Below, piece after piece: positions 1 through 64,000 of a stretch of DNA of 64,000 nucleotides. A program made the translations under genes and the position numbers. The stretch comes from Chloroflexota bacterium (GTDB lineage: Bacteria > Chloroflexota > UBA11872). Numbering within the stretch: position 1 is the stretch's first letter; each line of letters begins with the position of its first letter. The notes below the pieces were generated by a model, which did no database searches, was not told the DNA's origin, and worked only from the letters and a program-made list of their open reading frames with translations. The stretch covers positions 1 to 64,000 of the forward strand of contig JAJECS010000027.1 of assembly GCA_022821905.1 (NCBI GenBank), written 5' to 3'.

Positions 1-248
1 CAGCGCTCTGGGCCGGGACGACCCCGCTCTCCCACGGGCTCGCAAGGGCCCCAGGGTCAATCGGTCTGTCCCGGCCCGGGCTATGCCCTCGGACATTCCG
101 AGAGTCCTCGGAACATACCCGCCCTGGCACATACAAGGGTCAGGGTGAGGGATTCCAGCTCGTGGTCGCGGAATCCTGACCGCCTGTCGAAACGCCTCCC
201 CATCCGCGACGGCTACCATGGCGGCTCCCTTCGACAGAGGACCTCGCG

Positions 249-1418
249 ATGTACGACCTCCTGATCTCCGGCGGCACGGTCGTCGATCCCGCGCAGGGCC
301 TCAACGACCGCCGCGACGTGGCGATCGCGGACGGCCGCGTGCGTGCCGTCGCCGAGCGCATCGACTCTGCCCAGGCTCACCATGTCCTCGACGCCAAGGG
401 CCTGCTGGTCACGCCGGGCCTCGTCGATGTCCACGTACACGTCTACGACGGCGTCAGCCACTACGGCGTCGACGCCGACACCTACGTCCTTCCGAGCGGC
501 GTCACCACGGCCATCGACGCCGGGTCGGCGGGCGCGGACACCTTCGAGGGCCTGCGACGCTACGTGATCGAGGTCTCCGAGACGCGCCTCAAGGCCTGTC
601 TCAACATCTCCACGACGGGCATGGTCTCGCCGGTCGTCGGCGAGCTCGAAGACATCCGGCTCATCGACCCCAAGAAAGCCATCGAGGTCTGCGAGCGCCA
701 CAGCGACGTAATCGTCGGCGTCAAGGCGAGGATCAGCGAGAACCTCGCCGGGAACAACGCGCTGCCCGCGCTGCACCGCGCCCGCGAGGCGGCGGATGCC
801 GTGGGGCTGCCGATCATGATTCACCCCAACGCGCCCGTTTGCACGCTCGACGACATCCTCCGCGAGATGAAGGCCGGCGACCTGCTGACGCACTGCTACC
901 ACGGCCTCGACGAGGGCATCCTCGACGAGCAGGGCCGCGTGCGCGCGTCGGTCCGCGACGCGGTGAATCGCGGCGTCCATCTCGACGTGGGCCACGGCCA
1001 GGGCAGCTTCTCCTGGAGCGTGGCGGAATCCGCGATGGCGCAGGATATGGTCCCTTCCACCATCAGCAGCGACCTGCACGCCTATGACTTCGACGGCCCC
1101 GTCTTCGACCTGGCCACGACCCTCAGCAAGTTCCTGCACCTGGGCCTGGACCTGCCCGACGCCCTGCGCCGCTGCACCGTCACCCCGGCGGAGATCCTGG
1201 GCATGCAAGGCCAGATCGGCACCCTCGCCGTCGGTGCCCATGCCGACGCCGCGCTGTTCCGCGAGGAGATCGGCGCCCACACCTTCGAGGACGCCCACGG
1301 CCAAACCCGCACCGGCGAGCGTCGGCTGGTCCCCGTCAAAGTCGTCAAGGGCGGTAAGGTCATCGACGCCGTCGCCCGCGGCTGGCACGGCCACGATCAC
1401 CATCACCACCATCACTAG
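249..1418 (+). CDS. amidohydrolase/deacetylase-family metallohydrolase with natural C-terminal HGHDHHHHHH tail
   Basis: ORF track; PGLVDVHVHVYDG metal-binding motif, C-terminal amidohydrolase-type ADAALFR region; AGAGGA upstream of ATG. Confidence 0.85.
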   Translation: MYDLLISGGTVVDPAQGLNDRRDVAIADGRVRAVAERIDSAQAHHVLDAKGLLVTPGLVDVHVHVYDGVSHYGVDADTYVLPSGVTTAIDAGSAGADTFEGLRRYVIEVSETRLKACLNISTTGMVSPVVGELEDIRLIDPKKAIEVCERHSDVIVGVKARISENLAGNNALPALHRAREAADAVGLPIMIHPNAPVCTLDDILREMKAGDLLTHCYHGLDEGILDEQGRVRASVRDAVNRGVHLDVGHGQGSFSWSVAESAMAQDMVPSTISSDLHAYDFDGPVFDLATTLSKFLHLGLDLPDALRRCTVTPAEILGMQGQIGTLAVGAHADAALFREEIGAHTFEDAHGQTRTGERRLVPVKVVKGGKVIDAVARGWHGHDHHHHHH

Positions 1419-1420
1419 TT

Positions 1421-1439
1421 GGGTTGGGTCGGGTTGGGG
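1421..1439 (+). other. G-quadruplex-forming motif GGGTTGGGTCGGGTTGGGG, 2 nt after a stop codon
   Basis: four G3+ runs with 2-nt loops read directly. Confidence 0.7.
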
Positions 1440-1491
1440 CTGTCGGCGACCGCGCCGCCGCTATAGGCGACCGTTGCATAAACCCTTCGTC

Positions 1492-1511
1492 ATTCCCGCG
1501 AAGGCGGGAAT
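1492..1511. repeat. dRS3-like palindromic repeat ATTCCCGCGAAGGCGGGAAT
   Basis: exact ATTCCC-N8-GGGAAT; same element at 25032 and similar ones elsewhere in the window. Confidence 0.7.
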
Positions 1512-1620
1512 CCACCCTTCGCTGAACCTGGTGGCGGGAGGGATTCGCCCGGCCATGCTGACTAACCGGATCTACACCCGTTCCCGGTGTCCGGCCTGAT
1601 TGGCGGATGCCGCTAGCGGC

Positions 1621-4600
1621 TCACGACCAATCCCTTGAAGGCGGTGCGCCCAGCCCGTCGGACGTGGCGGGGGTGCAGGTGTGGGCCATCACCTGCACCG
1701 CCCCGTGCTCGTCCTGCATCTCGCCGTAGACCAGCATCACCGGGGAATCCAAAATCGCGCGCTGGTAGCGGGTGAAGACCGACGGGCGGATGATGATGTT
1801 GACCAGCCCGGTTTCATCCTCCAGGGACAGGAAGGTGTAGCCGCGCGCGGTGGGCGGGTGCTGGCGGTTGATCACGATGCCGGCCACGGTGACCATGACT
1901 CCGGTGCGGGCCTGCTCGCGCAGGGTGTCGGGAACGCCGCTGTCGCCCAGGCCCTGGAACTGCCGCCCGCTGCCCCGTCCGTCATAGTGGTTCCCAGCGC
2001 GGCGGGCACGCTCGCCATAGCGCCCCGCCACGGGACGGGGTGGCCGGTGACCTCGGCCGCGGCGCGGGCGCGGCATCGGCGGGCGCACGCCGGCCGGAAT
2101 TGAGACCCGTGGGATGCGAGCGCGCCGTGTCTGGACCATCGCTGGCTTCGCGGCGCCGTCAGGGCCTTTGCGCCGCCGTTTGGCGGCCAGGTCCAGCAGA
2201 TCGGCGGCGCGCAGCACGCCGGCCTGCGCCAGCGCCGGACGCAGGAACTCCAAACCCCGCCAGCGGGTTGAGAGGCCGGTGGCGGCGAAGTCCATCCGCA
2301 CCTGCACCAGCGTGTCGGCCGGCGGCAGCGCCACCGGCTCCTCCAGCTCCGCCGCCAGGTTCGGCAGCTCTCCGCCGTGGGCCGCCGGCGCCTGGGCCTG
2401 CACCTGCCAGAGGGCCGCGCGCCGGTTCAGCCCCAGGCTTCGAAATGCCCCCGCCATGGCCAGCGCTTCCAGGACGTTGATCGGCAATCGCGTCCGGCGG
2501 CAGAAGTCTTCCAGCGAGCGATACGGCCCGCGGGCGAACTCCGCATCCAGGCGCTCGCGGTGGGCTTCGCCCAGACCCTCCACGTACCGATAGCCCAACC
2601 GCACCGCGCTGTCCGGCTCCACCGTGCACTCGAAGCGGCTGTGCCGGATGTCCACGGGACGCACCGTCACCCCGTGCCGCTGGGCGTCGCCCACCAGCGT
2701 GTGCGGGCTGTAGAAGCCCATGGGCTGGCTGTTGAGAATGGCGCAGGTGAACGCCGCGTGGTGGTGCACCTTCAGCCACGCCGAGACGTACACCAGCAGC
2801 GCGAAGGCGCAGGAATGCGCCTCGGGAAATCCATAGCCCGCATAGCCTTCGATCTGCGCGTAGATCTGCTCCGCCGTCGACGCGGGGATGCCGCTGCGGG
2901 TCATGCCCTGCATCAGGTCGTCCTGCAGCGCCTGGATATGCGCCAGGGAGCGCTTGCGGCTCATGGCCCGCCGCAGCGCGTCGGCCTTGGTCGCCGAAAA
3001 CCCGGCCGCCACCATGGCGATCTGGAGGCATTGCTCCTGGAAGATCGGCAGCCCCAGCGTGCGTTGCAGCACCGTCGCCAGGCCGGGCCACACGGGATCG
3101 TCCGCCTCCTGCCCGGTGCGGCGCAGGATCCAGCGCCGGTGCATCTTGGTGGTCATGGGCCCGGGCCGGATGATCGCCACCTGCACTACCAGGTCGTAAA
3201 AGCACCGCGGCCGCGTCTGCGGCAGCACGTGCATCTGGGCGCGGCTTTCCACCTGGAACATGCCGATGGTGTCGGCGGCGCAGATGGCGTCGTAGACCCT
3301 GGGGTCGTCGAAGGTGAAATCCGCCAGCGCCAGCTGCCGGCCGCACCGCTGCTCGATGAGCCGGAAGGCCCGCTGGATCAGCGTCAGCATGCCCAGCCCC
3401 AAGAGGTCGATCTTGAGCAAACCGGCGTCGGCGCAGTCGTCCTTGTCCCACTGCGCCACGGTGCGACCTTCCATCGTCGCCGGCTCGATCGGCACCGAGG
3501 CGTCCAGCGGGTGCGAGGCGATGATCATGCCCCCGGTGTGGATGCCCAGGTGCCGGGGGAAGTCGACGATCTGCCGGCTCAGCTCCAGCAGGTCGCGGCC
3601 CACGCGGTTGGAGACCTCGCGCGGCAGGTCGTCGCCCGCCTGGTCCGGGTGCGGCATCTCCACGCTGGGATGCCATTGCAGCCGCTCCGCCAGGCGGTCC
3701 ACCTGGGCTTGCGGCAGACCTAGCGCCTTGCCCACGTCGCGGATGGCCGAGCGCCCGCGAAAGCAGATGACGTTCGCCACCATGGCCGCGCGGCGGCGGC
3801 CGTAGCGCTGGTAGACATACTGGATGACCCGCTCGCGCTCCTGGTGCTCGATGTCCAGGTCGATGTCGGGCGGCTCGTCCCGATCCGGCGACATGAACCG
3901 CTCGAACATCAGCCCGGCGGCGATGGGATCGACCATCGAGATGCCGAGCGCGTAGCAGAGGATCGAGCCGGGCGCCGAGCCGCGGGTGTTGACCAGGATG
4001 TCGTGGCGGTGACAGAAGTCCACCAGGTCGCGGACGGTGAGGAAATAGCCCGCCAGCCGCAGATCCTTGACGTACCGCAGCTCCCGCCGCACGCGCTCGC
4101 GCACGGTCTCGTCGAGGTCGGGATATCGCCGCCGCGCGCCCTCCCAGACCAGGCGCTCCATGTAGCCGTATTCGGACTCGCCGTCAGGCGTGGGAAACGT
4201 GGGCAGGCCGTAGTCGAGCTTGCGGCTCAGGTCGAAGTCGCACATCTCGGCAATGCGCAGCGTGTTGCTCACTGCCTCGGGGACGCCGTCAAAGAGCCGC
4301 GCCATCTCCGCCGCGGACTTCAGGACAAACTCGTGATTGGGCCGCAGCCGCCGCCCCGCCGTTTCGAGCGTGACGGTGTGCTTGATGCAGACCAACACGT
4401 CCTGCAGCCGCGTACGGGATTGGTCGTGGTAGTGGACGTTGTTGGTGGCCGCTAGCGGCAGGCCGGTTCGCCGCGCGATGTCGAGCAGTCCGGCGTTGGC
4501 CAGGTGCTCCGCTTCGAGTCGATGGTCTTGGAGCTCGAGAAAGAAGCCGCCGGGCTCGAACAGTTCGGCGTAGGTTCCCGCCAGCTCGATGGCCTGGCGG

Positions 4601-5022
4601 TCGTCACCGTGCAGCGCCGCGGTCGGAATCGCGCCCTGCAGGCAGCCCGACAGCCCCACCAGGCCGCGCGTGTGCCGCGCCAGGGTGTCGAGATCGAGCT
4701 CCGCCGTCCCCTTGGGCCGGTCGCGGTGCGCCGCGGTGGCCAGCCGGCAGATGTTGGCGTAGCCCTCCCGGTCGCGCGCCAGCATGGTGAGGTGGCGGCC
4801 CTCGGTCAGGCTGGCTTCCATGCCCACGATGGGACGCAGCCCGTGCTCGCGCGCCGCGTGGGAGAACCGCACCGCACCGTAGACCCCGTTGTGATCCGTG
4901 ATCGCCAGCGCCGCCAGCCCAAGCTCGGCGGCGCGCGCCGCCATTTCCTCGGGATGCGACGCGCCGTCCAGAAACGAGAAATTGCTGTGCGCGTGCAGCT
5001 CGGCGTAGGCGGGGCGTGTCAA
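1621..5022 (-). CDS. dnaE2: error-prone DNA polymerase DnaE2 (ImuC)
   Basis: PHP domain (YAELHAHSNFSFLDG), PDIDLDIEHQERERVIQYVYQRYGR catalytic motif, C-terminal OB region; TTG start overlapping imuB stop chosen because the track's upstream extension is not polymerase-like. Confidence 0.93.
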   Translation of the reverse strand: MTRPAYAELHAHSNFSFLDGASHPEEMAARAAELGLAALAITDHNGVYGAVRFSHAAREHGLRPIVGMEASLTEGRHLTMLARDREGYANICRLATAAHRDRPKGTAELDLDTLARHTRGLVGLSGCLQGAIPTAALHGDDRQAIELAGTYAELFEPGGFFLELQDHRLEAEHLANAGLLDIARRTGLPLAATNNVHYHDQSRTRLQDVLVCIKHTVTLETAGRRLRPNHEFVLKSAAEMARLFDGVPEAVSNTLRIAEMCDFDLSRKLDYGLPTFPTPDGESEYGYMERLVWEGARRRYPDLDETVRERVRRELRYVKDLRLAGYFLTVRDLVDFCHRHDILVNTRGSAPGSILCYALGISMVDPIAAGLMFERFMSPDRDEPPDIDLDIEHQERERVIQYVYQRYGRRRAAMVANVICFRGRSAIRDVGKALGLPQAQVDRLAERLQWHPSVEMPHPDQAGDDLPREVSNRVGRDLLELSRQIVDFPRHLGIHTGGMIIASHPLDASVPIEPATMEGRTVAQWDKDDCADAGLLKIDLLGLGMLTLIQRAFRLIEQRCGRQLALADFTFDDPRVYDAICAADTIGMFQVESRAQMHVLPQTRPRCFYDLVVQVAIIRPGPMTTKMHRRWILRRTGQEADDPVWPGLATVLQRTLGLPIFQEQCLQIAMVAAGFSATKADALRRAMSRKRSLAHIQALQDDLMQGMTRSGIPASTAEQIYAQIEGYAGYGFPEAHSCAFALLVYVSAWLKVHHHAAFTCAILNSQPMGFYSPHTLVGDAQRHGVTVRPVDIRHSRFECTVEPDSAVRLGYRYVEGLGEAHRERLDAEFARGPYRSLEDFCRRTRLPINVLEALAMAGAFRSLGLNRRAALWQVQAQAPAAHGGELPNLAAELEEPVALPPADTLVQVRMDFAATGLSTRWRGLEFLRPALAQAGVLRAADLLDLAAKRRRKGPDGAAKPAMVQTRRARIPRVSIPAGVRPPMPRPRRGRGHRPPRPVAGRYGERARRAGNHYDGRGSGRQFQGLGDSGVPDTLREQARTGVMVTVAGIVINRQHPPTARGYTFLSLEDETGLVNIIIRPSVFTRYQRAILDSPVMLVYGEMQDEHGAVQVMAHTCTPATSDGLGAPPSRDWS

Positions 5023-6575
5023 TCGAGCGCTCCCTGCGCAAACCAGCGACCCTGCGCGCGGTCGCGGTAGAGCACCAGGCCGCGGCCGTCGTCCAACTGC
5101 ACGTGCAGGTAATCCCGGTCGACGGGTTCCGCCCACCATTCCGTCTGCACCCGCTGTGGCCCATAGCCGGCGACGACTTTCCTGGTCACCCCTTCGAGCG
5201 TCACCCAGCGGGTGTCCTTGTCTTGGCTGAGGCGCACCGGACGGGGTGGGGTGAAGAGCCGCGTCAGGCCCCGCGCGCCCACCAGGCCGGCCAGCCATGC
5301 CGCGGATGGCGTGGACGCATCACGCGTGGGGCTTGTCTCGACGTAGGCGTCCAGCCGGCGGCTGGCCGTGTCGAGGGTGAAGGCGTCGGGACGGAGCGCC
5401 AGGCGGAACAGCGCGGCGTCGCCCAGCTGCGATCGCAGGCGGCTGATCGCGTGGTTGGCGCGCGCCAGGCGCTCCGACCGGTTGCCGAGCAGCGACCGTT
5501 GCATGCCGACGCCCGGCGCCAGATGCCGCACGTCCAGGCTCATGCGCACCACGCCGGGCTGGTGGGATGAAATCTCCGGCATCACCGCGCCGGCTTGCGC
5601 CGTGTCGGCCCACGCCTCGAAGCGCCAGCGGGCCGCGTCGCGAAAAGTGGCGGCCGCGGCCGACGGCTCGGGCAGCGGCAGCGCGAACTGCTGCACCGTG
5701 CCGTCGGCGCGCTTGATCCGGCCGTCGACCTGCTGCGCCATCAGACCCCGCTGGGCCAGTCGCGCGGCCAGGCGCTGCGCCAGCGCCTGCAGGGCGAAGG
5801 CGAGGCGATCGACGTTGTGCTCTTCCCACTCGAAGTCGACCGCCTCGTGCAGCACGAGCGGCCGGGCCCGACCGCGCAGGGGTTGCGGGTTCTCGCCGTG
5901 CGCCAGCCGCCGTGCCCGCGCGCCTTCGACTCCATAGCGCGTCCGCACGGCGTTGGCCGGCAGGGCGGCGAACGCGCCGATGGTGGCGATGCCCAGCGTC
6001 CGCAGGGTGGCCAGCGTCCGCTCGTCCAACGGCAGCCGCTCGACGGGCTGCTCGGCCAGATAGGCCCGGTCGGAGGTTTCAACGATGTTGACGCCCGCCG
6101 CACTCGCCGTGCGCGCCGCGACCTCCGCCGCCAGGCGTCCCATCGCCAGCCCGATATGCGCCGTGTGTCCGGTCGCCGCCGCGACGTCGCGGCGCACTCG
6201 CGCGCCCAGCGCCGCGTCGGGGCCGTAGAGCGACGCCAGGCCCGCCGCGTCGGCAAACGCCAGCCCCACGCCGGCGTCCTCCACCAGCGGGGAGAATCGG
6301 TCCAGCACGTCCAGCACCGCCGCGAACGCACGGGCGTAGCGCGGCGGATCGTCGGGCACACAGACGCCCCGCGGACAGCGCTGCGCCGCCTCCTTGACCG
6401 CCATGCCCAGCCGCAACCCGGCGTCGCGGGCGGCGTCGGAAAGCTCGATCAGCCGCCGCTGATTAGCTTGCGATGTGTAGATCGCCAGCGGCTGCGCCGA
6501 CCACGCCGGGTGCGTCTGCGCTTCCACCGTGGTGCGGAAGCGCGGCATCCAGAGGCAGATCGTCTTGCGGTCCAC
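5019..6575 (-). CDS. imuB: Y-family polymerase-like mutasome protein ImuB
   Basis: LWMPRF N-terminus, Y-family fold spacing, position between imuA-like gene and dnaE2. Confidence 0.88.
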   Translation of the reverse strand: MDRKTICLWMPRFRTTVEAQTHPAWSAQPLAIYTSQANQRRLIELSDAARDAGLRLGMAVKEAAQRCPRGVCVPDDPPRYARAFAAVLDVLDRFSPLVEDAGVGLAFADAAGLASLYGPDAALGARVRRDVAAATGHTAHIGLAMGRLAAEVAARTASAAGVNIVETSDRAYLAEQPVERLPLDERTLATLRTLGIATIGAFAALPANAVRTRYGVEGARARRLAHGENPQPLRGRARPLVLHEAVDFEWEEHNVDRLAFALQALAQRLAARLAQRGLMAQQVDGRIKRADGTVQQFALPLPEPSAAAATFRDAARWRFEAWADTAQAGAVMPEISSHQPGVVRMSLDVRHLAPGVGMQRSLLGNRSERLARANHAISRLRSQLGDAALFRLALRPDAFTLDTASRRLDAYVETSPTRDASTPSAAWLAGLVGARGLTRLFTPPRPVRLSQDKDTRWVTLEGVTRKVVAGYGPQRVQTEWWAEPVDRDYLHVQLDDGRGLVLYRDRAQGRWFAQGALD

Positions 6576-7329
6576 CGGACCTCCTGAGAAACGGACAGTC
6601 GATGACGAGGCGCCGCACGCCCGTGCCGCTGCGCGACTTCAGCACCCGGACCTCCAGCGTCAGCCCGATCGGCGCCTGGGTCAGGCGGCTGCGCTGCCAG
6701 CGCCAGCCGCGGCAGGCCACGCCGAGCCGCAGGGAGGCCAGGTAGGGCAACCCGGTGACGCGCCGCCCGCCCGATGCCGTCACCACCACCAGCCCCGCCG
6801 CCCCGCGTCCCGCCAGGTCGGCCAGGTGCGACCAGCGGTTGACCGGCGGCCGGGTGGCCTCCAGGTCCAGCAGCAGGGCCTCGAAGGCGTTGCTGCGCAG
6901 CAGCGTGGCGGTCGCCTGCAGCGCCGCGTCGGCGTCCGGTGGACGCACCACCACCAGGCGCGACAGATCGAGACCCAGGGCCGCGCCCACGGTCGGGGCG
7001 AACGTGCCCGGCAGATCGACGTAAGCCGCCAACCCGCCCTGGTCCAGCGCGGTGGCCAGGCTGCGCAACCCCAGCGTCAGCGCGCCGCCGCCGGACAGGC
7101 CGGTGAGCTCGCTCACGCGACCCCGCGGAATCCCCGCAAACCCGGTCGCTTGATCCAGCGCCGGAATGCCGGTGGCAAAGCCGGCGTCTGGCGCACTGAC
7201 GCCGAACAGGCGTCCGGCGGCATGCAGCCCCATGCGCTGCTCGATGTCGCGCACGGCGCGCCGCAGCGCGGCCGGCCGCTCGCTAGCGGGTAGAGGCAGT
7301 GCAAAGCCCCAGGCAGGACGGGACGCCAC
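6463..7329 (-). CDS. imuA: ImuA-like RecA-fold protein with degenerate Walker A; start uncertain (GTG 7329 is one option)
   Basis: ATGIPALDQATGFAGIPRGRVSELTGLSGGGALTLGL RecA/SulA-like core; overlaps imuB 5' end by about 113 nt. Confidence 0.75.
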   Translation of the reverse strand: MASRPAWGFALPLPASERPAALRRAVRDIEQRMGLHAAGRLFGVSAPDAGFATGIPALDQATGFAGIPRGRVSELTGLSGGGALTLGLRSLATALDQGGLAAYVDLPGTFAPTVGAALGLDLSRLVVVRPPDADAALQATATLLRSNAFEALLLDLEATRPPVNRWSHLADLAGRGAAGLVVVTASGGRRVTGLPYLASLRLGVACRGWRWQRSRLTQAPIGLTLEVRVLKSRSGTGVRRLVIDCPFLRRSGGPQDDLPLDAALPHHGGSADAPGVVGAAAGDLHIAS

Positions 7330-7396
7330 TATACCAAACAAAAACCGAACAGAAGGGGAAAGAACCCAAGCGGTGGTGAGCCGCTTCGAGCGCGTC

Positions 7397-7437
7397 ATTC
7401 CCGCGGAGCCTGTCCCCGCGCAGGCGGGGAGCGGAAT
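7397..7437. repeat. degenerate dRS3-like palindrome with internal GC-rich insertion
   Basis: GTC-ATTCCCGC...GCGGAAT-CCAGTCCGG flanks shared with 44811 element. Confidence 0.5.
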
Positions 7438-7473
7438 CCAGTCCGGTTGAACCCTAGAAAGTCGGGCCCCGGC

Positions 7474-8724
7474 CTACTCGTACCGCAGCGCCTCGATCGG
7501 CCGCAGCCGCGCGGCGCGGTTGGCGGGGTAGATGCCGAACACCAGGCCGATGGCCACCGAGACGGCCAGCGCCAGGATCACCGGCTCGGGCGTGAGCGTG
7601 CCCTCGAGCGAGCGGCCGCCAAAGCTCACGCCGCCCATGAACGTTGCCAGCAGGCCGCCGATGACCGCCCCCGCGATCCCGCCGCCCAAACTCACCAGCA
7701 CGGCCTCGATCAGGAACTGCCCCAGGATGTCCCGACGCCGCGCGCCGATGGCCTTGCGGATGCCGATCTCGCGCGTTCGCTCGGTCACCGAGACCAGCAT
7801 GATGTTCATGATCCCGATGCCGCCGACCAGCAATGAGATGCCGGCAATCGCGCCCAGGAACAGCGTCAGCGTTCCCGTGACTTCGCCCAGCGCTTCGATG
7901 ATGTCCTGCTGCGTGCGGATGGTGAAGTCGTCCTCGGTCACGTCGTGACGCAGCCGCAGCAGCGCGCTGACCTCGTTCGTGACCGCCTCGATCGTCGCCT
8001 CGTCCTCGTCGGCGAGCGTGACGCTGATCTCACTGACAATGTCGTCGCCGGCCAGCGTGCGCGATGGGCTGATGCGCGTCTGCAGCGTGGTCAACGGCAC
8101 CAGCGCCTGGTTGTCGCGGCTCTGGAACGTCGCCTGACCCGACTCCTCCATCACCGCGATCACGGTGAACGTCTGGTTGTTGAGCCGCACCGTGGCGCCG
8201 ATGGGGTTCTGACCTGGAAACAGCTCGGTGGCGATCGTTTGCCCCAGGGCGATCACGCGAGTGCGCCGGTCCAGGTCGTCGTCGGAGATGAACCGACCGG
8301 CCTGAGGCTGGAAGGTGCGCACCTCGGCGTAGCTCGGGGTCGCGCCGATGATCTGCGTGGAAAACGCATTGCCGCCCGCCACCAGCGATGCGTTCGTGTT
8401 CCGGGTGGGGGCGATGTCCACGATGCCCGGAATGGCGGCGTCGCGAATGGCTGCGGCGTCCTCGAAGGTGAGCGTCGGCGAGGTGGCGCTTACGTCCACG
8501 AACCTGCCGCCTCCCTGGGTCTGTACGCCGGGGCTGATGAAGAGCAGGTTGGAACCCGTGCCGCGAATGTTCGCCTCGATCGACGCCTGCGCACCGGCGC
8601 CCAGCGACATCAGCGCAATCACCGCCGCCACGCCGATCACCATGCCCAGCACCGTCAGGCTGGTGCGCAGCTTGTTGGCGGCCAACGCCCGCAGGGCCAG
8701 GCGCACCCCGTCGGCGAGGCTCAT
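7474..8724 (-). CDS. MacB/FtsX-type ABC transporter permease
   Basis: N-terminal TM then periplasmic domain, C-terminal FtsX TMs (LFLGAIAGISLLVGGIGIMNIMLVSVTERTREIGIRKAIGA). Confidence 0.92.
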   Translation of the reverse strand: MSLADGVRLALRALAANKLRTSLTVLGMVIGVAAVIALMSLGAGAQASIEANIRGTGSNLLFISPGVQTQGGGRFVDVSATSPTLTFEDAAAIRDAAIPGIVDIAPTRNTNASLVAGGNAFSTQIIGATPSYAEVRTFQPQAGRFISDDDLDRRTRVIALGQTIATELFPGQNPIGATVRLNNQTFTVIAVMEESGQATFQSRDNQALVPLTTLQTRISPSRTLAGDDIVSEISVTLADEDEATIEAVTNEVSALLRLRHDVTEDDFTIRTQQDIIEALGEVTGTLTLFLGAIAGISLLVGGIGIMNIMLVSVTERTREIGIRKAIGARRRDILGQFLIEAVLVSLGGGIAGAVIGGLLATFMGGVSFGGRSLEGTLTPEPVILALAVSVAIGLVFGIYPANRAARLRPIEALRYE

Positions 8725-9452
8725 GAGCCGTGTTCCGCGGGCGCCGTGCGGTCGTCGCCGGCAATGGCCCCGTCCACCATGCGAATCACGCGCTGCGTGC
8801 GCGCCGCCACGTCGGCTTCGTGCGTGACGATCAGCGTGGTGATGCCGCGCTCCTCATTCAGGAGCGCGAGCAGTTCCATGATCTCGTTGGCAGTGGCCGT
8901 GTCGAGGTTTCCGGTCGGCTCGTCGGCCAACACCATGCTGGGGTTGCCCACCAGGGCGCGCGCAATCGCCACGCGCTGCTGCTGGCCGCCGGAGAGTTCC
9001 GACGGCTTGTGGTGCATGCGGTCGTCCAGTCCGACGACGGCCAATGCCTCTTCCGCGCGTTGCCGCCGCTGGCGATCGCGGGCATAGAGCAACGGCATCT
9101 CGACCTGCTCCAACGCCGACATGCGCGCCAGCAGATTGAACGACTGAAAGACGAACCCGATCTTGCGGTTGCGAATGGCGGCCAGCGCGTCGTCGGACAG
9201 GTCGCCCACCAACTCCCCGTCGAGGAAGTAGCTCCCGGCCGTGGGCGCATCCAGGCAGCCCAGCAGATTGAGCAAGGTCGATTTGCCCGAACCCGAGTGG
9301 CCCATGATCGCGACCATCTCGCCTTTTGCGATGTCGAACGAGACGCCGCGCAGGGCGTGCACGTCAATCGAGCCCATGGAATACGTCTTGGCAAGGTCCT
9401 CGACGCGCACGACGGGCGTTGGGGCGCCGTTCTCCTGGGGACCGGCGTCCAC
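8721..9452 (-). CDS. ABC transporter ATP-binding protein (MacB/LolD type)
   Basis: Walker A GHSGSGKSTLLN, signature [16 protein letters not shown], Walker B MVLADEPTGNLD; short overlap with permease. Confidence 0.95.
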   Translation of the reverse strand: MDAGPQENGAPTPVVRVEDLAKTYSMGSIDVHALRGVSFDIAKGEMVAIMGHSGSGKSTLLNLLGCLDAPTAGSYFLDGELVGDLSDDALAAIRNRKIGFVFQSFNLLARMSALEQVEMPLLYARDRQRRQRAEEALAVVGLDDRMHHKPSELSGGQQQRVAIARALVGNPSMVLADEPTGNLDTATANEIMELLALLNEERGITTLIVTHEADVAARTQRVIRMVDGAIAGDDRTAPAEHGS

Positions 9453-12295
9453 TAGCCCCCGCCTCCGCCCGCACCGCCGCCGCGAAATCCGCCGCCGCCG
9501 CCAAAGGCTCCGGGTCTGAACTGACCCGGCGTGAAGCCGGCGGGCAGCTCGGGCAGCTGGAATCCAGCCACGGCCGCGCCGGTCAACACGACGGCCTCGC
9601 CCTCGACCAGACCGTCGAGCACCTCGGCAAACAGCTCGTCTTGCAGACCGACGCTGACGGGCTGCTGCTGGATCACGCCGTCAGGGCCGAGCACGCTCAC
9701 GAACGACCGGGCCCCAACCGTCTGCACGGCTTGCCGTGGGATGGCCAGCGCGCCGGGTGACTCCGCCAGCACGATCGATACGTCGGCCGTCAGTCCGCTC
9801 AGCAGCCGGGGATCGGGCGAGGTGAAGCCGATCTCGACCGGATAAGTCACCAGTCCCTGCGACGCCTCGCCTTGCTGACCGCGATGGATCACGATGCCGG
9901 CGAAGACCGCTCCGTTCAGGGCCTCGAACTCCAGCGTCACCGACTGGCCCAGCTTGACGAGCCCGATGTCGGATTCGTCGACGTTTACCAGCACGTGGAT
10001 CGACGCCGCCTCGGCCAGCGTGACTACGGTTGCCGGCGCCTCCAGCCCCACTTGACCGTTCACGTCGACCACGACGCCGGCAAACGGCGCCTCGATGAGC
10101 GCGTCGGCCAGGTCTTCCTGGGCGGCTGCCAGTCGCCGCTCGGCGTCCGTCACCGCCAGCTCGCTTTGCTCGACGTCCAGCGCGTCCGGCGGGGCCTGCA
10201 CGTCGGCAAGCGCCAAATCGGCCCGGCGCACGGCGTTCTCCGCCCGCAGAATCGCCAGGTCGGACGGTCCTTCTTGCAGCTCGTCCAGCCGCGCCTGGGC
10301 GTCGGCCAGCGACAGCTCGGCTGCGCGCACGGCCTGCTCGGCGAGGCGCACGTCGGTTGGATCGGGTCCGGCAACCAACTCGTCCAGCCGCAGCCTGGCC
10401 GCCTCCAGCGACAGTTGCGCCGACGTCAGGCCGGCTTGCTCGCGGAGCAGCTCGGCGGCCTCGGGGTCGGCGAGCAGGTCCTGCAAGCGGGCCTCGGCGG
10501 CAGTGACGCTGTGCGAAGCGACCACGATGGCGCTCTCCTGCGCCTCCACGTCGCTGTCCGACGCTCCCGCGAGAAGATCGGCCAATTCAGTCTCTGCATC
10601 TGCTATTGCCTGTCGCGCCTCGGCAACCGCGGCTTCCTGCACGGCGATGTCAACCTCGCTCGGACCCTCGGTCAACTCCGCGAGTCGCTCGCGGGCGGAT
10701 GCCAGCGCCGCCCTTGCGGTCCTGACGGCGGCTTGCTGGGTGGCGATCTCGGTGGCCGACGCTCCCTCGATCAGGGTGCGCTGGTCGTCCTCGGCATCGC
10801 GCAGCGCTCCCTCGGCCAGGGCAATGTTTGCCCGGGCATCGGCGAGGTCGGCTTCGGTCGGCGCTTCGTGCAGCTCGTCCAACCGACGCTGCGCGGCGGC
10901 AAGGCCGCGCTCGCCGGCGGCGATGGCTTCGTTGAGGGCAACGTAGTCGGGACCGGCCCGCGCCTCGTCGAGTTGCCGGCGAGCCGACTCAAAGCTGGCT
11001 TCGGCGGATCGCACTCGAGCCGCGGCCGCTTCAACCGCCTGCTCCGAGGAGCCGTCGTACTTCGACTCGGCGTGAGCCTCGTGTGCCGAAAGCAACGTGG
11101 CCCTGGCGGACTCGTAGCTCGATTCGGCGGCGGCGATAACCGGAATCTGGTTGGCGGGCGCCTCGTCGGCGGCTCGTCTGGCGCTGTCGAGGGTGGCCTG
11201 CGCCGTGGCGATCTGATCGCGAGCGTCCTGGAGCTGCGATTCCGTCGGCCCGCTCTCCAGCGTGTCCAGCGACGACTGCGCTTGCAGCAGGCCGGCCTGT
11301 GCGCTTTGGACGGCGTTCTCGGCGTCGGCCAGATCGTCTTCGGTCGGATCGGCCGTCAGCGACGCCAGGTCCTCCTCGGCTTCGGCCAGCGCGGCACGGG
11401 CGGCCACAATGCTCGCGGCGGCCTCATCGATGTCGGCCTGCGCGGCGCCCTCGCGCAGCGTCGCCAGCTGGTCCTGGGCCTCGGCGTAAGCCGCCTGGGC
11501 CGATTGCAGCTTCAACTCGGCATTGGCCGCGTCGCTTGTGCTCGGATCTTCCAGCAGTGTGTCCAGCGCGTCCTTGGCGGCGGCGAGGCTCGACCGGGCG
11601 GACTCAATCGCGCCTTCGGCGTCGGCCATCGCGGCGACGGACGGCTCCTCCAGCAGCTCCTGCAGGCCCAGCTCGGCGCTTGCCAGGCTGGCTTGCGCTG
11701 AGGCGATGGCCCCTTCGGCATCAATCAGATCGAGCGCCGACGGTCCGGCCTGAAGGTCCTCCAGGTCCTGAACGGCGCGGTCGAGGCTGATCTGCGCCGA
11801 GACCACCGACGCCTCGGCGGCGGCAAGGTCCGACTCGCCGATGGGCGTCAGCAGGTCGTCGAGCGACGCCCGCGCCTCCTGCACGTCCAGCTCAGCGCGC
11901 TCGACATCGGCGGCGTCGGCGGGCCGGAGCAGCTTGGCGAGTTGTAGTTCGGCTTGCTGCAGCGATGACGCGGCGTCGTCCACGGCCCGCTCGAGGTCGA
12001 TGACGCCGAGCTGGGCCAGCACGGTGCCCGCGGGCACGAGCTGCCCCGCCTCGACGTGCAGCGCCTCCACAGTGCCGGACTGCCCAAATCCCAGCCCGAC
12101 CGTATTGCCGAACTCCACATTGCCGATCACGGCGAGCGTGCTCACCAGGTCCCGGCGCTCGACACTGGCGGTAATCGGCGGCGCCTCTTCTTCGGCCTGG
12201 AACACCTCGAGCCGAATGATCAGAAAGGCGGCGACACCGCCCGCGGCGGCCAGGACGAGCAACGCCACGATGGCCCTGCGCAGCAGTCTTGACAT
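9452..12295 (-). CDS. HlyD/MacA-like periplasmic adaptor with a very long repeated helical domain
   Basis: N-terminal TM, lipoyl/barrel halves (GQSGTVEALHVEAGQLVPAGTVLAQL ... APFAGVVVDVNGQVG), repeats between, operon with ABC ATPase/permease, Gly-rich C-terminus. Confidence 0.9.
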   Translation of the reverse strand: MSRLLRRAIVALLVLAAAGGVAAFLIIRLEVFQAEEEAPPITASVERRDLVSTLAVIGNVEFGNTVGLGFGQSGTVEALHVEAGQLVPAGTVLAQLGVIDLERAVDDAASSLQQAELQLAKLLRPADAADVERAELDVQEARASLDDLLTPIGESDLAAAEASVVSAQISLDRAVQDLEDLQAGPSALDLIDAEGAIASAQASLASAELGLQELLEEPSVAAMADAEGAIESARSSLAAAKDALDTLLEDPSTSDAANAELKLQSAQAAYAEAQDQLATLREGAAQADIDEAAASIVAARAALAEAEEDLASLTADPTEDDLADAENAVQSAQAGLLQAQSSLDTLESGPTESQLQDARDQIATAQATLDSARRAADEAPANQIPVIAAAESSYESARATLLSAHEAHAESKYDGSSEQAVEAAAARVRSAEASFESARRQLDEARAGPDYVALNEAIAAGERGLAAAQRRLDELHEAPTEADLADARANIALAEGALRDAEDDQRTLIEGASATEIATQQAAVRTARAALASARERLAELTEGPSEVDIAVQEAAVAEARQAIADAETELADLLAGASDSDVEAQESAIVVASHSVTAAEARLQDLLADPEAAELLREQAGLTSAQLSLEAARLRLDELVAGPDPTDVRLAEQAVRAAELSLADAQARLDELQEGPSDLAILRAENAVRRADLALADVQAPPDALDVEQSELAVTDAERRLAAAQEDLADALIEAPFAGVVVDVNGQVGLEAPATVVTLAEAASIHVLVNVDESDIGLVKLGQSVTLEFEALNGAVFAGIVIHRGQQGEASQGLVTYPVEIGFTSPDPRLLSGLTADVSIVLAESPGALAIPRQAVQTVGARSFVSVLGPDGVIQQQPVSVGLQDELFAEVLDGLVEGEAVVLTGAAVAGFQLPELPAGFTPGQFRPGAFGGGGGFRGGGAGGGGG
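10268..11842 (-). repeat. tandem 33-residue (99-nt) protein repeat array, at least 15 units of exactly 33 aa plus one of 30 aa
   Basis: manual alignment of units such as PSALDLIDAEGAIASAQASLASAELGLQELLEE / PSVAAMADAEGAIESARSSLAAAKDALDTLLED. Confidence 0.88.
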
Positions 12296-12450
12296 GATGG
12301 GCCTCGGTCTGGCGGCCGCACGTGCACCACGGCCACGGCGAATCTAGGCTTGAGCCTGTCGTTATCCGGTTGACCGGCTGTGCAGATTTCGTGGATTTTG
12401 GGCGAAAGGCCGCACGCCGGACTGATCGCAGTCCCGTAGGAGGCGAATCC

Positions 12451-13329
12451 ATGGAGACCCGACGACTCGGCCGCACGGAGCACATGAGTTCGGTGGTCAC
12501 GTTTGGCTCGATCGCGGTCGGACGCGGCGTGAGCCAAACGGACGCGGACGCCGCCATCGACCTCGTCCTCTCGCGCGGCGTCAATCACATCGACGTGGCG
12601 CCGGGCTACGGCGAGGCGATGGAGCGCCTGGCGCCCTCCATGCCGGCCATTCGCGACCAGGTGTTTCTCGGCGCCAAGACCGGCGAGCGCAGCTACAAGG
12701 ACGCTTGGGAGAGCATCCGCTCCTGCCAGCAGCGGCTGGGTATCGAGGAGTTCGATCTCTTCCAGCTTCATTCCGTCAGCACATTCGAGGACCTGGACGC
12801 GGCGACGGGCGAAGGCGGCGCGCTGCAGGCGCTCATCGAGATGCGCGAGCAGGGGCTCACGCGCTTCCTCGGCATTACCGGACACGGACCCGACGCGCCG
12901 CGCGTCCACCTGGAAGCGCTGCGGCGGTTCGACTTCGACACGATCATGTTTCCGGTCTCACCCGCCATCTATCGCAACGCGGCCTACCGTCGCGACGCCG
13001 AGGCGCTGCTGGCCGAAGCCGCGGCGCGCGACGTTGGCGTGCAGACCATCAAGATGCTGGCCCGCGGCGGCTGGGGCGGCCGCGAGCGCGAGATCAACGT
13101 CTGGTACGACCCGCACCGCGAGCAGCCGGACATCGACCGCTCGCTCTGGTTCGTGCTCTCCCAGCCCGTCCACACCGCCCCCAGCACCGGAGACCTGCGC
13201 CTCTTGCCCCAGATCCTCGACGCCGCCGAGCGATTCCGATCCCTCTCAACCGCCGAGCAAGCCGAGGCCATCGCCGCCCAGCGCCCGCCCATGCCCGAGC
13301 CGAGACTCGCCATCGACGCCGCGGCTTAG
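12451..13329 (+). CDS. aldo/keto reductase
   Basis: METRRLGRTEHMSSVVTFG start preceded by AGGAGG; ViDVAPGYGeaMErL-like AKR motif. Confidence 0.88.
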   Translation: METRRLGRTEHMSSVVTFGSIAVGRGVSQTDADAAIDLVLSRGVNHIDVAPGYGEAMERLAPSMPAIRDQVFLGAKTGERSYKDAWESIRSCQQRLGIEEFDLFQLHSVSTFEDLDAATGEGGALQALIEMREQGLTRFLGITGHGPDAPRVHLEALRRFDFDTIMFPVSPAIYRNAAYRRDAEALLAEAAARDVGVQTIKMLARGGWGGREREINVWYDPHREQPDIDRSLWFVLSQPVHTAPSTGDLRLLPQILDAAERFRSLSTAEQAEAIAAQRPPMPEPRLAIDAAA

Positions 13330-13355
13330 GAATGCTCTGAGTCAGTACCTATGCG

Positions 13356-13412
13356 GCGCCCCGATCCGTTCGCCCTGAGCTTGTCGAAGGGTTGACGAAC
13401 GGATCGGGGCGC
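13356..13412. repeat. 17-bp perfect inverted repeat enclosing the CCCTGAGCTTGTCGAAGGG element; between convergent genes
   Basis: GCGCCCCGATCCGTTCG (13356-13372) / CGAACGGATCGGGGCGC (13396-13412). Confidence 0.85.
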
Positions 13413-13448
13413 ATCGATGCCACAATCCCCGCATTGGTCGAAGGATTC

Positions 13449-14450
13449 TTAGGTTCCCTGCGGCGGCGACGGTGCGGCTTCAGCCTCGCTGTCGTCGGTG
13501 GCGTACATGATGGCTTCGATGGCGGCCCGCAGGTCCTCACCGGTTGGCGGCGCGGGCGCGCCTTCGGGACGTGTGGCCGCCGTGGCGTTGGACTCAATGG
13601 CTTCCACGATTGCGTCGATGGCGGCGTCCACGTCCTGACCCGCGACAAACAGGAGCGAGGCGAAGGACTGGCCGCCGGCGCGCGATTCGCGTACCTCGGC
13701 GGGGTCGCGTCCGGTGCGCTCGGCGACGACGTTGACGACTGCCTGACCCATGCCGACAAACTGTCTGGCTCCACTCGGCGCGACCGGCGCCTCCCCGTCG
13801 ATCAGCGCATTGACGGCGTTACGCAGCGCGGCGCCGGGATCGAACCCGCCGCCGCCCCCGCCACCGGCAAACCCACCGCCGCCGAATCCGCCGCCTCTTG
13901 CTCCGCCGCCGGGCGCGCCGCCGCCGGCGCCACCTGCACCGGCCTGGCCATCGCCTGGTCCCGCAATGCCGGCCAGGATTTGATCCACGGCTTGGTCGAC
14001 CACCGCCTCGCGGTCGAGACCTTCGGCCTCGATGATCTCGTCCAGCGTCTGACCCGATTCTTGCAGCGCCCGTACCTCGTCCTCGGACGTTTCAGCAGCC
14101 TCGGCAATGGCGGCAACCACAGCGTCCGCCAGCCCCGCACCGCCGAACCGGCCGCCGAGAAACCCCGCGCCGCCCGGACGAGCGCCCGGGGCGACTACTG
14201 CGGTTGCTTCGGGTGTGATGGTTGGCGCCTCTGGCGTGGTGGCCTGAACCTGGGGAGACGCCGTTGGGGGAGCGCCCCGCACCGTCCCTCGCGCCGCCGG
14301 TGTTTGCTCGGCACCGGACCTCTCAACCGGCGCGGGCCGAGCCGAGGCAGCGGGCGCTTCCGCTGCGTCGCCGCACGCGGCCACGATCAGGCCGACCACG
14401 GCAGCCGCGACTGCCGTGGCGGCGATTCTGCTGATCCAACCTGGGCGCAT
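13449..14450 (-). CDS. putative lipoprotein with Gly-rich linker and duplicated helical motif
   Basis: MRPGWISRIAATAVAAAVVGLIVAAC lipobox; GGAGGGAPGGGARGGGFGGGGFAGGGGGGGF. Confidence 0.65.
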   Translation of the reverse strand: MRPGWISRIAATAVAAAVVGLIVAACGDAAEAPAASARPAPVERSGAEQTPAARGTVRGAPPTASPQVQATTPEAPTITPEATAVVAPGARPGGAGFLGGRFGGAGLADAVVAAIAEAAETSEDEVRALQESGQTLDEIIEAEGLDREAVVDQAVDQILAGIAGPGDGQAGAGGAGGGAPGGGARGGGFGGGGFAGGGGGGGFDPGAALRNAVNALIDGEAPVAPSGARQFVGMGQAVVNVVAERTGRDPAEVRESRAGGQSFASLLFVAGQDVDAAIDAIVEAIESNATAATRPEGAPAPPTGEDLRAAIEAIMYATDDSEAEAAPSPPQGT

Positions 14451-14647
14451 GTCTACGCCTATTCGATGTGTTCCGTCTGAGTCTCGGGATCTCGGGTCGA
14501 GACGCCGTCCACACCCTTTGCAGATTCCATGCAGACCGGTGCTGCGGCGCTCTGCGCGATGGAAATCTCCACGCGGCTTGCGGCGGCGGGTGCGGCCCAT
14601 CTACCGTGCCCAGGGTCGGCTGACGCCTTGATTGACAGGAGTGCTCT

Positions 14648-16315
14648 GTGGCGATGATGCGCGGGCGGTTTGCGGTCGTTGAGGCGCTGCGTGCCGAGGG
14701 CGTTCGCTACGTCGTCGGCAATCCCGGCACCACCGAGAGCCCTCTGATGGACGCGCTGGACCGCGCGCCCGACCTGAAATACATCCTGGCCGCGCAGGAA
14801 GGCGTCGCCATGGGCATGGCGGACGGCTATGCCAGGGCGTCGGGGGAGGTCCCCTTCGTCAACCTGCACATCGACACGGGTCTCTCGAACGGCCTGAGCC
14901 TGCTCTTCAACGCCTATGCCGGCGGGACGCCGCTGGTGCTCTCGTCGGTGAACGCCAGCCTCGCCAAGATGGCCGACTACCGCACCGACCTGGCGGGGCT
15001 CACCGGACAGTTCACCAAGTGGGGCGCCGAGGTCACGCACGCGGACCAGATTCCGTCGGTCATGCGACGCGCGTTTGCCGAGGCGCGGACGCCGCCCACG
15101 GGTCCCACATTCGTCGGGTTTGCGCCGGAGTCGCTCGATGGCGAAGCCGAGATGTCGATTGCGCCGCGCAGCGACACCTTTGTCAGAGCGGGACCCGATC
15201 CCCGCGCGGTCGAGGCCGCCGCGTCCGCGTTGGCACAGGCTCGGCGCCCCCTCATGGTCGTCGGCGACCGTGTGGCGCAGTTCGATGCCGTTGACGCCGC
15301 CGTCGCCGCGGCCGAGCGTTTGGGGGCGCGAGTCTACGGCGCCGGCTATGCCGAAATGACGTTTCCCACGGGTCACCCGCAGTGGATGGGCCAGCTGCCG
15401 CCCTATGCCCGGCTCTATCCCGACCAGATGCGCGCCGCCGACGCAGTGCTCGCCGTCGGCTGCAAGGTCTTCCACGACTTCTTCGATCTGCCGACGGACG
15501 TGCTCGCGCCCGATTCCACGCTCATCCACCTGGACTGCAACGCCAGCGAGATCAACCGCTCCCAGCCCACCGACCTGGGCATCCTGTGCGATCCGCGGGC
15601 TGGTCTGGAGGCGCTGACAGAGGCGCTCGACGCGGCCTTCGATTCCGCGCGGCGCGAGGCTGCTCGCGAACGCGCCGAAGGCATCGGGGCCGAAACGGCG
15701 GCCAAGCGCGCCGCCACGCAGGCGGCCCTGCGCAATTGCCGCTCAAGCCGCCCCATCGCGCCGCTGCGCATGATGCACGAGCTCGCGCGGGCGGCCCCTG
15801 CCGACACGGTGATCGTGGACGACTCGATCAGCGCGCGGCCGATCCTGCACGAGGCCTTCGAGTTCAGCCGACCGGGCAGCATGCACTCCGAGCGTGCCGG
15901 GGGCGCCATCGGCTGGGGCATGGGCGCGGCCCTGGGCGTGAAGCTGGCCGAGCCGGACCGCCCGGTGCTCGGCATCATCGGCGACGGCAGCGCCATGCTG
16001 TCGGCCCAGGCCCTCTGGACGGCCAGCGCGTACCAGATACCCGCCGTCTACGCCATCTGCAACAACGGCGGCTATCGCGTGCTCAAGGTCAACCTGCATG
16101 CCTACTTCGAGGAAGTTTTGGGCGAGCCCGACCGCGAGACGAGCTATCTCGGGATGGACCTGCCGCAGGATTTCGACCTCGGCGCCATCGCGGCGGCCAT
16201 GGGCGTGGCGTCCGAGCGGATCGAGGACCCCGAGCGCATCGGCCCGGCCTTCGAGCGCGCCCTGGACTCCGGCAAGCCGGCGCTGCTGGACATCATCATC
16301 GACGGAGCGTTGTAG
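14648..16315 (+). CDS. thiamine pyrophosphate-dependent enzyme (benzoylformate decarboxylase / acetolactate synthase-like)
   Basis: GNPGTTESP..., catalytic-Glu region AQEGVAMGMADGYAR, ThDP motif GDGSAMLSAQALWTASAYQIPAVYAICNNGGY. Confidence 0.9.
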   Translation: MAMMRGRFAVVEALRAEGVRYVVGNPGTTESPLMDALDRAPDLKYILAAQEGVAMGMADGYARASGEVPFVNLHIDTGLSNGLSLLFNAYAGGTPLVLSSVNASLAKMADYRTDLAGLTGQFTKWGAEVTHADQIPSVMRRAFAEARTPPTGPTFVGFAPESLDGEAEMSIAPRSDTFVRAGPDPRAVEAAASALAQARRPLMVVGDRVAQFDAVDAAVAAAERLGARVYGAGYAEMTFPTGHPQWMGQLPPYARLYPDQMRAADAVLAVGCKVFHDFFDLPTDVLAPDSTLIHLDCNASEINRSQPTDLGILCDPRAGLEALTEALDAAFDSARREAARERAEGIGAETAAKRAATQAALRNCRSSRPIAPLRMMHELARAAPADTVIVDDSISARPILHEAFEFSRPGSMHSERAGGAIGWGMGAALGVKLAEPDRPVLGIIGDGSAMLSAQALWTASAYQIPAVYAICNNGGYRVLKVNLHAYFEEVLGEPDRETSYLGMDLPQDFDLGAIAAAMGVASERIEDPERIGPAFERALDSGKPALLDIIIDGAL

Positions 16316-17354
16316 CCGCCTCCACGTCCGGCGCCAGCACCACCTTGCCGATGGTTTCTCGCGCCTCGATCATTCGGTGCGCTTCCGCCGCCTGCTCCAG
16401 CGGCAGCACGGCCGCCACGACCGGCCGCAACTCGCCCGCCGCCGCAAGCGCCATCAGGTCCTCCATGATCTCGGGAGCGTGCGCCGCCGCATTGCTCGCC
16501 CCGCCCCAGCCAATCAGGCGGATGTTCTTTGTCCAGAACGGATAGAAGTCCACCTGGCCCACGCCGGTGAAGCTGTTGGACCCAAAGCTGACCATGCGCC
16601 CGCCCTCGGCCAGGCACTCCAGGCTGCGGGTGAACACCTCTCCGCCCACCGACTCCCACACCACCTCGACCCCGCGCGTGTCCGTCGCCGCCAGCACCGC
16701 CGGCACAAAGTCCTCCGCGCGGTAGTCGATCACCACGTCCGCGCCAAGCTCACGCACCAGCGCCGTCTTGGCCGACCCTCCCGCCGTGGCGATCACCCGC
16801 GCGCCCCACGACTTCGCCAACTGCACCGCCAGCACGCCCGTACCACCCGCCGCGGCGTGGATCAGCACCGTCTCACCAGCCGACAATCCCGCCGCGACGC
16901 GCAGCGTGTGATAGGCCACCGGCGCGTAGTTGAACGCGGCGGCCTCGGCGGGCGTGAATCCCTCGGGAACCGCCGTCGGGCCGACCGCGCCCTCGGGGTC
17001 GACGCGCAGGGCGTCGGCGTCCACCAGGCCATACTCGACGTACGACCCGGGACGCAGCCCACTGACGAGATGCCGCGACCCAATCGCCACGTCCTGCGCG
17101 TCGGACCCGACCGCCGCCACCTCGCCGCACACCGTGCCGCCGCGCACGTAGGGCGGATCGGTGAGGCCATAGCCGGGCTCGCGCGCCGAGCCGATGCGCC
17201 CGCTGCCGCCCTTCCGAATGTGCAGCTGGACGTAGTCAACCGACACCGCCAGCACCCGCAGCAGCGCCTCGGTCGGTCCCGGCTCCGGCACCGGCAGCTG
17301 GGCCGGCACGAGCACGTCCGGCGGACCAAACGTGTGATGCACCACCGCGCGCAT
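16296..17354 (-). CDS. zinc-type alcohol dehydrogenase / NADPH:quinone reductase
   Basis: MRAVVHHTFGPPDVL start, AAAGGTGVLAVQLAKSWGARVIATAG NAD(P)-binding motif. Confidence 0.9.
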   Translation of the reverse strand: MRAVVHHTFGPPDVLVPAQLPVPEPGPTEALLRVLAVSVDYVQLHIRKGGSGRIGSAREPGYGLTDPPYVRGGTVCGEVAAVGSDAQDVAIGSRHLVSGLRPGSYVEYGLVDADALRVDPEGAVGPTAVPEGFTPAEAAAFNYAPVAYHTLRVAAGLSAGETVLIHAAAGGTGVLAVQLAKSWGARVIATAGGSAKTALVRELGADVVIDYRAEDFVPAVLAATDTRGVEVVWESVGGEVFTRSLECLAEGGRMVSFGSNSFTGVGQVDFYPFWTKNIRLIGWGGASNAAAHAPEIMEDLMALAAAGELRPVVAAVLPLEQAAEAHRMIEARETIGKVVLAPDVEAATTLRR

Positions 17355-17386
17355 GTGGCTGGGCAACGGCACGGTCAATCCACCCG

Positions 17387-18205
17387 ATGCAGCCGGACGC
17401 GATTCGCGCGACGACGACGCTGGACGTGCCGGCGACGGCAAGATGGCCCTACCATTGGCTCAACTGGTCTCCAGGGTCAACCGCTATCGACACTTCGGAT
17501 GCCAACCCGCCGCGCGTGCTCGTTGTTGACGATGAGGCCAGTCTGCGCGCGGCCCTGACCTACAACCTACGCCGGGAGCACTACGCTGTCGAGACGGCCA
17601 GCGACGGCGAGGAAGCGCTGGATCTGGCCCTCACCTCGGACCCCGACCTGATCATCCTGGACCTCATGCTTCCCGGCATGGACGGGCTTGACGTTTGCCG
17701 CCAGATACGCCGCCGCAGCTCCGTGCCCATCCTCATGCTCACGGCCAGAGACGACGAGATCGATCGCGTCGTCGGCCTCGAGATCGGCGCGGACGACTAT
17801 CTGACCAAGCCCTTTTCGATGCGCGAGCTCATCGCGCGGACCCGCGCCATGCTGCGGCGCCGGCAGTTGCTCCGCGCGGAAGTCGCCGCGTCGCAGCAGG
17901 ACGCCAATGTGCTCGAGGCCGCCGGCGTTCGGCTCTCGATCCCCGACCGCGGCGTCGAGGTCGACGGCAGTCCGGTGCAGCTCAAGCCCAAGGAGTTCGA
18001 GTTGCTCGCCTTTCTCATGCGCCACGCCGGCCACGTCTTTTCGGCCGAGCGGCTCATCGAGCGCGTCTGGGGCTACGCGCCGACCAGCGACACGCGCACC
18101 GTCGCGGTCCACGTGCGCAGCCTACGCACCCGCATCGAGGACGATCCCTCGAAACCACGCCGGATTCAGACGCTTCGCGGCGTCGGTTACAGGTTCGTCC
18201 CTTAG
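17387..18205 (+). CDS. phoB: PhoB/OmpR-type response regulator (true start probably downstream, near 17486-17516)
   Basis: VLVVDDEASL, DLIILDLMLPGMDG, KPFSMRELIARTRAMLRR, winged-helix C-terminus; directly upstream of PhoR-like kinase and pst. Confidence 0.88.
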   Translation: MQPDAIRATTTLDVPATARWPYHWLNWSPGSTAIDTSDANPPRVLVVDDEASLRAALTYNLRREHYAVETASDGEEALDLALTSDPDLIILDLMLPGMDGLDVCRQIRRRSSVPILMLTARDDEIDRVVGLEIGADDYLTKPFSMRELIARTRAMLRRRQLLRAEVAASQQDANVLEAAGVRLSIPDRGVEVDGSPVQLKPKEFELLAFLMRHAGHVFSAERLIERVWGYAPTSDTRTVAVHVRSLRTRIEDDPSKPRRIQTLRGVGYRFVP

Positions 18206-18216
18206 GAGAACTCGTC

Positions 18217-19590
18217 ATGGGGCTCCGCACGCGGCTCGTGCTCGCCGGCGCGAGCGGTGTGCTCGGCGGCGTGCTGACAGTCTGGATTGCGCTGGCCGCC
18301 AGCGGCGAAGCCTCTCCCGGTCTCGCGGGATGGGCGGTGGCGGGGATCGGCATCGGCCTTGGCCTTGGCGCGGCGCTCACAGTGCACGTCCTGCGCGTGC
18401 CCATGCGCACCATTGCCGCGGTGCGGGACGGCCTCGCCCGCGCCACCGGCGGGCAAGCCGCGTCACCCGTCTTGGCCGAGGGAGCAGGGACCGCCGAGTT
18501 GGCCCGGGTGTTCAATGACGCCGCGCTCCTCCTCGACATCAGGCTTCGCGCCATTCGGCAAAGCCACGCGCAGCTGCGGGCGGTCCTCAGCGCCATGACC
18601 GACGGCGTCGTCATCGTCGACGAGGAGGAGGCCGTGGCGCTGATGAATCCGGCGGCCGGCTCGCTCCTCGGCGTCGAAGCCGAAAACGCCCCGGGGCGTT
18701 CGCTGCCCGACGCCCTGCGCGACCACGAGCTTGTCGCGGCCTGCCAGCGCGCCCGCGAATTGGACGACACCGTGAGCGAGTCGGTGGTCGCGGTTGGACC
18801 GCAGGGGCGATCCGTCCAGGTCGTCGCCACTCCCATCCGGCTGGGCGACATGCGTCACATCGTCCTCGTGCTGCATGACCTCACGGAAGCTCGGGCCACG
18901 GCGGCGGCGCGGCGCGACTTCGTGGCCAACGTGTCGCACGAGCTGCGCACCCCGGTCACGTCGCTCCGGGCCCTGGTCGAGTCGCTCCAAGCGGGCGCGG
19001 CGGACGATCCGGAGCTGCGCACGGACTTTCTCCGACGCATCGACGGTGAGATCGACCGGCTGGCCGCCATGACCGCGGAGCTGCTCGATCTGGCCGCAGC
19101 CGAGGCCGGTCGCATCTCCCGGCAGTTCGAGCGCGTCAACCTGGGCGACCTTGTGCGCCAGTCGGCCGAGCGGCTGCGCCCCCAGGCCGAGCGGAGCGGC
19201 GTCGTGCTCGACATCGACTCGCCCTCCACCGTGCTCAGCGTCAGCGCCGACCCGGAGCAGACCGATCGCATGGTGGTCAATCTCCTGCACAACGCCATCA
19301 AGTTCACGCCGCCGGGCGGCCGTGTGCGCGTCAGCGTCCAGGCCCAGAACGGCGACGCGGTCGTTCGCGTCCAGGACTCCGGCGTCGGGATCGAGCCCGA
19401 GGATCTGCCCCGAGTCTTCGAGCGCTTCTACAAGGCGGATCCTTCGCGGGCCGGCGAAGGCGCCGGGCTCGGGTTGGCCATCGCCAAGCACACCGCCCTG
19501 TCGCACGGCGGCCGCATTTGGGCCGAGTCCGACGGGCCGAATCGCGGGTCGGTGTTCTTCGTGGCGCTTCCGGTTGCCGCCGAGAATTAA
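18217..19590 (+). CDS. phoR: PhoR-like sensor histidine kinase
   Basis: PAS, HELRTPVTSLRALVESL H-box, NLLHNAIKFTPPGG N-box, GEGAGLGLAIAKH; AGGAGA before ATG 18217. Confidence 0.9.
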   Translation: MGLRTRLVLAGASGVLGGVLTVWIALAASGEASPGLAGWAVAGIGIGLGLGAALTVHVLRVPMRTIAAVRDGLARATGGQAASPVLAEGAGTAELARVFNDAALLLDIRLRAIRQSHAQLRAVLSAMTDGVVIVDEEEAVALMNPAAGSLLGVEAENAPGRSLPDALRDHELVAACQRARELDDTVSESVVAVGPQGRSVQVVATPIRLGDMRHIVLVLHDLTEARATAAARRDFVANVSHELRTPVTSLRALVESLQAGAADDPELRTDFLRRIDGEIDRLAAMTAELLDLAAAEAGRISRQFERVNLGDLVRQSAERLRPQAERSGVVLDIDSPSTVLSVSADPEQTDRMVVNLLHNAIKFTPPGGRVRVSVQAQNGDAVVRVQDSGVGIEPEDLPRVFERFYKADPSRAGEGAGLGLAIAKHTALSHGGRIWAESDGPNRGSVFFVALPVAAEN

Positions 19591-19597
19591 GCGAACT

Positions 19598-19630
19598 CTC
19601 AACTCCCGCTTAATCCCCGTTTAAAGTTCG
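19598..19630 (+). promoter_or_regulatory. candidate PHO box: three tandem 11-bp repeats
   Basis: CTCAACTCCCG / CTTAATCCCCG / TTTAAAGTTCG directly abutting; upstream of pstS. Confidence 0.65.
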
Positions 19631-19713
19631 CGGACGTGGCTTTAGGTCCGCCCCGTACTTTGCTCGCTGCGGCAGAAATCTAGCCGCGCTAGCCCCAGGA
19701 CCGGGAGGCACGA

Positions 19714-20805
19714 GTGGCCAAGCTGACGAGACGGCACGTAATTCGAGCGATGGGAGCCGGAATGCTCGGAACGGGCGCTGCGGGGATTCTCGCCGCCTGC
19801 GGCGAGCCGGAAGTGGTGATCAAGGAAGTCGAGAAGGTCGTAACCAAGGAAGTCATCGTTGAGAAGATCGTCACGGTTCCGGCGCCGGCGGGCCCGATGA
19901 CTGGGACGATCCTGGCGGACGGGTCGAGCACCGTGGGTCCGGTGACCCAGGCGGTGGCGGAAGAGTTCCGCACCCAGTTCCCCGAGATCCGGGTGCCGGT
20001 GGGAATCTCCGGCAGCGGCGCGGGCTTCAAGAAGTTCTGCATCGGCGAGACCGACATCTCCAACGCCTCGCGGCCGATTAAGGCGTCGGAGATCGAAACC
20101 TGCCAGTCCAACGGCATCGACTTTGTGGAAGTGCCGGTGGCGTTTGACGGGCTGGCGGTGCTGGCAAACCCGGCCAACGACTTCGCCGACTGCCTGACGG
20201 TGGCGGAGCTGCAGAAGATCTGGGAGCCGGCCGCCGAGGACACGATCACGAGCTGGGCGCAGGTGCGCGACGGCTTTCCGGACGAACCGCTGATCCTCTA
20301 TGGGCCAGGCGTGGACTCCGGGACCTACGACTACTTCACCGACGCGATCGTGGGTGAGGAAGGCGCGAGCCGGGGCGACTTCACGCCGAGTGAAGACGAC
20401 AACGTGCTGGTGCAGGGCATCGCGGGCGACCGGAGCGCGACCGGGTTCTTCGGGCTGGCGTACTACGCGGCGAACCAGGACAAGCTGAAGCTGGTGCACG
20501 TGGACGGCGGCGACGGCTGCGTGGCGCCGTCGGCGGAGACGGTGAACACGGGGACGTATCAGCCGCTGTCGCGGCCGCTATTCATCTACATCTCGGTGCC
20601 GGCGGCGGAGCGGCCGGAAGTGCAGACGTTCATCGAGTTCTACTTGAAGAACGCGGGCACGCTGGCGGGCGACGTGGGCTATGTCTCACTGCCGCCGAAC
20701 ATCTACGACCTGGCGCTCAAGCGATTCAACAACCGCGTCACGGGATCGATCTTCGAAGGCGAGGGCGCCAAGGTCGGCGTGTCGCTCGAAGACCTGCTCA
20801 GCTAA
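19714..20805 (+). CDS. pstS: phosphate ABC transporter substrate-binding lipoprotein PstS (twin-arginine signal)
   Basis: [17 protein letters not shown] lipobox, [17 protein letters not shown] and [11 protein letters not shown] PstS motifs; GGGAGG upstream of GTG. Confidence 0.93.
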
Positions 20806-20932
20806 CCCAATTCCCCCGAGCGCTGTGGAAGCCCCCCACTCTGCTCCCAGCGCGCCGGCTCCCGTACCCGCGGATGTACGGGAGCCGGCCAGCCGGGGCT
20901 TTGGCGCCCCGGTGAGCAGGGACCTGTCCCGT

Positions 20933-21910
20933 ATGCTTGGCGCGCGCCTCACCGGTCGGAACCCCGTCGCACAGGACGTGAACAGCTCTCCGGGCGCTCC
21001 CGAAGTTCGCTCGCAATTCGCGCCGCGCCGCCGCCGTGCCTTCATCGAGCGCGGCATCCACGGCGTGCTCTTCATTTGTGCTGCGGTCTCGATTCTCACG
21101 ACCGCCGGCATCATTTTCACGCTGCTGGGCGAGACGCTGGCGTTCTTCCAGGACGTCCCGATCGTCGATTTCCTCACCGGAACGCGCTGGACGCCGCTGT
21201 TCGTCTCGCAGTCGTTCGGCGTCCTGCCGCTGGTCAATGGCACGCTCGTGGTCGCGCTCGTCGCCATCGTCGTGGCCGTCCCGATCGGCCTCATGAGCGC
21301 CATCTTCCTCAGCGAATACGCGCCCGCGCGCGTGCGGGCAGCCATAAAGCCGGTGCTCGAGGTCCTGGCCGGAATTCCGACCGTGGTCTACGGCTACTTC
21401 GCGCTGCTCTTCGTCACACCGATCCTGCGGGACATCTTTCCGCAAACGCAGGTCTTCAACGTGCTCAGCGCGGGCATTGTCATGGGCTTCATGATCCTGC
21501 CCATGATGGCGTCGATCAGCGAGGACGCGCTGCGCGTCGTTCCTCGCACCCTGCGGGAAGGCGCGTTTGCCCTCGGGGCCACACGGTTCCAGGTGACGGT
21601 CCGCGTGGTGGTGCCGGCGGCGCTGTCCGGAATCCTCGCCGCGATCATCCTGTCCGTGTCGCGGGCCATCGGCGAGACCATGATCGTGTCGATCGCCGCC
21701 GGGCAGCAGCCGAAGGTGGGCTTCGATTTGCTGTCGTCGATGGAGACCATGACCGCTTACATCGTGCAGGTCAGCCTGGGCGACACGCCGCAGGACACCA
21801 TCGAATACCGCACGCTCTTCGCGGTGGGCACGCTCTTGTTCCTGATGACGTTCGTGATGAATATCTTGAGCGACTGGATCGTGCGCCGCTATCGCGAGGT
21901 GTATGAGTGA
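20933..21910 (+). CDS. pstC: phosphate ABC transporter permease PstC
   Basis: [36 protein letters not shown]; gene order. Confidence 0.92.
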
Positions 21911-22788
21911 GGCAGGAAACCGGGACTCGCTGGCGCCCCCGCATCCGGCAGCGCAAGGCCATTGGGCGCGGCTTTGCCGCGCTCACCATCGTGTCCACCC
22001 TGCTTGGCATCGCCATGCTCGTGGCGCTGCTGGTCGATGTCTTCGGCGACGGCGCGGCGCAAGTGGACGGTCACTTCTTGACGAGCTATCCGTCGCGGTT
22101 TCCCGAGGATGCCGGGCTGCGCTCCGCCCTCCTGGGCACGCTGTGGCTGCTGGTCCTGACGGCTGTCATTGCCTTCCCGCTTGGCGTCGGTGCCGCCATC
22201 TATCTCGAGGAATACGCGCCCGACACCTGGCTCACCCGCTTCATCCAACTCAACATCGCCAACCTGGCCGGCGTGCCGTCGGTCGTCTACGGGCTGCTTG
22301 GACTGGGGCTGTTCGTCCGCTGGTTCGCGCTGGGCCGCAGTCTCATCGCGGGAGCCATGACGATGGCGCTCCTGATCCTGCCGCTCATCATCGTCGCCTC
22401 CCGCGAGGCGATTCGCGCCGTGCCCGACGGCCAACGTGAAGCGTCATACGCCCTGGGCGCCACCAAGTGGCAGACGGTCTTCCGCACCGTGTTGCCGGCA
22501 GCCGGCGGCGGGATCCTCACCGGAACGATCTTGGCGCTGGCGCGCGCCATCGGCGAGACGGCGCCGCTGATCACCATCGGCGCGCTGACCTATATCGCGT
22601 TCGACCCGAGCGGCCCAATGGACCTCTTTACGGTCCTGCCGATCCAGATCTTCAATTGGGTGTCGCTGCCGCAGGAGGGGTTTAGCGAGCTCGCAGCCGG
22701 CGGCATCGTGATTCTGCTTATTGTCTTGTTGCTCGCGAACTCAATCGCGCTCTTCGTCCGATTCCGATTGCAGCGGAGGTTTGATTGA
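21907..22788 (+). CDS. pstA: phosphate ABC transporter permease PstA
   Basis: [40 protein letters not shown] overlap with pstC. Confidence 0.93.
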
Positions 22789-23639
22789 TGGAGGCCAACC
22801 CAACGGGAACGCGCAAGCCCAACGTCGAGGCGTCTCCATCGGCCAACGATGCGGCTCAGGCCAACGGCCCCGCCAAGCCCGACGTCCTGATCACCGAAGA
22901 CTTGAAGTTCTGGTACGGAAAGATGCGTGCGCTCTCGGGCATCTCGCTCAACATTCCGCAGCACGAAGTCATGGCCATCATCGGGCCGTCCGGATGCGGC
23001 AAGAGCACCTACCTGCGCTGCCTGAATCGGATGAACGACCTCATTCCGAGTGCGCGCGTCGAAGGGCGCGTCATCTTCGATGGCGAGAACATCTATGCGC
23101 GCAACGTGGACCCGGTGCAGATGCGCCGGCGCATCGGCATGGTGTTCCAGAAGCCGAACCCGTTCCCCAAGTCCATCTACGACAACGTGGCCTATGGGCC
23201 CAAGGTCAATGGCTACCGCGGCTCGATGGACGACCTCGTCGAGCACTCGCTGCGACAGGCGGCGCTCTGGGACGAGGTCAAGGACGATCTCAAGAAGAGC
23301 GGCCTCGATCTCTCCGGCGGTCAGCAGCAGCGGCTGTGCATCGCCCGGGCGCTGGCCGTCGAGCCGGACGTGATCCTGATGGACGAGCCCTGCTCGGCCC
23401 TGGACCCCATCGCGACGACCCGCATCGAAGACCTGATCCGCGAGCTGCGCGAGAGCTACACCATCGTGATCGTCACCCACAACATGCAGCAGGCCGCGCG
23501 AGTTTCCGACCGCACCGCCTTCTTCATGATCGATGAGCAAAGCTCCGGCTCGCTCGTCGAAGTCGACGAAACCCAGCGGCTCTTCACCACACCATCCGAC
23601 CAGCGCACGGAGGACTACATCACCGGCCGCTTCGGCTAG
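22788..23639 (+). CDS. pstB: phosphate ABC transporter ATPase PstB
   Basis: [61 protein letters not shown]. Confidence 0.96.
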
Positions 23640-23653
23640 GGAGGAAGGCGCTC

Positions 23654-24388
23654 ATGCCGCGCCAGGAATATATCCAGAGTCTGAATGAGCTCCAGGATGA
23701 GATCTTGCTCGTCGGTTCCATGGTCGACAAGGCGATCCAGCGCGCCGTGGAAGCCCTGCGGACGCGCGACGCCGCGACGGCCCAGGCCGTGATCGACGCC
23801 GACGACGAAATCGACGCGCGTCAGATCCAGCTTGAAGAGCAGGTCATCGACATCATGGCCCGGCAGCAGCCGATGGCCAGCGATCTGCGCCAGCTGGTCA
23901 CTGCCCTCCACGTCGCCGACGAGATGGAACGCATGGGCGACTACGCCGAAGGCATCGCCAAGATCACGCTGCTCATGGGCGAGCAGGCGCCCATCAAGCC
24001 GCTGATCGACATTCCCCGCATGGCTGACATCGCCCGCGAAATGATGCGCGACAGCCTGGACGCGTTGATGGCGCGCGATATCGAGGCCGCGTCGGCCGTC
24101 TGGCAGCGGGACGACGAGGTCGACGAGCTCTACGAGCAGGTCTATCGCGAGCTGGTCACCTACATGATCGAGGACCCGAAGAAGATCGAGCGGGCGACCT
24201 ACTTGATATGGGTCGCCCACAACCTCGAGCGCATTGCCGACCGCGCCACGAATATCGCCGAGCGGGTGATCTTCGTCAGCACCGGCCAGATTCCCACGCG
24301 CGAGGAGTGGTGGGACAAGCGACTCACGGAGCGGGGCAATGGCGCCGGCGGGGGAAGCGAAGACAGGATTCCGCCGGTCGGGGTCTAG
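23654..24388 (+). CDS. phoU: phosphate signalling complex protein PhoU
   Basis: duplicated PhoU helical motifs (RQQPMASDLRQLVTALHVADEMERMGDYAEGIAK; YLIWVAHNLERIADRATNIAERV). Confidence 0.95.
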   Translation: MPRQEYIQSLNELQDEILLVGSMVDKAIQRAVEALRTRDAATAQAVIDADDEIDARQIQLEEQVIDIMARQQPMASDLRQLVTALHVADEMERMGDYAEGIAKITLLMGEQAPIKPLIDIPRMADIAREMMRDSLDALMARDIEAASAVWQRDDEVDELYEQVYRELVTYMIEDPKKIERATYLIWVAHNLERIADRATNIAERVIFVSTGQIPTREEWWDKRLTERGNGAGGGSEDRIPPVGV

Positions 24389-24404
24389 CGGGCGGCGCGA
24401 CGCC

Positions 24405-24836
24405 ATGGCTGCCCCACGGGTGCTGTTCGTCTGCCGGCGCAACGCCGGCCGCAGCCAGATGGCCGCCGCCTTCACGGCGCACCACGGTCAGGGACGGGTC
24501 ATCGTGGCGTCCGCCGGCACCGAGCCTGCCGACTCCGTGGACCCAACGGTCGCCGCGTCGATGCGCGAAGTCGGCATCGATATTCGCCGGAACTTGCCGC
24601 GCCGAATCTCGGAGTCCGACGTCCGCGCCACCGACATTTGCATCACCATGGGGTGCGGCGATCAGTGCCCGGTCCTCCCGAACGTGCGCTACCTCGACTG
24701 GCCCTTCGATGATCCTCACGGCCGTCACCTGGCCGACGTACGCCCGATCCGAGACGGCATCGAACGCAACGTCCAAACGCTGCTCGCCGAGTTGGGAATC
24801 CAGCCCAACCCGACGCCTACGAAGCCTCTGTCGTGA
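24405..24836 (+). CDS. low-MW phosphatase-fold arsenate reductase-like protein
   Basis: VLFVCRRNAGRSQMAAAF (CX5R P-loop), ITMGCGDQCP, WPFDDPHG. Confidence 0.88.
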   Translation: MAAPRVLFVCRRNAGRSQMAAAFTAHHGQGRVIVASAGTEPADSVDPTVAASMREVGIDIRRNLPRRISESDVRATDICITMGCGDQCPVLPNVRYLDWPFDDPHGRHLADVRPIRDGIERNVQTLLAELGIQPNPTPTKPLS

Positions 24837-24840
24837 GTCC

Positions 24841-24861
24841 CTTCCCCCTGCAAGGGGGAAG
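24841..24861. repeat. 9-bp stem / 3-nt loop palindrome CTTCCCCCT-GCA-AGGGGGAAG
   Basis: read directly; just downstream of the arsenate reductase stop. Confidence 0.7.
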
Positions 24862-25031
24862 GCTAGGATGGGGGTCAAGTCCGAACTCCCAAGTGGAGCC
24901 GCTCCGCCATACCCGCGCCCGTTGTCATCCCTTGCCACCCCAGCCTGTCATTCCGAGCGCAGCGAGGAATCTAAGGGGCCGGTGACTGGGCATCGCGCCG
25001 GTCAACTCCTCGCAGCCGCCGGCAGTCCGTC

Positions 25032-25051
25032 ATTCCCGCGAAGGCGGGAAT
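25032..25051. repeat. dRS3-like palindromic repeat (identical to 1492-1511)
   Basis: ATTCCCGCGAAGGCGGGAAT. Confidence 0.7.
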
Positions 25052-25100
25052 CCAGGCCCAACCGTCCCCGGATGCAAGGGCTTCGTACGCTTCTCGCACC

Positions 25101-26315
25101 ATGACCACCGCCCTCTGGCTCGGCGCGGCACTCTCACTATCCGCCCTCAGCGCCTGGCTTGTGCTGCTCCTGGCGCGCGGCGGTTTTTGGCGCACGGACA
25201 TTCGCCTTCCGGCGATTGGTCCCGCCGGCCCGCCGTCCGAGTGGCCGTCGCTCGCCGTCGTCGTGCCGGCGCGCAACGAGAGTGACGTGCTGCCCCACAC
25301 TCTGCCGGCGTTGCTCGCGCAGGACTATCCCGGTGAGTTGCACATCTACCTGGTCGACGACGAAAGCGACGACGCCACCGCCGACACAGCCCGAGCAATC
25401 GCCGCGAGCGTCGGCGCCGCCGACCGCCTGACGGTCATTCGCAACCGTCCGCCTCCGCCCGATTGGATGGGCAAAACCTGGGCCATGCACACCGGTGTGA
25501 ACGCGGCCTCAGTCGGCCGCCCGGACTTCTTCCTCCTCACCGATGCCGACATTTGGCATCCGCCGGATTCGGCCCGGACGCTCGTGACCGCGGCCCGGGA
25601 GCACGACCTCGACCTGGTCTCGCAGATGGCGATGCTCCGCGTCGACTCCCTCTGGGACCGCCTGCTCATTCCCGCGTTCGTCATGTTCTTCGGCATGATC
25701 TACCCCTTTCGTTGGTCAAACGATCCCAAGCACGCAGTCGCGGCCGCGGCGGGCGGCTGCATGCTCGTCCGAGCCGGCGCCCTTGCGCGCGCCGGGGGCA
25801 TCGAGTCGATTGCCGGCGACGTCATCGATGACTGCGCCCTCGCCCGCCGCATCAAGGACCACGGTCGACCGCACGGTGGACGCATCTGGTTGGGCCTCTC
25901 GCGCGAGGTGCGCAGCGTGCGCCGCTACCGAGGCCTGGGCGACATCTGGTCCATGATCACGCGCTCGGCGTATGCCCAATTGGACTTCGCCGCCTGGCGT
26001 CTGGCCGGCACGGTGATCGGTCTGCTGCTGGTCTTTGTGTGGCCGCCTGTCGCCACCATCCTCGGCGCGGTTGCCCTTGCGACCGGCGCAGCCGCCGCGC
26101 CGTCCGCGTTGCTCCTGTCGTCGGGTCTGACGGCGTGGACGCTCATGGCCGCATCGCTGGTCCCGATGCTGCGCTGGTACGGCACCCGAACGATCGTTGC
26201 GATGGCGCTGCCCATCACCGCTGCGATCTACACCCTCATGACCTTCGACTCGGCTCGCCTTCACTGGACGGGCCGAGGAGGTCGCTGGCGCGGCCGCCGC
26301 GTGAGCGGGCGCTAG
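25101..26315 (+). CDS. hpnB: glycosyltransferase resembling hopene-associated HpnB
   Basis: WPSLAVVVPARNESDVLPHTLPALLAQDYPGELHIYLVDDESDDATADTAR, PPPDWMGKTWAM; C-terminal TMs. Confidence 0.75.
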   Translation: MTTALWLGAALSLSALSAWLVLLLARGGFWRTDIRLPAIGPAGPPSEWPSLAVVVPARNESDVLPHTLPALLAQDYPGELHIYLVDDESDDATADTARAIAASVGAADRLTVIRNRPPPPDWMGKTWAMHTGVNAASVGRPDFFLLTDADIWHPPDSARTLVTAAREHDLDLVSQMAMLRVDSLWDRLLIPAFVMFFGMIYPFRWSNDPKHAVAAAAGGCMLVRAGALARAGGIESIAGDVIDDCALARRIKDHGRPHGGRIWLGLSREVRSVRRYRGLGDIWSMITRSAYAQLDFAAWRLAGTVIGLLLVFVWPPVATILGAVALATGAAAAPSALLLSSGLTAWTLMAASLVPMLRWYGTRTIVAMALPITAAIYTLMTFDSARLHWTGRGGRWRGRRVSGR

Positions 26316-26375
26316 AATCTAGCGCTCGCCGCCGGAAACAGCCGCATCGTCAATCTCGGCTACAGCACCTGGGGC

Positions 26376-27176
26376 ATGGCCGACGTCCCCATCGAGACCG
26401 CCGTGCCGCGCCTGGCGCGGATGGGCTACACCGGCCTCGAGCTCACCATCCTGCCGGGCTACACCACGGCCCTCGAGCGCCTGGACGACGCTGCCCGCAA
26501 ACGCATCCCGGCCTTGTTGGGTGAGCACGGCATGACCCTCACGGCGCTTGCCGCGCACTCGCGGCTCCTGGATCCACCGGAATACCTAGTCAGCATCACC
26601 CGCCTCCGCGAGGCCGTGCACCTGGCCGTCGAGCTGGCTCCCGACGACCCGCCGCCCATCAACACACTGCCCGGCGGCGCCCCCGGCGAATGGGAGGCCG
26701 TGCGGCATCGGGTCGTCGATGAGTACGCGCGGCTCGGGGAATACGCCGCGCCCCACGGCGTGTCGCTGGCCATCGAGCCGCACGTGGGCGCCGCCCTCAG
26801 CCGGCCGGACCAGGCGCTCTGGATGGTGGAGCGGATCGGCCTCCCCAACGTCGGTCTCAACCTCGACTACAGCCACTTCCAGGCGATTGGCATGAGCGTG
26901 GCCGACGCCGTGCCCCCGCTGGCGCCGCACGCGCTGCACACGCATATCAAGGGAGTGGAGGGTCGGTGGCCGGATCACGCATTCCTCACGCCGGGTGAAG
27001 ATGACTTCGATCACGCCACCTATCTCAGAACCATGCATGACTGCGGCTATCGCGGCTACGAGACGGTCGAGATTTCAAAGATGGTGGTCGCTCGCCCGGA
27101 CTACGAGCCGTTCGCGCACGCGCAGCTTGCCTACGACACCCTCGCCGACGCGGCGCGCCGGGCCGGCATCGGCTAA
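26376..27176 (+). CDS. sugar phosphate isomerase/epimerase (AP-endonuclease 2 fold); reading frame homology extends upstream of first ATG
   Basis: LGYSTWGMADVPIETAVPRLARMGYTGLELTI, NLDYSHFQ, HIKGVEG. Confidence 0.85.
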   Translation: MADVPIETAVPRLARMGYTGLELTILPGYTTALERLDDAARKRIPALLGEHGMTLTALAAHSRLLDPPEYLVSITRLREAVHLAVELAPDDPPPINTLPGGAPGEWEAVRHRVVDEYARLGEYAAPHGVSLAIEPHVGAALSRPDQALWMVERIGLPNVGLNLDYSHFQAIGMSVADAVPPLAPHALHTHIKGVEGRWPDHAFLTPGEDDFDHATYLRTMHDCGYRGYETVEISKMVVARPDYEPFAHAQLAYDTLADAARRAGIG

Positions 27177-27266
27177 CCGCCGGTAGGTGTCCCCGTCGTC
27201 GCAAGGCCACGGCACTAGCGCCCGCGAGATCGGCATGGGCTGGTCGAGCGAGAAACGGAGGGTCTC

Positions 27267-27887
27267 GTGCTAAGGGCCGGCCCCATGGCCGCGATCGCGA
27301 TCCTGGTGGTCATGGTGGCGGCGGTGGTCGTGCTGACGCTGCTCCCGGCGACCGCCGGCGAGGCTTCGCCCACGAGCCCGCCGCAAGTCACGCCGCAGGC
27401 GCCGATCGCAGCCGAAATGCCCGAGGATTCGGACGTCTCGGCAGCACCGGTCAAGCCGTATCCGGCGATTGAGCGCGCGCCCATCGGCATGGGCGTGTCG
27501 TTTGCCCTGCTGCTGTATTTGATTGACGCGGACGGACTCCTCAGCGCCTTGGAGCCGGCGGTGATCCACCTGGACTACGAGGCTGGCCGCGCCGCGCAGG
27601 GCGACGTCAGCGCGCTGCGGGTCATTGCCGCCGCGGGAGCAACCGGTGAGGTCTTCACCCAGGCCAACACCACGTTCATGGAGTTCCGGTTGCCGCGCAG
27701 CGGGGTGTTCTACAACCGCTGGCTGCGAGATCTGCTGGCCGAGGGCCGCGACGCGCAGGCCGCGCTGATCGAGCGCCAGTTGACCGACGGTTTCGACCAA
27801 GCGCCGGACGGCGATACCCACACTGAATTGGCCGCGATGTTTCGCACGGCCTCCCGCTTTCGCAACGACCTGGCGGCGCGACCCTAG
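27267..27887 (+). CDS. hypothetical protein with N-terminal transmembrane segment
   Basis: ORF with MAAIAILVVMVAAVVVLTLLP; no family recognised. Confidence 0.6.
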   Translation: MLRAGPMAAIAILVVMVAAVVVLTLLPATAGEASPTSPPQVTPQAPIAAEMPEDSDVSAAPVKPYPAIERAPIGMGVSFALLLYLIDADGLLSALEPAVIHLDYEAGRAAQGDVSALRVIAAAGATGEVFTQANTTFMEFRLPRSGVFYNRWLRDLLAEGRDAQAALIERQLTDGFDQAPDGDTHTELAAMFRTASRFRNDLAARP

Positions 27888-27955
27888 CCGCCTGCTCGCG
27901 CAGACCGCCGGCTCGTGGTTTCATACCGCGACGAACTATCCAGCGAGACCCCGAT

Positions 27956-28939
27956 ATGAAGCGATCGGCCAAGCCCGAAGGCAAGTTCAACGTCGTCATC
28001 GAAGAGGTCCCGATTCCCGAGCCGGGACCGGAGCAAGTGCGCATTCGATCGGTCACCAGCCTCATCAGCCGCGGCTCGGAGATCGGCGCCCGCTACACCC
28101 GCGAGCATGCCGTGAATCCCGAGTCCATGGGCTATTCGCTTGCCGGGGTCGTGGATGCCGTCGGCGCCGAGGTCACGCACCTGCGTCCCGGCGACCGCGT
28201 CGTGTCGCTGGCGCCGCACGCCGAGTACGTCGTACGCGACGCGGTGTACGCCAGGCCCGACGCGCAGAATCAGGTCTATCCGATTGCCGACGGCGTGAGT
28301 TTCGAGCAGGCGACCTACTGGCCGCTGCTCGCCGGCGGTGTGACCTGGGTGGATATCGAGGGATTGGCCCGCGACGACCTCGTCGTGGTGGTCGGCCAGG
28401 GCCTGGTGGGCAGCCTGATCATGCAGGTGCAGAAGCTCAACGGCACCGGCACGATCGTGGCCATTGACACCCTGGACCTGCGCTGCGAGATGGCGGCCAA
28501 GCTGGGCGCCGACATCGTGATCAATGCGGCCAGGGAAGATTCGGTGGCCGCGATTCAGCGCCTGTCCAACGGCGTGGGGGCCGACACGGTGGTCTACGCC
28601 GTCGGCGGATCGGCCGGGCCGAAGGCGTTTGGACCGGCCATGGACATGGTCGCCCGCGGCGGCACCCTGCATCTCGTCGGGCTCTACGAGGACCAGCCGT
28701 TGCCCCTGACCTCGGGCGCGGCCCAGGGTCGGCGGATCATCGGCGGCTACTACCGGCGCGGTCCCGACGCGGCGTCGGCGCGGCGCGGCATGGACCTGCT
28801 CGCATCCGGCCAGGTCGCTCCCGAGCACATGACCACCCACCGCTATCCGTTCGAGCAGTGCGCCGACGCGTTTGATCTCCTCTACAACCGGATCGGCGAG
28901 ACGCTGGGCGTCGTGCTGGAGTTCGACTTCAGGGGCTAG
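27956..28939 (+). CDS. zinc-binding alcohol dehydrogenase family protein
   Basis: GQGLVGSLIMQVQKLNGTGTIVAID nucleotide-binding motif; MDR architecture. Confidence 0.88.
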   Translation: MKRSAKPEGKFNVVIEEVPIPEPGPEQVRIRSVTSLISRGSEIGARYTREHAVNPESMGYSLAGVVDAVGAEVTHLRPGDRVVSLAPHAEYVVRDAVYARPDAQNQVYPIADGVSFEQATYWPLLAGGVTWVDIEGLARDDLVVVVGQGLVGSLIMQVQKLNGTGTIVAIDTLDLRCEMAAKLGADIVINAAREDSVAAIQRLSNGVGADTVVYAVGGSAGPKAFGPAMDMVARGGTLHLVGLYEDQPLPLTSGAAQGRRIIGGYYRRGPDAASARRGMDLLASGQVAPEHMTTHRYPFEQCADAFDLLYNRIGETLGVVLEFDFRG

Positions 28940-29007
28940 CTGCAATACACCGGCGGCAGGTTCGCAGCTCGGCGTCTCTGGTCCTCGTGCGCACGGAACT
29001 ATAGAAG

Positions 29008-29064
29008 TCCGTTCGCCCTGAGCTTGTCGAAGGGCGTGGTTCGACAGGCTCACCACGAACGGGG
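29008..29064. repeat. composite palindromic repeat CCGTTCGCCCTGAGCTTGTCGAAGGG...GTGGTTCGACAGGCTCACCACGAACGG (approximate bounds)
   Basis: nested inverted arms TGAGCTTGTCGAA / TTCGACAGGCTCA and CCGTTCG / CGAACGG. Confidence 0.7.
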
Positions 29065-29142
29065 CGAGAGTTCCGTTCCGCCCAAGCGTCCGCGTAGACT
29101 TTGGCAACCCAACGCCCTCGAAACCGCAGGTGGAGGCAGGCC

Positions 29143-29646
29143 ATGATGACGCTCCGCACGCACGCCAAATCCGTCCCGCCGGAACTGTGGCGGGCTATCG
29201 GTGCCGGACTTGCCGTGGCCGTGCTGTTTTTCGTCGTCGTCGGGCTCGTCACCGGCGCCATCGACACGCCGGTCCTCGAGCGCCAAACCCCGCTGCTGGC
29301 AATCGACTACCCGATCTGGGTGGTCAACGCGGCCCTGCTCGGCGCGCTGTCGGGACTCAGCGTCTATGCGCGGTCGCGCCGCATCACCCAGACCGGCACG
29401 GCCATCTATAGCGGCGGATTCCTGGCGGCGTTCGCCGTGTCCTGTCCGCTGTGCAACGGGCTGTTGGTGGGCCTCTTCGGCACCGCCGGCGTGCTGAACG
29501 TCATCGAGCCGGCGCGACCGTTCATCAATGTCGCCACCATGCTGATCCTCACCGTCCTGCTCGTCAGGCGCTGGCGCACCTTCCGCGCCGACTGCGCAGC
29601 CTGCGAAGTGACGCCGACGGCGGCGACGGAGTCACCGCTGCCCTAG
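29143..29646 (+). CDS. multi-pass membrane protein with CPLC and CAAC motifs
   Basis: GGAGG upstream of ATG 29143; several TM segments; SCPLCNGLL and DCAACE. Confidence 0.7.
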   Translation: MMTLRTHAKSVPPELWRAIGAGLAVAVLFFVVVGLVTGAIDTPVLERQTPLLAIDYPIWVVNAALLGALSGLSVYARSRRITQTGTAIYSGGFLAAFAVSCPLCNGLLVGLFGTAGVLNVIEPARPFINVATMLILTVLLVRRWRTFRADCAACEVTPTAATESPLP

Positions 29647-29654
29647 CTGCTTCC

Positions 29655-29809
29655 CGGTGGCCCATGCTGCGTGCAGCATGGGAACTGAAAACGCGCTCGG
29701 TCCGGTCCCCTCTCCCCACTGTGGGAGAGGGATAGAGCCTGCCCCGTACACGATACGGGGGTGAGGGGAATAGCCGGACCCACGCGGCGTGCAGCGCGGG
29801 CCATCCGTC
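29655..29809. repeat. intergenic repeat copy A (contains a 7-bp hairpin insert absent from copy B)
   Basis: CCCATGCTGC-GT-GCAGCATGGG palindrome plus tail nearly identical to 30213-30320. Confidence 0.8.
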
Positions 29810-29829
29810 CGCCTTGGCATCGACTCCGA

Positions 29830-30135
29830 TCAGGGATCGAAGCCGAGGTCGGTCAGGCGTTTCCGCGCGAGCTTCAACTCGTCAACGCTGAACAGGGGCT
29901 GCCATCGCTCTTGCAACATCAGGGACTCCACGGACAGATCGAGTCGCCCTTGATTGCAAAGCTGAACCAACCCCGCTCGGTCCGTGGAAATGCCGAGCAG
30001 TTGCTTTGCCGCAAACACCCCGCCATGCCGGCGCATCGCTTGCAAGAGGAACATTGGAAAGCTGTGGGACTTGATATCGGCGTAAACGTGGTTTTCCAGC
30101 GCTCGATGGAACTCGTCCTCAAGCCTGATGGTCAT
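29830..30135 (-). CDS. conserved-looking uncharacterised about-100-aa protein flanked by direct repeats
   Basis: GGVFAAKQLLGISTDRAGLVQLCNQGRLDLSVESLMLQERWQPLFSVDELKLARKRLTDLGFDP. Confidence 0.7.
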   Translation of the reverse strand: MTIRLEDEFHRALENHVYADIKSHSFPMFLLQAMRRHGGVFAAKQLLGISTDRAGLVQLCNQGRLDLSVESLMLQERWQPLFSVDELKLARKRLTDLGFDP

Positions 30136-30212
30136 TGACCGGCTCTCTCACAACGCCCGTCGGCTTGGAGAGCATACTCAGGTCGGGCCCCGAGGCGCTT
30201 TCAGACCGCGCC

Positions 30213-30320
30213 CGGTGGCCCATGCTGCGTGCAGCATGGGAGCTGAAATCGCGCTCGGTCCGGTCCCCTCTTCCCACTGTGGGAGAGGGTGAGGGGAATG
30301 TCCGGGCCCACGCTGCGCCC
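30213..30320. repeat. intergenic repeat copy B
   Basis: see copy A. Confidence 0.8.
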
Positions 30321-30393
30321 CGCGCGAGCCACCGCACTTCGGTCGGTGTAGGGGCGCCTCTTGTGGGCGCCCTTGGGCGGCTGGAGGCCTCTC

Positions 30394-31491
30394 TCAATAT
30401 CGGTCCGGCTCATAGCAGTAGGCGTCGCCACGCGGGAACAGCGCCGCCAGCCACGGCACGTCCTCCGGCGCCATGCACACGCCCTCGACTTGGGCGACCT
30501 CGTCGGCGGACCAATAGCCAAAGAGAAGCTGAGCCAGACGCTCGTGCGGCAGCGTCAACATGCGCTCCGGTTCACGTCCCCCAAGCTCCACGACGGTCGT
30601 CCCCAACGGCGTCTCGACGCGCAGGTGGGACGGGGCCTCGTATCCACACATCGCCGCCCGGGCCCGCAGCGCCGGCTCGACGGATCGCAGCACGGCGTCC
30701 TGGTCCAGGATGCGCAGCATGTAGCCGGAGTCGCGCGGTCGAACCGCCTCGAGCTTGCATTCCATGCGGCGCACGTATGAGCCGAGGCCGAACTCGGGGT
30801 GCAGCTCGAATCTGATGGCGGACGATTGCCGCCTCGCCGCCTCGGCGGCCGCATGCGCCACCAGCGACGGCGCGACTGCTGAATCCGTGAACCCGGCGTC
30901 GATCACCTCCGCCTTGCGGGGGTCCTCGCGCAGCGCCACGTAGCCAACGGAGCGGTCGTCAGAGTCCTCGGAGATCCACAGGTCCGTCGTGCCGAGGATC
31001 CTCGAGCCGTGGCGCAGGCCGATCCAGTCCGCGGGGTCGCGCACGACCGAGCCGTCCAGGCCGGCGTTGACCGCGTTGTACATCTCGGCGACCGCCGGCA
31101 GATCGGAGTCTTGCGCGGGGCGCATCCGATGCTTGCCGATCGCTTGCTCCGCGACCTGCGTCTCCACCTCGATGGCGAAGTCACAGCCGATGGTCGCGTA
31201 GCCGAACTGCCCGTAAAACCCCGGAATGCCGAAGAGCGCGACCGTTGAGTAGCCGGCCTCAATCAGGACTTCGTGCGCGTGCGCCATCAGGGCGCTGGCG
31301 TAGCCGCGGCGACGGTGATCCTCCTCGGTGAAGACGTTGGCAATGCCCGCCGTGCGCAGCGTCGCCCCGGCGAGCCGAACCGGCGCCGCCATGATCTCCA
31401 GCGAGCACACAAGCTCGCCGTCGCGCTCGGCCCAGATGTCGGTGCGCCCCGGCTTGGGCGACGGCGCCTGGTGGAAGCGCAGGCGGCTCAC
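30394..31491 (-). CDS. GNAT-family N-acetyltransferase (Eis-like size, C-terminal domain)
   Basis: IANVFTEEDHRRRGYASALMAHAHEVLIEAGYSTVALFGIPGFYGQFGY. Confidence 0.85.
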   Translation of the reverse strand: MSRLRFHQAPSPKPGRTDIWAERDGELVCSLEIMAAPVRLAGATLRTAGIANVFTEEDHRRRGYASALMAHAHEVLIEAGYSTVALFGIPGFYGQFGYATIGCDFAIEVETQVAEQAIGKHRMRPAQDSDLPAVAEMYNAVNAGLDGSVVRDPADWIGLRHGSRILGTTDLWISEDSDDRSVGYVALREDPRKAEVIDAGFTDSAVAPSLVAHAAAEAARRQSSAIRFELHPEFGLGSYVRRMECKLEAVRPRDSGYMLRILDQDAVLRSVEPALRARAAMCGYEAPSHLRVETPLGTTVVELGGREPERMLTLPHERLAQLLFGYWSADEVAQVEGVCMAPEDVPWLAALFPRGDAYCYEPDRY

Positions 31492-31498
31492 GGTGGGG

Positions 31499-32956
31499 CT
31501 AGTCGCCGAGCTTGGCCCGCGCGCGCTGCAGACGTACCAGACACCGCTCGCGGCCGAGCACGGCCATCGTCTCGAACAGCGGCGGCGTGGCGCGGCGCCC
31601 GGTCACGGCAATCCGGATGGGCATGAACAGGTCTCCCGTCTTCCAACCCAGCCGCTCGGCCAGCCCTCGCAGCATGGTCTCGATCTCGGCAATGGTGAAC
31701 TCCGGCAGCTCGCGCGCCAAGCCTTCGACGGTGGTCAGCGCGGCGGCGGTCTCGGCCCGGTCGTGGCGCTTGAATCGCATCAACTCCACGTCAGGATCGA
31801 GGTCCTCGTCGAAGAAGAACCCCATCATGTCCGGCACGTCGCTCAGGTGCCCGATCCGCTCCTGCTCCAGCGCCAGCGCCTGCTGGAAATAGTCCCGCTG
31901 CGCGTCGTCCACCGTCAGGCCGCCGGACCGCGCGAATGGCAACGCCCGCTCCGTCAGTGTGTCCATGTCGAAACGCCGCAGCCAGACGCCGTTGAAGTGA
32001 TCCAGCCGCTGCACGTCGTAGACCGCGTCGGCGCGATTGACCCGCGCCAGGCTGAACTCGTCGACCAGGTCCTCCAGGCTAAACAGCTCGCGCTCGTCGC
32101 CCGGTGACCATCCGAGAAACACCATGAAGTTGACCACGGCCTCGGGCAGGTAGCCCTGCGCGCGGTATTCGCCCAGCCACTGCGAGCCGTCGCGCTTGGA
32201 GAGCTTTTGGCGCCGCTTGTTCAGCAGCAGCGGCAGGTGCGCGAATCGCGGCGGCTCCCATCCCAGCGCGCGATAGAGCAGCACCTGGCGAAAGGTGTTG
32301 GACGTGTGGTCGGCGCCCCGTACCACGTGGGTGATCGCCATGGATTGATCGTCGGCCACGACGGCCATGTTGTAGAGGGCCGTGCCGTCGCCGCGGGCGA
32401 TCACGAAGTCCTCGATCTCCGAGGCGTCGGTCTCCAGCGACCCGAACACCCCGTCCTCGAATCCGACGGCGCCCGAGCCCGAGGCGAAGCGCACCGCCGG
32501 CACCACGCCCGCCGCCTGGCGCTCCGCGATTTGTGCGCCGGTCAATGAGCGCCCGCTGCCGCTGTAGCGCGGAGTCTGTCCGCGCGCGATCTGCGCGTCG
32601 CGCTCAACCGCCCGCTCCTCGGCCGTGGTGTAGTCGTAGTAGGCCGCGTCCGACGCCAGCAGCGCCTCGATGGCCTCGCGGTGCACCTCGTGGCGCTCGC
32701 TCTGCCGGTAAGGTCCGTAGGGGCCGCCGACGTTCGGGCCTTCGTCCCAATCGAGCGACAGCCAGCGCAGGCCGTCGTAGATCCCGGCCTCCTTCTGCGA
32801 ATCGCTGCGCTCGCGGTCCGTGTCCTCCACCCGCAGGATAAACGTGCCTCCCGACTGCCGCGCCAGCAGGTAGTTCATCAGCGCCGTGCGCGCGTTGCCG
32901 ATATGAATGTCGCCGGTCGGACTCGGCGCCATCCGCACCCGCATGCCGGTCGTCAT
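31499..32956 (-). CDS. gltX: glutamyl-tRNA synthetase
   Basis: MAPSPTGDIHIGNARTALMNYLLAR HIGH-type motif; KLSKRDGSQ KMSKS-type motif. Confidence 0.96.
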   Translation of the reverse strand: MTTGMRVRMAPSPTGDIHIGNARTALMNYLLARQSGGTFILRVEDTDRERSDSQKEAGIYDGLRWLSLDWDEGPNVGGPYGPYRQSERHEVHREAIEALLASDAAYYDYTTAEERAVERDAQIARGQTPRYSGSGRSLTGAQIAERQAAGVVPAVRFASGSGAVGFEDGVFGSLETDASEIEDFVIARGDGTALYNMAVVADDQSMAITHVVRGADHTSNTFRQVLLYRALGWEPPRFAHLPLLLNKRRQKLSKRDGSQWLGEYRAQGYLPEAVVNFMVFLGWSPGDERELFSLEDLVDEFSLARVNRADAVYDVQRLDHFNGVWLRRFDMDTLTERALPFARSGGLTVDDAQRDYFQQALALEQERIGHLSDVPDMMGFFFDEDLDPDVELMRFKRHDRAETAAALTTVEGLARELPEFTIAEIETMLRGLAERLGWKTGDLFMPIRIAVTGRRATPPLFETMAVLGRERCLVRLQRARAKLGD

Positions 32957-33042
32957 CGTGTGGTCAATCCTCGAAGTTGAGGGTGGTGGGATCCGCGCGC
33001 CAGCGTACTAAGTGGCCGCCGCGTGGGAAGCGGGCGGCTGGC

Positions 33043-33135
33043 GGTCACAGGGTTGCCACTGTGACCACGAGCGCTGTGACCAGATTGACGGCCCGCTCAA
33101 GTCGTGATGGTGGTGCAAAAGTCATCACAATTGTG
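33043..33135. promoter_or_regulatory. palindrome-rich divergent regulatory region (GGTCACAG-N8-CTGTGACC-N7-CTGTGACC; CACAATTGTG)
   Basis: direct reading; between gltX start (minus) and the 33.2 kb small ORF (plus). Confidence 0.5.
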
Positions 33136-33209
33136 TTGCTATGTGAAATTTTGCGAGCTACGGTGCTGGCAGGTGGCCAACGAAGACCACCGAGAGGGAG
33201 GAGGCAGCT

Positions 33210-33344
33210 ATGCCTCATGTACTCGCCCCCACACGGGCCGTGGTCGGCGGCGGAATCCTGGCGGTGCTCCTCTTGGCCTGTTTCGGCGCGCAGATAGCGC
33301 GCAAGCGGCCTCTCGCGCTCTGGCATACCCCGGAGAATCGGTAG
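33210..33344 (+). CDS. 44-aa putative small membrane protein
   Basis: MPHVLAPTRAVVGGGILAVLLLACFGAQIARKRPLALWHTPENR; GGAGG SD at good spacing; below the ORF-track length cut-off. Confidence 0.5.
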   Translation: MPHVLAPTRAVVGGGILAVLLLACFGAQIARKRPLALWHTPENR

Positions 33345-33757
33345 CGGGTCGCCACGACGTCCCTCACGGGTGCTCGACACCTGCTGGTCGTGCTGGCGTT
33401 CGAGCGGAAGCGCAAGGTCCTGGGCCGCGCACTACGTTGGCGACTGGATGCCCACGCAGATCCCCGGCTTTACGCCAGGCGAGGTGATCGTGCACGTCTC
33501 CGCCATCCCGGAGGATGTGCAGTGGCTCGTGCGCTTCAGCCGTCTTGGCGAACTCCAGAGGCCCGGCGGCGCCCTCAATTGGTCAGATGTGAGGCGCTGA
33601 TGTCGGCTGGGTTATCCATACCGTCTGGCGTGAGCAAACGGCGTGGGATGACAAGGCGCGGCGGCCGCCCTGGTGAGGCTAATCGGCAATTCAGGCGCCG
33701 GGCCGGTGGGACTGGCCACCCGCCGGCCCGGGGCGACGAGCGAATAGGAGATGCACC

Positions 33758-33850
33758 ATGAAACGACGTTTTCTCGCAGCGGTGGCCATGATGTTCGTCG
33801 GGATCTGGCTCGCGGCCACGGCCGTGGCCAGCGCGGGCATCGCCGGGTGA
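33758..33850 (+). CDS. 30-aa signal-peptide/TM-like microprotein
   Basis: MKRRFLAAVAMMFVGIWLAATAVASAGIAG; AGGAG SD. Confidence 0.4.
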   Translation: MKRRFLAAVAMMFVGIWLAATAVASAGIAG

Positions 33851-34083
33851 GCCAGGGGACCTGTCGAGCTGCTGCTGATATTCGCGCTGCCCGCCGGCTA
33901 ATCCTCGGCGGGGCCGCCGTCGTGATGATGCGGCGGCGAGACGCGGCACCCGGGTGGAGCGTCGGCGTGCTGATCCTCACCGTGACGGTCCTGTTGGCGC
34001 CCTACGCCATCGCGCGCCATCGTGAGCCGCATGATGTAGCGCAGTCACGCGCCCCGGGCCCGAATAGAAAGGCGGAAACAGGA

Positions 34084-34200
34084 ATGTCCTTGGGACCACT
34101 TGAGCTTGTCATCATCATCGCGATCCTGCTACCGATCGTGGCCCTGGTGATAGGTACCGCAGCTGCGGCACGGTACCTCTACCTCAGCCGGCGGAGGTAG
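34084..34200 (+). CDS. 38-aa single-TM microprotein (or C-terminal part of ORF 33751-34200)
   Basis: MSLGPLELVIIIAILLPIVALVIGTAAAARYLYLSRRR. Confidence 0.4.
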   Translation: MSLGPLELVIIIAILLPIVALVIGTAAAARYLYLSRRR

Positions 34201-34317
34201 CCGGAGCGTTCCATGAAATACTCCGCGGCCGCCGTGCCTAGCTAAGAGTGGACGGTGACGTTTACGCGCCACGACGTGCGATGAGCGTAAACCCGTTGAG
34301 CGAAGGGGGCTGACGCC

Positions 34318-34830
34318 ATGAAGATCCTTACCCGCATCGGCAGCGTCCTAATCGTGCTGTCCGCCGTGGTCATCGCCGCCGCGCTCTCCGTGAACGCGGC
34401 GATGAACGTGTTGCAGCGGATCGATTCAGCGGCGTTCTATGAGCGGACGTCCAATCTCATGGCCGGTGGCGAGGGCGAGGTTCGCGAAGTCGAGGTCACG
34501 TCCTTCGTCTACGAGACCAGTGCGCACTTCTCCGGCGAGCCTGGTGACGAAGTCACCGTCAACTTGAGCCCCGGCGTGTGGGAGGTGCTCGGCGGCGGCA
34601 GCGACGACGATTTCGATACGCAGACCAGGCTCTCCGGTAGCTCGGTCGGCATGTCATGGACGGGATTCCGAAACGTCATCAGCGTCTTGCCGGCGGATGA
34701 GGCCGAGGCCATGATGGACCACCGTGGGGTCGTGCCGGAGGGCCCGATGACGCTCAGCGTCAGCGGCGACCAGCCGTGGATCGTGGACTTCCGGCGGATC
34801 GTATGCCCCGGCGACTACGAGCCGTTCTAG
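34318..34830 (+). CDS. hypothetical protein with N-terminal TM/signal anchor
   Basis: ORF with MKILTRIGSVLIVLSAVVIAAALSVNAAM; upstream inverted repeat. Confidence 0.6.
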   Translation: MKILTRIGSVLIVLSAVVIAAALSVNAAMNVLQRIDSAAFYERTSNLMAGGEGEVREVEVTSFVYETSAHFSGEPGDEVTVNLSPGVWEVLGGGSDDDFDTQTRLSGSSVGMSWTGFRNVISVLPADEAEAMMDHRGVVPEGPMTLSVSGDQPWIVDFRRIVCPGDYEPF

Positions 34831-34961
34831 TGCCGCGCTGCTAATGCAGCAACGTGCCTATGGCTAGCGGCATCGGGGTTGCGGCAATTCCGACGATGGC
34901 GGCTTGATCTCTGTGGACGTTCTCAATTCACTTAGCCGATGCGGGATGACTTCCTGTGCGC

Positions 34962-35507
34962 CTATAAGGGCAACCACCCCTGGGCAGCGGCGAACAGCAC
35001 GGTGTAGTTCATCGAGACGACGGGCTCTTCGCCGGCCAGGATGGCGTCGTGCAGCTCACGGATGGGCACGCGCTCGATTTCCAGCAACTCGTTTTCGTCG
35101 AGTTGTTGGCGACCCGGCGTGAGCGTGTGGCCGAAATACATGTGCATCGAGAAGTCGGCCAGCGACGGCACTGGGACGTAGCTGCCGAGATGCTCCAGGT
35201 GTCCCAGGCGCAGGCCGGTTTCTTCCTCGAACTCGCGGTGCGCGGCCAGGGTTCGGTCCTCGCCTCGATCGATGTGCCCCGCCGGAAGCTCCCGCACGAC
35301 GCGGCGCATTGGGTGGCGGTATTGCCGGACGCAGATGGCCCGGTCGGCATCGTCCAGGGCCAGGACCACCACGGCGCCGGACCCGATGCCGAGGTAGGTG
35401 TAGGTCATCTCGCGCGCGTCCTCGAGCGAGCGAATCTCGTCTACCAGGACGGGAAAGCGTCCCCGCCAGGCCACCTGCGACCGGATCGTTTCCCAATCGA
35501 GGTTCAC
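34962..35507 (-). CDS. NUDIX hydrolase (ADP-ribose pyrophosphatase-like)
   Basis: Nudix box GHIDRGEDRTLAAHREFEEETGLRLG; GTG start overlapping HAD gene stop. Confidence 0.9.
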   Translation of the reverse strand: MNLDWETIRSQVAWRGRFPVLVDEIRSLEDAREMTYTYLGIGSGAVVVLALDDADRAICVRQYRHPMRRVVRELPAGHIDRGEDRTLAAHREFEEETGLRLGHLEHLGSYVPVPSLADFSMHMYFGHTLTPGRQQLDENELLEIERVPIRELHDAILAGEEPVVSMNYTVLFAAAQGWLPL

Positions 35508-36235
35508 GCGGCCCCATTCCTGCTCGCCGCAATCACGGCGTCCGCGGCGGCGCCAATGGTTTCGACCGTGGGGCAGGCCTGCGGCGGGTGGTTGCGCGCG
35601 TTGATCCAGATGGCGTCCAGTCCGACGCCCCACGCGCCCTGCACGTCGGCGTAGAAGCTGTCGCCGATGTGCACGGTCTCGTCGCGCGTTGCGCCGGCGA
35701 TCTCCAGCGTTCGCTCGAAGAAGGCCGCATCCGGCTTCTCCACGCCCACGAGCCCGGATATGGCCAGCGCATCGAAGGATTCGCGCATCTCGAGGTGGTC
35801 GAGCAGGTCCAACAGCCACGGCTCCCAGTTCGACGCCGCCACGAGCTTCAACCCGGCGGCTCGCAGCCGAACCAGCGCCTCGCGGGCGCCTTCGATGGCA
35901 ACGTACGACTCGACGGTTGTGAACTCGTCGAAGAGCCGCTGTGCCAGCAACCCGGGATCGCTGACGCCCAGGCGACGGCCCATGGCCTGGTACATGCCGT
36001 GCCAGAACGCGAGGGATCGATCGGCGTCGGCGCTGGCGCCCCGCGCGGCCGGGTCCCTGATGGCGCGGTCATATTCCTCGTCGGCAATGCGCCGAACCTC
36101 GCGCATCGGCGCCTGCGCCCCAAGCCGCGCAGCCTCCGCCGATATGGTGACGGAGAAGCTGCGTTTGTAGTGCACCAGGGTCTCCCCCACGTCGCAGAGC
36201 ACGACGCGGTAGGGACCGCGCAAGGGCCGATTCAT
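35504..36235 (-). CDS. HAD-family hydrolase
   Basis: VVLCDVGETLV motif I, GLVGVEKPDAAFFERTLE, HIGDSFYADVQGA. Confidence 0.88.
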   Translation of the reverse strand: MNRPLRGPYRVVLCDVGETLVHYKRSFSVTISAEAARLGAQAPMREVRRIADEEYDRAIRDPAARGASADADRSLAFWHGMYQAMGRRLGVSDPGLLAQRLFDEFTTVESYVAIEGAREALVRLRAAGLKLVAASNWEPWLLDLLDHLEMRESFDALAISGLVGVEKPDAAFFERTLEIAGATRDETVHIGDSFYADVQGAWGVGLDAIWINARNHPPQACPTVETIGAAADAVIAASRNGAA

Positions 36236-36300
36236 TCCCCTATGCTAGCCGGGCTGGCTCGGTTGCGGGTGCTATGTTCGGCCCTGGGCAAACCCGCTAC

Positions 36301-36374
36301 TGGGGTATCGTCTAGTGGTAGGACGCGCGGCTCTGGACCGTGAAGCGGTGGTTCGAATCCATCTACCCCAGCCA
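36301..36374 (+). tRNA. tRNA-Gln (anticodon CUG), CCA encoded
   Basis: TGGGGTA/TACCCCA acceptor, CGCGG-CTCTGGA-CCGTG anticodon arm, GGTTCGAATCC T-loop, GCCA 3' end. Confidence 0.93.
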
Positions 36375-36392
36375 CCACGCTAGGCGCGCCGC

Positions 36393-36971
36393 ATGAACCC
36401 GCCTGAGTTGCAACCCTCCGACGCCCTGCTCATCGTCGACGTGCAGCAGGATTTCTGTCCCGGCGGCGCCCTGGCCGTGCCCGACGGCGACGCCGTGGTG
36501 CCGGTGCTGAACCAGTGGATCGATGCGGCGCGAATCGCCGGCGCGGCGGTATTCGCCTCGCGTGACTGGCACCCGCCCAATCACGTCAGCTTCCAGGAAC
36601 AGGGCGGACCATGGCCCTCGCATTGCGTGGCGGAGACGCCCGGCGCGGCGTTCCATCCCGATCTGGCCCTTCGCGAATCGGCGACCGTCATCGACAAGGG
36701 AACGGACTCGGGCCATGAGGCCTACTCCGCGTTCGAGGGCACCGAGCTGGCGGAACAGCTTCGCGCCGCCGGCATCGAGCGGCTATGGGTCGGCGGACTG
36801 GCCCTTGACTATTGCGTGCGCGCCAGCGTGCTCGATGCCCGACGGATCGCCGGTCTGCCCGTGCACCTCATTCTGAGCGCCACCCGGGCCGTCGAGGTGC
36901 AGCCGGGCGATGGATCCCGCGCGCTGGACGACATGCGCGCGGCGGGCGCCGTCACCGAAGCCGAGAGCTAG
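36393..36971 (+). CDS. pncA: nicotinamidase / isochorismatase family
   Basis: LLIVDVQQDFCPGGALAVPDGDAVVPVLN, DKGTDSGHEAYSAF, LALDYCVRASVLDA. Confidence 0.93.
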   Translation: MNPPELQPSDALLIVDVQQDFCPGGALAVPDGDAVVPVLNQWIDAARIAGAAVFASRDWHPPNHVSFQEQGGPWPSHCVAETPGAAFHPDLALRESATVIDKGTDSGHEAYSAFEGTELAEQLRAAGIERLWVGGLALDYCVRASVLDARRIAGLPVHLILSATRAVEVQPGDGSRALDDMRAAGAVTEAES

Positions 36972-36983
36972 CCGCGGCGCTCG

Positions 36984-38324
36984 ATGGCCGCGCCTTCCGC
37001 CCACGGGCTCGTCACCGACCTCTACCAGCTCACCATGCTCCAGGCGTATCTGGAGCACGGCATGCACGCGCCGGCGACGTTCGAGCTCTTCACGCGACGC
37101 CTGCCGCCAAATCGAAACTTCCTGATCGCCGCCGGCCTGGACGCCGCCCTCGACTACTTGGAGCAGCTGCGATTCGAGCACGCGGACATCGAGTACCTGG
37201 AGTCCTTGGGGAGCTTCTCTGCAGAGTTTCTCGACTATCTGCGGGGACTCCGCTTTTCGGGGAGCGTCGAGGCCCTGCCCGAGGGCACGCCGTTTTTCGC
37301 CAACGAGCCACTGCTGAGGGTGCACGCGCCGCTGCCCGAGGCTCAGCTCGTCGAGACCCGGCTGCTGAATCTGGTGCAACTTCCGACCGCGGTGGCATCC
37401 AAGGCGGCGCGGGTCGTTTCGGCGGCGGATGGACGCTCCGTTATCGACTTCGGCCTGCGCCACGCGCACGGTGCCGACGCTTCGCTCGCGGCGTCCCGGG
37501 CGGCGTACATCGCGGGCGTGCTGGCGACATCGAACGTGGCCGCCGGCCAGGCCTTCGGCATCCCCGTGGCCGGCACCATGGCGCACAGCTTCGTCCAAGC
37601 CCACGACAGCGAGCGCGAGGCGTTCGTTCACTTCGCTGCCACGTTTCCCGGCGCGACGCTGCTCGTCGACACCTACGACACCGAGGCGGGCGTCGAACGG
37701 GTCATTGAGCTTGTGCGCGAGGCCGGCGGCGTCGCGCCGGCCGCCGTGCGCCTGGACTCCGGCGATTTGGCGGCGCACGCGCGACGGACACGGCGGCAAC
37801 TGGATGCAGCCGGACTGACGCAGGTGCAGATCATCGCCAGCGGCAATCTCGACGAGCGGGAGATCGCGCGGCTGATCGCGGACGGTGCGCCGATCGACAG
37901 CTTTGGCGTGGGTGCGGCGCTGGCCGTTTCCGAGGACGCGCCGTGCCTGGACGTGGTCTACAAGCTCGTGGCCTGCGACGGACGCGGCCGCATGAAGCTC
38001 GCCGCCGAGAAATCGACGCTCCCCGATCCCAAGCAGGTATTCCGGCAGTTCGACGGCGCCGCCGCCACGCACGACGTCGTCGGGCTCGCCAACGAACAGA
38101 CCGACGGTCTATCGCTGCTCGTGCCGGTGATGCGTGACGGCAAGCGGCTGCCGAACCGCCGCCGGTCGCTTGATGACATCCGCGCCCATGCCGACCGCGC
38201 GCTGGCGACGCTTCCGGCGCGCCTCCGCTCGCTTGATCCGGGCACGCCTCCCTACCAGGTCGAGATCACCCCGGCTCTTCAGGAGACTGCCGCACGTACG
38301 CGGCGGCGGCTGGAATCGCAATAG
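36984..38324 (+). CDS. pncB: nicotinate phosphoribosyltransferase
   Basis: LVTDLYQLTMLQAYLEHGM, DFGLRHAHG, GTMAHSFVQAH, RLDSGDLAAHARRTR. Confidence 0.95.
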   Translation: MAAPSAHGLVTDLYQLTMLQAYLEHGMHAPATFELFTRRLPPNRNFLIAAGLDAALDYLEQLRFEHADIEYLESLGSFSAEFLDYLRGLRFSGSVEALPEGTPFFANEPLLRVHAPLPEAQLVETRLLNLVQLPTAVASKAARVVSAADGRSVIDFGLRHAHGADASLAASRAAYIAGVLATSNVAAGQAFGIPVAGTMAHSFVQAHDSEREAFVHFAATFPGATLLVDTYDTEAGVERVIELVREAGGVAPAAVRLDSGDLAAHARRTRRQLDAAGLTQVQIIASGNLDEREIARLIADGAPIDSFGVGAALAVSEDAPCLDVVYKLVACDGRGRMKLAAEKSTLPDPKQVFRQFDGAAATHDVVGLANEQTDGLSLLVPVMRDGKRLPNRRRSLDDIRAHADRALATLPARLRSLDPGTPPYQVEITPALQETAARTRRRLESQ

Positions 38325-38401
38325 CCGGTCGCGGCGCTGCAGTTTTCAGAGTGGGGAGCCGGACGTAGGCTGAAGCAGTCCACCTAGCGGGAAGCCGGTC
38401 C

Positions 38402-39343
38402 ATGGAATATCGACGGCTCGGTCGCACTGGGCTCGAGGTGTCGCTGGTGTCGCTGGGCACCGGCGGGCCGAGCCGCTTTGGGCAGGATCGCGGCACGACG
38501 CCCCAGGCGGCTCGCCGGTTGGTCCGGCGCGCGCTCGATCACGGCGTCAACTTTTTCGACACCGCCCAGGGCTACGGCGACAGCGAGGCGCTGCTCGGAG
38601 AGGCGCTGGACGGCGTGCCGCGCGACGACTACGTCATCGCGACCAAGTACAACTACCGCGAGGACGAGACGGTCATTCCAGCGGCGGATGTGGCGCCCGC
38701 CATCGATCGGGCCCTTCGGCGATTACGGGTGGACGCGATCGACGTCATGCAGGTCCACGGCCTGTTGGATGGGCACTACGACGAGGTCGTTGCGCGGCAC
38801 CTGCCGATTCTCAAGGACGCGCAGGCCGCCGGGAAGATCCGCTTCATCGGCGTCACCGAGCGCTTCACCCACGACGCCCCGCACGACATGCTGCGCCGCG
38901 CCATCGCCGACGACCACTTCGACACGCTGATGGTGGGCTACAACCTGCTGCACCAGGGCGCGGAGCGGCACGTGCTACCCGCCGCCCAGGCCGCCGACAT
39001 TGGGGTGATCATCATGATCGCGGTGCGCCGCGCGCTGTCGAGCCCGGATCGCCTGCGCGAGGTGATCGCCGACCTCGTCGAGCGCGGACGGTTGCCAGCC
39101 GATGCGGTGCCGGCCGACGATCCGCTGGGGTGGCTGGTGCACGGCGACGTCACGTCGGTGGTGGACGCCGCCTATCGCTTCGCCCGTGAACACGACGCGG
39201 TCGACACGGTGCTCACCGGCACGTCGCGACCCGAGCACCTCGACGCCAATGTCGCGGGGCTCTTGCGGGGCTTACTGCCGGCGGCCGATCAGCGGCGCCT
39301 GCGGGACATCTTCGGGCACCTGGAGGAGGCGTTGGGGAACTAG
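38402..39343 (+). CDS. aldo/keto reductase
   Basis: MEYRRLGRTGLEVSLVSLGTGGPSRFG, GVNFFDTAQGYGDSEALLGEAL. Confidence 0.92.
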   Translation: MEYRRLGRTGLEVSLVSLGTGGPSRFGQDRGTTPQAARRLVRRALDHGVNFFDTAQGYGDSEALLGEALDGVPRDDYVIATKYNYREDETVIPAADVAPAIDRALRRLRVDAIDVMQVHGLLDGHYDEVVARHLPILKDAQAAGKIRFIGVTERFTHDAPHDMLRRAIADDHFDTLMVGYNLLHQGAERHVLPAAQAADIGVIIMIAVRRALSSPDRLREVIADLVERGRLPADAVPADDPLGWLVHGDVTSVVDAAYRFAREHDAVDTVLTGTSRPEHLDANVAGLLRGLLPAADQRRLRDIFGHLEEALGN

Positions 39344-39407
39344 GCGCGGGAACGGGCGACGACAAGGGGCGCCCCCTACCTCGTTCGTCGCAGGGTGTGC
39401 GGAGTGG

Positions 39408-39427
39408 ATTCCCGCCTCCGCGGGAAT
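39408..39427. repeat. dRS3-like palindrome ATTCCCGCCTCCGCGGGAAT
   Basis: ATTCCC-N8-GGGAAT. Confidence 0.65.
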
Positions 39428-39544
39428 GACGGACGTGATTTCGGGATTTCGCGAATGGGCGACCACTAGGGTCGCCCCTACATCGGCCGCGGCCGTGCCC
39501 ATCGGCTACCATCGGCTAACCGCACATGCTCGCCGGAGGGCGCC

Positions 39545-40654
39545 ATGGGCGCCGTTGACGTCAAGCCGGAAGCGCCGCCGACCCCAACCCGCGGGCCGAA
39601 GCTGGCGCCGTTCATCGTCGATTGCGACTGCCACCACATCTGGCACGAGATCGACGACGTTTTTCCCTATCTGCCGCGTCAATACGTGGAGCAGATCAAG
39701 GATTTCGGGCCGATGCTGCCCAAGCTCAGCTATACCAACGTGCCCAACGTGCTGGGGTATCGCGCCGACCTGGAGGTGACCCGCGACACCAACTTCGCCG
39801 AGTTCACGGTGAAGGAGCATTTGGACCCCTATCAGATCGACGCGGCGGTCCTGACCGGCGGCAGTGTCTATGGGGTCGTGGGGATTTCGGACGTGGACTA
39901 CGCCTCGGCGCTGGCCCGCGCCTTCAACGACTGGACGCTCGACACCTGGGTGTCCGTGGACCCGCGCTATCGCATGACGCTGGCGGTGTGTCCCAACGAT
40001 CCGGCGCAGGCGGCGGAGGAGATCCGGCGCCTTGGCGACCACCCCGCCGTGGTCGCCGTGATGCTGCCCGCCGGCGCGCGGCATCCATATGGCAACCGCT
40101 TCTATCACCCGATCTACGAGGCGGCCGCCGAGCACGGCCTGGTCATGATGACCCACTTCGGCGGCGAGGGCGCCGGCGTCACCAACCCGCCGACGGCGGC
40201 GGGCTATCCCTCCTACTACCTGGAGATGCGCATGGCCCGCCCGCAGATCGCCCAGGCGCACGTGGTGAGCCTGGTGTGCGAGGGCGTGTTCGAGAAGTTT
40301 CCGACGCTTCGCTGGCTGTTCATCGAGGTCGACACCTGGTGGATACCCGGTCTGCTGTGGCATTTCGACGCCGACTGGAAGGGCCTGCGGGACACCACGC
40401 CGTGGGTCAAGCGCCTGCCCAGCGAATACATCCGCGAGCACGTGCGGGTGGGCACCCAGCCGCTGGAGCAGCCGCCGCGCCGCGAGGACATGGGAACCTT
40501 CCTGGACTGGGCGCACGCCGAGGAAATGCTGGTCTACGCCAGCGACTTTCCGCACTGGGATTGGGACGAGCCCCGCGCCGCGGCGGCCATGATTCCGCGC
40601 GACCTGCGCCCTCGCATCTTTGGCGAGTCCGCGCGTGAGCTCTTCGACCTCTAG
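39545..40654 (+). CDS. amidohydrolase family protein (ACMSD-like)
   Basis: IVDCDCHHIW N-terminus, LRWLFIEVDTWWIPGLLWHFD, MLVYASDFPHWDWDEP. Confidence 0.88.
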   Translation: MGAVDVKPEAPPTPTRGPKLAPFIVDCDCHHIWHEIDDVFPYLPRQYVEQIKDFGPMLPKLSYTNVPNVLGYRADLEVTRDTNFAEFTVKEHLDPYQIDAAVLTGGSVYGVVGISDVDYASALARAFNDWTLDTWVSVDPRYRMTLAVCPNDPAQAAEEIRRLGDHPAVVAVMLPAGARHPYGNRFYHPIYEAAAEHGLVMMTHFGGEGAGVTNPPTAAGYPSYYLEMRMARPQIAQAHVVSLVCEGVFEKFPTLRWLFIEVDTWWIPGLLWHFDADWKGLRDTTPWVKRLPSEYIREHVRVGTQPLEQPPRREDMGTFLDWAHAEEMLVYASDFPHWDWDEPRAAAAMIPRDLRPRIFGESARELFDL

Positions 40655-41012
40655 CCCGCGCCGGCACGTCGTGTGCCGCGTCGACGACCTGCCGCCGGGA
40701 AGTCGCCGCGAAGTCCCCGTAGGCGGGGAAAACGGCGTCATGGTCTTCAACGTCGGCGGGCAGTACTACGCGCTGCGCAATCGCTGTCCCCACTCGGGCG
40801 GACCGCTGGGCCGCGGCGTGATTCGCCCGCACGTGATCTCGCGCGGCGTGGGCCACTTCGACTTCGAGCGCGAGGCCGAGATCTTGAAGTGCCCGTTTCA
40901 CAACTGGGAGTTCGACATCGCCACGGGCTGCGCGCTCTACGACCCCTCCATGCGCGCCAAGACCTATCCGGTAGCCGTCGAGGACGGCGAGGTGGTGCTC
41001 AGGCTCGGGTAG
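40635..41012 (+). CDS. Rieske [2Fe-2S] ferredoxin-like protein
   Basis: CPHSGGPL ... CPFHNWEFDIATG. Confidence 0.9.
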   Translation: MSSSTSSPRRHVVCRVDDLPPGSRREVPVGGENGVMVFNVGGQYYALRNRCPHSGGPLGRGVIRPHVISRGVGHFDFEREAEILKCPFHNWEFDIATGCALYDPSMRAKTYPVAVEDGEVVLRLG

Positions 41013-41203
41013 GCGGGCCCAGTTCGTCGGGCGTCCCGGTGAGCCTGGTCGGGGCACGCTTTCCTTCCAGCCCTGCAGACCAGCGGGCTGTGGGGAACCG
41101 TTCCTTCAGAGCTCGTCGGAGAGCGTGGTTCGACAGGCTCACCACGAACGGATTGAGATTCAGCGTTCGGACACATGTGCAACTGGGCTCGCAGGCCCAG
41201 GAG

Positions 41204-42310
41204 CTAAACCGCCGGAATGCTCACCTGCTGAATGCGACCCGTCTCGGCGGCCCGGTATGCGGCCTTGGTGCACTCGCCCACCCACAGGCCGTCCTCCGGC
41301 GCAAGAGGCGACGGCCCTTCGCCCTGGCACGCGCGGAGGAAGGCTTGAACCAGCAGCGGGTAGACCTCGGTGGTGCTGTCGGTGGCGTCGTAGGTCACGG
41401 TCTTGAGCGGCGCGCTGGCGTGAACGCCCTGGTGCGACGCCCATTGCAACGGCACACCGGCCACCTCACCGCCGGGATTGAAGCTCAGCCAGCCCTCGCG
41501 ACCCCAGATCGTGATGTCGTTGTGCCGCTGCGACGCATATTCGGCCTTGCTGGTATAGAAGCCCGAGTTGAAGTTGCCGATCATGCCGTTCTCGAACTCA
41601 ATCGTCAGCGCCGCGGCGTCCTCCACCGTGATGGGCTCGCCGCCGACGTTCTTGCACATGGCGACGACGGACTTGAAGTCCGAGCCGCTGACGTATCGCA
41701 GCATGTCGAGGTAGTGGCAGCCGAGAATGGTCAGGTGCCCGCCGCCGCCCTTCTCCTTGGAGAAGAACCAGCCGCCGGCCGCGTGGTCGTACTCGAACCG
41801 ATCGGCGGGGTCCTGCCGCAGCCGCTCCTGGTCGGAGATGAAGTGGGCCTGGAATGAGAAGAGGTCGCCGAGCAGCCCCTCGGACACGATGCGGCGGGCT
41901 TCCTGGACCACCGGGTACATCCGCGAGGAGTAGGCGATGCAGAGGTGGAGATTGCGGCTGCGCGCGAGCCGGTAGATCTCGCGATAGTCCTCGATTTCCA
42001 CGAATCCCGGCTTCTCGTGATAGACGTGCACGCCGGCCTCGAGCGCCTGCTTGATGGCGGCCGGCATGCGCCAGGGCTCCATGGTGATGAGCGCCGCGTC
42101 GGGATTGAATTCGCCGAACATCCGGTCCAGGTCGGTGTAGGTCGCTTGCAGCTTGGGCCCGGCGCCGTCGCGAACCTCGTCAAAGGTTGCTCCCGTGGCA
42201 TCGGCGACGGCGACCTCGCCAACTTCCTCGGTCGAGAGCGCGTCGACCAGCTTCTGCCGATGCCAGGACGTGGGCTCGGTGATCAACGCGACGCGTAGGG
42301 GATCGCTCAT
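41204..42310 (-). CDS. Gfo/Idh/MocA-family oxidoreductase
   Basis: VHVYHEKPGFVEIEDYREIYRLARSRNLHLCIAYSSRMYP; the longer 672-aa track ORF includes upstream non-coding/tRNA sequence. Confidence 0.9.
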   Translation of the reverse strand: MSDPLRVALITEPTSWHRQKLVDALSTEEVGEVAVADATGATFDEVRDGAGPKLQATYTDLDRMFGEFNPDAALITMEPWRMPAAIKQALEAGVHVYHEKPGFVEIEDYREIYRLARSRNLHLCIAYSSRMYPVVQEARRIVSEGLLGDLFSFQAHFISDQERLRQDPADRFEYDHAAGGWFFSKEKGGGGHLTILGCHYLDMLRYVSGSDFKSVVAMCKNVGGEPITVEDAAALTIEFENGMIGNFNSGFYTSKAEYASQRHNDITIWGREGWLSFNPGGEVAGVPLQWASHQGVHASAPLKTVTYDATDSTTEVYPLLVQAFLRACQGEGPSPLAPEDGLWVGECTKAAYRAAETGRIQQVSIPAV

Positions 42311-42380
42311 GCTGGGTCGCCTCCGTGGTGGGAGCGTCGGCAGTGAGACGGGAGTCGCCGACGCAGCGTCAGGCAGTCGG

Positions 42381-42458
<78 letters not shown>

Positions 42459-42486
42459 TGGCAGGAGTCTAGCAGCGGCGTCCAGG

Positions 42487-43521
42487 CTAGGAGCGCAGGG
42501 CGCGCCGGAGCTGACGGTGACGGCGCCAGATGGCCAGGGGCGACCGCAGGGGCTCCATCACGGCCCGAAGTTCGGACCAGCTGGCGGCTCGCGGCGAGTC
42601 CGCGGTTTCGGAGCCGGAAGCCGTTGCCAGGTGTGCGTGGCTGCGCCGAAACTCCGCCAGGCGCCGAAGCCCCGCGAGCCTCCCCCGGACGGCGGCGAGA
42701 TTCCGCTGCCGCCAGACGGTGACCGGCAGCGACGCGGCGTCGTAAGCCAGGATCAGCGGCAGCCAGCGCAGCAGCGGTCCGAGTGGATAGTTCTTGGCGA
42801 TCAACCACACCTTGTTCCGGCCAAGGTGGAACGTCTTGAGCGGCGAATCTTCCGCCCACGTGGCCGAGTGCATGTGGCGAACCCGCGCCGTGGTCACGTA
42901 TCGCGCCGTCCACCCCAGCCAGCGCGCGCGCCAGGCGAGGTCGACGTCCTCCAGATAGGCGAAGAAGCGCTCGTCGAAACCGGCGGTTGCCTGGAGCAGC
43001 TCGCGCCGATACAGCGCCGCCCCGGCGCTGGCGCCGAAGACGTCCCCGTCGGAGTCGTCCTGCAAGGGAGTCCCGGCGTTTCGATCCCACGCGATGCCCA
43101 GTGGATCCAGGCTGATGCCGGCGGAGTCGATGATTTCGGGATCGTGCAGATAGACCATGCGGCTGGCGAACATGCCGGCGTCCGGATGCGCGGTCGCGGC
43201 GCTCACCAGGCTGGCCAGCCAATCCGGGTCGGGGATCGCGTCGTTGTTGATGGTGGCGACAAGCGGCGCGCGGGCGGACACGAAGCCGCGGTTATTGCCG
43301 GCGGCAAATCCCGTGTTCTCTGCAAGCTCCACCACGCGCACCGATGGGAATTCGCCCCGGACCCAGGCCGCCGTGCCATCGGTTGAGCCGTTGTCGACCA
43401 GAATGACCTCGTGGTGGACGTTCTTCTGGCCGACGATGGCCGGCAGCGATTCGGCCAGCCGCTCGCGTCCGTTCCAGGTCACGACGACGACCGAGGCTTC
43501 GAGGTCTTGCACTGGCGTCAT
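42487..43521 (-). CDS. glycosyltransferase family 2 (rhamnosyltransferase-like)
   Basis: ASVVVVTWNGRERLAESLPAIV, EVILVDNGSTDGTAAWV, TINNDAIPDPDWL. Confidence 0.92.
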   Translation of the reverse strand: MTPVQDLEASVVVVTWNGRERLAESLPAIVGQKNVHHEVILVDNGSTDGTAAWVRGEFPSVRVVELAENTGFAAGNNRGFVSARAPLVATINNDAIPDPDWLASLVSAATAHPDAGMFASRMVYLHDPEIIDSAGISLDPLGIAWDRNAGTPLQDDSDGDVFGASAGAALYRRELLQATAGFDERFFAYLEDVDLAWRARWLGWTARYVTTARVRHMHSATWAEDSPLKTFHLGRNKVWLIAKNYPLGPLLRWLPLILAYDAASLPVTVWRQRNLAAVRGRLAGLRRLAEFRRSHAHLATASGSETADSPRAASWSELRAVMEPLRSPLAIWRRHRQLRRALRS

Positions 43522-43554
43522 GATCCGGCGCGACCGCTAGACTTCAGGCGGCAG

Positions 43555-44457
43555 ATGCATCCGGCGCCGCTGGTTGGGATTCGCGTGGCTCCCCCGCTCC
43601 GATTTCTCTCCCCTACCAAGTTGCGAACCTACGCAACCTGTCCGCTGCAGTACAGGCATCGGTATGTCGATCGCCTGGAGTCTCCGTACACCCCGGCCTC
43701 ACTGGTTGGCCAGGCCATCCACGAGACGCTGGAAGCGAACTTCCGGGCGAAGAAGCATACGCGTCGCGACTTGCCGACGTTCGAGGCCCAGGAAATCTTC
43801 GACCGCGTCTGGGAGCGACACGCGCCCGGTCCCGCAGACGCCGCCGACCCCGACGATCCATGGGAGGCGGCCTACGAGTCCGGTCGGTCCGCACTGGAGC
43901 ACTATCTGACCGAAGCCGCCGCGGCCCTGGTGCCGCATCTGGTCGAGCATCGATTCCGGTTCACGATCCCCAGCGTGCCATGGCCCGTCGTCGGCACGGT
44001 CGATCTGGTGGATCACAACGGCACGGTCATCGACTTCAAGACCTCCCGCCGGCCTTACCACGCCTCGTATCTCGATGGCGATCTCCAGCTCATGTGTTAC
44101 GCGATCGGGTACGCCGCGTTTCGCGCCGGGTCGCGGGTCCGGCCCGGTGAGTTGCCGTCGCCGTACTTCATTCCGGACGTCCGCGTGGACGTGCTGGTGA
44201 TCGGCGATCCGCCATCGGTGCAGCGGCTCGAGGCGCGCTACGACCGCGAGGCGCTGCGAGAGTTCGGAGAGCGCGCGGCGAGCATCGCGTTGGGAATCCA
44301 GGACGAGCAATTCGAGGCGTTCTGGCGGGCGCCCGACGCGGCTGAGGATGCCAACGTCTGCCGGCGGTGCTCCTACGTGGATCGGTGCCCGGACGCGCTG
44401 GTGTCGGCCGACGAGCTACTGAAAGCGGACGGCGAGGACGGAGACCAGGAAGAATAG
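43555..44457 (+). CDS. PD-(D/E)XK (Cas4/RecB-like) nuclease with putative Fe-S cysteines
   Basis: LSPTKLRTYATCPLQYRHRYVDRL, GTVDLVDHNGTVIDFKTS, NVCRRCSYVDRCPD. Confidence 0.88.
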   Translation: MHPAPLVGIRVAPPLRFLSPTKLRTYATCPLQYRHRYVDRLESPYTPASLVGQAIHETLEANFRAKKHTRRDLPTFEAQEIFDRVWERHAPGPADAADPDDPWEAAYESGRSALEHYLTEAAAALVPHLVEHRFRFTIPSVPWPVVGTVDLVDHNGTVIDFKTSRRPYHASYLDGDLQLMCYAIGYAAFRAGSRVRPGELPSPYFIPDVRVDVLVIGDPPSVQRLEARYDREALREFGERAASIALGIQDEQFEAFWRAPDAAEDANVCRRCSYVDRCPDALVSADELLKADGEDGDQEE

Positions 44458-44637
44458 GGCCGAGATTCCGATCGTGAAGTTGAAGAGCACGCGGTCGATT
44501 CCGCGCCGCGAGGCGAAGAACGAGCTGTCGCTGCCGCCCAGCGCCGAGCCCACGCCGGCGTTGCGTACCTGAAGCAGCACGACGCCGATCAAGATGACCG
44601 CCAAGACCACCTGCGCCGCCTGAAAGCCGGAACCCAC
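44416..44637 (-). CDS. secG: preprotein translocase subunit SecG
   Basis: VVLAVILIGVVLLQVRNAGVGSALGGSDSSFFASRRGIDRVLFNFT. Confidence 0.9.
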   Translation of the reverse strand: MGSGFQAAQVVLAVILIGVVLLQVRNAGVGSALGGSDSSFFASRRGIDRVLFNFTIGISALFFLVSVLAVRFQ

Positions 44638-44810
44638 GGGCTTACTCCTGAAAGGGGACTTGCCCCGGAATCACCTAATGCTCAGTGCGGCATGACCCGA
44701 GGGCCAAGAGCCACGCCGCACGCTCAGCATACCGGAGCGGCTCCCCTCTGGGGGCAAGTTTGGGCGCGTCAGTCCCGCACGCCTGCCGTCACTTCTGCGC
44801 CATAGTCGTC

Positions 44811-44830
44811 ATTCCGGCGGAAGCCGGAAT
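44811..44830. repeat. palindromic repeat ATTCCGGCGGAAGCCGGAAT (dRS3-like variant)
   Basis: direct reading. Confidence 0.6.
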
Positions 44831-44916
44831 CCAGTCCGGTCGAATCTGGAGGCCCGACGGATGCTTGGCGTCGGGCGGATCTGAGACCCGCCCCTACGGC
44901 ACACGGCCAGTGCGTC

Positions 44917-45945
44917 TCAGGCGCCGGCCGTCGCCAGCTTCGCGCGGGACATCTGGGCCGCGACCTTGATGGCGTGGTCCAGGCTGTCTTCGCGTGCGCG
45001 TCCTTCGCCCGCGCGGCCGTAGGCGGTGCCGTGGTCCACGCTGGTGCGGATGATGGGCATGCCCACCGACACGTTGATGCCGTCGAAGAACCCCGCGGTC
45101 TTGACTGCCACGTGGCCCTGGTCGTGATACATGGCGACGATGCCGTCGAAGCGACCGTCGATAGCCTTGTTGTAGACCGTGTCGCCCGGCTCGGGGCCGG
45201 TCACGTCCAGGCCTTCCGCCCGCGCCGCCTCGATGGCCGGCAGGATCTCGTCGGCGTCTTCGTCACCGAACAGCCGGTCCTCGCCCGCGTGGGGATTGAG
45301 CCCGTTGACCGCGATGCGCGGCTGCTCGAAGCCCAGCAGCTGCAGCGACTCGTGCAAAAGCCGAATGCAGTGCAACACGTTGTCGCGCGTCACGCGATCG
45401 ATGGCCTCGCGCAGCGAGACGTGCGTGCTGTTGTGAATCACCCGCAGCGTCGGCGCGACCAGCAGCATGCGCGTGCCCGGCGTCTTGGTCAGGTCCGCCA
45501 GAAGCTCCGTGTGTCCGGCGTAGTGATAGCCGGCGCGGTTGATGGCTTCCTTATGAATCGGTCCGGTGACGATGGCCGCTGCGCGACCGTCCATGACGAG
45601 CTTGGCGGCTTCGATCACGGCCTCGGCGGAGGACCGCCCGCCCTCGACCGTCACCTGCTTGAACGGCAGGTCGCTCAGGTCCTCGCCCCAGGGGTCAAAG
45701 ACCTCGATGGCGCCATGGACGTAGGCGGCCGATTCCGGATCGGCGGCGCGCACGTCCAGCTCCGATCCGAGGATTCCGGCCATTCGTTCGATCGCCGACA
45801 CGCTGCCCACGGCGAGCGGTCGGCACATGGCGTAGGTCTCGGGCTTGGCCAGGGACTTGATCAGGATCTCCGGCCCGACGCCCGTCGGGTCGCCCATGGT
45901 GATGGCGAGGATCGGTCGGTCGGCGTCGGCGTTTGCGTTGGGGAT
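44917..45945 (-). CDS. pdxA: 4-hydroxythreonine-4-phosphate dehydrogenase family (PdxA/PdxA2); predicted AUC start at 45945
   Basis: RPILAITMGDPTGVGPEI, HKEAINRAGYHYAGHTELLA, NPHAGEDRLFGDEDADEILPAI, AMYHDQGHVAVK. Confidence 0.92.
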   Translation of the reverse strand: MPNANADADRPILAITMGDPTGVGPEILIKSLAKPETYAMCRPLAVGSVSAIERMAGILGSELDVRAADPESAAYVHGAIEVFDPWGEDLSDLPFKQVTVEGGRSSAEAVIEAAKLVMDGRAAAIVTGPIHKEAINRAGYHYAGHTELLADLTKTPGTRMLLVAPTLRVIHNSTHVSLREAIDRVTRDNVLHCIRLLHESLQLLGFEQPRIAVNGLNPHAGEDRLFGDEDADEILPAIEAARAEGLDVTGPEPGDTVYNKAIDGRFDGIVAMYHDQGHVAVKTAGFFDGINVSVGMPIIRTSVDHGTAYGRAGEGRAREDSLDHAIKVAAQMSRAKLATAGA

Positions 45946-46038
45946 GCGGGGCTCCTTTGACGTGCGCCCTCGAAGTCACTCGGCGGCAAGTGTAGTCAGG
46001 CCGAGAGGTGAGTGCGCGGACGGGTTGCGGTTCGCGGG

Positions 46039-47253
46039 CTACGGCGGTCCGATCGTGCGCAGGGCGTCCACCAGCGCCGTCGGGCCGCCCATGACGCCGG
46101 CCTTGGTCACCACCGGCCAGCCCGCGCCGGGACCGGATGTGAACACGCCGTAGGGCACGCCCCACCCAATCTCACCGGCAAGCTCGATGGCTTCCGCCGG
46201 GATCGCGGCGAACGCGGCTCGCGCCGTGTCGCCGCCCGAGAGCACCAGGCCGATCGGGTGCGTGCCGCGCCAGATGGTGGCCGTGAACTGGCTCACCAGG
46301 GCCTGCTGCGCGGCCTGGGCCTCCGGAGACGGAGCCTTGACGGGAATCACGGCATCGATCAGGGCGGGGCGGTCGAGCGACCAACCGGCGCGCACCGACG
46401 CGGCCACCATGATCGAGATGCCGGGTTGCTGCAGGAGTGGAATGGGTTTTATCGCGAAGGTTGCCAGCGCCTCGGCCACTTGCCGCTGCGTGTGGTCCAT
46501 CGGCGACCCGATGATGGCGAGCGTGCGGGTCGTGCGCGATACCTCGGGAACCGGCTGGGGAAAGGACGCTGTGCATCGCGCCAGGGACGCGGCCAGGCCC
46601 GCCGATCCGGCGCTGACGTGCATGAGATCGGCGGCGTCCATGGCCACCGCCACGCACTCCAGATCGGCGTCCTCGGCGATGTCCGGCAGGATCACGTTCA
46701 CGCCCGCGTCGCGGGCATTCCGCAAGGCGTCGGCAAGCTCGGCCATGCCAGACCGCACGATCTGCGTCGGGATGACGCGGCACGTCAGCGGCGAGGTCGA
46801 TTCGATCAGCGTGGGAATGTGCGACTCCAGGGCCGGCGTCACCGGGTCCCGGCCGGGTTCGGCCTCGGAAACGGGCGTGCCCCAGAGCGCCAGTGTGCCC
46901 GACTCGGTGGTCCGGCCCCCCGAGGGAAATGCCGGCGTGTACACCAGCGTCGAAACGCCCGCGCCGTCGAGCGCCGCCTGGATCTCGGCCGCGATGTTCC
47001 CGCGCAGCAGCGAATCGGTCTTCTTGTAGATCAGGGCGGAGGAGTCGAGCGCGCCGACGGCGCCGCGCACGGCGTCGTAGGCGGCGGAAGCGTCCAGGTG
47101 TCTGGACGCGGTGCTCATGGCCGCCGCGTCGGCGTCCGGCGGCCACGCGCCGTCGCGGGTGGAGACCAGCGCCCGGCGCCCGGCATTGCGGAACTGCAGC
47201 GCCGTGTCCAGGGCGCCCGTCAGGTCGTCGGCGATGATCGCCCACCGCGGCAT
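46039..47253 (-). CDS. four-carbon acid sugar kinase family (DUF1537)
   Basis: AIIADDLTGALDTALQF, IYKKTDSLLRGN, LSGGDTARAAF, PVVTKAGVMGG. Confidence 0.9.
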   Translation of the reverse strand: MPRWAIIADDLTGALDTALQFRNAGRRALVSTRDGAWPPDADAAAMSTASRHLDASAAYDAVRGAVGALDSSALIYKKTDSLLRGNIAAEIQAALDGAGVSTLVYTPAFPSGGRTTESGTLALWGTPVSEAEPGRDPVTPALESHIPTLIESTSPLTCRVIPTQIVRSGMAELADALRNARDAGVNVILPDIAEDADLECVAVAMDAADLMHVSAGSAGLAASLARCTASFPQPVPEVSRTTRTLAIIGSPMDHTQRQVAEALATFAIKPIPLLQQPGISIMVAASVRAGWSLDRPALIDAVIPVKAPSPEAQAAQQALVSQFTATIWRGTHPIGLVLSGGDTARAAFAAIPAEAIELAGEIGWGVPYGVFTSGPGAGWPVVTKAGVMGGPTALVDALRTIGPP

Positions 47254-47256
47254 TGG

Positions 47257-48528
47257 CTAGTTCGTCAGGGGAAGCGTGTCGGGCGCGTGGGTGAGCACGG
47301 CCACGGATGGGTTGGCGCGAGCATTGGCGGCTGCCATTTCGAGCGCCGCCTCCACCGTGTCCGCCCGGTCGAACGCCAGGGCGCGGGCGTCCTCGCGCGC
47401 CACGCCGTCCGAGACCAGGATGATGCGTGCGTGCTCACGGACGCGCGCCCACGCGGTCGCCAGCGATGCGGCTACCGGGTCGTCGAACTCACCCTTTTCG
47501 TAGCGGGTGATGAGCGCGTCGGCCGGGGACGCCGCGTAGTCCAGCATCTCCGGATGCATCACGGCCACGCCCTCGGGGCACGGTGTCACCACGACGATCG
47601 TGCCTCCCGGACGCACCATCATGGCTGCGGGATACAGGCTCTTGTGCGCCTGCCAGAACTCGATATCGCACGGGTGCGAGCCGGCAATCACAATGTCGAG
47701 CCCCGTCGGCGCGGGTACGCCGTAGATGCTTTGAGCGTCCGCCACGGCGCGCCGGTAGGCGCCGCGCGTGGTTCCGAAGCGCGCCGTGACGAGTTGGCCG
47801 TCGCTGTTGAGGGTGACGTTGAGGACGTGGTGCATGCCGGACCGTTCGGCGATGCGCTCCATCTCCCGGCGCACGGGCGTCACCACCTGGCCGAGCAGCG
47901 GATCGACCGCCCGCGCGCTGAACATGTGGGTCGCGGCGGTGGTGGCCGCGCCGGACACGCCCGGTTGCACGATCTTGGCCCCGGCCGAGAACCCGGCGAT
48001 GTGGTGGGGCACGACCGCGCCCGTGCCGATGACCAGGTCGGTCTCGAACAGCCCGGCGTTCACGTGCACCGGCGTGCCGTCGGGCGTGGTGCCCAGGTCG
48101 CGCAGCGGGGCCACCGTGTGGTCGTGCTGGGTGACTTCGACCCGGCTGAGCACCTCGTCGCCAAGCTTGGCGCGAACTTCGTCCGGCGTCATCGGACGGT
48201 GCGTGCCCAGGGCGATCATCACCTGCACAGCGTCGTCGGGCAGGCCGCCGGCGCGCAGTTCCTCCAGGATCGCCGGTACGAGCAGATGGGTCGGCGTTTC
48301 GCGAGTGATGTCATCGACCAGGATGAGCGCCGAGCGAGCGTCGGCGGCCGCCTCGCGCAGACGCGCGCAGTCCACCGGGTCGGCCAGCGCTTCGCGGATC
48401 ACGCGCTCCGGATCGGGCGCCGGCGGGGCCGGGTGCGGTGTGAACACCCCGGCCAGCACGGCGTCGTGGTTGACTCGAAAGCGCAAATCATCCGCGCCGT
48501 AGGGAATCGTGACGACTTCGCCTGGCAC
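47257..48528 (-). CDS. LarA/DUF2088-family (nickel-pincer) racemase/epimerase homolog
   Basis: LVDDITRETPTHLLVPAILEEL, ALGTHRPMT, VVPHHIAGFSAGAKIVQPGVSG. Confidence 0.9.
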   Translation of the reverse strand: MPGEVVTIPYGADDLRFRVNHDAVLAGVFTPHPAPPAPDPERVIREALADPVDCARLREAAADARSALILVDDITRETPTHLLVPAILEELRAGGLPDDAVQVMIALGTHRPMTPDEVRAKLGDEVLSRVEVTQHDHTVAPLRDLGTTPDGTPVHVNAGLFETDLVIGTGAVVPHHIAGFSAGAKIVQPGVSGAATTAATHMFSARAVDPLLGQVVTPVRREMERIAERSGMHHVLNVTLNSDGQLVTARFGTTRGAYRRAVADAQSIYGVPAPTGLDIVIAGSHPCDIEFWQAHKSLYPAAMMVRPGGTIVVVTPCPEGVAVMHPEMLDYAASPADALITRYEKGEFDDPVAASLATAWARVREHARIILVSDGVAREDARALAFDRADTVEAALEMAAANARANPSVAVLTHAPDTLPLTN

Positions 48529-48551
48529 GGTCCGCTCCGGTCTGCTCTGGG

Positions 48552-49376
48552 CTACGCGGCCACCACTTGATTTCGGAGCACGCCGATCTTCTCGAGCTCG
48601 ATCTCGACCGAGTCTCCCGGCGCGAGCGGCCCGACGCCTTCGGGCGTGCCCGTGAAGATGCAGTCGCCGGGTTGCAGCGTGAGGCCCTGCGCCAGGTAGG
48701 TGACCAGCGACGCGACGTCGAAGAGCATGTCGGACGTGTTGTTGTCCTGCTTGGTTTCGCCGTTCACGCGCGCCTGGATGCGCAGGTTGTTGGGGTCGAT
48801 GTCGGTCACGATGCAGGGACCGAGCGGTGCGAACGTATCCAGGCCCTTGCCCATCAGGATGCAACCCATGGCCATTTCGGCGAATTGCAGCTTGCGGGCG
48901 CTCACGTCGTTGCCGCAGGTGTAGCCGAGGACATAGTCGAGCGCCTCGGAGACGTCGACGTTGCGGCAGGTCTTGCCCATCACCACCACCAGCTCCGCCT
49001 CGTAGTGGACCTCGCCGAACGGCTCCTCCTGGAGCGCGGGATCGTTGATGGCGTGACGGAAGCCTTCCGCTCGGGGCAGCACGATGTCGTCCCCGGGACC
49101 GCTGATGGCCGTGGTCGGCTTGATGAACAGCATGGGCATCTTGGGTACGCCGCTCTCACCGACGGTCTCCATGATGTGTTCCATGTAGTTCAGGCCGACC
49201 CCAATGGCCTTGCCCGGCTCCACCGGGGCCAACAGCTTGAGGTCGTCGACCGATCCGACGGCATCGCCAACCGAGTAGTCCCCGAAGATGTCCCCGTCGA
49301 TCGCGTGGACGGTGCCGTCGTCATCGAGTGAGCCGTGGCGAGCGCCGGAGTCGTGGGCGTATCGGACGATCCGCAT
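48552..49376 (-). CDS. fumarylacetoacetate hydrolase family protein
   Basis: IGVGLNYMEHI, VHYEAELVVVMGKTCRNV, IFTGTPEGVGPLAPGD. Confidence 0.94.
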   Translation of the reverse strand: MRIVRYAHDSGARHGSLDDDGTVHAIDGDIFGDYSVGDAVGSVDDLKLLAPVEPGKAIGVGLNYMEHIMETVGESGVPKMPMLFIKPTTAISGPGDDIVLPRAEGFRHAINDPALQEEPFGEVHYEAELVVVMGKTCRNVDVSEALDYVLGYTCGNDVSARKLQFAEMAMGCILMGKGLDTFAPLGPCIVTDIDPNNLRIQARVNGETKQDNNTSDMLFDVASLVTYLAQGLTLQPGDCIFTGTPEGVGPLAPGDSVEIELEKIGVLRNQVVAA

Positions 49377-49448
49377 GGTGGTTGACCGATCAGAAGCGAG
49401 GGGCAGGCAGCGGTCCGCAGCGTAGCATCGCCCGTGCGCTTGGCCGGG

Positions 49449-50228
49449 CTATTTCGCGTTTACGAAGTCCAGGATCGCCGCGCGACACTCATCGGGCGCC
49501 TCCAGGTGCGGCCAGTGGCCCGCGTGCGCAACATTGACCTGGGTGGCATTGGTCGCGCGGGCGGTGAGGATGGCCGCGTCGTCCTCGGTGACGAAGGGGT
49601 CGGCGTCGCCGCGCAAGACCAGAATGGGCGCCCTGATCGTGCGGGACGCCTCCAGATACTCCGCGCCGATCATGGCGCGCAAGCATCCGGCGACAACGCC
49701 GGCGGCGGCGAGCGCCGCCGCCTCGCACATCGACGACAGGTGTTCGTCGGCCAACTCTTCGACAAGGCCGCGCGTCAGCCAGCGCCTGGCGGCATCGGCA
49801 TCCCATCCGCGCATTTTGATTCGCTCGTGCACCGTCCAGAGGCTGTGCACGTCGCGGACAAACGCGCCCGACCCGAGGAGGACCAGGCGCTGGACGTGGC
49901 TGGGGTATCGCGCCGCGAAGCACAGGGCGACGAGTCCGCCGTAGTCGTGAGCCACGATCGGAATCGGATCGAGCTGATTGGCCTGGTGCAGCGAGTGATG
50001 CAGCAACGTGGCGGCCTGGTCGATGTCGCCCGCGAAGCCCGCGGGCGGGCTCTGGCCGAAGCCGGGAAACTCGAGCATCAGCGCGCGCCGGTCCTCAGGA
50101 AGCCCCTGGGTCACCAACTCCCAAACGACCGCGCCGGGCCCCAGGCCGTGCAAGAACAGAATGCCCGACCCCCGCACGCCCGTGGTTGCCAGATTGATGC
50201 GCTGTCCTCGCACCTGGAGCATTGGCAT
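49449..50228 (-). CDS. alpha/beta hydrolase, epoxide-hydrolase-like (Asp at nucleophile elbow)
   Basis: LFLHGLGPGAVVW, VAHDYGGLVALCFAARYP, HAGHWPHLEAP. Confidence 0.88.
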   Translation of the reverse strand: MPMLQVRGQRINLATTGVRGSGILFLHGLGPGAVVWELVTQGLPEDRRALMLEFPGFGQSPPAGFAGDIDQAATLLHHSLHQANQLDPIPIVAHDYGGLVALCFAARYPSHVQRLVLLGSGAFVRDVHSLWTVHERIKMRGWDADAARRWLTRGLVEELADEHLSSMCEAAALAAAGVVAGCLRAMIGAEYLEASRTIRAPILVLRGDADPFVTEDDAAILTARATNATQVNVAHAGHWPHLEAPDECRAAILDFVNAK

Positions 50229-50325
50229 CAGCGAGTACTGCCCGCGGCGTCTGTCCCACGCCCTTGCTCAGGCGGTTTCAACTCGTGCCTGCAGTGATGG
50301 TCGGTATGCATGCGGTGTTTCCGGG

Positions 50326-50652
50326 TCACGCCTTGGATGGCGTGTTGGCGCCATCCCGAGCGTTGCGCAGCTCCTCTTGCAGGCTCTCCGCGTAGCTGTC
50401 GACGGCGGCGCGCACTCGCTCGATCCGGACGATGGACGGCAGCACGCGTTGGCGCGCGGTCTCCTCAACCGTGTCGTGCATCTGCTCTGTCGAGCGCGCG
50501 GTGCGCCGCAATCCCTGCTTGATCTTCACGGTGGTCTCGATGATGGCAATGGACCCGACCACGCCGCCCACGAACAGCGCCAGGAACAGCACGCAGCCCT
50601 GGATGACCAGGATGATGATTGCCACGTCGCGCGCGACGTCCCACCCGTCCAT
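50326..50652 (-). CDS. small membrane protein (DUF948-like)
   Basis: MDGWDVARDVAIIILVIQGCVLFLALFVGGVVG; ATGA overlap with upstream gene; N-terminus similar to 50901-51188 product. Confidence 0.7.
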   Translation of the reverse strand: MDGWDVARDVAIIILVIQGCVLFLALFVGGVVGSIAIIETTVKIKQGLRRTARSTEQMHDTVEETARQRVLPSIVRIERVRAAVDSYAESLQEELRNARDGANTPSKA

Positions 50653-50897
50653 CAGCGTCGACGCCTTCGCCGTCGCCGCGACCGGCTGCGGCGTCGCCGC
50701 GGCTGGTCGTGCCGCTCTTTGGTCTTACCTTCGGCGGCCTCGGCGGCGCGCTGCGCGGCCTCGCGGGCCTTGCGCAACCTGGCCCCCACCTGCGCGATCA
50801 ACTCGCTGCCGCGCTGGGGCGCGAGCACCGTGCCAATCGCGCCGCCGACGATGAACCCGAGTGCCACGCCGAGCATGATCCAGGCCATGTCCGGCAC
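50652..50897 (-). CDS. YtxH-like small membrane protein with Arg-rich tail
   Basis: WIMLGVALGFIVGGAIGTVLAPQRGSEL ... PRRRRSRSRRRRRRRR. Confidence 0.75.
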   Translation of the reverse strand: MPDMAWIMLGVALGFIVGGAIGTVLAPQRGSELIAQVGARLRKAREAAQRAAEAAEGKTKERHDQPRRRRSRSRRRRRRRR

Positions 50898-50900
50898 CGC

Positions 50901-51188
50901 CTAGCGCCACTGCCCGCGCAGAAGGCTGAGCGCGCGGCGGGCCACGCGAACGCCTCGCGATGTCGTGCGCGAGCCGGCGGCGACGGTTTCCTGCACGCTC
51001 TCGGCGGTGGCGCGAACGGTGTCGACGGTGTCGCGTGCGGAGTCGATGATTGGGGTGACCTCGGCGCGAATCGCCGCGAGCATGCGCCACAGCAGCAGGC
51101 CGGTCGTCGCCAGCATCAGCGCGGCCAGCAGGCCGACCGACGCGAGCACGATGACGGCGATGTCACGGACGACTTCTAGCGCTTCCAC
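50901..51188 (-). CDS. small membrane protein (DUF948-like)
   Basis: MEALEVVRDIAVIVLASVGLLAALMLATTGLLLWRML then amphipathic helix. Confidence 0.7.
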   Translation of the reverse strand: MEALEVVRDIAVIVLASVGLLAALMLATTGLLLWRMLAAIRAEVTPIIDSARDTVDTVRATAESVQETVAAGSRTTSRGVRVARRALSLLRGQWR

Positions 51189-51203
51189 GACCCTGCCCTG
51201 CGG

Positions 51204-53618
51204 CTAGGCGCGCTGAAAGCGCTCCAGGAAACGCGCGGGTTGCACGATGCGCCGAATGAGTCGTTGCCGGATGACCCGCCACGCTTCGTCAACGGCTCGC
51301 CTTTCTGCCCGCGTCACACGGTGCTGACTATAGGTGGCCCGCATGTATGCCACAGCCACCGTCTCGGGCGGACTTGCCCCGTCAGCGCCAGCCGCCATGG
51401 TGTCGGGGAACAGCCACGCGCCCAAGCGCCGCGACACCTCCTGCGGCGTCTCGGACGCCCCGGTATTGTAGCCAGCGCGGCGCGCGTAGCTCACCATCCG
51501 CGCGTAGACCCGCTGCACGCCCGTGCTTGGCTGCTGCAGGCGGTTGCGCGCGAACACCGCGCCAACCGTGGCCAGCACGATTGCCGCCAGCGCGCCGAGA
51601 ACGACGGCGATGCCGACCAGGACGCCGGCGATATTGCCGAGCACCTCGCCAAAGCCGCCCTCCTCGTCGGGCTCAACCGCCGAGAATCCTCCACCCGCGG
51701 AACCGCTCATCAGCTCGAGATCTTCGAGCAAGTCGTCGAAGCTGGGTCCAAGGCCTCCCACAACGTTATCCACGGCAATGCCGTCACCGGCGGCGTCGGT
51801 TTGGCGTTCCACCGGCAGGCGGAACCCCGAAGGCTCGAAGGCCACCCAGCCATACCCCGGAAAATAGACCTCCACCCAGGTATGGGCGTGTTCGGGATTC
51901 ACGAAAAATCGGTTCGTCGCCTGGTCATAGTCGCCGGCCACGAAGCCATTCACGAGCCGGGACGGAATGTCCAGGGCGCGCACCAGGACAGCCATGGTGG
52001 ACGCAATGTTCACGGCTGAACCGCGTCGCGATTCCGTCAGGAAAAAGTCGGTCGCGTCGCGATCGCCGGGGAGCGGTGGAGCATCGACCGCAAACGGGAA
52101 ACGCCGCATGAAGAATTCGATGGCGAGCACGCGATCGAATGCCGTTTCCCCAGCTTCCGCGAAGCGCTGGGCAAGCGCGAGCACGCGATCCGGCATTTCG
52201 GGCAACTCCAGATAGGGCGTGATCCACTCCGGGTATTCCGTAGTGGCTCCCCGGAGCTGCGCGATCGTCGCCCCGGAGAACGTCGAATCCACCGAATAGA
52301 CGAGGCGCTGCCCGACGCGACGCGTGGCGCGGATTGACGCGTAGTCGTCGATCGGCGCGCCGGAGTCGTCCACCTGCGCGAGGTAGCGACGGTTGACCCG
52401 AATGACGTCGCCGGGCGAATACAGCACCGACGTGGTGAAGTCGAGCATTTCCACGTTGGTCCGCACGGGAATGCGCGCCTCGAGCCCAAACGATTCCGCC
52501 AGCGGCGCGCTGGGCTCGCGCTCGGCCAGCTCGCGATACGTGCTGCGCCAGCCCTGTCCGGTGTAGATGTCGAACGTCTGCCCCTTCCAGTAGTTGGGTG
52601 ACGTTGACTCGATGATCATGCTGCCGCGTGGCTGAAACGGTTGCGGACCGCTCAGCCCCATCGACTCACGTCCGGCAAGCGCCGCGCCGGCGGGGTTCGA
52701 GACCCCGCCAAACAAGCGCTGAATGCCCGTCTCCACGTTGCCCCAGCCGTCGCCCAGGTAGGTCCAAAACGCCTCGGCCACGGGATTGCCGGCCGCCCGA
52801 GGCAAGGCCACGGACAGCGACACCACCAAGGCGATCACGATCAGGGCCCACGCGAACGCCGTATTGCCCAGGCCGCGCGAGTAGGTGGTGCCCGACGTGG
52901 CCCACTTCGATTCCAGGGACGTCGTGCGCAGGTGCACGATCAGCGCCAGGGCCGCTGTGAGGAACACGACGAAGGGGATCCAGTCGGGACCGATGTAGGT
53001 CACGTTGATTCCGAGCGCCAGCATGCCCGGGGTCAGGGCCCACAGGGCGCTGCGACGTCGAAACGCCATCCAGCCGGCGAAATACCCCATGCCCCAGGCG
53101 GCCATGGTCATCCAGAAGAGGAAGACGACGTTGTCGCGGCTGACCTGGAACGCGAAGGCCGATTGGAACCAGCCCTCGAGCCGGAAATACAGGTCTCGCA
53201 ACAGCTCCCAGGTTTCGTCGACCGCGGCGTTGAGGGGCGGCTCGCCGCCGAGCGCTCCCGACTGGCGGAGTTGCACCCACTCCACCGTGTCGCCGAACAG
53301 CGCCGCGAAGTTGCGCACGCCGTCGATGGGACCGGGAAGGGCCTCCGACGCGACGACATAGGCCACGGCCAGGTCGCTCACGACGCCGATCGCCACGATC
53401 CAGACCGATGACATGCGGCGCGCGGATAGCCACCACGCGGCTAGCACGGCCACGACCGCCACGGCGAACAGCACGCCCGTTCCAGGCGCCCACCCAACCA
53501 GGTGAATGCTGGCGAGCGGCGCCAGCGTGGCCGCCAGCAACAACCCAAGGGTCAGCAGTGAGCTGGCCGGCAGGGTTGGGAACCGGATACGGCTGGCGGT
53601 CTCGGCGGCCACGCTCAT
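51204..53618 (-). CDS. transglutaminase-like membrane protein (DUF3488/TgpA-like), apparently lacking the catalytic Cys
   Basis: multiple N-terminal TMs; ESRRGSAVNIASTMAVLVRALDIPSRLVNGF ... HAHTWVEVYFPGYGWVAFEPSG; C-terminal DUF4129-like region. Confidence 0.9.
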   Translation of the reverse strand: MSVAAETASRIRFPTLPASSLLTLGLLLAATLAPLASIHLVGWAPGTGVLFAVAVVAVLAAWWLSARRMSSVWIVAIGVVSDLAVAYVVASEALPGPIDGVRNFAALFGDTVEWVQLRQSGALGGEPPLNAAVDETWELLRDLYFRLEGWFQSAFAFQVSRDNVVFLFWMTMAAWGMGYFAGWMAFRRRSALWALTPGMLALGINVTYIGPDWIPFVVFLTAALALIVHLRTTSLESKWATSGTTYSRGLGNTAFAWALIVIALVVSLSVALPRAAGNPVAEAFWTYLGDGWGNVETGIQRLFGGVSNPAGAALAGRESMGLSGPQPFQPRGSMIIESTSPNYWKGQTFDIYTGQGWRSTYRELAEREPSAPLAESFGLEARIPVRTNVEMLDFTTSVLYSPGDVIRVNRRYLAQVDDSGAPIDDYASIRATRRVGQRLVYSVDSTFSGATIAQLRGATTEYPEWITPYLELPEMPDRVLALAQRFAEAGETAFDRVLAIEFFMRRFPFAVDAPPLPGDRDATDFFLTESRRGSAVNIASTMAVLVRALDIPSRLVNGFVAGDYDQATNRFFVNPEHAHTWVEVYFPGYGWVAFEPSGFRLPVERQTDAAGDGIAVDNVVGGLGPSFDDLLEDLELMSGSAGGGFSAVEPDEEGGFGEVLGNIAGVLVGIAVVLGALAAIVLATVGAVFARNRLQQPSTGVQRVYARMVSYARRAGYNTGASETPQEVSRRLGAWLFPDTMAAGADGASPPETVAVAYMRATYSQHRVTRAERRAVDEAWRVIRQRLIRRIVQPARFLERFQRA

Positions 53619-53622
53619 GCGG

Positions 53623-54918
53623 CTATTGGTATGCCAGCGACACCGTCGGTCGCCGCTGCCCCTCCGCCGCGGGCCCGCCGTGCCGGCTGGGCTGCACCGT
53701 CGAGAAGGTTGCGCCCTGGGTCACGCTGGTGAAGGAAACCCCCGCGGTTTCGGCCCCCTCCTTGAGCCCGGCGTTGGAGGGCGCGTCGTCGAATGTCGCG
53801 GCATCCACGCCAATGGCGATCGGATAGACGGCGCGCTGCGCCAGGTGGGTCAGACTTCCGATCCAGGCCGGGTCCGCGGACGGCGAGATGGCGACCAGGC
53901 TGACCCCGCGCCCGAGGATCGGCGCCGCGCTCGCGAGCACGTCGCCGAACGCGACCGTGCCGCGTGCTTGCACGATGGCCAGCGACTCCAGGATTCGCCA
54001 GAGCTGCCGCAGGCCCCGTTGCGGCTCGATGATGTAGCGGGCGCCGCGTCCCTCGGCCAGCAGGCCGACGGATTTGCCGTCGCGCACGAATTGATAGGCA
54101 AGCGAGGAGACGATCTTGACACCGTATTCCTCGGTGGACTCGTCGCCGTGACCGGCCTGCACCGCGGCGTCCAAATCGAGCGCCACCCAAAGACTGGCGG
54201 TCGGCTCGAGGTCGAACTCCTTGACCAGCAGCGTTTCGCGCCGCACCGACGTCGGCCAGTGGATGCGTTTGAGCGGGTCGCCGGGCTGAAATTCGCGCAG
54301 GCCGCCGGCGTCCGTCGTCACCTGCTGGGTCCGCTTCGATGAGCGCGCCGCGCCCACCAGCGTTCCGGCGGGCACGGCCACATCGTGCATTACCGATATC
54401 GGCGGGTAGACCACGATGGTGTTCTCCTGGGCGAGCCGGCGTTCGGCCGTGAACAGGCCAAACGGGTCGCCGACGGTCACGTCCGCCGGTCCGAGCTTGT
54501 AGAGGCCGCGTCGACCCGCTTCGCCATGCGTGCGCCAGCGGCGCGCCCCGCGGCCGCCAAGGCTGATAGCAATGGACGCTCGATATCCGGGGAGCTCGGA
54601 ATAGTCCTCGACTTCGAGCATGAGGATGGGCAGCCGGCTGCCGCTGCGGATCTCGAACTCCTCTTCGATCACGTCGCCGACAGTCGCCCACTGGGTGCGG
54701 AGATTACGCTGGACGGTGAGCCCGCGTGATGCCAGGCGCGTCCAGAGATACGACAGCAGCACAATGCTGAGCAACGCGTACATCAACCAATACGCGATGG
54801 GCGACGTGGTCACCAGTGCCACGACGACGAGCAGGCCAAGCAGCACGATGATGACCGGTCGTTGCAGGGTGACCGCAGGTTTAGGCTGGCTGGCCGCGAC
54901 CGACACGGGGCCCTCCAC
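53623..54918 (-). CDS. DUF58 domain-containing protein
   Basis: LREFQPGDPLKRIHWPTSVRRETLLVKEFDLEPTASLWVALDLD. Confidence 0.92.
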   Translation of the reverse strand: MEGPVSVAASQPKPAVTLQRPVIIVLLGLLVVVALVTTSPIAYWLMYALLSIVLLSYLWTRLASRGLTVQRNLRTQWATVGDVIEEEFEIRSGSRLPILMLEVEDYSELPGYRASIAISLGGRGARRWRTHGEAGRRGLYKLGPADVTVGDPFGLFTAERRLAQENTIVVYPPISVMHDVAVPAGTLVGAARSSKRTQQVTTDAGGLREFQPGDPLKRIHWPTSVRRETLLVKEFDLEPTASLWVALDLDAAVQAGHGDESTEEYGVKIVSSLAYQFVRDGKSVGLLAEGRGARYIIEPQRGLRQLWRILESLAIVQARGTVAFGDVLASAAPILGRGVSLVAISPSADPAWIGSLTHLAQRAVYPIAIGVDAATFDDAPSNAGLKEGAETAGVSFTSVTQGATFSTVQPSRHGGPAAEGQRRPTVSLAYQ

Positions 54919-55098
54919 CGGGCGTGGGATGCAAGCAACTTCCGCCCGGATTTGAGGCCGACTCTAGCATGCGGCAGAGCGACCGGCGCGAGGCCAAGCG
55001 GCGCCAACGCCTTGTGGCCGGAGCTGCGCGTTCGGTGCGTCGACCCATGGCACGCGGAGAATTCCCGGAAGCGCCGTGCGCCTGGGATAGACTCCAGC

Positions 55099-55186
55099 GG
55101 AGGGGTGCCCGAGTGGTTGAAGGGGACCGTCTCGAAAACGGTTTGGCGTGTTGAGCGTCACGTGGGTTCGAATCCCACCCTCTCCG
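55099..55186 (+). tRNA. tRNA-Ser (anticodon CGA), CCA not encoded
   Basis: GGAGGGG/CCTCTCC acceptor, ACCGT-CTCGAAA-ACGGT anticodon arm, long variable arm, GGTTCGAATCC. Confidence 0.93.
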
Positions 55187-55231
55187 CCGGGTAGTGGCGG
55201 CTGACGTTTCGGTGAACACTCAGAGCCTGTC

Positions 55232-55483
55232 GTGACGCCCGAGCGCGCCGCCGACATCGGCATCGTCGTCTTCTGGGCCTTCGCGTTCTGGTTCATGGGC
55301 ATTGCCCTCCACATGGCGACTGGCGCGCACCACGCCGTCATCTGGGGCGTCTGGGCAGCGTGTGGCCTCGTGCTGCTCGCAGCCTGGCGAAGCGGATACG
55401 AGACTTTCGCCATCCTTGGCTTCTGGGCGGTGGTCTTCGTGTCCGCGGGCATCTGGGGTGTGGCGTCGTGGGGGGCTGGCTGA
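55232..55483 (+). CDS. small multi-pass membrane protein (GTG start)
   Basis: ORF rich in hydrophobic segments IGIVVFWAFAFWFMGIALHMA, AVIWGVWAACGLVLLAAW, FAILGFWAVVFVSAGIWGVASW. Confidence 0.5.
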   Translation: MTPERAADIGIVVFWAFAFWFMGIALHMATGAHHAVIWGVWAACGLVLLAAWRSGYETFAILGFWAVVFVSAGIWGVASWGAG

Positions 55484-55610
55484 TGGCGGCAGGACGCGGG
55501 GTGTTCAGCTCTGAGCGCCATGACTGGCGGATCCCGCAAGTATTCTGTGACCCTATGCCCGCGCGTTGGCAAATCACCCTCTCCGCCCGGCCTCCAGGCA
55601 TGACGCTTCC

Positions 55611-56762
55611 ATGAGCAATCCGAACCCGTCGCTCGTAATCCGTGCCGGGCGGCTCATGTGTCCGGCAACCGGAATCGACGGTCCGGGCGCCGTGACGGTC
55701 GCCGGCGATCGCATTGCCGCCGTCCACCTCGATGGCACAGGTGCGCCGCCGTCCGGCAGACGAGAGCTTGAATTCCCGCACGGCATCCTCCTGCCCGGTC
55801 TGATCGATCTCCACGCCCATCCGGGATTGGGCGACTCCAAGCACGACGTGGATCCCGATCGCTACCTGCTCGCCCGCGGCACCACGACGGCCATGTCGCA
55901 GGGCGATGCCGGCGCGGCCAACTGGCCGCTCTATCGCGACACCGTCATCGGCGCGGCGCGGCTGCGGATCAAGCTCGCCATGCACCTGGCGCTTCCCGGC
56001 GAATCCGCGCCGCATCCGAGCCACTCCAAGCTCGACGATCTAGACGCGGACGCGTGCGCGCGCGCCGTCCGCGAGGGCGGCGACCACATCTGGGGCATTG
56101 CCGTCACGACGAACTTCCTGGGCACCGGAGACCTCGATCCGCGGGAGATTCTGGCGCGCGGCATTGCGGCGGCGGAGGCCGTGGGCTGCCCGATCATCTA
56201 TGGCTCGCGCTACCACGACGATTGGCCGCTGGACGACCAGCTCAGGCGCCTGCGCCCCGGCGACATGGTGACCTATTGCTTCCACGACGGACCGGACCGC
56301 ATCGTGCGCGACGGTCGAGTCCTCGACTGCGTCCACGAGGCGCGCGCCCGCGGAGTGCTGTTCGACACCGGGCACGGGATGAACTCGTTTGTCTACGACA
56401 TCGCCGAGGCCGCGATCGCCGATGGGTTTCCGCCCGACGCCATCTCAACGGACATTCAGCGGCGGCACGTCGGCGCGAGCCCGCCGCACGATCTCCCGCT
56501 CGTCATGTCCAAGCTGCGCGCGGCGGGCATGTCGGAAGCCGACATTTGGCCCCGCGTGACCGAGGAACCGGCACGGATTCTCGGCATGGCTGGCGAAATC
56601 GGAAGCCTGGCGCCGGGCGCCTGCGCAGACCTGGCGGTCCTCGATTGGGCGCCGTCACCCGTGCCCCTGGCGGACTGCAAGGGCGTCACGCGGTCCGGAG
56701 GCCGCTGGCACGCCCGGCTTGTCGTACGCGGCGGCGCCGTCGTCGAAGCGACCGCTACTTAG
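55611..56762 (+). CDS. amidohydrolase/deacetylase-family metallohydrolase (paralog-like to 249-1418)
   Basis: GILLPGLIDLHAHPGLG, FDTGHGMNSF, ISTDIQ, EEPARILGMAGEIGSLAPGACADLAVLD. Confidence 0.87.
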   Translation: MSNPNPSLVIRAGRLMCPATGIDGPGAVTVAGDRIAAVHLDGTGAPPSGRRELEFPHGILLPGLIDLHAHPGLGDSKHDVDPDRYLLARGTTTAMSQGDAGAANWPLYRDTVIGAARLRIKLAMHLALPGESAPHPSHSKLDDLDADACARAVREGGDHIWGIAVTTNFLGTGDLDPREILARGIAAAEAVGCPIIYGSRYHDDWPLDDQLRRLRPGDMVTYCFHDGPDRIVRDGRVLDCVHEARARGVLFDTGHGMNSFVYDIAEAAIADGFPPDAISTDIQRRHVGASPPHDLPLVMSKLRAAGMSEADIWPRVTEEPARILGMAGEIGSLAPGACADLAVLDWAPSPVPLADCKGVTRSGGRWHARLVVRGGAVVEATAT

Positions 56763-56832
56763 GGCCGCGGCTTCGCGCGCCACCCACGGCGCTGATAGCC
56801 TCGACTGAACGTGGTGCGTGAGGTCGGACGCG

Positions 56833-57906
56833 ATGGCGCGAGTGCTCGTGGCGATGAGTGGGGGCGTGGACAGCTCCGTCGCCGCCGCGTTGCTCGCCCG
56901 CGAGGGCCACGAGGTGATCGGCGTCACGTTCAACCAATGGCCGGCGAGCCAGACCCTTCGCAACGCCCGAAGCGGATGCTGCGCGCCGCGGACCATCGAC
57001 GACGCGCGACACGTCTGCCAGATCCTCGGCGCGCCGCACTATGTGCTGAACTTCCGCGCCGAGTTCGAGGCGGCGGTCATCGACCCATGGTCCCGCGGCT
57101 ACCTCCGGGGCGAGACGCCGAATCCCTGCGTGACGTGCAACGACCGCGTGCGCTTCCCGGAGCTGATTCGCAAGGCCGATGAGCTGGGCGCCGAGTTCGT
57201 CGCGACCGGCCACTACGCGCGCGTCGCGAACGGGGCATCGTGGCGTCTGCTCCGCGCCCGCGATTCGGGCAAGGACCAGTCGTACGTGCTGCATATGCTG
57301 CAGCAGGATCAGCTGCGGCGGGTCCGTCTGCCGCTGGGCGACCGGCTGAAGTCCGACGTTCGCCGGATGGCCGCCGAGTTTGAACTGCCGGTGGCCGCCA
57401 AGCCCGACAGCCAGGAGATTTGCTTCGTTCCCGACGGTGACTACGCGGCCGTCGTGCGGCGCCGGGGAACCAGCGGCGAGGGTCCGATCGTCGAGCCCGA
57501 TGGACGGGTGGTCGGGCGTCACGACGGCATCGAGACCGCGACCATCGGGCAGCGCCGGGGACTCGACCTTGGCGGCGGCAGCGGCCGTCGCTACGTGACG
57601 TCAATCGACGCCGAGCGGAATACGCTGGTGGTTGGTTCGCGTGAGGCGGCGTTGGTGAAGTCGGTATCCGTGCGCGACGTGCGTTGGCTCAACGGACCCG
57701 CGGCGAGTCCGCCGGCGCACGCCGAGGTGCAAGTTCGCTCCCACTCCCCGGCCGCGCGCGCCCGGCTCGAGCCGAAATCCGGCTCGACGCTGTCGGTCGT
57801 GTTCGACGAACCGGCTTGGGCGCCGGCCCCCGGCCAGGCCGCGGTGTTCTATCGCGGCGACGAGGTGCTGGGCGGCGGCGTGATCGACAGACCGGAGGTG
57901 AGTTGA
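56833..57906 (+). CDS. mnmA: tRNA-specific 2-thiouridylase
   Basis: VLVAMSGGVDSSVAAALLAREGHEVIGVTF, TPNPCVTCNDRVRF, DSQEICFVPDGDYAAVV. Confidence 0.95.
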   Translation: MARVLVAMSGGVDSSVAAALLAREGHEVIGVTFNQWPASQTLRNARSGCCAPRTIDDARHVCQILGAPHYVLNFRAEFEAAVIDPWSRGYLRGETPNPCVTCNDRVRFPELIRKADELGAEFVATGHYARVANGASWRLLRARDSGKDQSYVLHMLQQDQLRRVRLPLGDRLKSDVRRMAAEFELPVAAKPDSQEICFVPDGDYAAVVRRRGTSGEGPIVEPDGRVVGRHDGIETATIGQRRGLDLGGGSGRRYVTSIDAERNTLVVGSREAALVKSVSVRDVRWLNGPAASPPAHAEVQVRSHSPAARARLEPKSGSTLSVVFDEPAWAPAPGQAAVFYRGDEVLGGGVIDRPEVS

Positions 57907-58163
57907 TGCCGGATGTCTACTGCCCCATATGCTTCGAGCTTGTCGAAGATAAGCGCGTGTTTTGCGAGACGTGCGGCCAGTTCATCCATGAAAACGCGCC
58001 GGCCGATTCGCGCGAATGGGATTCTCGTCCGCCGGATCTGACTCCGGTGGCGCCCGCCGCAACCGAAGCGCCCGTGGTGATCAACCTGCCGGACGAGCAC
58101 ATGCCCGACGCCTCGCCCGACGAGGCCCCTAGCGACGAAAGCGATAGCGCACCAGCGCCCTGA
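57906..58163 (+). CDS. small zinc-ribbon-like protein with acidic/Pro-rich tail
   Basis: MPDVYCPICFELVEDKRVFCETCGQFIH; TGATG coupling with mnmA. Confidence 0.65.
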   Translation: MPDVYCPICFELVEDKRVFCETCGQFIHENAPADSREWDSRPPDLTPVAPAATEAPVVINLPDEHMPDASPDEAPSDESDSAPAP

Positions 58164-58803
58164 CCGCGGCGGGGCCGTCGACCCACCAGCGCAGCTTCTT
58201 GGCGGATCGTGCCTCGTACGAGGTCGGCAGTTGCGCGATGCGCTCGCCGCGTCGGAGGAACCGCGCCGTGAGCTCGACCTCGAGGTCGAATGAATTCGCC
58301 GTCAGCACGACATCCTCCAGCACCTCGCGGCGCCACATTTTGTGGCAGGTTTCCATGTCGCGCACCGAGGCGCCGTAGAGCAGGTTCGTGAGCAGCGTGA
58401 GAAAGCGATTGCCGAGCCGGTAGAGCCGCGACTGCGATCCCAACGGTCGGTATCCGTAGACGACCCTGGCTTCGCCGCGCAGGATCGGCTGAATCATGGC
58501 CAGGAAGTCCTGCGGGTTGTACTCGAGGTCGCCGTCGTGAATGACCACCACGTCCCCGCGGGCCTCGCGCAGACCCGAGCGAACGGCCGCGCCCTTGCCC
58601 CGGTTTTGCGCGTGATTGATGACGCGGATTCCGGGGATGGCGGCTGACTCGATCTCGACGGTTGTCGCATCCGTGGAGCAATCGTTGACCACGATGATGT
58701 CGAGATCGAGGCCCACGGCAGCGACGCGGCGTAGCGCTTCGGCGATCGTGGGCGCCTCGTTATACGCCGGCACGATCACGCTGAGGGTCACCGCAGGCGC
58801 CAC
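58129..58803 (-). CDS. glycosyltransferase family 2
   Basis: TLSVIVPAYNEAPTIAEALRRV, DIIVVNDCSTDATTVEI, GDVVVIHDGDLEYNPQDF. Confidence 0.92.
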   Translation of the reverse strand: MAPAVTLSVIVPAYNEAPTIAEALRRVAAVGLDLDIIVVNDCSTDATTVEIESAAIPGIRVINHAQNRGKGAAVRSGLREARGDVVVIHDGDLEYNPQDFLAMIQPILRGEARVVYGYRPLGSQSRLYRLGNRFLTLLTNLLYGASVRDMETCHKMWRREVLEDVVLTANSFDLEVELTARFLRRGERIAQLPTSYEARSAKKLRWWVDGPAAVRALVRYRFRR

Positions 58804-59477
58804 CGCAGCCGAGCGATATCCACGAACGAGTTCAGCACCACCAGCGGGCTGTTGCCCGACGAGTCGCCGGCCGTGCGCGGATAGTGGTGGACGCCGACCT
58901 CGGTGTAGGTGTGTCCGGCATGCGTGGCGCGGGCCACGAGCTCGGCGGAGATCACCGCGCCGCGCCCGGCGATGAACTCGATGTCCTGCACCACTTCGCG
59001 GCGAAACAGCTTGAAGCCACAGTCGATGTCGCGCACGTTGAAACCCATCACCAGCCGCACGACCAGTCCCCAGAGGCGTGCATTGAGCGATCGGTGCGCC
59101 GGATCGGCCCGCTGGATGCGATAGCCCAGCACGAAGCCGTGCGTTCCGAGCGCGTTCACCAACCCCGGCAGGTCCGCAAGCGAAAACTGGCCGTCGCCGT
59201 CGACGTAGCAGATCAGCGGGGCTCGCGCGGCAGCAAAGCCCGAGCGCAGCGCATGCCCATAGCCCAGGTTGGTTGGGTGCTGCACCACGCGCACGCGGTC
59301 GTCACCCGCGGCCGCCTCGCGGGCTCGCTCGGCCGTGCCGTCGCTCGAGCCGTCGTCGACGATGAGGATCTCGTAGTCATCGCCAAGCGCGCCGACGTGC
59401 TGCCCGGCGTCGGCGATGACCGCGGCGACATTCTCCGCCTCGTTATGACACGGAAAAACCACCGAGATTTGCGGCAT
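58788..59477 (-). CDS. glycosyltransferase family 2
   Basis: PQISVVFPCHNEAENVAAVI, EILIVDDGSSDGTAERA, LICYVDGDGQFSLADLPGLV. Confidence 0.92.
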   Translation of the reverse strand: MPQISVVFPCHNEAENVAAVIADAGQHVGALGDDYEILIVDDGSSDGTAERAREAAAGDDRVRVVQHPTNLGYGHALRSGFAAARAPLICYVDGDGQFSLADLPGLVNALGTHGFVLGYRIQRADPAHRSLNARLWGLVVRLVMGFNVRDIDCGFKLFRREVVQDIEFIAGRGAVISAELVARATHAGHTYTEVGVHHYPRTAGDSSGNSPLVVLNSFVDIARLRWRLR

Positions 59478-59668
59478 GGGTTGCCCGGCTGTTGAGGAGG
59501 CGGTCGACATTTGCGTTGGCACGTGAGCGTCGGCGCGCGGCACGCGCGGCGCTTGCAGATCGACGCCCGCCATCTACCGCCACGCTCCAGGGCGCCGAAA
59601 CCTACCACACCCCTGCGCCCGACCCGTTCGCTAGGATTGCCGCAGTGCCGACGACCGGGACTCCTCAC

Positions 59669-60481
59669 ATGCGGCTGGCCGTTACCACCTATTCCGCGCC
59701 CGCATGGACTATTGACGAGCACGCGCGGGTCGCTCGCGAGATTGGCTGTGACGGCCTCGAAATCCGGATGCTCGCGGGGCAGCCGCTCACGCCCGATCTC
59801 CCGGCCGCTGAGCGTCGACGCATCGCCGACGTTGTTGCGGACGCGGGTCTCGAGATCTGCGTGGTCGGCAGCGACTGCCGCCTGGCGCAACCGGCGGAGC
59901 CGCGCACGTCCGAGGTCGATCGGACGGCGGGATTCATCGAGCTGGCCCGCGAGTGGGGGGCGCCGGTGGTCCGGGTGTTCGGCGGCGCGCAGAGTGCCGA
60001 CGCGCCGCGGGCGGAGGCGGACGCGTGGGTTGCGGAGGGTCTGCGCGCGGCCGCGGAACATGCCGCACCGCACGGGATTCACGTGGCGTTGGAAACCCAC
60101 GACGTGTTCAACTCCGCGGTGCGGGTCGGCGGCATCGTGCGCGCCGCGGCGCATCCCAACGCCGCCGTGGTGTGGGATCTGGGGCATCCCCACCGCGCGG
60201 GTGAGAGCGTCGCCCAGGCCTGGGCGGCCATCGGCCCGTTCGTGGTTCACGTCCACGTCAAGGACATCGTCCGGACCGACGACGAGCGCGAGTGGGAAAG
60301 CGTCGTTGCCGGCCGGGGTGAAGTTCCGATTGCCGAGATGCTCGGCGTCCTCCGCCGCGCCGGATACGGCGGTTACCTATCGACCGAATGGGAGCCGCGC
60401 GACGCCCGAGCGGGAGGCGGACGCAAGGCGGCGCTGGCGCAGCACGCCGCCCATCTACGGGGGATCCTGGAAACCGCCTAA
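59669..60481 (+). CDS. sugar phosphate isomerase/epimerase
   Basis: MRLAVTTYSAPAWTIDEHARVAREIGCDGLEIRM, ALETHDVF, HVHVKDI. Confidence 0.88.
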   Translation: MRLAVTTYSAPAWTIDEHARVAREIGCDGLEIRMLAGQPLTPDLPAAERRRIADVVADAGLEICVVGSDCRLAQPAEPRTSEVDRTAGFIELAREWGAPVVRVFGGAQSADAPRAEADAWVAEGLRAAAEHAAPHGIHVALETHDVFNSAVRVGGIVRAAAHPNAAVVWDLGHPHRAGESVAQAWAAIGPFVVHVHVKDIVRTDDEREWESVVAGRGEVPIAEMLGVLRRAGYGGYLSTEWEPRDARAGGGRKAALAQHAAHLRGILETA

Positions 60482-61833
60482 CGCGCGAGGTCGCGCAGGG
60501 TGCGTCGCAGCGGTCGTTCATCGCGCGGCAGCACCGTGCGCACGTCGAGCCACACGTCGTCGTCGCGCACTCGGGCAATCACCGGCGGGTCCGCGTGGCG
60601 TAGACGCGCGGCCAGCGCCTGTCCGCCGCCCGCGAGTCGAACGGCGAAGCTGGGAAGCACCTGGCCCGGAAGCGATCCGCCGCCGACCGCCGAGTCCGAC
60701 GCCTCGACGCTGGCGCGGGCGACGCCGCGCGCCAGCCGGCGCGCACGGGCGCGAAGATCGGCGGACTGAGCGGAGATCATCTGCCAGACCGGAATGGCGG
60801 TCTCGGCTTCGCCCAGCAGGTAGTGGGCGAGCGTGGCCTGGAGCGCCGCCAGCGTCAGGGCGTCGCAGCGCAACGCGCGGGCCAGCGGGCGACGGGCGAT
60901 CCGCTCCACGTGGGCGGCATTCCCGGCCGCGATGCCGGCTTGCGGTCCTCCCAGCAGCTTGTCGCCAGAAAAGGTCACCACGTCGCAGCCCGCGGCCAGC
61001 GCATCCTGCACGCGCGGTTCGTTGACCAGGCCATACGGCGTCGGGTCCAGCAAGGTGCCCGAGCCAAGATCGCCAATGAGTGGCACGGCATGCTCGTGCG
61101 CGAGATGCGCCAGCGCCGCAAGCTCCGGCGACTCGGTGAAGCCGATCTGCGCAAAGTTGCTGCGGTGCACGTGGAGGATCGCCGTCGTGCGATCGCTCAG
61201 CGCCTCCGCGTAGTCTTCGATCCGGGTGCGATTGGTCGTGCCCACGTCGCGCAGCACCGCGCCGCTGGCGGCCAGAATGTCCGGCACGCGGAATCCGCCG
61301 CCGATCTCGATTGCCTCGCCGCGGCTCACCAGCACCTCGCCGCCCGCCGCCAGCGCTTCCAGCGCCAGGAAGGTGGCCCCGGCGTTGTTGTTGAGCGCGA
61401 GAGCGGCCGGCGCGCCGGTGATTTCGCGCAGGCTCGCGGTCACCGCCGCGCCGCGCCCGCCCCGCCGACCGGTGTCGAGATCCATCTCCAGCGCGGCGTA
61501 TCCCGCCGCCGCCCCTTCAACCGCCGCGAGCGCCCGGTCGCTCAGCGGTGCGCGTCCCAGATTCGTGTGAACGATCACGCCGGTGGCATTGATCACGCGC
61601 CGTGGGGCATCTCGCACCAGCAAGGCCGCCCGTAGGGCGGCGGCCTCGGCGAGAGACGCCAAGCTTGGGGTGGCGCTGCCTCGCCCGATGGCGTCGCGGG
61701 CAGTTGCGATCTCCGCGCGTGCGGCGGAGACGAGCAGGGCCGGCGGCAGCTCGCCGTGCACGGCTGCCGTCTGCGCAATCCGATCCACCGACGGCAGGTC
61801 CCGCAGGGACGCGCCGCCGTCGCTAGGCGCCAT
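60478..61833 (-). CDS. selA: L-seryl-tRNA(Sec) selenium transferase
   Basis: RRVINATGVIVHTNLGRAPLS, LALNNNAGATFLAL, FSGDKLLGGPQAGI PLP-lysine motif. Confidence 0.93.
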   Translation of the reverse strand: MAPSDGGASLRDLPSVDRIAQTAAVHGELPPALLVSAARAEIATARDAIGRGSATPSLASLAEAAALRAALLVRDAPRRVINATGVIVHTNLGRAPLSDRALAAVEGAAAGYAALEMDLDTGRRGGRGAAVTASLREITGAPAALALNNNAGATFLALEALAAGGEVLVSRGEAIEIGGGFRVPDILAASGAVLRDVGTTNRTRIEDYAEALSDRTTAILHVHRSNFAQIGFTESPELAALAHLAHEHAVPLIGDLGSGTLLDPTPYGLVNEPRVQDALAAGCDVVTFSGDKLLGGPQAGIAAGNAAHVERIARRPLARALRCDALTLAALQATLAHYLLGEAETAIPVWQMISAQSADLRARARRLARGVARASVEASDSAVGGGSLPGQVLPSFAVRLAGGGQALAARLRHADPPVIARVRDDDVWLDVRTVLPRDERPLRRTLRDLAR

Positions 61834-63001
61834 ACTTCGCGAGGCGCCGCCCATGCGCCAGCATGAGCGGCAGGATCGATCCGGCTGGAATGTGACCAAG
61901 GCCGCCGTGAAAGCACGCGGGCTCGCTGAACTTCTCGACGCTGTCCGGTCTATTCAGCTCCCCCAACAGGACCACCGGCACCGGATGCCAGGAATGCGCC
62001 CGTAGCTTGGCCGGCGTCGAGTGGTCGCCCGTGACGACCAGGACATCAGGCTTGAGGGCGCGAACCCGCGGCAGCCATTGGTCGACCGCCTCGATGGCGC
62101 GGGCCTTGCCGTCAAAGTCCCCATCTTCGCCAAGCGTGTCCGTGTCCTTGATGTGCACGAAAAACAGGTCGAAGTCGTCCCAGGCCTCCTCAAGCGTCGC
62201 AATCTGGTTCCCGGGCTCTTCGGTGACGGGCAGCACCGTCATCCCCACGGCGCGCGCGACGCCGCGGTACATGGGATACACGGCCAGGCACGCCGCTCGC
62301 AGCTGGAAGCGCGACTCCAGCGATGGCAATGATCGATGCTGGCCGTATCCCCGCATGAGCACGAAATTTGCCGGCTGCTGGTCGCCGATGCTCTGCCGGA
62401 CCCGGTCGGTAAACCCGGCGAGGATCCGACTGGTGTGTGCGGCTGCGGGATGCAGTGCGTCGGGGGAAAGTGGCGGCACGCCGATCGCCTGCGGGTCGGT
62501 CTCGCGGACGCGCGGGTCGAGTCCCTCGCCTCGAAGCACGAGCACCGCACGATGTCGCCGCTCCGCGGCGAGCTCTAGGCCGACGTCCGGCGCGTGGATG
62601 CCGTTGAGCTTCGCGATGAGCTCCTGGTTCAACTCCGTGGAGATGCGACCGGCTCGCCGGTCGGCCACATTGCCGTCGGCATCGAGGGTGCAGAAGTTCA
62701 ACCGCACCGCCAGGTCGTGGTCGCCCAATTCGATCCCGAGCCCACTTGCCGACAGCGGTCCGCGGCCGATGCTGTCGGCGACCGGGTCATAGCCGAACAG
62801 CGCCAGGTGGGCGGGACCGCTGCCCGGTGTGATCCCGCGATCCATCGGATGGTGGACGCCGGTGACGCCTTCGCGCGCAATCTGGTCGAGGTTCGGGGTG
62901 TTCGCCGCTTCGAGCTCGGTCGGTCCTCCCGGAACAAGCGGCAGTCCACCAAGGCCGTCAAGGACGATCAGCACTAACTTGGTCGCCGCTGGCTGCGCCA
63001 A
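61823..63001 (-). CDS. apgM: 2,3-bisphosphoglycerate-independent phosphoglycerate mutase, archaeal-type (ApgM-like); start uncertain
   Basis: [80 protein letters not shown]. Confidence 0.9.
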
Positions 63002-63113
63002 CGAAGACAGTAAGTTGCCCGTGACTGCTCCGCCGGTGGGCTTCCCGTCGCAGAGCTTATCATCGGGCGCGCGCGGCTTGCTGGAAGCTGTGAATAACTT
63101 GCGAGGGTCGCCG

Positions 63114-64000
63114 GTGACTTCAGACGCTCCCGGGCGAACGCCGGGCATTGCAGATAGCGTGGCCGACCTGGTTGGCAACACACCCCTGGTGCGGCTGGGC
63201 CGCGTGGCCGCGGGACTCCCCGCGCAGATCGCCGCCAAATGTGAGTTCCTCAATCCGGGCGGCAGCGTGAAGGACCGCATCGGACTGGCGATGATCGACG
63301 ACGCGGAGCGTGAGGGGCGCATTGCCCCCGACCGCACGGTGATCGTCGAGCCGACGAGCGGGAACACCGGCATCGCCCTGGCGATGGTGGGCGCCGCCCG
63401 CGGCTATCGCGTCATCATCACCCTTCCCGAAACCATGACCATCGAGCGCCGCAATCTGCTGCGCGCCTTCGGCGCGGAGGTGATCCTGACGCCGGGCGCG
63501 CAGGGCATGGTCGGCGCCATCGACCGCGCGCAGCAGATCGTCGACGGCACTCCGGACGCCTGGATGCCGCAGCAATTCCGCAACGCCAGCAATCCAGAGG
63601 CCCACGCGCGCACCACGGCCGAGGAGGTCTGGCGCGATACCGACGGCGTGGTGGACGTCTTTGTCGCCGCGGTCGGCACCGGAGGGACCATCACGGGCAC
63701 GGCGCGCGCGCTCAAAGAACGCAAGCCGTCGCTGCAATTCGTGGGCGCCGAGCCCGTGGGCAATCCGGTCATCACCAGCGGTCGCGCTGGGCCGCATCGC
63801 ATCGAGGGCATTGGCGCCAACTTCGTGCCTCAGGTTTTCGAGCGCGACCTCGTGGACGAAATCCTGCTCGTAGACGACGCGGTGGCGGAGGACACGGCCC
63901 GCCGGCTGGCGTCGGACGAGGGCCTGCTGGTGGGCGCGTCGGCCGGAGCCAACGTGTGGGTCGCCTTGCAGGTCGCCGCGCGGCCCGAAAACGAGGGCAA
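63114..64000 (+). CDS. cysK: cysteine synthase (O-acetylserine sulfhydrylase), truncated by window end
   Basis: GTG start; [73 protein letters not shown]; absent from ORF track because no stop in window. Confidence 0.93.

Follow-up and report, generated by a model that had tools for sequence, protein, structure and literature searches.

Introduction

The closest described relative of the protein studied here is TgpA (PA2873) of Pseudomonas aeruginosa, whose purified periplasmic domain has been assayed for transglutaminase activity. TgpA is reported to be essential in P. aeruginosa, and a link between its physiological role and the cell wall has only been suggested (PMC3507681). Pairs of adjoining DUF58 and transglutaminase genes that occur with MoxR are also known, for example in the PFNA operon of bifidobacteria (PMC8430577, PMC12067865).

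Inactive transglutaminase domains have also been described. RloB of P. aeruginosa joins an inactive transglutaminase to seven membrane helices, and mutations in RloB rescue a protease-mutant phenotype (PMC12239564). For the inactive transglutaminase domains of polymorphic toxins, peptide binding and anchoring at the cell surface have been proposed (PMC3482391). In the open-access literature we found no report of TgpA proteins that lack the catalytic Cys.

Here we analyse such a protein, encoded in a stretch of 64,000 nucleotides of Chloroflexota DNA to which we refer as the window. An earlier note on this DNA had proposed that the catalytic Cys of the protein is replaced by Ala, that the triad His is retained, that the acid position is altered (FEPSG in place of FDPT), and that the gene nevertheless encodes a maintained pseudoenzyme. 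The sequences compared below come at least in part from metagenome-assembled genomes, and the related records are assemblies of uncultured Chloroflexi.

Results

The gene for the TgpA-type membrane protein occupies positions 51204..53618 on the minus strand, in agreement with the coordinates given earlier, and forms a single open reading frame of 804 codons. The protein of 804 residues contains no cysteine at all, and we can therefore reject the possibility that the conserved Cys has shifted to another place in the site. Its only Pfam matches are TgpA_N, Transglut_core and DUF4129. The TgpA_N region (residues 29-446; 52281..53534, minus strand) consists of membrane helices at the N-terminus followed by an apparently extracytoplasmic, beta-rich part. 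It is assigned from the helices and strands of a predicted structure and from a match to PF11992 (E 1.2e-6) that covers profile positions 4-327 of 333 and, at 28.2 bits, falls just short of the Pfam cut-off of 30. The transglutaminase core (residues 481-596; 51831..52178, minus strand) matches PF01841 with 71.5 bits against a cut-off of 23. The C-terminal DUF4129 domain (residues 705-781; 51276..51506, minus strand), which the earlier note took to be intact, indeed exceeds its cut-off (PF13559; 26.5 bits versus 24.8).

The predicted structure, an AlphaFold2 model (32 rows), has a mean pLDDT of 77.6, rising to about 90 in the core. The top Foldseek matches are the TgpA structures 6g4h (E 3.8e-17) and 6g49 (7.1e-17), with a TM-score (target) of 0.71, so that the structural check suggested for the active site returns the TgpA fold. 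In the model, A535 opens the helix 535-548, H579 stands at the start of the strand 578-586, and E595 lies just past the strand 590-594. That is, the residues are predicted to follow the order of the papain/transglutaminase site.

The active-site frame reads ESRRGSAVNIASTMAVLVRALDIPSR...NPEHAHTWVEVYFPGYGWVAFEPSG, within which residues 532-539 are specified by the codons CGC GGT TCA GCC GTG AAC ATT GCG. A search of solved structures with a family profile yielded one relative, P. aeruginosa TgpA, through its periplasmic domain (6g49; profile E 3.9e-36). GSAVNIAS of the window aligns with GFCAHYAG of TgpA, which places A535 on the catalytic Cys. Thus, we conclude that the nucleophile column is occupied by Ala535 (codon GCC, 52014..52016, minus strand), the residue with which the modelled helix starts. 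The triad His is present in the ortholog alignment as His579 (51882..51884, minus strand), and the acid position is held by Glu595 (51834..51836, minus strand). The triad of the window protein is therefore Ala-His-Glu, as opposed to the Cys-His-Asp of the TgpA family. The replacement of the Cys and the retention of the His are both borne out by these comparisons. The view of FEPSG as a defect is not, because Glu is usual across the phylum and is carried by 49 of the 51 Cys-bearing representatives; we accordingly do not regard the acid position as a sign of degeneration or decay.

A TgpA-type protein is encoded in 23 of the 24 genomes of the order, and in all 23 the Cys column, for which the earlier note had advised an alignment of orthologs, holds Ala or Ser. 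Ala and Ser swap within a single family, f1. This interchange implies that the site needs no thiol and no hydroxyl, and on these grounds we rejected a conserved Ser nucleophile. Within the genus, Ala is found in all six genomes, by a codon that varies synonymously between GCC and GCG, so that a sequencing error does not account for it. In the window's family the sequence of the nucleophile elbow has drifted (GSAVN, GHATQ). H579, W581, E583, E595, P596 and S597 do not vary across the order, nor do they across f4 and f28, two further families with Ala or Ser.

Averaged over the pairs among the six genomes of the genus, dN/dS is 0.087 for the gene as a whole, against 0.229 in the linker and 0.023 in the transglutaminase core. 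Every part of the protein is under purifying selection, and the core has the lowest ratio of all. The corresponding values in the genus are 0.085 for the neighbouring DUF58 gene and 0.079 for the downstream gene of 95 residues. Purifying selection of this strength, strongest in the core, excludes decay. Taken together with the absence of the Cys throughout the order, it supports the description of the protein as a maintained pseudoenzyme.

We also examined a sample of the phylum, in which the Cys is kept in 72 of 80 further loci. Outside the order, Cys-less proteins occur in f28 (Ser, Ser, Ala), in f17 (Ser), in f4 (Ala), and in a clade whose entire triad is replaced. The members of f28 (L196, L201, L209) and f17 (L053) keep the His and the Glu, and in f28 MoxR and DUF58 genes lie upstream. 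The triad-replaced clade (L099, L101, L102, L105-L108, L112, L118, L119, L122, L123, L133, L179, L181, L185, L187, L188) is strongly supported and conserved, and several of its records are titled Dehalococcoidia. In this clade the Cys is always replaced by Phe, the His by Tyr, Phe or Trp, and the acid by Asn or Ser; G-Y-F-D-Y, along with W581 and E583, is invariant (14 of 14 rows). Here too, MoxR and DUF58 genes are found upstream.

The losses were counted on a tree of 81 representatives from which the active-site columns had been removed. The best tree requires five changes in the Cys column, four of them forced by its well-supported branches. It splits the order from f4 (90/88); a single loss in the two is not rejected (p-AU 0.137). 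Since the order and f4 also have downstream genes in common, which fits one loss, we counted these losses as one and not as separate events. By this reckoning, Chloroflexota have lost the Cys on at least four occasions, or on five according to the best tree, the loss in f17 being that of a single genome.

The DUF58 partner gene (53623..54918, minus strand; PF01882, E 1.9e-14) encodes a protein of 431 residues without Cys and is separated from the TgpA-type gene by a gap of 4 nt; the pairing described earlier is therefore intact. This is the sole DUF58 gene detected in the window's genome. It is a conserved neighbour across the Cys-less loci, where DUF58 lies immediately upstream of the TgpA-type gene; neighbour rows marked 'down' for DUF58 are an artefact of overlapping stop-to-stop frames. 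A comparison for parallel degeneration of the metal site of DUF58 (DxSxS) proved uninformative, because the Ser residues of the site are missing from nearly all the Chloroflexota DUF58 proteins seen, whether or not their partner bears the Cys. MoxR is not adjacent to the TgpA-type gene in the window's operon or in the upstream flanks of the order. In the window's genome it is unlinked, on another contig (C31), and the other TgpA-bearing members that were tested have it as well. G021, a small genome (1.9 Mb) that belongs to the order, is without all three of the TgpA-type gene, DUF58 and a true MoxR, and no DUF58 match over the cut-off occurs in any of the 12 TgpA-less genomes tested (G021 and 11 others).

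On the other side of the TgpA-type gene, and 15 nt past it, begins the gene for a DUF948-like one-helix membrane protein of 95 residues (50901..51188, minus strand; GTG start; a weak match to PF06103, E 0.0045), which also lacks Cys and whose position is conserved. It is followed by a YtxH-like small protein of 78 residues (50652..50888, minus strand), with a match to PF12732 (30.9 bits, E 3.7e-7) below the cut-off of 37.5. The start of a second DUF948-like one-helix protein, of 108 residues (50326..50652, minus strand), overlaps the stop of the YtxH-like gene, and an iterated profile finds its relatives at the equal position in the order and in f4. Within the class, a DUF948-like gene lies immediately downstream at each of the 24 Cys-less loci checked (19 named ones from the order, five from f4) and at none of 10 Cys-bearing loci, where the nearest is 4.8 kb away; this correlation represents one or two evolutionary events. 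In this class the three small proteins were seen beside Cys-less TgpA genes only. Elsewhere in the window, positions 60478-61899 (minus strand) encode a protein that is SelA-like (selenocysteine synthase) by sequence; if so, the organism would be expected to make selenoproteins.

A search of the window's genome for a paralog, which the earlier note had advised, found no second TgpA-type protein, Cys-bearing or otherwise. The best other transglutaminase core in the genome belongs to a small alpha-E-type protein of 295 residues, which has an intact Cys-His-Asp triad and is encoded beside an alpha-E-type gene. More broadly, no second full-length TgpA-type frame is evident among the matches listed for 32 Cys-less genomes, the extra matches being mostly small frames.

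Discussion

We consider it reasonably likely that the window protein represents a catalytically dead but selectively maintained branch of the TgpA (DUF3488/transglutaminase) proteins, fixed across its order, whose core would serve as a ligand-binding scaffold without turnover. Every sampled species of the order has another residue in place of the nucleophile, and yet no part of the protein is kept more strictly than the core; hence the core probably acts as a binding scaffold and not as an enzyme. The fold, the core domain and the partner gene are those of the family, but the triad is not, and we therefore do not claim the protein as a transglutaminase. Its function is most likely that of an extracytoplasmic peptide-binding scaffold in a membrane system of the MoxR/DUF58 type. 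Homology to TgpA and the predicted helices suggest such a placement: the core would be held outside the membrane by the N-terminal helices and one C-terminal helix. The old substrate groove might bind a peptide, a cell-wall stem-peptide or a partner protein without turnover, and the bound state might be signalled along the C-terminal helix to DUF4129, on the inner side, and to the DUF58 partner; MoxR would perhaps act in trans. The downstream DUF948- and YtxH-like proteins would probably be further subunits of the complex. The His and Glu may, however, have been kept for structural reasons and not for ligand binding.

Other explanations must be weighed against a binding scaffold. The transglutaminase domain might be a mere structural spacer or folding unit, leaving the work to the membrane helices, DUF4129 and DUF58. 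Such a role would accommodate purifying selection on all parts of the protein, as well as the drift of the nucleophile elbow, but a passive unit is not expected to be the most constrained part or to keep the full pocket row H-W-E-EPS, and we find it unlikely. That the domain is still a hydrolase or transferase, by means of Ser, a water activated by His/Glu, or a nucleophile that a partner contributes, seems to us improbable. The His and Glu are indeed invariant in the clades with Ala or Ser, and some members do have Ser; however, the swap of Ser and Ala within one family means that the hydroxyl is not required, and neither DUF58 nor the protein of 95 residues has a Cys to supply.

Alternatively, the chemistry could be done by a separate Cys-bearing transglutaminase, to which the window protein delivers substrate. 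The alpha-E-associated protein, with its intact triad, would be the candidate, but it belongs to a separate type and has no over-threshold counterpart in G010 and G022, two incomplete genomes with the Cys-less protein only, so that we hold this to be very improbable. There is next to no chance that the gene is decaying or that one codon was misread in sequencing or assembly: the frame is open, Ala or Ser recurs in 23 genomes, the codon varies synonymously, and the gene-wide dN/dS is low. The alignment of orthologs refutes this explanation, and nothing was found in its favour.

Returning to the binding scaffold that we prefer, we tentatively suggest, as a possibility of the less likely kind, that DUF58-paired TgpA proteins do not need catalysis for their core function. 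The fold would then be, in essence, a sensor or scaffold that binds a ligand, and the window's lineage would have built it into a membrane complex with DUF948/YtxH-like subunits. If so, the independent losses in Chloroflexota would be explained, including the Phe-Tyr-Asn replacement of the triad. Lineages that keep the protein and DUF58 while repeatedly dropping the nucleophile suggest that the family's job is partly non-chemical, and they make it testable whether a catalytically dead TgpA still does essential work. Annotation pipelines would label these Cys-less proteins active enzymes.

Among known systems, RloB is an earlier case of a membrane transglutaminase that is inactive and yet has a phenotype. 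It belongs to another family, however, and its operon has an aspartic protease and an ATP-grasp protein; RloB-type Pfam domains and ATP-grasp or protease neighbours are absent here, where the neighbours are DUF58 and DUF948/YtxH-like. Loss of the triad is likewise common to the window protein and the polymorphic toxin domains, but the latter precede RHS repeats in secreted toxins, whereas ours belongs to a membrane protein with several helices, which is encoded in a DUF58 operon and shows no toxin part. With the MoxR-DUF58-transglutaminase arrangement of the PFNA type, the window shares the adjacency of DUF58 and transglutaminase; it differs in that its operon has no MoxR, its catalytic Cys is lost, and DUF948/YtxH-like genes lie downstream. 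TgpA itself is the best match in both sequence and fold (6g49/6g4h), with a probable TgpA_N membrane part, a core predicted to be extracytoplasmic, and homologous columns. The triad of TgpA is intact, whereas in the window protein Ala stands in place of Cys and Glu in place of Asp.
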